23,291 bases of DNA, from the IMG/VR virus record IMGVR_UViG_3300044629_000496, positions 1 through 23,291 of that record. One strand, given 5' to 3'. The position numbers and the translations under genes were made by a program. The DNA is from a virus. Positions 1 through 23,291 of this stretch are shown one piece after another (the stretch's first letter is position 1; the number at the start of each line of letters is the position of its first letter). The notes below the pieces were generated by a model. It searched no databases. It was given only the letters and a program-made list of their open reading frames with translations, and had not been told where the DNA came from.

Positions 1-2
1 AG

Positions 3-164
3 GAAGGTGAGCTGTTCCGCGTCACCGTCACCAACGCCGTCCGTGAGACCCTCGACATGGAAGCCGTGCGCGAGAAGCTGTCTCCGCAGTTCATTCGCGC
101 TCATACCAAAGAAACCTTCTATACGACCGTTCGCGTGACGGCCAGAAAGAGCGACTCCAAATGA
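3..164 (+). CDS. C-terminal fragment of an unknown phage protein (5' end outside window)
   Basis: The frame is open from the left edge of the window and ends at the TGA at 162-164, which overlaps the ATG of the next gene (ATGA). The visible 53 residues are hydrophilic and rich in charged residues, with a basic C-terminus (RVTARKSDSK). No start codon, catalytic motif or membrane segment is visible. It is the last part of a gene belonging to the same plus-strand operon as the modification genes downstream. I do not recognise the family. Confidence 0.6.
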   Translation, partial: EGELFRVTVTNAVRETLDMEAVREKLSPQFIRAHTKETFYTTVRVTARKSDSK

Positions 165-352
165 AAAAGACCCCGAAGACCCCGTGGTACTTTGCCACCC
201 AACAGCCTACCCGCAAGGGCTGGTATGAGGTGTTTGGGTGCCTTGCTGGATGCACTCATCACTACTGGAACGGTAAGGAATGGGGCAAGCCGGAATTTTC
301 GTACCCATTCCAACCACTTCCGTGGCGCGGCCTGACAAAAGAAGCCAAGTGA
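161..352 (+). CDS. Hypothetical small protein, 63 aa
   Basis: The ATG overlaps the previous stop by four bases, which suggests translational coupling, and the next gene starts one base after its stop. The protein is rich in Trp, Pro, Gly and aromatic residues (WYFATQQPTRKGWYEVFG, then YWNGKEWG), and reads like a short beta-rich domain. Small phage proteins with a repeated W-Y-x-G-x-W pattern often form compact beta sheets, but I know of no function for this one. It has no signal peptide or membrane segment. The tight spacing places it in the same transcript as the methyltransferase-like gene that follows. A shadow frame on the opposite strand covers it but shows no domain. Confidence 0.6.
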   Translation: MKKTPKTPWYFATQQPTRKGWYEVFGCLAGCTHHYWNGKEWGKPEFSYPFQPLPWRGLTKEAK

Positions 353-353
353 C

Positions 354-1100
354 ATGAAGTGCGTGACATACAAAGGTGTTTCGTTCTTGATCCCGCCTCC
401 GGGAGAAAAGAATTCATCCAGCGAGGTCGGTATGTCGTATTGGTGGACGTCACCAAAGTCCGCGCTGACGTATGTTGAACAAATTTGGTACGTGAATCAG
501 TTCGTCAAGGCTGACCCGCTGAATATACTTGAGGTGTTCGCAGGTATGGGTGTCAGTACTGCGCCGTTGCGATCACGTAACATCAACACTCACGTCGGTA
601 TCGACCATGACAAGGAGAGTCTAGACGCGTTCTCTTGCGTTCATGAAGACGCGGCGGCGATTGTTGGCGACTCATACAAGGTCGCTCCTGAGTTGCTGAA
701 GAAGTATGCGTACGACTACGTGCTCGCTGAGTACAACGCGCTGACAGTGTACCGAGCAATTCAAGACGACAAAGAGCAACAACTGTTCAACGCGCTATTT
801 CGATCTGGCGTCAGGTACGTAACTATCGTGGATAGCGCCAAAGTAAAGGAGCATCTTCACTACAAAAGGTACGCGGCGTTCTTTGATTCACCGATCTATG
901 ATTCACACACGTATATCGAAGCTGTGGCAAACTTCATCAAGCGCAAATACGGGTATGGTCTACAGGCGACCGCTCACGACTCGTTGAACTACACGATGCT
1001 GTTTGAAATGGGAGCGCCGTGCCGACCTGAAGTGATACAAGACACGCGAACCATGCTGGACTTGAAACAATACAAGGAGAATTTTTGTGATCACGTATAA
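354..1100 (+). CDS. SAM-dependent methyltransferase-fold protein, first gene of the modification cassette
   Basis: This 248-aa protein has a Rossmann-type AdoMet-binding signature. Motif I is ILEVFAGMG at residues 58-66, followed by an acidic residue at the end of strand 2 (VGIDHD, D84). The strand 4 equivalent reads YDYVLAEYN (120-128), where a DNA amino-methyltransferase would have DPPY/NPPY and a C5-methyltransferase would have PCQ, so it lacks both usual base-methylation motifs. It could methylate a different atom, such as a hypermodified side chain, or act only in binding. It overlaps the next gene by 14 nt and heads the cluster of kinases and transferase-like genes, so a role in DNA hypermodification is an inference from position. 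The methyltransferase fold is fairly sure; the substrate is unknown. Confidence 0.6.
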   Translation: MKCVTYKGVSFLIPPPGEKNSSSEVGMSYWWTSPKSALTYVEQIWYVNQFVKADPLNILEVFAGMGVSTAPLRSRNINTHVGIDHDKESLDAFSCVHEDAAAIVGDSYKVAPELLKKYAYDYVLAEYNALTVYRAIQDDKEQQLFNALFRSGVRYVTIVDSAKVKEHLHYKRYAAFFDSPIYDSHTYIEAVANFIKRKYGYGLQATAHDSLNYTMLFEMGAPCRPEVIQDTRTMLDLKQYKENFCDHV

Positions 1101-1866
1101 CAAAGAAATGCCGTGGCAAACCTACGCCAGACTCACGGTGATGACCGACGATCTTGATCCAGTGTACGTCGCGTTGCACAACAGCGGCTGGGATGAATCA
1201 AAGCTGTTGAGGTGGTGTGCGGCGTTCGTTACGTACTACCATACCGGCACTGCGTGCGCCGTCTGCGACCTTGAAGGTGATGAGTTCTGGAAAGAAATCT
1301 ATCGCCGGTACGACACCAACCCGCGCTCTTCAGAGCGTCGTCACTTCCGTGGTGAGGCTGGTAAGAAGGCCCTGCGTCACTGGGCAACGGAGTACGTCAG
1401 TCCAGAAGCGTTCATGTTGGCGTGTATGAAGTCGTCGTTCATGAAGACGTTAGAGGCCGGCATACCTCAAATTGGCGCCTACTTCACGTGGAAGGTTTGC
1501 GACTTGAGGGAGGCTGTGTTCGGTTACAGCATGGATTGGGCGGGAGCAGAAAGCCACATGCTGAAGACGGCGACCAATGGTCTCGAATTGATCTTCCCCG
1601 GAGAAAAGTATGAGCAAAGCGTGTTCAAGATTGTTGATGCTATCAGCGATCTTGACGCCCCTCCTCAGAAGGTGAGGAAATGTGGAATTGCCGAAGCTGA
1701 GACAGTAGCCTGTGGTATTCGCCAATATTACCTACGCGGAGCGCCTATCGGTGAGGATATTGTGGCGAAACGTGACAATCTTACCGGTGGCGGCGAGAAC
1801 GCTATCCATCTTATGAGCTGTTTCCCCAAAGTGCCGAAGGACGCAGACTATGTATCATATCTATAA
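1087..1866 (+). CDS. Divergent aGPT-PPlase/HMUDK-helical-domain-like protein (predicted DNA thymine hypermodification enzyme)
   Basis: This 259-aa protein starts at GTG, with AAGGAGA about 6 nt upstream and a 14-nt overlap with the previous gene. Three blocks recall the helical, DNA-glycosylase-like superfamily of alpha-glutamyl/putrescinyl-thymine pyrophosphorylases and 5-hmdU DNA kinase helical domains: RRHFRGEAGKKAL (84-96), IPQIGAYFTWKVCDL (126-140, which resembles a helix-hairpin-helix) and ETVACGIRQYYLRGAPIGED (205-224). In the known pathway such enzymes exchange the (pyro)phosphate on 5-hydroxymethyluracil in DNA for an amino compound. Two kinases follow directly, and a second family member lies at 2991-3866. 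It could instead be a stand-alone version of the helical domain that is fused to the kinase elsewhere. Family assignment is by pattern recognition and moderately sure. Confidence 0.55.
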   Translation: MITYNKEMPWQTYARLTVMTDDLDPVYVALHNSGWDESKLLRWCAAFVTYYHTGTACAVCDLEGDEFWKEIYRRYDTNPRSSERRHFRGEAGKKALRHWATEYVSPEAFMLACMKSSFMKTLEAGIPQIGAYFTWKVCDLREAVFGYSMDWAGAESHMLKTATNGLELIFPGEKYEQSVFKIVDAISDLDAPPQKVRKCGIAEAETVACGIRQYYLRGAPIGEDIVAKRDNLTGGGENAIHLMSCFPKVPKDADYVSYL

Positions 1867-2443
1867 TCCTCGATCCACGAACGGCGGAGGTAAGACCTCG
1901 CTGGTTCGCGCAATCATGCGCAAGATGCAACACCTCAAGGACTACAAAACGCAGAACGGAGTCTTCACTGAGATATTCATCACGCCATCCGGGGAGTACG
2001 TGGCGGTAGTTGGAGGTTACCCGAAAGGTATCGCGTCTGGTGGAGTTGATCGCGTCAAGAATGTTCGCGATGTTGTAGACGCCGTCGCTGAGTTGTCCAT
2101 GCACGGTCATGTGATTCTTGAGGGGCTTTTGATGTCAGGACTTCAACAGCTGACGAAGGATATCGCTGATGCGTGCCCCGGCGCAGTATATCACGTGCGG
2201 GAGCTCGACACTCCGTTGGAGGCGTGCATCAAGAACACGCTGCACAGGCGCGAGGTTGCTGGTAATACGAAACCGTTCGATCCAAACAATAGCCTCACAC
2301 CCAAGCACCGATCTACAACAATGGCCACCGCCAAGCTCGCTTCGTGGGGTATGGATGCTAAGGCTGTTTCGCAGTGGGAGGCGTATAAAGAGGCGTGTGA
2401 GCTCTTTGGCCTTCCGTTTTCAGAGGAGGATGAGATAGTATGA
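1850..2443 (+). CDS. P-loop kinase 1, 5-hydroxymethyl-dU DNA kinase-like, with variant Walker A
   Basis: This 197-aa protein overlaps the previous gene by 17 nt and has AAGGA about 8 nt before its ATG. Its P-loop is STNGGGKT (residues 9-16), with Ser where the consensus GxxxxGK[ST] has its first Gly. It then has a glycine-rich block (VVGGYPKGIASGGVD, 53-67), a hydrophobic strand ending HVILEG (87-92), and RREVAG (133-138), possibly lid-like. All four blocks align in order with the next gene (GTNGSGKT, GSYDRACGGCD, NVIFEG, RRAVAG), so the two are tandem paralogues. By resemblance and context it probably phosphorylates the hydroxymethyl group of hmU in DNA. A generic nucleotide kinase is the main alternative. 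The Ser substitution could lower activity or mark a second phosphorylation step. Confidence 0.65.
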   Translation: MYHIYNPRSTNGGGKTSLVRAIMRKMQHLKDYKTQNGVFTEIFITPSGEYVAVVGGYPKGIASGGVDRVKNVRDVVDAVAELSMHGHVILEGLLMSGLQQLTKDIADACPGAVYHVRELDTPLEACIKNTLHRREVAGNTKPFDPNNSLTPKHRSTTMATAKLASWGMDAKAVSQWEAYKEACELFGLPFSEEDEIV

Positions 2444-2997
2444 AAGTCATCGGCATTCGCGGCACCAACGGGAGCGGCAAGACGTGGGTGGCCCGTAAGA
2501 TTATGGAGCATGCTGACGCAGGGTTCAAAACCAAGTACAAATTGGACAACGGCGTCCTTGTGAATGTATACGACAAGTTCGTCATCCTTGGGTCGTATGA
2601 CCGAGCGTGCGGCGGCTGCGATACAATCTCCAAGCCGAGTATCGCTATGGATGCTGTCGTTGAGTGCGCCGCATACACCAATGTCATATTCGAGGGAATC
2701 CTCGTGGGCACCGTTTATCAACCGACCATCGACATGATGGCGCGACTCAATCCATTAGGAGCTACTTATATACCGATTTGCCTCAATACCGAGTTCGATC
2801 AGTGTATCGCCAACATCAACTCCCGTCGCGCTGTTGCTGGCAAAGCTGCGCTAGAGGGGCTGGAGAACGTCGAAACCAATTGGAAGAAGCACTTGAGTTC
2901 AGCAAAGAAGTTCCACGCTGACAACCTCAAACCATACTGGGTGTCGTCTGAAGAAGCCGTCCAAATCATTCTAGAGGAGCTTGGGTACTCATGTTAA
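2440..2997 (+). CDS. P-loop kinase 2, 5-hydroxymethyl-dU DNA kinase-like
   Basis: This 185-aa protein overlaps kinase 1 in an ATGA junction. It has a textbook Walker A motif (GTNGSGKT, residues 8-15) at the extreme N-terminus. A Cys- and Gly-rich block, GSYDRACGGCD (51-61), follows, then NVIFEG (81-86) and RRAVAG (129-134). The V-x-x-G-x-Y-x-x-x-x-GG-x-D block is one I associate with phage 5-hmdU DNA kinases rather than with dNMP kinases. Those enzymes transfer phosphate to hydroxymethyluracil already in DNA, creating the leaving group for a later amine transfer. The gene is flanked by kinase 1 and by an aGPT-PPlase-like gene, which fits that pathway. It lacks the helical domain often fused to these kinases. 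Confidence 0.7.
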   Translation: MKVIGIRGTNGSGKTWVARKIMEHADAGFKTKYKLDNGVLVNVYDKFVILGSYDRACGGCDTISKPSIAMDAVVECAAYTNVIFEGILVGTVYQPTIDMMARLNPLGATYIPICLNTEFDQCIANINSRRAVAGKAALEGLENVETNWKKHLSSAKKFHADNLKPYWVSSEEAVQIILEELGYSC

Positions 2998-3866
2998 ACA
3001 ACGACAAGCTGGCCAAACTTATCTATTGGATTGAGGAGCGCGAGCACATCCGTGAAGCAAAGGAGCGTGGCGAACCTGCGCCGTGGACAGAGGATACGTT
3101 GCTTCAGACCTACCGATTCTGCAACGTCTGCCGTCGTGATGACCGCGTGTCGGATTGGTTGATTGAGAATGTCTACAAACCGAACGCCGCGAGCGAGCTG
3201 CTGTGGTTGATGGCGGTGTGCGCTCGCTGGGTAAACTGGCCACCGACAATCAAGGAGCTGATTGACGAACGCGCATGGCCCAACTTGTGGTTCAACGCGG
3301 AGCACTTCGGTAAAGTAATTGATGCTCGCGTAAATCGTGGCGAGAAGGCTTGGACGGGAGCGTACATGATTCACTCCCTGTCCGACCCAACCATGCAAAA
3401 GGGTATGTGGCTTGCAACCAAGTGTATCCAGCCTCTCTATGAGCAGCGCGAGCGATTCAAACAGTTCTTCAAGTCTGAAAACAAGTCCGTCGAGCGAGCC
3501 ATGGCGTTGTTTGACGGTTGCTTCAACTTTGGCTCCTTCATGGCGGGTCAAGTGGTCGCTGACTGGACGTACACTGGACTGCTAAAGGACGCTACAGACC
3601 TTTACACATTCGCACCTATCGGGCCGGGATCAATGCGTGGCATGAACCGTCTTCACGACCGCCAGCTTGAGAAGCCGATGAAGCAAGCGCAATTCACCGA
3701 GGAGCTTCAGGAGTTGAAGGAGACGCTGAGCATCGAGCTTCCGTGGTTGCGAGAGCTTGTAACGGCCATGGATTTGCAATCCTGCCTGTGCGAAATCGAT
3801 AAGTACATGCGGCTGGAGAACGGCGGCAGTGTTCGAGCGAAGTACCAACCGGAGACACGATTTTGA
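2991..3866 (+). CDS. aGPT-PPlase clade 2-like DNA hypermodification enzyme
   Basis: This 291-aa protein closely matches the pattern of the phage alpha-glutamyl/putrescinyl-thymine pyrophosphorylase family. Near the N-terminus it has ERGEPAPWTEDTLLQTYRF (25-43) running into CNVCRRDDRVSDWL (44-57). In the C-terminal half it has FNFGSFMAGQVVADW (178-192) and APIGPGSMRGMNRL (208-221). Known members belong to a helix-hairpin-helix DNA-glycosylase-like superfamily and replace the (pyro)phosphate on hmU in DNA with an amine or amino acid. It overlaps kinase 2 by 7 nt and the thymidylate-synthase-family gene by 4 nt, so the proposed pathway enzymes are co-translated. The nucleophile used here cannot be read from sequence. 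This is the best marker for the whole cassette. Confidence 0.75.
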   Translation: MLNNDKLAKLIYWIEEREHIREAKERGEPAPWTEDTLLQTYRFCNVCRRDDRVSDWLIENVYKPNAASELLWLMAVCARWVNWPPTIKELIDERAWPNLWFNAEHFGKVIDARVNRGEKAWTGAYMIHSLSDPTMQKGMWLATKCIQPLYEQRERFKQFFKSENKSVERAMALFDGCFNFGSFMAGQVVADWTYTGLLKDATDLYTFAPIGPGSMRGMNRLHDRQLEKPMKQAQFTEELQELKETLSIELPWLRELVTAMDLQSCLCEIDKYMRLENGGSVRAKYQPETRF

Positions 3867-4849
3867 TTACCTTCAACGTCCAGAACGTCAATTACGCATT
3901 CCCTCTTGCCATACGCCAGATACAGGAAATCGGCGTCAAGCAAGAATCCCGCGTAGGATCAACGCTTGAGTTCGCAGAACCTGTAGCAACCACGTACTAC
4001 AAGCCGATGGAGCGCGTACTGTTTGATACTAACAGGCTTTGCAATCCATTCTTCCATTTTGTGGAGAGCATGTGGATCATCAACGGCTCCCGCGATACGG
4101 AATTCCTCGATCACTTCAACACGCAGATGAAGCAGTACTCTGACGACGGCGAAACCTTCTACGGAGCCTACGGCCACAGGCTTCGCAAGACGCACGGCTT
4201 TGATCAGATTGAGAAGGCTGTGCATTTGCTGCGCGCCAATCACAACGACCGGCGCGTGGTGTTGTCGATGTGGGATCCTAAACATGATCTTGGTCATAAC
4301 ATGAAAGACCATCCGTGTAATGTGGCAATCTTTCTGAAGGTGCGCAACCATAAGTTGAACATGACTGTGTTGTGTAGATCGAATGATATGCTGTACGGGG
4401 CTTACGGCGCCAACGTGGTTCACATGTCAATGCTGCAAGAGTATCTAGCTTGTCGCGTGGGAGTTGATGTAGGTATCTATACTCAGGTGAGCGACAGCAT
4501 GCACGTCTATACCGACATTCCCGTATGGGAAGCCGTCAAGGATACGACGTACGACGTTGAGGACTACTACAGTACTGAGCATTCCGACCTGCTCACCAAG
4601 CCGTATCCGATGTTTAAAGATTGCCACGAGAAGTCTTGGGCGGCGGACTTGGAGTTGTTCATGCTGGATCCTGTCGACACCATCGAGTACAAGACGCCGT
4701 TCTTCCGTGATGTGGCGCAGCCTATCGCGTTGGTGTGGGAAGCGCACAAGCGGAATCGCAACGGACTCAAGTATGTCGACAGCATCAAGGCGACTGACTG
4801 GAAGTTCGCTTGCCGTCGTTGGTTAGAAATCAAGGAGGCGTCAAAATGA
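3863..4849 (+). CDS. Thymidylate synthase family; probable dUMP hydroxymethylase
   Basis: This 328-aa protein starts at TTG (GGAG 8 nt upstream; TTGA overlap with the previous stop); the next internal Met, residue 49, would remove conserved sequence. Thymidylate-synthase landmarks are ESMW (68-71), YGAYGHRLR (100-108), a catalytic Cys in DHPCN (C152), CRSNDMLYGAYGAN (171-184) and DSMHVY (211-216). Asn184 appears to align with the TS Asn that contacts uracil; dCMP hydroxymethylases carry Asp there, so dUMP is the likely substrate. Given the neighbouring kinase and aGPT-PPlase-like genes, hydroxymethylation to hmdUMP using methylene-tetrahydrofolate is more likely than methylation to dTMP. Sequence alone cannot separate the two. 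Confidence 0.8.
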   Translation: MITFNVQNVNYAFPLAIRQIQEIGVKQESRVGSTLEFAEPVATTYYKPMERVLFDTNRLCNPFFHFVESMWIINGSRDTEFLDHFNTQMKQYSDDGETFYGAYGHRLRKTHGFDQIEKAVHLLRANHNDRRVVLSMWDPKHDLGHNMKDHPCNVAIFLKVRNHKLNMTVLCRSNDMLYGAYGANVVHMSMLQEYLACRVGVDVGIYTQVSDSMHVYTDIPVWEAVKDTTYDVEDYYSTEHSDLLTKPYPMFKDCHEKSWAADLELFMLDPVDTIEYKTPFFRDVAQPIALVWEAHKRNRNGLKYVDSIKATDWKFACRRWLEIKEASK

Positions 4850-5367
4850 AAGACATCATGCTGGATTTGGAAACAATGGGGAAGGGCCCAACCGCCGCCA
4901 TCATCGCTATCGGCGCTGTCGAGTTTGATTTGGTAGGAGTTGGAGAGAGGTTCTATGAGACGGTAGATCTTGAGTCGTCTGTCGCTTGCGGAGGGGTGAT
5001 TGATGCTTCAACCGTGATGTGGTGGATGAAGCAGAGCCAAGAAGCGCGAAAAGCATTTGACGGTCACAACATCGCGTTGCCTGAAGCTCTCATCAAGTTT
5101 GCGGGATGGTTGGAGAATCGCGCTCCCAAGAAAGAATTAGAGGTTTGGGGTAACGGTGCATCATTCGACAACGTCATTATTTCGTCTGCGTACGACAACT
5201 GCGGTATAGACCTACCGTGGATGTATTATGGTGACCGCTGCTACCGCACGATGAAGAGTTTCCATCCAGACATCAAGTTGAACCGCGTCGGAACGTATCA
5301 CAACGCCGTGAATGACGCGGAGTCTCAGGCTCTCCACTTGATAGAAATCTTGAAGGTGATGTTATGA
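4846..5367 (+). CDS. DEDDh 3'-5' exonuclease, Rv2179c/ExoX-like
   Basis: I chose the ATG at 4846 (173 aa) over an upstream in-frame ATG at 4810. It has AAGGAGG 8 nt upstream, overlaps the previous stop as ATGA, and puts the exonuclease motif at the N-terminus. Exo I is IMLDLETMG (D7, E9), Exo II is WGNGASFDN (D108), and Exo III is YHNAVNDAESQA (H152, D157), the DEDDh arrangement. Such enzymes remove nucleotides from 3' ends of DNA or RNA; phage versions may serve in repair, in proofreading in trans or in host nucleic acid breakdown. It sits between the dUMP-modifying enzyme and a nucleotidase and may supply nucleotides for the modified pool. The catalytic class is sure; the substrate is not. 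Confidence 0.8.
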   Translation: MKDIMLDLETMGKGPTAAIIAIGAVEFDLVGVGERFYETVDLESSVACGGVIDASTVMWWMKQSQEARKAFDGHNIALPEALIKFAGWLENRAPKKELEVWGNGASFDNVIISSAYDNCGIDLPWMYYGDRCYRTMKSFHPDIKLNRVGTYHNAVNDAESQALHLIEILKVML

Positions 5368-5855
5368 AAGCCAAACTGAAATTCATCATGGACGGCGGCG
5401 AAGTGACGCGGTACCACACCACCCGCACCATCCAGAATGAAAGCGTCGGCCATCACTCATTCGGCGTGGCGATGTACTGTTACCTCCTATGCCAGCCATC
5501 TGCGAACCTTCTGATCGCGGCACTGGTACACGATCTAGCTGAGCACCTGACAGGCGACAGCCCTGCTCCTGCCAAGAAGGAGCTCGGTATTGGTGACATG
5601 GTGAACGCTCTTGAGGAGCGTCTATTGACGGAAGTCGGATTGAACATCACGCTTACTGAAAGCGAAAAGCGTACAATGAAATTAGCTGACATCTTTCAGG
5701 GCATGGCATTCTGCGTACGCGAGCTTCAAATGGGTAACAAGAACATGGACGCCATTTTCTGGCGGTATGCCGCCTACGCCAATGAGCGTCATCCGCACGG
5801 CGATGAACTCGTTCTGTACAACACAATCATGGAGATTTACAATGAGTGCAAATGA
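5364..5855 (+). CDS. HD-domain 5'-deoxynucleotidase, YfbR-like
   Basis: This 163-aa protein overlaps the exonuclease gene as ATGA. HD-superfamily metal ligands are visible: HHSFGVA (H31), ALVHDLAEHLTGD (H56, D57) and LADIFQGM (D109). E60 and D65 sit where YfbR has its catalytic pair, and Arg16 lies near the N-terminus as in YfbR. YfbR hydrolyses deoxynucleoside 5'-monophosphates to nucleosides and phosphate. In a phage that replaces thymine, such an enzyme could remove dTMP or other unwanted dNMPs so that the polymerase uses hydroxymethylated dUTP. That role is inferred from the neighbours, and general salvage is the alternative. Confidence 0.8.
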   Translation: MKAKLKFIMDGGEVTRYHTTRTIQNESVGHHSFGVAMYCYLLCQPSANLLIAALVHDLAEHLTGDSPAPAKKELGIGDMVNALEERLLTEVGLNITLTESEKRTMKLADIFQGMAFCVRELQMGNKNMDAIFWRYAAYANERHPHGDELVLYNTIMEIYNECK

Positions 5856-6150
5856 CAAGCAAGTCGGCGGCGCGCATTACAAAGCCGAGATTCAGCACTG
5901 GGATATCGTCAAAGAGCGTGAGTGGTGCTACCTAGTCGGCAACGCTACGAAGTACCTGTGGCGCCTCGGCCGTAAGGGAGGGCCGGACAAGAAGATTGAG
6001 GACGTTCAGAAGGCTATACATTACCTTGAGAAGAAGCTGGAGCAGCTGAAGGAGGAGTCAGACGAGGACTTGATGGTTGAGAAAGCTCGTCAAATGGCGA
6101 TCGACTTCTTCGAAGGCGAAGCAACGAAGGCTTACACGAATCAAGGATAA
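5842..6150 (+). CDS. DUF3310 family protein
   Basis: The ATG at 5842 gives 102 aa and is preferred over the upstream in-frame ATG at 5767. GGAG precedes it, it overlaps the nucleotidase gene by only 14 nt, and the conserved domain begins at once. The signature is VGGAHYK, then QHWD, YLVGNATKYLWR, GRKGGPDKKIEDVQKAIHYL and a charged helical tail. DUF3310 is a small helical domain common in phage replication regions, often labelled nucleotide kinase without support, and its biochemical role is not established. The A of its TAA stop is the A of the DNA polymerase ATG (TAATG), so the two are probably translated together. Confidence 0.8.
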   Translation: MSANDKQVGGAHYKAEIQHWDIVKEREWCYLVGNATKYLWRLGRKGGPDKKIEDVQKAIHYLEKKLEQLKEESDEDLMVEKARQMAIDFFEGEATKAYTNQG

Positions 6151-8021
6151 TGAAACACATCGTCTTTGACCTCGAGATATTCGCTAACCGTTTCCTGTTC
6201 TGCGGGCGAGTATTAGAGAATCGTAATCTAATCGTGATCTGGGGTCATCAACCGGACGCGATTGAACGGTTGCGCGAAGTCATGAGCAGCCCCTGCACAT
6301 TTGTCAGCTTCAATGGTCGTCGGTTTGATCTACCTGTGACGTCGGCTTTCTTGTCGGGTATGAAACAAGAGTTGCTCAAGAAGATGTCTAACGACATCAT
6401 TGAGAAGGAGGTTCAGCCGTGGCAGGTGTACCGCAAGCTTCGGCTTGAAGAGCTGAAGGTTGATCACATCGATTTGATAGACGTAGCGCCGGGAACATTC
6501 TCGTCGTTAAAAGCGTATGGCTCCCGCATGCACACGCGCTGGCTGAAGGACATACCGTTCGACCACAACGCGGAACTAACGGATGAGCAGTGTGTAGAGG
6601 TAGAAGCGTACTGCATTAATGACCTCGACACGACGGAGGAGCTGTTCAACAAACTCAAACTTGAGATACAGCTGCGTGTAGAAATGGGTGAGAGGTACGG
6701 TGAAGACTTCCGTAGCAAGTCTGATTCGCAAATGGCTGAGGCGGTGTTCGTCAAGAAGCTCAACATGACGCGAACGAAGTCCATTGTGCCAGAGTTTGTG
6801 ACATACAAGACTCCTCACTTTGTGAAGTTTGATTCAGCGGAGCTAACCAACATCGCTAAGAGGATTGAGGAGCATGAGTTCCTCGTCGATCAAGCAACTG
6901 GTCATGTGATTTTCCCATCGTTCTTGAAAGACAAAATCAAACTTGGCGCCGGTGAGTATCAAATGGGTGTGGGAGGTCTTCACTCAACGCACGACAAGAA
7001 AATATGCCATGTTTCGACAGATGACTACATCGTGGTGGACTTGGACGCGGCGTCGTACTACCCGATGATCGCAATACTGTGCAAACTGATTCCACAGAAC
7101 ACTGGAGAGAAATTCATACAGGTCTACAAGGAGATGATTGACCAGCGTCTCGAAGCCAAGCGACTGTGGAAGGCTGCTGAGAAAGTCAATGATGAAAAGA
7201 CGATCAAGGGGCAAAAATCTATTGCGGACACGCTGCGTATTTCCGTCAATGGAACGTTCGGTAAGACCGCATCGCGTTGGTCGCCGTTGTATTCTCCTGA
7301 CCTGATGATAGCCATCACGATCACTGGACAGCTCACGCTTCTGAGCCTCATTGAGAAGCTAGAAGCCGTTGGTGTGACGACCCTATCAGCAAACACGGAC
7401 GGTATTGCTATTGGCGGTTCTCGCGTGGCTATGGAGCGCGTTCTTAACGTCGTGAGCGAGTTTGAAACGATGAGCGGGTTCGAGTTTGAGTATACCCCCT
7501 ACCGCGTGTTGGCGATAAAAGACGTCAACAATTATATCGCTGTCAAGAAGAATCGAAAGGTCAAGTCGAAAGGTATCTATGCCGAACAAAGCCTATCCAA
7601 AAACCCCAACGCTCAAGTCTGTTCAGAAGCAGTGTCGAACTGGCTTGCGTTCGGGACTCCCCTTCAAGACACTATCCGGAAGTCAAGTGTCGAGGGGTTT
7701 CTCAGCGCTCGTTCGGTTACGGGAGGAGGCAAACAGGGTGATATATACTTGGGTCGCGTTGTCAGATGGTACAATTCCACTGATGCATCACTACCTCCAC
7801 TGACGTATGTCAAGAATGGAAACAAGGTGCCCAAGACCGACGGCGCTAGAGCCTACATGATTCTGGAGAAAGAGTTGCCGAAGGACTTAGACTATCAATG
7901 GTACTACAAAGAAGCAATCAACATCGCGATAAACGTAGGAGCAGGTGAGTTTCTCACAGAGGAAGAAAGACAGTTGGTTGCTCCCCCTCCAAAGGTGAAG
8001 AAGACAAAGGTGAAATCATGA
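6150..8021 (+). CDS. Family B DNA polymerase with 3'-5' exonuclease domain
   Basis: This 623-aa protein is the likely phage replicase. The exonuclease domain has VFDLEIF (D7, E9), FVSFNGRRFDLP (N55, D60) and YCINDLDTTEEL (Y154, D158). The polymerase domain has motif A VVDLDAASYYP (D297, YYP 303-305), motif B with K356 and SVNGTFGK (365-372), and motif C ANTDGIAI (D417). The first Asp of the usual DTD in motif C is Asn, while the second, essential one is kept. The short motif A to motif B distance leaves no room for the TPR1 insertion of phi29-type enzymes, so protein priming is unlikely. The tail is Lys- and Pro-rich. It lies directly downstream of nucleotide-modification genes and would have to accept modified dUTP. 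Confidence 0.9.
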   Translation: MKHIVFDLEIFANRFLFCGRVLENRNLIVIWGHQPDAIERLREVMSSPCTFVSFNGRRFDLPVTSAFLSGMKQELLKKMSNDIIEKEVQPWQVYRKLRLEELKVDHIDLIDVAPGTFSSLKAYGSRMHTRWLKDIPFDHNAELTDEQCVEVEAYCINDLDTTEELFNKLKLEIQLRVEMGERYGEDFRSKSDSQMAEAVFVKKLNMTRTKSIVPEFVTYKTPHFVKFDSAELTNIAKRIEEHEFLVDQATGHVIFPSFLKDKIKLGAGEYQMGVGGLHSTHDKKICHVSTDDYIVVDLDAASYYPMIAILCKLIPQNTGEKFIQVYKEMIDQRLEAKRLWKAAEKVNDEKTIKGQKSIADTLRISVNGTFGKTASRWSPLYSPDLMIAITITGQLTLLSLIEKLEAVGVTTLSANTDGIAIGGSRVAMERVLNVVSEFETMSGFEFEYTPYRVLAIKDVNNYIAVKKNRKVKSKGIYAEQSLSKNPNAQVCSEAVSNWLAFGTPLQDTIRKSSVEGFLSARSVTGGGKQGDIYLGRVVRWYNSTDASLPPLTYVKNGNKVPKTDGARAYMILEKELPKDLDYQWYYKEAINIAINVGAGEFLTEEERQLVAPPPKVKKTKVKS

Positions 8022-8320
8022 GTAAAGCATGGGTGGTGTTTGAAGATAAGAAGCGAGACTACGCAGCGGTGGATGACTTTGGAGAGATGAAGGTGATCTA
8101 CGGATCCATCGACAGGAACTTCGATCCTGAGGCAGCTATTCAACATGCGCGTCGCACGCTGAGGAATTATGAGGAGGACGATTTCCTTGTGATGTCCGGC
8201 GACCCAGCGCTGTGTTCCATTTGCGTGTGCGTTGTCGCTGAGAAGTTCGGCGTATGTAAGATTTTGAGATGGGATCGGAACCTCTTGAACTACACTCAAA
8301 TGATTTTGGATTTCGATTAA
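8018..8320 (+). CDS. Hypothetical protein, 100 aa
   Basis: It overlaps the DNA polymerase stop as ATGA and is the last gene before the promoter region at 8327. The protein alternates acidic and hydrophobic stretches (WVVFEDKKRDYAAVDDFGEMKVIYGSIDR is the N-terminal part, residues 5 onward) and looks like a small alpha/beta domain. Two Cys in SICVCVV (about 67-73) sit in a hydrophobic strand. There is no signal peptide and no recognisable catalytic motif. The coupling suggests a polymerase-associated or regulatory role, but no function can be assigned. Confidence 0.7.
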   Translation: MSKAWVVFEDKKRDYAAVDDFGEMKVIYGSIDRNFDPEAAIQHARRTLRNYEEDDFLVMSGDPALCSICVCVVAEKFGVCKILRWDRNLLNYTQMILDFD

Positions 8321-8326
8321 AAAGAC

Positions 8327-8339
8327 TAGCGTTACGCTA
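8327..8339. repeat. Inverted repeat TAGCG-TTA-CGCTA, possible operator
   Basis: This perfect 5-bp inverted repeat has a 3-nt centre and covers the -35 position of the putative promoter. A direct repeat of the same half-site (TAGCG TAGCG, 8355-8364) lies just after the -10 box. The arrangement fits a repressor or activator binding site; no regulator gene is recognised in the window. Confidence 0.4.
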
Positions 8340-8355
8340 AAATTTAGGTTATACT
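8327..8355 (+). promoter_or_regulatory. Putative promoter (sigma70-like spacing) upstream of the recombination operon
   Basis: A TATACT -10 box (8350-8355) sits inside TAGGTTATACT, with TAGCGT 17 bp upstream (8327-8332) in the -35 position. The same TAGCGT and TAGGTTATACT elements recur at 13257-13286 with 18-bp spacing, again in a non-coding gap before a gene. The -35 differs from TTGACA, so this may be a phage-modified or activator-dependent promoter. It lies 44 nt before the ATG at 8399, which has its own AAAGGAG. Confidence 0.6.
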
Positions 8356-8398
8356 AGCGTAGCGGTAGAAATAGCACCATAACGTAAAGGAGAATTAC

Positions 8399-9142
8399 AT
8401 GGCTGCAGATTGGAAAGCGTCACTGGTCGTCGGTAAGCAGGAATTGCCTCCGCGCATATGCGTGTACGGCCCCCACGGTATCGGAAAAAGCACTTTCGCG
8501 GCGGCGTTCCCGAAACCTATCTTCATCTCGACGGAAGACGGATTGTCATCGCTGGATGTGACTTCGTTCCCGAAGGCTGCGAAGGTGGATGACGTGGTCG
8601 GGGCTATTCGTACGTTGATCAAGGAGGATCACGACTTCAAGACGGTGTGTATTGATTCCGTTGATTGGTTGGTGGAACCTCTGATTTCGGAAGATATCAA
8701 GGGTAAGTACGATGAGAAGGAGCGCGGGTACGGCAAAGAGCAGGTGTTCATCGCCGAATCCTTCCGCGAGATTCTTGAGGGGCTGAACGTCCTGCGCAAG
8801 AAGCGGAGTATGAATATCGTGATGATCGCTCATTCGGCCATCACACGCTTCGAAGACCCCAGGACGGAGCCTTACGACAGGTATCAGCCCAAGCTACCCA
8901 ACCGTTGCAACGCATTAATGCAGGAGTGGGTGGATATCCTGGCGTTCGTGAACTACAAAGTCCTCATCAAGAAGGCTGATGTCGGTTTCAACAATACGGT
9001 GTCACGCGGTATCACCACCGGCGAGCGCCTGTTGCACTTCGTTGAGAACCCTGCGTTCTTGGCAAAGAATCGCTACGCTTGTCCGGATACGGTCGAGCTG
9101 AGCTACACTGAGCTCGAAAAGCTCGTTCCTATTTCTAAGTAA
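8399..9142 (+). CDS. AAA/RecA-fold ATPase, Sak4/AAA_24-like recombination protein
   Basis: This 247-aa protein is the first gene after the promoter, with AAAGGAG 8 nt before its ATG. Walker A is GPHGIGKST (24-32), Walker B is TVCIDSVD (82-89, D86), and IVMIAHS (about 139-145) resembles the sensor strand of RecA-fold proteins. The length and the KxxxRICVYGPHGIGKST start are typical of the phage AAA_24 group, which includes Sak4-type single-strand annealing or recombinase proteins. These act on ssDNA during phage recombination and replication, usually next to an SSB. A DUF669 SSB-like gene follows 12 nt downstream, supporting that role. It could also be a helicase-loader-like ATPase. Confidence 0.8.
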   Translation: MAADWKASLVVGKQELPPRICVYGPHGIGKSTFAAAFPKPIFISTEDGLSSLDVTSFPKAAKVDDVVGAIRTLIKEDHDFKTVCIDSVDWLVEPLISEDIKGKYDEKERGYGKEQVFIAESFREILEGLNVLRKKRSMNIVMIAHSAITRFEDPRTEPYDRYQPKLPNRCNALMQEWVDILAFVNYKVLIKKADVGFNNTVSRGITTGERLLHFVENPAFLAKNRYACPDTVELSYTELEKLVPISK

Positions 9143-9154
9143 GGAGAAACAAGC

Positions 9155-9712
9155 ATGGCAAATTTCGATTGGGACAACAACGATTACGATGACGTCACTG
9201 ACTTTGCGATCATTCCGGAAGGTACTGAAGTCCGCATGAAGTGCACCGAAGCCGAAGACAAAGAAACCAGCACCGGCGGTGAAATGATCGCTGCCACTTT
9301 CGTCATCATCGAGGGTGAGCACAAGGGTCGCAAGATTTGGCAGAACTTCAACACCGTCAATAAGAGCGAGAAGGCTCAGAACTTCGGCCGTCGCATGGTG
9401 GCTGGCTGGGCGCGTGCAGCAGGCAAGCCGAATGCCAAGAACACCGACCAGCTGTTGGAAGTTCCGTTCTGGGCGAAGCTGGGTATTGAAGCCGGAACCG
9501 GTCAGTACAAGGACAAGAACACCATCGCGTCCTACCTGATCCCGGAAGAAGGTGGCGGCGCTGCTCCGGCCCCAAAGCCGGCAGCTCCGAAACCTGCGAC
9601 CAAAGAGCCGGTTACCGAGAAGGAGACCTCTGCTACTGCGGAATCGAAACCTGCAGCGCCTGCCCCTTCTAAGCCAGCTACCGGCGGCAAGAAGGCCCCT
9701 TGGGACGACTGA
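9155..9712 (+). CDS. DUF669 protein, probable single-stranded DNA-binding protein
   Basis: This 185-aa protein has AAGGAGA before its ATG. Residues 1 to about 130 form a beta-rich domain (FDWDNNDYDDVTDFAIIPEG, then GEHKGRKIWQNFN and AQNFGRRMVAGWARAAG) matching the phage DUF669 family. A long Pro/Ala/Lys linker follows and ends in an acidic, aromatic tip (KAPWDD). That layout, a globular domain with a flexible linker and acidic tip, copies bacterial SSB, where the tip recruits partner proteins. It lies between the AAA ATPase and a terminator, so it probably coats ssDNA and loads the ATPase. Its low-complexity linker has the high GC and regular codons of a well-expressed gene. Confidence 0.75.
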   Translation: MANFDWDNNDYDDVTDFAIIPEGTEVRMKCTEAEDKETSTGGEMIAATFVIIEGEHKGRKIWQNFNTVNKSEKAQNFGRRMVAGWARAAGKPNAKNTDQLLEVPFWAKLGIEAGTGQYKDKNTIASYLIPEEGGGAAPAPKPAAPKPATKEPVTEKETSATAESKPAAPAPSKPATGGKKAPWDD

Positions 9713-9727
9713 TAAGAGTTCTCTAAT

Positions 9728-9755
9728 AGAGCGCCGGAGCAATCCGGCCTCTTTT
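9728..9755 (+). terminator. Rho-independent terminator after the SSB-like gene
   Basis: The stem GCCGGA/TCCGGC (9733-9738 with 9743-9748) closes a GCAA tetraloop. It extends with AGAG/CTCT across one bulged C, and TTTT follows at 52-55 of the same line (9752-9755). It lies 16 nt past the SSB-like stop and within the 122-nt gap before the next gene. Because the downstream genes have no promoter that I can see, it probably lowers rather than abolishes their transcription. Confidence 0.75.
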
Positions 9756-9834
9756 GATGAGGGGGGCTTTTCGGGCTTGGGTTTCTAGAGCCTTCTGGAA
9801 GTGTCGGGAGGTCCCTCTTCAAAGGAGAAACAAA

Positions 9835-10317
9835 ATGATAGGCGAATACAAGTTGGAACATACAGAGGACGACGATACTGATCCACTGTATCCGTTGTCT
9901 GAACTTCAGCAGAAGGTTGCAAGACGGCATCAGGTGTTCCCGATTGATTCCTGCCGCGCCTACGCCACGCTGGTCGACGACGCGGGTGTTCATCACCGTG
10001 TGCTGCATTGCACCTTTATCTTCCGCATGAATGGAAAGAAGACGGTGGAAAAGGTCAGGACTATCTGCAACGCCATGTGGGCGCAGTTGTGCGAAAGGTT
10101 CCCCGAAGGGTCGGTGGTGGTGTGGCGGGTGCGCCCTACCATTGAAGAGCAGGATGTCACGGAAACCTGCGAAGCCTGTGGGCAGAGCATTCATGACCCG
10201 AAGTTCTACACCTACGGTCGGATGCGCATCGGGTGTCTTGGTAGGGAAAGTCCAACGCTCGGTGAGTTGTACCAAGACGGGATGGTCGTTCCAACGCTTA
10301 CACTAAAGGACACGTGA
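9835..10317 (+). CDS. Hypothetical protein with a Cys motif, 160 aa
   Basis: The ATG at 9835 is chosen over the one at 9754 because it has AAAGGAG 8 nt upstream and because the extra N-terminal segment would run through the terminator region. The protein begins with an acidic stretch (EDDDTDPLYP). The middle part (residues 45-105) is beta-rich with many Val and Arg. Near residues 115-140 is CEACGQSIHD followed by GRMRIGCLG, a C-x2-C and a later single Cys that could form part of a zinc site. It shows no known family and no membrane segment. It follows the terminator, so its expression may depend on read-through. Confidence 0.65.
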   Translation: MIGEYKLEHTEDDDTDPLYPLSELQQKVARRHQVFPIDSCRAYATLVDDAGVHHRVLHCTFIFRMNGKKTVEKVRTICNAMWAQLCERFPEGSVVVWRVRPTIEEQDVTETCEACGQSIHDPKFYTYGRMRIGCLGRESPTLGELYQDGMVVPTLTLKDT

Positions 10318-10319
10318 CC

Positions 10320-10538
10320 ATGGCCGCACCAATGTTTGGAGTCTACGACCCCTATAGGGCTCAGCTCGAAGCTCAAAGTCAATCGCAGTACGAGCGAGCG
10401 ATGCGGGATATGCAGACGAATCTGCAGATGAATCAGTTGTACGCTCAACAATACGCGGGTCAACCCCCGCTACAAGCAGTAGAACCACCCAAACCGAACC
10501 GCAAGGTTCTTCTTTTACTCACCAAGAAAGGAAGTTGA
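10320..10538 (+). CDS. Hypothetical Gln-rich small protein, 72 aa
   Basis: The ATG at 10320 lies 9 nt after AAAGGA; an in-frame GTG at 10314 is too close to that site. The N-terminal 50 residues are Gln-, Met- and Tyr-rich and predicted helical (RAQLEAQSQSQYERAMRDMQ), followed by a Pro-rich stretch and a basic, hydrophobic end (KVLLLLTKKGS). It resembles a fragment of a virion protein in composition, but it sits among replication genes. No family is recognised. Confidence 0.5.
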   Translation: MAAPMFGVYDPYRAQLEAQSQSQYERAMRDMQTNLQMNQLYAQQYAGQPPLQAVEPPKPNRKVLLLLTKKGS

Positions 10539-10541
10539 ATC

Positions 10542-10829
10542 ATGGCATTCCAAATCAAGCCGTTCAAGGAACTGGTAGCACTGACCAAAGAGAAGTTGGA
10601 TGAGGCCCTTATTCCACTTCGTGTTCGCGGTGCCAAAGCAAAGGCCGAGGGCGAAGTGATCAAGCTCGAGGAGAAGCTCATCAGCCTCGAGACTAAGATC
10701 AACGAAGCCTGCGCTCAGAAAGATCTGAACTTCAACGGCATCGGCGACCTGATGGACGACTACGACATCACCGAGCGCCGTCTGGCGCAGATCAAGGACC
10801 TCGTCGAAGCCCTGTTCCCCGAGAAGTAA
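10542..10829 (+). CDS. Hypothetical helical protein, 95 aa
   Basis: It has AAAGGAAG before its ATG and is followed one base later by the next gene. The sequence is nearly all charged helix with heptad-like hydrophobics (EVIKLEEKLISLETKINEA, about residues 38-56) and probably forms a coiled coil. Codon use is GC-rich at third positions, like the SSB-like gene, and suggests good expression. Small coiled-coil proteins next to recombination genes may be scaffolds or regulators, but no function is assigned. Confidence 0.7.
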   Translation: MAFQIKPFKELVALTKEKLDEALIPLRVRGAKAKAEGEVIKLEEKLISLETKINEACAQKDLNFNGIGDLMDDYDITERRLAQIKDLVEALFPEK

Positions 10830-10830
10830 C

Positions 10831-11223
10831 ATGCCAGTCTTCCACACCTCGGTACTCGCACGTGACATTGATGAGCAGCTCCACTACAAGGGCTACTCAG
10901 AGGTGCGATTCCCTGATACGGGCATCAGGTTTGAGGTCAGGAAAGGGAATGGTGTTATTGTTCATCGTGGGACATACGCACACCCTATGCAGTCGCACTG
11001 GGATCCGGCTCTAGATCAAACGCTGTTTACCGTATCCTTCGACAATGTTAAGTGTCGCGCAGTACAGGAGGAGGGCTTCGAAGGTATGGCTCGGTTCGAG
11101 GTGTACTCCGATGGTTACGATGATCAACTGGAGGCGTATGGGTACACCTCAGACTACATGCGCGGAGTATCCCCATCTCCCCCAACGGATAGACGAAAAC
11201 AGGCGCTCTTGTTATGCCAGTAG
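10831..11223 (+). CDS. Hypothetical protein, 130 aa
   Basis: The ATG lies one base after the previous stop. The protein is mostly beta and aromatic (GYSEVRFPDTGIRFEV, then VIVHRGTYAHP and FEVYSDGYDDQLEAYGY), and ends in a Pro- and Arg-rich tail. It has no Cys cluster, membrane segment or catalytic pattern that I recognise. It overlaps the next gene by 10 nt. Confidence 0.65.
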   Translation: MPVFHTSVLARDIDEQLHYKGYSEVRFPDTGIRFEVRKGNGVIVHRGTYAHPMQSHWDPALDQTLFTVSFDNVKCRAVQEEGFEGMARFEVYSDGYDDQLEAYGYTSDYMRGVSPSPPTDRRKQALLLCQ

Positions 11224-11477
11224 AAGATCATCCTATAGATCCCCGCACCCAGAAGACAGGTCACCGTCCCGGGTGTTGGGATCGTCAGCCGTTGGCTTGG
11301 GGTTACTGGGCTATGGACGGATGGACAACTAGAGAGCAGTTCATTCCTTTGCACAACGCTGGGATGAATATCAGCGTCGCTCAACCAAACATGGTGAAGG
11401 TGAAACACAACATGTCTACCGACTGCCGCTCTGACGATCCCGCATGCACGGGATGTTGCAATTTCAAGGAGGTTTGA
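11214..11477 (+). CDS. Hypothetical protein with C-terminal Cys cluster, 87 aa
   Basis: It overlaps the previous gene by 10 nt, and its TGA shares a base with the ATG of the exonuclease gene (TGATG). The N-terminal half is Pro- and Trp-rich (GCWDRQPLAWGYWAMDGW). The last 20 residues carry four Cys (STDCRSDDPACTGCCNFK) that may bind a metal. Close coupling to a Cys-rich nuclease is notable, but a functional link is not shown. Confidence 0.6.
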   Translation: MPVEDHPIDPRTQKTGHRPGCWDRQPLAWGYWAMDGWTTREQFIPLHNAGMNISVAQPNMVKVKHNMSTDCRSDDPACTGCCNFKEV

Positions 11478-12319
11478 TGGCTGTTATTCCAAGTGTCACC
11501 GACAACCAAGTCCTCGTCAACAGGATCTATGAGTCGTATGAGAAGGCAAACAAGGGTCGCTTCCGGCTGACACGTATCGGAGCGTCCGGCATCGGTGAGG
11601 AGTGCGCACGCGCTGTCTGGTTTGACTGGCGAGGCGCTGTTGACGAGTCCATCGAAGGTCGTGTCTTGCGCCTGTTCAAAACAGGATTCATTCAAGAAGA
11701 TCGCATGTTGGAGGATCTGAAAAATGCCGGTCTCGAAGTGTGGGGGCATGACGCCAACGGCGAGCAATGGACATACACCGACGCCAATGGTCATTTCGTC
11801 TGTAAGCTGGACGGAGTCGTCAAAGGTGTTCCCGGCGCTGAGAAGACGGCGCACACGTTGGAGATCAAGACTTCCAACAAAAAGGGATTCGATGAGATGG
11901 TGAAGCTCGGTGTCCAGAAGTCAAAGCCGATGCACTACGCTCAGATGCAAGCCGGTATGCATTGCTCGGGAATCCACCGTGCTTTGTACATCATGATTTG
12001 TAAAGACAACGAAGGACTTCACATAGAAAGGGTGGTGTACGATGCCGAGGAAGCGGAAAAGCTCTTTGAACGAATCCGGGTCGTCATGGCCTCTAGCACT
12101 CCACCTGTTCGGATTACAGAGAAACCCAACGACTGGCGTTGTAAGTACTGCGACAACAAAGCAGTCTGCTGGGAAGGTGCGCCGACGCTCCAGCACTGCC
12201 GCACGTGTCAGCATTCCTCAGCTGTGGAGAATGGCGAATGGGCATGCGGATTGATGAACACCATTCTTGATTCAGAGGCGCAGTTGAAAGGCTGCGAGCA
12301 CTGGGTGGGAATTCTATGA
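11477..12319 (+). CDS. Cas4-like PD-(D/E)XK exonuclease with Fe-S type cysteines
   Basis: The ATG at 11477 (280 aa) has AAGGAGG 6 nt upstream and overlaps the previous stop; an upstream in-frame ATG at 11444 lacks this. The nuclease core is visible as E74 (TGFIQEDRM), D112 (CKLDGVV), E129-x-K131 (LEIKTS) and Q156/Q158 (HYAQMQAG). One Cys before the core (C43, IGEECAR) and C-x2-C-x5-C after it (C222, C225, C231) match the 4Fe-4S pattern of Cas4 and AddB-type nucleases. Four further Cys (C241, C244, C257, C273) form an extra C-terminal cluster. It would resect DNA ends to feed the SSB/Sak4-like pair. No CRISPR array is present, so this is a phage recombination nuclease, not an adaptation gene. 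Confidence 0.8.
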   Translation: MAVIPSVTDNQVLVNRIYESYEKANKGRFRLTRIGASGIGEECARAVWFDWRGAVDESIEGRVLRLFKTGFIQEDRMLEDLKNAGLEVWGHDANGEQWTYTDANGHFVCKLDGVVKGVPGAEKTAHTLEIKTSNKKGFDEMVKLGVQKSKPMHYAQMQAGMHCSGIHRALYIMICKDNEGLHIERVVYDAEEAEKLFERIRVVMASSTPPVRITEKPNDWRCKYCDNKAVCWEGAPTLQHCRTCQHSSAVENGEWACGLMNTILDSEAQLKGCEHWVGIL

Positions 12320-12783
12320 CTCGCTTCGTCGGAATTGATCCTGGCGTGACTGGCGCGGTCGCTTGGCTGGAAGCCGGCAGCTGCCACGTCTGGGATATAC
12401 CGACGATATTCAAGGGGTCAGGTTTCGTCAAGCAAGAAATTGATGCGGCGGCGCTCTTTCACCATCTGTACCAATGGCGCGAGGGAGCCGTAGGAGCACT
12501 GGAGCGCGTCAATGCGATGCCCGCCCAAGGAGCTGCCAGCACATTCAGTCTTGGGGACTCGTTTGGCGTTTGTCGAGCGTGTATGGCGTCCGCCGGTATC
12601 TCGACTCAGTACGTGTTACCTTCTGTATGGAAGAAGTATTTTGGGCTGACGAGTAACAAAGAAGAAAGTCGCGCCCTCGCCGTAAAGATGTATCCGAAAG
12701 CGGAATTGCACTTGAAGAAATATGTCGATCGAGCGGAAGCTCTTCTGATCGCGACATACTTAATGGAGACGCACCATGGTTAA
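12316..12783 (+). CDS. RuvC-like Holliday junction resolvase
   Basis: This 155-aa protein overlaps the exonuclease gene as ATGA. It has the RNase H-fold RuvC pattern: FVGIDPGVTGAVAWL with D8, ALERV with E63, a glycine-rich middle (MPAQGAASTFSLGDSFG) and YVDRAEALLIA near the end with D138 and E141. RuvC-type resolvases cut four-way junctions symmetrically. In phages they resolve recombination or replication branches before packaging. The length fits RuvC (about 170 aa). It completes a recombination set with the ATPase, SSB-like protein and exonuclease. Confidence 0.85.
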   Translation: MTRFVGIDPGVTGAVAWLEAGSCHVWDIPTIFKGSGFVKQEIDAAALFHHLYQWREGAVGALERVNAMPAQGAASTFSLGDSFGVCRACMASAGISTQYVLPSVWKKYFGLTSNKEESRALAVKMYPKAELHLKKYVDRAEALLIATYLMETHHG

Positions 12784-13225
12784 GCCATTCACTACCGAAA
12801 CTGCCGCAAAGGCTCGCGAAGCCTCCGATGCCCAACGTGAAATCTATACTCGCAAGTTTATGGAGGATGATCAGTGGGTGGAGCTCGCGAAACGCGCTGG
12901 CATTCATCTTCCGATGTTCTACGCTCGTCCGTCTGACTCAGCGATCAAGAATACGCTTCGTCGTCTTGGTGTTCCGTGGGAGCTCTACCTTGAGGCGTAC
13001 GGATGGAAGAGTGCCGACCACTTCGAGACGCTGAACCCGCGATACAGCATGCGACCCCTGACCGGCTTGATTCTGGAGCTCTGGGATGAGCAGCAGCGGT
13101 TGAAGGATTCGTGCGGCGACGCGGCAGATGCTCGTGGAGTTAAGTTGGGCGACGAGAAGCCTAAGAAGATGAAGTTCCCACGCGGAGTTCCCAAGGGTAA
13201 GCGTCCGCCAATCCCAGTGGATTAG
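12776..13225 (+). CDS. Hypothetical protein with basic C-terminus, 149 aa
   Basis: It overlaps the resolvase by 8 nt. The centre (SAIKNTLRRLGVPWELYLEAYG, residues 54 onward) looks like a short helical DNA-binding segment, and the tail is Lys-, Arg- and Pro-rich (from KPKKMKFPRG to KGKRPPIP). A basic tail of this kind would suit nucleic acid binding. No catalytic residues or known family are seen. It is the last gene of this operon, before the second promoter. Confidence 0.65.
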   Translation: MVKPFTTETAAKAREASDAQREIYTRKFMEDDQWVELAKRAGIHLPMFYARPSDSAIKNTLRRLGVPWELYLEAYGWKSADHFETLNPRYSMRPLTGLILELWDEQQRLKDSCGDAADARGVKLGDEKPKKMKFPRGVPKGKRPPIPVD

Positions 13226-13256
13226 TATTTTAGCTACGCCTATTAAAAAGTTTAAT

Positions 13257-13286
13257 TAGCGTCGCGAAGGGATTGTAGGTTATACT
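13257..13286 (+). promoter_or_regulatory. Second putative promoter, same core as the one at 8327
   Basis: TAGCGT (13257-13262) is 18 bp before TATACT (13281-13286), itself inside TAGGTTATACT (13276-13286), the exact 11-mer found at 8345-8355. A direct repeat TAGCT-CA-TAGCT follows at 13287-13298, echoing the TAGCG repeats after the first promoter. It lies in the 92-nt gap after the last recombination-operon gene and precedes the accessory gene string. Confidence 0.6.
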
Positions 13287-13317
13287 TAGCTCATAGCTTG
13301 ATAACTGGGAGTAACCT

Positions 13318-13599
13318 ATGATCCTTCTCAACTCATCCGACATCGAAGCCATCATCATGGAGAGCGTGAATGAGCGAACCAAAGAGTTTATCCTACGCTG
13401 CATTGGAAGAAGCTCTGGCGAAGAGCCGTGGGATGCTCAAATGGTCAGTGCTGAACGATTCGGACAACTGGAACTTCACGCCGCAGTTCATATACGTTCA
13501 TCCAAGGAACTTCTGGCTAGCTCAGAAGGTTCTTCGCGGGGCCGGATGGCATCACAAGCATACCGCTCGGTGGCGGTACTTGGTCAAGAGAGGAGCTAG
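13318..13599 (+). CDS. Possible alternative or leader reading frame, 93 aa
   Basis: This ATG is the first after the promoter and has GGGAG 6 nt upstream. The first 18 or so codons (MILLNSSDIEAIIMESVNER) look coding-like, with C/G third bases. After that the codons become irregular and Ser-rich, and the overlapping +1-related frame starting at 13370 looks far more natural. The start may be a short leader, the true N-terminus of a frameshifted product, or noise. I would not treat the full 93 aa as a normal protein. Confidence 0.3.
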   Translation: MILLNSSDIEAIIMESVNERTKEFILRCIGRSSGEEPWDAQMVSAERFGQLELHAAVHIRSSKELLASSEGSSRGRMASQAYRSVAVLGQERS

Positions 13600-13606
13600 G
13601 AGATGA
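13370..13606 (+). CDS. Hypothetical protein, 78 aa
   Basis: The ATG at 13370 has GGAGAG about 9 nt upstream and the stop overlaps the next ATG as ATGA, like most genes here. The protein is rich in Trp, His and Arg (WNFTPQFIYVHPRNFW, then GAGWHHKHTARWRYLVKRGARR), with a strongly basic C-terminus that could bind nucleic acid. Third-position bases favour this frame over the overlapping frame from 13318. No family is recognised. Confidence 0.65.
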   Translation: MSEPKSLSYAALEEALAKSRGMLKWSVLNDSDNWNFTPQFIYVHPRNFWLAQKVLRGAGWHHKHTARWRYLVKRGARR

Positions 13607-13800
13607 GGCATCATGTTTGGTGCAACGGAGTCAATCCGCTGAACCCAAATCAAGACGTTACACAAGAAGAGCTAGACGCTTGCCCGTGGTGCGGTCCTTC
13701 AGCGGCGGGCGGCGGATTGCTGAAGAACTACTCCATGGAAGGGCTCACTGAAGAAGAGCTGGTGAAGAAGTTCTTCCCTGACGTTAAGAGGGTGAAATGA
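13603..13800 (+). CDS. Hypothetical small protein with CPWC motif, 65 aa
   Basis: It is joined to its neighbours on both sides by ATGA overlaps. A Cys near the start (HHVWCNG, C7) and CPWC (27-30) could form a small metal site with nearby His, although CPWC is also a redox-like CxxC. The C-terminal part is a helix (LTEEELVKKFFPDVKRVK). It has no signal peptide, so an exported disulfide role is unlikely. Confidence 0.6.
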   Translation: MRHHVWCNGVNPLNPNQDVTQEELDACPWCGPSAAGGGLLKNYSMEGLTEEELVKKFFPDVKRVK

Positions 13801-13964
13801 AACGCACCAATTACCGAGAGCCGATCCCGCGCTGCCAGGCCGTATCGAAGAAGACCAAGAAGCGGTGCACCTTGGATGCGACCTGCCAACATGCTGGGAA
13901 GGCTTACTGTTCTCGGCACCACGTAGTCATCATGAAGGAGCTGACAAATGAACCCAAACCGTAA
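13797..13964 (+). CDS. Cys-rich zinc-ribbon-like peptide, 55 aa
   Basis: This short gene overlaps the previous stop as ATGA and the next gene by 17 nt. The peptide is basic with the pattern RCQAVSKKTKKRC, then TCQHAGKAYCSRHH: Cys at 13, 24, 30 and 38 and His at 41-42. A C-x10-12-C and C-x2-H pairing around a basic turn recalls small phage zinc-binding proteins of the DUF5763 type. AAGGAG at its 3' end serves the next gene. Function is unknown; nucleic acid binding is a reasonable guess. Confidence 0.55.
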   Translation: MKRTNYREPIPRCQAVSKKTKKRCTLDATCQHAGKAYCSRHHVVIMKELTNEPKP

Positions 13965-14190
13965 AGCCTTCTACCCAGACGTCATCATCTTTGCCGTGTG
14001 CTGGTCGGTTGCCTGTTTCGTGGCGGGGCTGTGGATGGGTGAGGAACGCGCCACCCAAGCTCCCAAGGTCTGCGCCAAGGTGCTGGGCATGACCCCGGTG
14101 AGTAGCACCGCTGACACCTGCACTTACATCATGGGGACGCAGGGCCGAGCGTACTGGAAATATCTGGCGGTGAAGGAGAGCAAGAAATGA
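13948..14190 (+). CDS. One-pass membrane protein, 80 aa
   Basis: The ATG has AAGGAG upstream within the preceding gene. A basic N-terminus (NPNRKAF) is followed by a hydrophobic segment, DVIIFAVCWSVACFVAGLWM (11-30), which should span the inner membrane with the N-terminus inside. The remaining 50 residues would be periplasmic and contain two Cys (KVCAKV and DTCTYI) that could pair. Many phages carry small membrane proteins for superinfection exclusion or lysis control; nothing here decides between them. There is no lipobox. Confidence 0.6.
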   Translation: MNPNRKAFYPDVIIFAVCWSVACFVAGLWMGEERATQAPKVCAKVLGMTPVSSTADTCTYIMGTQGRAYWKYLAVKESKK

Positions 14191-14339
14191 ACGTCCTATT
14201 ATTGAAACTGCGCTATTCCTTTAATATGACTCTCGCTTATTTAAGCGGCAACATGGGCGATGAAGATTACATGGACGCTCATGTGCGCGAGGCCGAAAAG
14301 GTGTGGTTGGAATTATGGAAAATAGGAGCAGTGAGATGA
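14187..14339 (+). CDS. Hypothetical small protein, 50 aa
   Basis: The ATG overlaps the previous stop (ATGA), with AAGGAG upstream, and its TGA overlaps the RNA ligase start. The peptide is amphipathic and acidic in the middle (GNMGDEDYMDAHVREAEKVW) and probably helical. The start has several A/T-rich Leu codons (CTA TTA TTG, then TTA), unlike its neighbours, so it may be recently acquired. No family is recognised. Confidence 0.5.
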   Translation: MNVLLLKLRYSFNMTLAYLSGNMGDEDYMDAHVREAEKVWLELWKIGAVR

Positions 14340-15082
14340 ACGAGTACCACAAGATTCAAACGCTTTTCAAGCGCGACATGGAACGCAACGGCAAGACGCT
14401 GCTTGAGGGGCAATGGACGCTGCCGGAGTTCGAGTTCTTGGCCGGGAACACTTGGGTTTTCACCGAGAAAGTGGACGGCACAAACATTCGTGTGATGTGC
14501 CAAGACTACCGCGAGGACGGGAAGCAGTATGGCATTACCTTCGGCGGGAAGACCGATGCGGCACAAATACCGGCGACGTTGATTGCACGGCTTGTTCATC
14601 GGTTTCACACGGACGAGCAACGCGCAAGACTGGCAGAGATATTCCCTGACGGTAACGTCTGCCTGTACGGCGAAGGCTACGGCGCGAAGATTCAGAGGGG
14701 CGGCGGCAACTACCGGGCCGACCAAGATTTTGTGCTTTTCGATTGCAAGGTCGGCGACTGGTGGCTGCAACGTGCTGACGTTGAGGACGTGGCGCAGAAG
14801 CTCGGACTTGACGTTGTGCCGATCATCGGAGAGGGAACGCTGCACGATGCCATCGCGGCGGCAAAGGCGGGGATAGCCTCGACGTGGGGAAACTTCCAAG
14901 CCGAGGGGATTGTGGCGCGGCCCAAAACGGAGTTGAAGACTCGCAATGGTCATCGGATCATCACCAAGATCAAGTGCCGCGACTTTGGGGGGTCGAACGC
15001 AAAAGTCACCGGCTCGCCGGCATTATCGGCGAGTCCGAGTGGACTGCCGGGTTATGCCTCACAGACGAAAGGAGAGAAGTGA
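14336..15082 (+). CDS. RNA ligase (Rnl2-like nucleotidyltransferase domain)
   Basis: The ATG at 14336 (248 aa) is chosen over 14303 because AGGAG lies 8 nt upstream and it overlaps the previous stop. Ligase motifs run in order: motif I EKVDGTNIRV with Lys45 as the AMP-accepting residue, motif III CLYGEGYG (109-116), motif IV AEGIVARP (189-196) and motif V ITKIKCRDF with K211 and K213. There is no separate C-terminal domain, only a short Ser/Gly/Pro tail. Phage RNA ligases repair tRNA or other RNA cut by host defence nucleases, or join nicks in RNA duplexes. No polynucleotide kinase partner is seen in this window, which favours the Rnl2-type nick-sealing role. Confidence 0.8.
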   Translation: MNEYHKIQTLFKRDMERNGKTLLEGQWTLPEFEFLAGNTWVFTEKVDGTNIRVMCQDYREDGKQYGITFGGKTDAAQIPATLIARLVHRFHTDEQRARLAEIFPDGNVCLYGEGYGAKIQRGGGNYRADQDFVLFDCKVGDWWLQRADVEDVAQKLGLDVVPIIGEGTLHDAIAAAKAGIASTWGNFQAEGIVARPKTELKTRNGHRIITKIKCRDFGGSNAKVTGSPALSASPSGLPGYASQTKGEK

Positions 15083-15258
15083 TGTGGACTTGTCGATGCA
15101 ACCACCGCCGGGAAGAGGACTGCGACAGCGCGAAGCATATTGCCGCGTTGGAAGCCGGCTACAAAACACGCACAAGCCAACTCTCAGAGGTAACGCTTCG
15201 TATGCGGGAACTCGAAGCCGAGAACGCCGAACTGCGGGAGGAGATGAAGAATGACTAA
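15082..15258 (+). CDS. Small coiled-coil protein with N-terminal Cys/His, 58 aa
   Basis: The ATG at 15082 overlaps the RNA ligase stop (TGATG) and has AAAGGAGAG upstream; a longer ORF in the same frame starts at 14884 but overlaps the ligase. The N-terminus has MWTCRCNHRREEDC, three Cys and a His that could hold a metal ion. The rest is a charged heptad helix (RELEAENAELREE). It overlaps the next, larger coiled-coil gene by 8 nt, and the two may form a heteromer. Function is unknown. Confidence 0.55.
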   Translation: MWTCRCNHRREEDCDSAKHIAALEAGYKTRTSQLSEVTLRMRELEAENAELREEMKND

Positions 15259-15853
15259 CCAAGTTTGCAACACCGTGATGCTTCCAGTAGAGGAATACGA
15301 AGCCCTGCGCCGACAGGTGGAGGAACTGACGCAGTACGGCGTGAAGCTGGACAACTGGAACGATACGTTGCAAGAACAACTCGCCGCCATGACAGCGGAG
15401 CGTGATGAGTACTTGCGTGACCTTGCCGCCATGAAGAACTGGATTGATGATTGGCACAAGAAGGACGCCGAGCTCGACGCCATGACGAAGGATCGGGACA
15501 TGGCACACGACCTCGCAGGACACTGTGCAGACCAAACAGCGGCAGCACAGGCCGACGCAAGACAAGCCGACGAATTCACGCACAAGGCGTTAGATGAGCG
15601 GGATCATTACCTTCAGCAGTTGGAAACAGCACAGGCCCGAGAACAGCAGTTGCGGGAGGCGTTGGAGAGGCGCATGAGATCAGAGAACAGGTGGCCCGAG
15701 TATGTCATTGATGTCCTCGCCACTCAACCCGACCACGCTGCGCTTGATGCGCGGCTGAAGGAGGAACGGGAAAGATGGGCCGACGAAATTGATGCGGGTA
15801 AGTACGGCCCTGTTGGTGCAGAGATTGCCGCTACGATACGGAGCCTTCCATGA
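15251..15853 (+). CDS. Coiled-coil accessory protein, 200 aa
   Basis: The protein is nearly all helix, rich in Glu, Arg, Gln, Ala and Leu, with long heptad repeats (about residues 15-175), and it looks like the variable coiled-coil early proteins found in many siphovirus and podovirus genomes (Ea22-like in style). It starts MTNQVCNTVMLPVEEYEAL and ends in a small domain. Its composition and GC differ from the modification cassette, so it may be a recent accessory gene. No enzymatic motif is seen. Confidence 0.65.
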   Translation: MTNQVCNTVMLPVEEYEALRRQVEELTQYGVKLDNWNDTLQEQLAAMTAERDEYLRDLAAMKNWIDDWHKKDAELDAMTKDRDMAHDLAGHCADQTAAAQADARQADEFTHKALDERDHYLQQLETAQAREQQLREALERRMRSENRWPEYVIDVLATQPDHAALDARLKEERERWADEIDAGKYGPVGAEIAATIRSLP

Positions 15854-16179
15854 CCGCTCTCAAGTTCTACTGCCGAGGAACAGGGTGTTTCGAGAATACC
15901 AAAGCAACGTGCGAGCGGTATCTACAGAAGCCTCGTTACTACTCCAAGGTATACGAACGAGCGTGTGACATCAACAGCCACGGAGTGCACTTCTGTCACT
16001 ACCTTACGGCTGATTGTATCCCTGAACATACGTCGGATGCTTATCGCCAAACAGGCTCGTCAGAGGGCTTACCGCTTCCGCCGCAGCCCCTGACGCGCCT
16101 TGCAGCATTCCTGCAGCGCGGTTACCAGACATCGCTTGACGCAGTGCGCCGATGGCTGCTCGGGAGACCGGGCGCATAA
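15850..16179 (+). CDS. Cys-rich hypothetical protein overlapping the end of the virion operon, 109 aa
   Basis: It overlaps the coiled-coil gene as ATGA. The first 60 residues are natural-looking and carry seven Cys and several His (FYCRGTGCFENTKATCERYL, then RACDINSHGVHFCHYL and TADC), likely metal-binding. Residues 52-109 are encoded opposite the last 176 nt of the minus-strand virion gene and look less natural (SSEGLPLPPQPLTRLAAFLQ). The true protein may end further upstream through a sequence or frame difference, or the overlap may be real. Confidence is good for the N-terminal half only. Confidence 0.55.
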   Translation: MTALKFYCRGTGCFENTKATCERYLQKPRYYSKVYERACDINSHGVHFCHYLTADCIPEHTSDAYRQTGSSEGLPLPPQPLTRLAAFLQRGYQTSLDAVRRWLLGRPGA

Positions 16180-17653
16180 ACGTGTTTTCCGTCAGCGTGG
16201 GGCTGGCTGAAAGAATTCGTTTCAACATCGGGCTGTACCGAACCATGTCAGCATCCGCTGCCATTTTACCCAGACGCTCCACAGGATGGAATCCGCCTTC
16301 CGTCGGAACACCTTGGCGCACTTCGCGAGTGAGCTTCGGCTCCGCGATGATCTTCTGAACCACAGCCGCCTCATCAGGCTGAAGTTTCGGATAAACGAAG
16401 TTTCCGAATCCAGAACGACTAGACGTAGTGTTCAAATCCTGTAGGATACGCGACGGGTCGTTAGCATATACACCATTGACATAGTTTCGCAGTATCGGGT
16501 TTTTCGCGCCGCTAACCTCGCCCGTCCGGAAAGGGAGCACTTCTTCACGGTGATGCTTAGACGCTGCAGCAAGAGCCTCTTTTAATTGCTTGTCTACCGT
16601 CGCATTTCCGGTGCTTTCCATGTCGGTCAACACGGATGAGTAGGCTCTCTTCAGAGCTCCTAGCATCTGCTTGTCGGCATTAGGATTTCCAGCAAGATGC
16701 CCGATAGCTTGACCGATGGCTGTCTGAACGTCGCGCATCTCACTGAAGCTCTTGGCGTTACCGAGCTGAGCAATCAAGTCCTGAACCTTCGCAGGATTTA
16801 CACCAACGGTGTTCGTCAGCATCGGCTTTTGAGCAGCGTTCAGAACATCAACCAGCGCCGTCGCCGTGTTCGTCGGAGTGATGATTACGGGAGCACCGTT
16901 ATTGGCGGCAACGGTATCAACCGCTTTCCACAGTTCGGTGTTCTTCGTATCTGCAGCGAGTTTCAAACGATCCAACACGGCGACAGGATGGCTCTGCATC
17001 ACTGCGGCGTCGAAGGAAGCTGCACGCTCGGAAGGTTTGACGAAGGACGTGATGGGTAAACCTTTGTCACCCGCAGCGCGAAGTGTCTTGTCCGCTGCGA
17101 TCGTGTTGTCGAAATACGGATCTGCGCGACCCAGAACGGCGTTGGAGCCTTTCGCCCCGAGTTGCGCCAGCTTGTTGGCTGCAAACGTCCCGGGTAGGCT
17201 TAGCATTCCCTCCTTGACCGCGTCCATGGGCTCAAGCGTCGGAACTGACATAAGGGCCGCGTTGGCTGCGTAGGAAGCCAAACCGGACGGCGGCGTCAGT
17301 GCGCCGAACGCGACGGCAGGAGCTACCGATCCGATTTTCCCGCCCCAAGTGTCCATGACTGGAGCGTACATCTGACGGCGTAGTTTCTCAGCCTCAATAT
17401 CGCGGCGAACGTTCGGATCACCGCCGATACGCCGACCCCATAGCTCAGCACCGGTGCCGAGCTCCTTAGCCGCTTCAACAGCGCCAATACCTAGATTCTG
17501 ACCAAAGCTATTCCCAGTGGCGAGAGTTTCTTCAGGAGGCAGTTCAGCAATCTGAGGCTTTGCCCAATCACCAGCGTTCGGAAACAGCTCCGTCACTGGA
17601 ACGATCTTGCGAGGAGCCTCGTCCTCTTTCAGGAAGCCGTAAGGGTCAGCCAT
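16004..17653 (-). CDS. Putative internal virion/DNA-ejection protein, 549 aa
   Basis: It overlaps the upstream gene as TAATG. The protein is Ala-rich and helical. It has a hydrophobic region, about residues 105-160 (KIGSVAPAVAFGALTPPSGL and LMSVPTLEPM), that could enter a membrane, followed by a long helical domain. Internal virion proteins of podovirus-like phages share this build and are ejected with the DNA to form a channel across the cell envelope. There is no lytic transglycosylase motif that I can see. The gene is the last of the virion operon. Assignment is by composition, size and position only. Confidence 0.6.
   Translation of the reverse strand: MADPYGFLKEDEAPRKIVPVTELFPNAGDWAKPQIAELPPEETLATGNSFGQNLGIGAVEAAKELGTGAELWGRRIGGDPNVRRDIEAEKLRRQMYAPVMDTWGGKIGSVAPAVAFGALTPPSGLASYAANAALMSVPTLEPMDAVKEGMLSLPGTFAANKLAQLGAKGSNAVLGRADPYFDNTIAADKTLRAAGDKGLPITSFVKPSERAASFDAAVMQSHPVAVLDRLKLAADTKNTELWKAVDTVAANNGAPVIITPTNTATALVDVLNAAQKPMLTNTVGVNPAKVQDLIAQLGNAKSFSEMRDVQTAIGQAIGHLAGNPNADKQMLGALKRAYSSVLTDMESTGNATVDKQLKEALAAASKHHREEVLPFRTGEVSGAKNPILRNYVNGVYANDPSRILQDLNTTSSRSGFGNFVYPKLQPDEAAVVQKIIAEPKLTREVRQGVPTEGGFHPVERLGKMAADADMVRYSPMLKRILSASPTLTENTFMRPVSRAAIGALRQAMSGNRAAGMLQGASGAAAEAVSPLTSLFGDKHPTYVQGYNQP
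16094..16120. other. Hairpin in the convergent overlap
   Basis: CGCGC (16094-16098) pairs with GCGCG (16116-16120) and TGCAG (16101-16105) with CTGCA (16111-16115) around a CATTC loop, with a 2-nt bulge. It lies inside both overlapping reading frames. No U-run follows on either strand, so it is not a standard terminator, but it is the only strong stem near the meeting point of the two operons. Confidence 0.3.
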
Positions 17654-19437
17654 TACTTGCTCCTTTTGTTGGCATGGGCGTGCATCTTAGATACAAGCTC
17701 ATTGAACGTCATACCTTGCTCTTTGGCGTCCTTGGCGAGGTCGGCGTATGTTGGATACCGACCATGAGTGGCGTTGTAGTTCTCACTGAACTTGTTCCAC
17801 CAAGGCGTCTGAGTGCGCACAAGGTTTTGGTAGTTGGAGAAGTCGGCGGTGGGAGCTAGAGGATTCTCTTTGTGCCAATGTACGAAATCTTGATTCTCCT
17901 GAGCGCCAAACCTCACATTCTGACGCATTTGGTCAGTGAGTCGCTTGATGGTCTCAGCCGTCAGCTCTGGTCCCGGGTTGGCCTTCAACATCTGCATGAA
18001 CTCAAACACTGCCGGTCGTGAGCTGATGGCCTTAGTATCTGCCGCTGACAACTGAATATTCGTCTTGCCCAACGCGATAGCATCTGCAACAGCTCGTTCG
18101 CCTTCCGCGCTCAACGGTACACCCATCGCCTTCATCCAAGACAACGCGCCGGAGTTGAAGTTGGCGAGTTTTCCTGGCTCAATCGGGCTTCCCGGCTGGA
18201 GACCTTTGAGGTCAGCGTCGATGTTATCCAGCAAGCGCGACATGTTCTGGAAGTTGGTGGAGCGAGCGGAGATTTCCTCACCCATCTTGGCGTGCTCTTT
18301 GGCGGCAAGTTTGGCTGTTTCAATGCCGCCTTCCGCTGTGGCGCGATTCTTCTGGGGTACGGCGGTAGGTAATGTTCCGGCGCGAGCCAGCGATGTCTCA
18401 ACAGCCCCTAGCGTTCCAGCGTTCGGGTTGGCAGTGTAACGCGCATAGTTGCGCATCACGTCCTGTTGTTGATCAAGTGGAAGCGTCCTGATGTGCTCAA
18501 GCAACTGCAGGACGTTTTTCTTATGCGTTTCCACATCTTGTGGACGAGCGTTGTCAGTTTCGACAGCCTTCTGCTCTATGGCCAGAGTTTCACCAGCCAT
18601 CCTGTTCCAATCTTCTGAAACAGGCGCTCCGTCAGTGCGTTGAGAAAGCCGTTCACCCGGCATAGGTTTGCGTACAGGTTGCGGAAGAGCTTGCCCTTCT
18701 GGAGTTACTGCTGGCAACTGACCAGCAAGTGACGCGGTCGGTAGTTGCGTAGCTCCCGCTGAGACCTTGGCTCCCGGAGCTTGGGCGATAGCATTCCTGG
18801 CGTAGGCGATTGCGAAAGCTGCGGGATCGGCTTCGTCTGTGTCGTGAGCGATTTTGGCGCCAATAGCGAGAGCCTTCTCGTACAGCGAGCGACTAGACGC
18901 AGGAACGATTTGCTGACTGGATGGCCCAATACTCTTGTCCATGATGATGAGGTTGCCCGCATCATCCTTGAACTGAATCCAATTCGGCTTGTTACCGCCG
19001 AGGGTGCGAAGCATCGCAGCGTTCTGATCCTTCGATTCCAGCGCTCGCACTTCCGCCTGTTTCGCTTTCGTCAAGTCACCTTGATTCTTGATGTCAGACT
19101 GTTGCTGAGCTTCTTGGAAGCCGCCGTAGGCGCCACCAACGCGAGCCAACATTGTTCCCATAGCATCCATGGGGCGCTGAAGCGCGGCGGCATTCGCCAT
19201 CGATCCCCACATCGCAGCTTCGTTGTTTTCTGGCTGCTGGGATGCGTGAACTTGCTGAGTCCAGCGCTCCATTTCGGCATTGGACGCAGCTTGCTGTTGC
19301 TCCAAGTAAGATTGCTTTTTCTGCGACTGCTCCATCATCATTGCTTGAAGCGCTGATTGCGGGTTGGTTACCGGACTCGGTGTTCCAGCCTGCTCAGCCC
19401 CTATGAGAGTCAGCGGAGATGCTTGCGGATCAGCCAT
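17653..19437 (-). CDS. Putative internal virion protein, helical, 594 aa
   Basis: The ATG is preceded by AAGGAT. The N-terminal 120 residues are Gln-, Ala- and Met-rich coiled coil (AMMMEQSQKKQSYLEQQQ), and the middle is Pro- and Gly-containing linker (about 210-270). The C-terminal third is a helical domain ending in a basic tail (NKRSK). No catalytic motif is recognised. The alternation of long helical and flexible parts fits a structural or ejected protein, as do its neighbours on both sides. It overlaps the next gene by one base. Confidence 0.6.
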   Translation of the reverse strand: MADPQASPLTLIGAEQAGTPSPVTNPQSALQAMMMEQSQKKQSYLEQQQAASNAEMERWTQQVHASQQPENNEAAMWGSMANAAALQRPMDAMGTMLARVGGAYGGFQEAQQQSDIKNQGDLTKAKQAEVRALESKDQNAAMLRTLGGNKPNWIQFKDDAGNLIIMDKSIGPSSQQIVPASSRSLYEKALAIGAKIAHDTDEADPAAFAIAYARNAIAQAPGAKVSAGATQLPTASLAGQLPAVTPEGQALPQPVRKPMPGERLSQRTDGAPVSEDWNRMAGETLAIEQKAVETDNARPQDVETHKKNVLQLLEHIRTLPLDQQQDVMRNYARYTANPNAGTLGAVETSLARAGTLPTAVPQKNRATAEGGIETAKLAAKEHAKMGEEISARSTNFQNMSRLLDNIDADLKGLQPGSPIEPGKLANFNSGALSWMKAMGVPLSAEGERAVADAIALGKTNIQLSAADTKAISSRPAVFEFMQMLKANPGPELTAETIKRLTDQMRQNVRFGAQENQDFVHWHKENPLAPTADFSNYQNLVRTQTPWWNKFSENYNATHGRYPTYADLAKDAKEQGMTFNELVSKMHAHANKRSK

Positions 19438-19446
19438 GGTGGATCC

Positions 19447-20358
19447 TTATCGAGAAGGCTGCTGAGCCACGCCCGTGGTGCTGGGCGAGGTGGAGGCGAG
19501 AGTACGGGCACCGAGGAAGCCTTGCGCAGCAGCGGCCAACGGTGAAATCGTGCTCTGCGCTGTCGGCATTTGCGTCTGGGATCGGTACGTGCTTTGCTGC
19601 GACGGAAGTCCTCGAATGATACCAGACAACCAATCAATGTTCTGCTTCTGGTAGTTGTTCTGATTCTGCCAGTCTTGATTGGCGACGTTGAGGTTCTGCT
19701 GAGTCTGTGCTTGTTGCTGACCGCCAGCAGTGCCGAGCATCGAAGCATCTTGGAAACCGAGTTGCTGAACCGTTTGACCGAGGGAAGCTTGACGCGTCAT
19801 GTCCGCCATCGAGTTCGTCATGGCGTTCTGGTATCCGCTCTGGAGCGCTGAGGACTGCTGGCCGAGGATGGACTCGTTAGCGTCGCGGACGGCGCGATTG
19901 GTGAAGTCCATGTTGCGGTCTGAACCAAACTGCCCAGCACCCGTGAAGGTGCTGTTGACCTGCGGCAGGAGGTTCTCGCTGAGGTTCCGTTGGCCGAGCG
20001 TCGCGATACGATTGACCACGCTGTCCGTGTACGGAGACATGAACGACTGCGCAGCTTGCGGGGCTGTTTGACTGGCGTAGTTGGTGTATGGTTGGTAGTT
20101 GCCCTGATTCGCCTGAATCTGGTTGAACGACTGCGTCTGCAGAGGATTGAACCCAGCAACCTGACCGGTGTCCTGCCCGTAGGTGGCTACGTTGGCGGGT
20201 TGCTCGTACGGCTGGTACGCTTGACCCGCAATAGTGTTGGCCTGCCCAGCCAGACCGCGAGTAGCTTGTTGCAGCCAAGCTGGAAGCTGGACGTCAGAAT
20301 CCGCCAGCGTTGTGGTAAAGGGTGCGGACTCATTGAGTCCAGAAATCGCTTGAGCCAT
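19447..20358 (-). CDS. Gln/Asn-rich virion protein, 303 aa
   Basis: It overlaps the preceding gene as TAATG and lies 9 nt from the next. Gln, Asn, Ser and Thr dominate (QTQSFNQIQANQGNYQPYTN; QQQAQTQQNLNVANQDWQNQ). A segment GAGQFGSDRNMDFTNRAVRD (about 141-160) has the G-x-F/Y-G-S-x-R-N pattern I associate with a widespread podovirus virion family of unknown role. Polar, helical proteins of this kind are usually capsid-internal or tail-associated. No enzyme motif is visible. Confidence 0.6.
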   Translation of the reverse strand: MAQAISGLNESAPFTTTLADSDVQLPAWLQQATRGLAGQANTIAGQAYQPYEQPANVATYGQDTGQVAGFNPLQTQSFNQIQANQGNYQPYTNYASQTAPQAAQSFMSPYTDSVVNRIATLGQRNLSENLLPQVNSTFTGAGQFGSDRNMDFTNRAVRDANESILGQQSSALQSGYQNAMTNSMADMTRQASLGQTVQQLGFQDASMLGTAGGQQQAQTQQNLNVANQDWQNQNNYQKQNIDWLSGIIRGLPSQQSTYRSQTQMPTAQSTISPLAAAAQGFLGARTLASTSPSTTGVAQQPSR

Positions 20359-21491
20359 TACTTTGCTCCTCTGAGGTAGGCTTCAGGCTTCTTGGCCTTC
20401 GGCGGTATTTTCGTAGGAGGAGCTGAACGCTTGTGCGTCCGGATACCCACGCGCATCTTGTCGAGTTTCTTGGCGCCAGCGGCGTTGTTTCCGTCGCCGA
20501 GGGAGGACACTGTGTCAGCATCCATCACGTATTCGCCGTCGCTGAGCATCGCGGGGATCTTGTCGTCCTGACCAGAGGTGCCGCCTCGGACGTAGGAGGA
20601 TAGACCACCTTGGGCCATCTGACGTTTCGGCTCACCAAGTTGATTTTGCTCAGTTCGAGACTCTCGATTAAAGAGTCCGTCCATAGCATCTTGATCTACC
20701 GGACGCATACGGCTTTTCAGTTGCTCATCAGCGCGAGCGCGAAGGACAGCGTTGTACTTTTCCTGCTTCTCTTCCGGAGTGTCTGGTATCTGACGATTGT
20801 TCATCAAGTAACGCAGGAAGCCGCCGATAGAGGTGTTGGGCTGGCCGCCATCAGCTAGGTACTGAGTGGAATCATCAATGTCGCCATACAAAGCCTGAAG
20901 TAGATCATCAAAGCTTCCACCCTCCGCCGCCTTGACCGTCATGCTTGATAGGGAGTTGTTGGTGAAGGCGTTTGGGGTATCAGCGCCCCAGTTGCCGCGA
21001 CCAACCGCCTTGCGGTTTTGTTCAAAGTTCATTGGCGCGGTAGCTTGTTGCTGAGCCGCACGACGGGCGTCTTGCTCCGCCAGACCGCGCCTGCGATTGG
21101 CCTCAATCTCTTCAAGCTTCTTTTTCTGGAGATAGTACATGGCGAGCGCGCTGCCTCCGCCGATGACACCTTTGCCGAGATTGGACCCAGCAAACGCGGC
21201 AGTCTTATCCGCCCAGTTGTTGAGGGTGCCCCACAATCCGCCGCTATCGGGAGATTGAGGACGTCCGCCAACAGCGTCATCGAAAGCGTACGTATTCTGA
21301 GCAGTCATCGGGATGCCGAGTCTATCGTAGTTGCCGCCCCCGCCAGACGGCAGTGGTGACGACATCTCGGTCATTCTAGGCGCTGCGCTTTCGGAGAAAC
21401 TTTTCAGCCAGTCGCCTATACCGGAAGAAAAATTCCCAGCGCCCTCTAGGTAACCGTAGTTCTCATCTCCGGGCATCAATGGGTTTGACAT
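20358..21491 (-). CDS. Virion protein with the DxIPAMLSDGEYVM motif, 377 aa
   Basis: It has AGGAG 9 nt before its ATG. The N-terminus is Gly/Ser-rich, and a short hydrophobic segment (KGVIGGGSALAMYYLQKKK, 107-125) could touch a membrane. Residues 307-326 read GQDDKIPAMLSDGEYVMDAD, followed by LGDGNNAAGAKKLDKM. That block recurs in many phage tail or structural proteins, often described only as structural. The C-terminus is basic and Pro/Lys-rich. By position it belongs to the tail or internal protein set. Confidence 0.65.
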   Translation of the reverse strand: MSNPLMPGDENYGYLEGAGNFSSGIGDWLKSFSESAAPRMTEMSSPLPSGGGGNYDRLGIPMTAQNTYAFDDAVGGRPQSPDSGGLWGTLNNWADKTAAFAGSNLGKGVIGGGSALAMYYLQKKKLEEIEANRRRGLAEQDARRAAQQQATAPMNFEQNRKAVGRGNWGADTPNAFTNNSLSSMTVKAAEGGSFDDLLQALYGDIDDSTQYLADGGQPNTSIGGFLRYLMNNRQIPDTPEEKQEKYNAVLRARADEQLKSRMRPVDQDAMDGLFNRESRTEQNQLGEPKRQMAQGGLSSYVRGGTSGQDDKIPAMLSDGEYVMDADTVSSLGDGNNAAGAKKLDKMRVGIRTHKRSAPPTKIPPKAKKPEAYLRGAK

Positions 21492-21495
21492 AATT

Positions 21496-23049
21496 TTATG
21501 CTCCTGCTAGTGCGGAAATGTTGCGTTTGCGTTTGGACTTGACATTCCGCGCAGACTCGCTACGCTTCTCCTGCCGAGCATCTGAGTTGTCTTGCATGTC
21601 TCGCATGTACTTGGCAACGGCGTCTTCTTTGTCAGACGCGCCCTTCAACTTGTCATGCGCCGACTTGGCGATCTTGCCGTACTTCACAGCCTTTTCGAGC
21701 AACGGATTCTCCGCCATGGTTTGGTTGTAGCTGCGTTCGATTTGGTTCAATGGAGAGTCTGGGCTATTGAATCCTGTGTCTTGCTGCATAGCATCGTCGA
21801 ACTGAAGTTGGCCGGAGGCGTCAGTGGGGAAGTCCATTGGGACGTATCCTGTATCCGGAATACCCATATCCATCGAGTAATCGCCAGCATACTGGCTCAG
21901 TCCGCCGAGACCTTCGTATCCGCTCATGGCGTTACTCATCGCACCGGTATCGAAAGCATTCTGATAACCGAGGCTTCCCATGTCACCGCCGCCGAAGTCC
22001 ATACCCCCGAACCCGCTGATCGCCCCAGCACCACTCATCACGGCACCGAGGATGTTCCCTTGATCAAGAGAGTTAGCAGCGTTCAGCGCCATGGCGAAAG
22101 GTTGCCATGGGCCGGGGATCATAGCTGCGATAGACGAGATTGGGCCGAGGTCCCCGAGGAATCCACCGCCTCCGAACATGGCGTCTGCGCGGTCTGATTG
22201 TGCTCCGGGAGACATGTAGCTGTTCCATCCAGCTTGAGATGCCGCGATCGCTTCTGGATCCGCATGGAGCACCTTTGCCGCGTCTGGGCCGAGACGGGAA
22301 ACGTAATATGCTTGCGGATCGAATCCTGCCGAGGAGCTATCCCCGTTTCGTGCGCGGTAGTTCAGGTTGCCGAACAGATTGTTGGCCTCAGTGATTCCGC
22401 GACTTTGAATCCAGTTGGACAGCGGATCGTTCCATCCCTTGGCATCGTTCATCACCAACTGAACACGCGGGTCGATCGCACCCATGGCTTCCGTCGGGTC
22501 ACGATCGTACTGGTAAAGTCCAGTGAATGGCGAGCCTTTGTAAAGCAGTGAATTGCCCGACAGCGAAATGTCACCGTACTTCTTGGGCGCAGACGCGATC
22601 TGTTGTAGGTAAGCGGCGTATTCAGGGGTGGGAGAATCTATCGGCCCCCACTCACCCCAGCCTCCGGGAGTTGTCATCGCTCCCCCAGTCCACTGCGGGA
22701 TGTCTGGTGATGTCCAGTTTTCGGCGGTAATTCCTCCCATCGGGATGTTTCGATTGACTCCGAACTTGCCCCAGTCAATCAGCGCGTCTGAGTAGTTGCC
22801 AGTCTGGTACGGAACATCTCCATACAAAGAAGCGTACTTCTGATAGTCGGGGGATTTGGTCAGCTCATCCCACGAGACATTCAGATCGGGACCTTGCTGC
22901 ATTGCTTGTGTGGAGGACGCGTCGCCGGCACCGGAGAGTGGATTACCCCCTGCCAAGGCGGCTGACATCGCACCAAAGGAGTTCCCAGCTCCTCCCGGCC
23001 CGAAGGAGGAATCCATGCCACCAGTCTGATCGCCGAACGGGTTGCTCAT
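21496..23049 (-). CDS. Gly-rich virion protein, 517 aa
   Basis: It overlaps the partial upstream gene as ATGA. It begins with a Gly/Ser/Ala-rich low-complexity stretch (FGPGGAGNSFGAMSAALAGG), then a mixed domain (60-290). A hydrophobic, Gly-rich region (about 298-360, from ISSIAAMIPGPWQPF to SGAGAISGFGG) resembles ejection proteins that insert into membranes. The last 60 residues are charged and helical with a basic end (RNVKSKRKRNISALAGA). No catalytic motif is seen. The layout matches the two other virion proteins downstream in style but not in sequence. Confidence 0.6.
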   Translation of the reverse strand: MSNPFGDQTGGMDSSFGPGGAGNSFGAMSAALAGGNPLSGAGDASSTQAMQQGPDLNVSWDELTKSPDYQKYASLYGDVPYQTGNYSDALIDWGKFGVNRNIPMGGITAENWTSPDIPQWTGGAMTTPGGWGEWGPIDSPTPEYAAYLQQIASAPKKYGDISLSGNSLLYKGSPFTGLYQYDRDPTEAMGAIDPRVQLVMNDAKGWNDPLSNWIQSRGITEANNLFGNLNYRARNGDSSSAGFDPQAYYVSRLGPDAAKVLHADPEAIAASQAGWNSYMSPGAQSDRADAMFGGGGFLGDLGPISSIAAMIPGPWQPFAMALNAANSLDQGNILGAVMSGAGAISGFGGMDFGGGDMGSLGYQNAFDTGAMSNAMSGYEGLGGLSQYAGDYSMDMGIPDTGYVPMDFPTDASGQLQFDDAMQQDTGFNSPDSPLNQIERSYNQTMAENPLLEKAVKYGKIAKSAHDKLKGASDKEDAVAKYMRDMQDNSDARQEKRSESARNVKSKRKRNISALAGA

Positions 23050-23291
23050 GACCTGTTGTCCCCCAGCTCAGTATGAATGATCACCTTGCCCGCCTCGTAG
23101 AAGCCATCGAGCGTGTTGCTTTCGAACTTGAGCAGGATATGGCGGCGTTGTTCGCGCATGTCGATTTTTCCAGTGGTCACACCGAAATTATAACTCGTTT
23201 CCGGCTCAGCAGGAGCCTGGGCAAACTCGTACCCAATGACAGTGCAAGTCATGTCGCCCACCTGAACAAAGTCAGGCTCGACACGGGTCAG
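23046..23291 (-). CDS. C-terminal part of a virion or tail protein (5' end outside window)
   Basis: The minus-strand frame stays open to the window edge; an internal GTG at 23261 gives 71 aa, but upstream codons continue without a stop (LTRVEPDFVQ before GDMTC), so the gene is probably longer. The visible 81 residues are beta-rich (CTVIGYEFAQAPAEPETSYN, then RRHILLKFESNTLDGFYEAG) and end in ELGDNRS. The stop overlaps the next gene as ATGA. The beta-rich character suggests a tail or tail-fibre-adjacent protein; this is only a suggestion. Confidence 0.6.
   Translation of the reverse strand: MTRVEPDFVQVGDMTCTVIGYEFAQAPAEPETSYNFGVTTGKIDMREQRRHILLKFESNTLDGFYEAGKVIIHTELGDNRS

Follow-up and report, generated by a model that had tools for sequence, protein, structure and literature searches.

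A conserved six-gene phage cassette predicted to hypermodify thymine, with two kinase homologues and a methyltransferase-fold protein

How six tightly packed phage genes might alter thymine in DNA, and which base would result, is the question raised by positions 354–4849 of the viral DNA analyzed here (the window, 23,291 nucleotides in its full length). The first-pass annotation had read this locus as six overlapping genes forming a thymidine (5-hmU) hypermodification cassette. Six plus-strand ORFs were found with exactly the boundaries it had given (354–1100, 1087–1866, 1850–2443, 2440–2997, 2991–3866 and 3863–4849), with overlaps of 14, 17, 4, 7 and 4 nt between successive ORFs. ORF 1087–1866 starts with GTG and ORF 3863–4849 with TTG. 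By its sequence, the overlapping arrangement looks as it would in one transcription unit.

The assignment to thymidine hypermodification held in the profile searches. The 2991–3866 product matched HMUDK_hel (“5-hmdU DNA kinase, helical domain”, PF18723) with E = 8e-40 and 137.4 bits against a cut-off of 25, and the 3863–4849 product matched the TS family (PF00303, E = 1.3e-23; phrog_5131, 2.5e-108). The 2440–2997 product (pB), a homologue of 5-hmdU DNA kinase, matched HMUDK (PF18748) with E = 8e-7 and 29.1 bits against a cut-off of 27, and the 1850–2443 product (pA), a second P-loop protein of the 5-hmdU-kinase family, matched phrog_800 (1.7e-8). The 1087–1866 product matched ADDT, the amino acid:DNA transferase of the aGPT-PPlase group (PF18724, E = 1.4e-5); its 25.4 bits are slightly below the cut-off of 26.2, while the orthologue in contig L014 scored 35.7, above it. 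Because of the HMUDK_hel, TS, HMUDK and ADDT matches, the cassette is far beyond chance, and all ORFs but the first (G1) could be placed in the 5-hmdU thymidine-hypermodification pathway by family, structure and neighborhood.

The block is also conserved. It was found in 11 other viral contigs at 42–67% amino acid identity, including a near-identical pair without G1. Comparison of close relatives gave dN/dS of 0–0.074 for every gene, and all six are under strong purifying selection. An independent contig (L002) matched window positions 2439–8036 at 100% identity, and the cassette is therefore no assembly artefact. A megablast search of the whole cassette against 50,697 phage records returned no match. 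The gene set, which had been called unusual, is not unique: the block occurs in at least 12 phage contigs, two-kinase cassettes exist elsewhere and many cassettes lack maturation genes. A check for palindrome avoidance, which could betray escape from restriction, showed no clear pattern, and the PADLOC defence models gave no meaningful match.

The first step of the pathway would fall to the TS homologue (3863–4849), a predicted dUMP-type 5-hydroxymethylase. It has the dUMP-type residues previously ascribed to it: the position that recognizes dUMP is Asn (RSNDMLYGAYGANVVHMSML), and the Cys of the active site is present (KDHPCN). The signature RSND..GxxGAN.VxxS plus PCN is cassette-wide, occurring in nearly all TS homologues of such cassettes. 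The nearest PDB match is a CMP 5-hydroxymethylase, which has Asp where the window protein has Asn. Downstream on the same strand, positions 5364–5855 encode an HD-domain phosphohydrolase (YfbR/dATPase-like; PF12917, 3.4e-11), and in most T-hypermodification loci a homologue of it adjoins the gene for TS. Since a dTTPase acts in phiW-14 infection (PMC5977210), the HD hydrolase is a candidate for removing dTMP/dTTP, thereby favoring the use of hmdUTP.

Two aGPT-PPlase-like proteins had been proposed. Both do belong to that group, and they can now be refined to ADDT and HMUDK_hel, members of different Pfam families. ADDT retains the invariant ERR..R, K136, D139, ExET and C209, and its phmmer matches in the PDB include 25qc (2.9e-14) and 8z2m, a “Glycinyltransferase” (7.5e-13). 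HMUDK_hel is named aGPT-PPlase1 in the Pam3 record; both the Pam3 and Sonora records use aGPT-PPlase/pyrophosphorylase. Its AF2 model (pLDDT 93) was nearest to MjOgg, an HhH DNA glycosylase (Z 9.8, rmsd 4.0, 185 residues aligned), and to queuosine-salvage DUF2419 (Z 9.6). The top VIA-align rows were mostly HhH glycosylases, but Z was moderate, lower than is relied on for a helical protein, and Foldseek gave E > 0.1. Profile–profile comparison with hhalign gave no significant homology between ADDT and HMUDK_hel (probability 0.8%, E 0.067). Similar GxxxxxxxVxxD-like and C-x(3)-K-like segments are present in both.

The two kinases had been described as paralogues arising from a duplicated gene. 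Both are P-loop proteins of the kinase family, but the tree does not place their duplication within the cassette. pA is below the Pfam HMUDK cut-off; it is homologous to pB at 2e-17 with the motifs conserved, including the Walker A, GGxD, EG and R residues, although the first Gly of the P-loop is Ser in the window's pA. pB forms its own 12-row clade (support 100/100), while pA clusters with the single kinases of podovirus cassettes lacking HMUDK_hel (97/83). These different branches rule out a recent tandem duplication; on this phylogeny, pA and pB are old paralogues from different parts of the family.

The 5hmdU kinase works in TG/TC contexts (PMC7653180, PMC6449724), and pA may act in a sequence context separate from that of pB, a reading to which we give slightly less than an even chance. 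We consider it unlikely that the two act sequentially on the same hmdU, adding a first and then a second phosphate to give a pyrophosphorylated intermediate. Such an intermediate, HmPPU, is known from phiW-14 (PMC5977210), and both kinases keep their catalytic residues and occur together in 12/12 contigs, as would suit sequential action. However, only one clear member of the family appears in each of the records for phiW-14, the M6 type (Lydia), P26218, Sonora and Pam3, so that one suffices there, and the nearest relatives of pA are the sole kinases of P26218-type cassettes. A requirement for a second kinase in pyrophosphorylation is likewise weakened: phiW-14 makes its pyrophosphorylated intermediate with the one family member seen, and a second is therefore not obviously needed.

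What would be attached to the phosphorylated base depends on ADDT and any later enzymes. As the first-pass annotation had reported for PLP-dependent, radical-SAM and acetyltransferase genes, none was present; radical SAM, PALP, DAO and acetyltransferase domains and the M6-type PLP enzyme were all missing from the window, the overlapping contig (the rest of the early region) and five relatives, in searches whose positive controls for rSAM, PLP, PALP and DAO were detected. A single-protein FAD search gave no match in any record searched, and therefore carries little weight alone. The contigs are fragments, and the late-region gap of the phage lies outside the sequence covered; an unlinked maturation gene there, or a host enzyme, could act on the product. 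The absence of maturation genes had been taken to suggest a new final base, but by itself it implies none, since a direct adduct like the alpha-putrescinylthymine of phiW-14 fits equally well.

The product is most likely a direct adduct of an amine or amino acid at the 5-methyl of T, of the kind that phiW-14 makes, possibly tailored by G1. That the base is an already known adduct (e.g., alpha-putrescinylthymine or alpha-glutamylthymine), with G1 unrelated to the side chain, is a serious possibility that still falls short of probable. phiW-14 gp109 was the top-ranked characterized relative of the window's ADDT (30% identity, tblastn). In the ADDT tree, one 37-row clade (100/99) took in every one of the 20 cassettes that have maturation genes, and such genes occurred in 0/51 rows outside it, including the clades of the window and phiW-14. 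The near-identical sister pair also keeps the cassette without G1. However, the grouping of the window's ADDT with that of phiW-14 is unsupported (83/43), and most sisters have kept G1, which also turns up in unrelated cassettes.

G1 (354–1100) belongs to no family in Pfam, PHROG or NCBIfam. The earlier description of a methyltransferase-fold protein agrees with its AF2 model (pLDDT 78, pTM 0.83) and fold search, in which the best PDB structure was Trm1 (Z 14.2, rmsd 4.3, 216 residues aligned). Model, search and alignment reveal a Rossmann-like fold, a GxG loop and an acidic end of β2, which point to a class I SAM-dependent methyltransferase fold. The signature is ExxxGxG ... [DE][FYW]xxxT ... 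DSAKxKxHLH ... YGY, and the aligned members have AEYN/LEFN/CDFP/ADFN at the motif-IV position. Spermidine-synthase matches in Foldseek were no better than those to generic methyltransferases. For G1, dN/dS values of 0.02–0.09 were obtained.

Orthologues of G1 were found in 8/10 informative sister contigs, the exceptions being the near-identical pair (L016/L017). Remote homologues lie within other T-hypermodification cassettes, between KIN and HEL in L039 and before KIN in L064; others lie between PLP and rSAM in L101, near ADDT in L103, and in Pam3. A further homologue (L102) has no cassette visible within 8 kb. G1 was absent from the M6-type, Ackermann-type and phiW-14 records, and tblastn against cultured phages found none, Pam3 alone being reached through the remote homologues.

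G1 may tailor the installed side chain at an amine or carboxylate, by SAM-dependent methylation or by adding another SAM-derived group, to give an undescribed base. The SAM-methyltransferase fold with its GxG and acidic β2 end, the position directly before ADDT, the recurrence in other cassettes and the low dN/dS (about 0.02) are consistent with this, as is the lack of the C5 (PC) and N6A/N4C ([DNS]PP[YFW]) catalytic motifs in 9/9 aligned members. However, some cassettes with G1 have maturation genes and others do not, so that G1 might act on something other than the side chain, and the absences listed above and the solitary L102 homologue also count against tailoring; we regard tailoring as possible but somewhat doubtful. 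An ordinary A or C DNA methyltransferase, merely co-transcribed and unrelated to thymine modification, would fit the weak similarity to the phrog_116 DNA-methyltransferase over the SAM-binding half and the DNMT-type structures among the Foldseek matches. The missing base-methyltransferase motifs and the repeated occurrence alongside T-hypermodification genes, in cassettes that differ in other respects, make this improbable.

Taken from sequence, the cassette very probably directs a hypermodification of thymine that is based on 5-hmdU and yields an amine adduct, with part of the DNA thymine replaced. The families, synteny, selection, folds and absence of known maturation genes are observations, and everything specific to pA, G1, the HD hydrolase and the amine used we infer. 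Modification would occur after replication. The TS-family enzyme would convert dUMP to 5-hydroxymethyl-dUMP, host kinases would phosphorylate this further to hmdUTP as the HD hydrolase lowers dTMP/dTTP, and the phage polymerase would incorporate hmdU. pB with HMUDK_hel, and separately pA, would then phosphorylate (or pyrophosphorylate) chosen hmdU in the DNA, perhaps in sequence contexts that differ between the two, and ADDT would displace the phosphate with an amine supplied by an amino acid or polyamine. As neither a PLP nor a radical-SAM, FAD or acetyl step follows, the pathway would end at the direct adduct unless G1 modifies it further, SAM-dependent methylation being one example. It is rather unlikely that G1 is a new SAM-dependent tailoring enzyme and the kinases act in complementary contexts, together giving a thymine base and density unseen in DNA.

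The core enzymes belong to a known pathway, and the variant features are the two different kinases and the methyltransferase-like protein of an unnamed family. If the proposal is right, the G1 family and the two-kinase layout would join the thymidine-hypermodification toolkit and suggest testable ways in which these phages control the chemistry and the share of T that is modified, a share on which resistance to restriction enzymes depends. New 5-hmdU kinases with other contexts and new DNA-tailoring enzymes would be useful reagents, and Pam3 and P26218 are isolated phages open to direct tests.

M6/YuA-type Pseudomonas phages and ViI-type Salmonella phages make 5-NedU and 5-NeOmdU. They share the TS, 5-hmdU kinase, HMUDK_hel and ADDT families with the window (the ViI type being represented by one Ackermannviridae-type relative, L104, not ViI itself), but the M6 type, as seen in phage Lydia, carries a single kinase, has genes for PLP and radical-SAM enzymes and lacks G1. 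The Delftia phage phiW-14, which makes alpha-putrescinylthymine, has an hmdUMP synthase, a 5-hmdU kinase-family gene, HMUDK_hel and ADDT like the window, and adds its amine post-replicatively, as proposed for the window, with HmPPU as the intermediate (PMC5977210). In contrast to the window, its genes are scattered over a 157 kb genome, it has one kinase-family member and no G1, and its adduct is known. Rhodoferax phage P26218 and the Manatee Spring podovirus share the ADDT–kinase–TS–HD order and the lack of maturation genes, and their kinase is the branch nearest to pA; they have one kinase and neither HMUDK_hel nor G1, and we came across no report on which base these phages produce. Pseudanabaena phage Pam3 differs in having G1 ≈5 kb upstream of ADDT, a threonine-dehydratase-like gene, Nmad5 and one kinase, but it shares ADDT, kinase, HMUDK_hel, TS and HD with the window and is the only cultured phage found with a G1 homologue (Pam3_39).

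The six genes lie on the plus strand at 354–4849, exactly where the first-pass annotation had placed them, with overlaps of 4–17 nt. The window is a viral contig of 23.3 kb. It shares nucleotides 1–738, at 96%, with another contig of 33.3 kb (IMGVR_UViG_3300044629_000639), which continues into primase, helicase, DNA ligase and terminase genes. Together, the two cover the early region without a break, and we infer that the gap left between them holds structural genes only. A third contig, L002, is identical to the window over 2439–8036. The end of the TS gene is overlapped by a gene for an Rv2179c-like 3′–5′ exonuclease (4846–5367; PF16473, E = 1.4e-51), which was not observed at the equivalent place in the sister contigs examined. 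A protein with an RNA-ligase domain is encoded at 14303–15082 (PF09414, E = 1.6e-19), and a GIY-YIG endonuclease gene lies within the overlapping contig's replication region (L012:6866–7528, minus strand).

Profile searches matched pB (2440–2997; Pfam 5-hmdU DNA kinase, 8e-7, above the cut-off), HMUDK_hel (2991–3866; Pfam HMUDK_hel, E 8e-40) and ADDT (1087–1866; Pfam amino acid:DNA transferase, 1.4e-5, slightly below the cut-off) to pathway families. The ADDT ortholog in sister contig L014 scored above the Pfam cut-off; the window protein retains the invariant family residues and, among solved structures, matches both 25qc and the glycinyltransferase 8z2m. The second P-loop protein, pA (1850–2443), has a PHROG in common with the kinase and is 36% identical to its neighbor pB, and both keep the Walker A, GGxD, EG and Arg positions. 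The TS homolog (3863–4849; Pfam thymidylate synthase family, 1e-23) has Asn where CMP hydroxymethylase has Asp, and carries a signature that recurs in the TS homologs of almost every other thymidine-hypermodification cassette, in agreement with its earlier description as a dUMP-type enzyme. Assignment of the cassette to the thymidine (5-hmdU) hypermodification pathway is strong. In PHROGs, the 5-hmdU kinase family goes under the name “terminase small subunit” (phrog_800; window 1850–2997, records H91–H135), and the kinase has probably been misnamed from this label in many Ackermannviridae and Pseudomonas phage records.

An ADDT profile scan of IMG/VR, from which the best 80 of 228 loci were retained, yielded 11 loci (sister contigs L014–L024) with ADDT, pA, pB, HMUDK_hel and TS in the same order at 47–67% identity. 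G1 (354–1100) precedes ADDT in eight of the 11 (42–46% identity); it is missing from the near-identical pair L016 and L017, and in L024 its region falls beyond the contig. Between close relatives, dN/dS was 0–0.074 for all six genes, indicating that all, including both kinases and G1, are kept as working proteins. A gene of ≈172 aa starting MNIFYLHH (phrog_624, “DNA binding protein”; L014:5747, L015:5729–6247, L016:4997–5524, L018:5603, L023:5708) is conserved directly upstream of G1 or ADDT in sister contigs. It adjoins ADDT in contigs without G1, and no such gene was observed in the window.

The reported lack of PLP, radical-SAM and acetyltransferase maturation genes held up: no radical SAM, PALP, DAO or acetyltransferase domain and no M6-type PLP enzyme was found in the window, the overlapping contig or five relatives, with control records positive for radical SAM, PALP, DAO and the PLP enzyme and built-in control genomes positive for acetyltransferase. 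The 20 cassettes that carry a maturation gene all fell inside one 37-row clade of the ADDT tree (100/99), and no such gene was found in the other 51 rows, including the window's clade, the Rhodoferax phage P26218 group and phiW-14, as scored by profiles with one seed each, which may miss some. These results favor a direct adduct as the predicted end product.

G1 was not named by any family library searched. Its AlphaFold2 model (pLDDT 78, pTM 0.83) has a class I SAM-methyltransferase fold, in line with the methyltransferase fold previously proposed, with Trm1 as the best solved-structure match (Z 14.2, rmsd 4.3, 216 residues aligned). Among other viral contigs, remote homologs lie between the kinase and HMUDK_hel (L039), upstream of the kinase (L064), between PLP and radical-SAM genes (L101) and ≈2 kb before ADDT (L103); another is found in phage Pam3, and that of L102 has no cassette gene within its 8 kb. 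The L103 contig holds two homologs (G009:C1:18105–18596 and 8596–9063). Nine G1 members share ExxxGxG, Thr after [DE]-x(4), Asp then HL[HN] in most, and two Tyr. These nine lack the catalytic motifs of C5 and N6A/N4C enzymes, so G1 is unlikely to be an ordinary base methyltransferase; it may perhaps tailor the side chain.

HMUDK_hel was modeled confidently (pLDDT 93). Most of the solved structures closest to it in fold are HhH DNA glycosylases, joined by the queuosine-salvage protein DUF2419. Such a likeness would suit a base-reading or base-flipping protein, but the scores (Z ≤ 9.8) are moderate for a protein made of helices alone.

The view of pA and pB as a duplicated kinase did not stand. 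In a kinase tree of 97 rows, the 12 pA proteins grouped (support 97/83) with a branch mostly of single kinases from P26218-kind podovirus cassettes, which are without HMUDK_hel, and the 12 pB proteins formed a separate clade (100/100). Because they belong to different branches, the pair does not represent a local duplication. Two kinases are also present in other cassettes, from distant (L077/L079) or close (L072) branches. TG and TC are the contexts in which the commercial 5hmdU kinase acts on hmdU (PMC7653180), and M6, ViI and phiW-14 have this context in common at the positions they modify (PMC6449724). From this we infer that two divergent kinases, here pA and pB, would most likely each serve a context of their own. 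The alternative that they carry out two successive phosphorylations is weakened by phiW-14, which has a pyrophosphorylated intermediate (PMC5977210), yet a single kinase-family gene.

A compact cassette of ADDT, kinase, TS and HD (HD-domain phosphohydrolase) genes, without HMUDK_hel or maturation genes, occurs in ≈20 podovirus-like contigs (most of L026–L050, plus L004 and L005) and in P26218; it would offer the simplest system for tests. Compared to phiW-14, the M6/ViI type and the P26218 type, the window cassette has the same core, lacks maturation genes and adds G1 and a second kinase of another branch; judged by gene content, it is a new variant relative to these systems.
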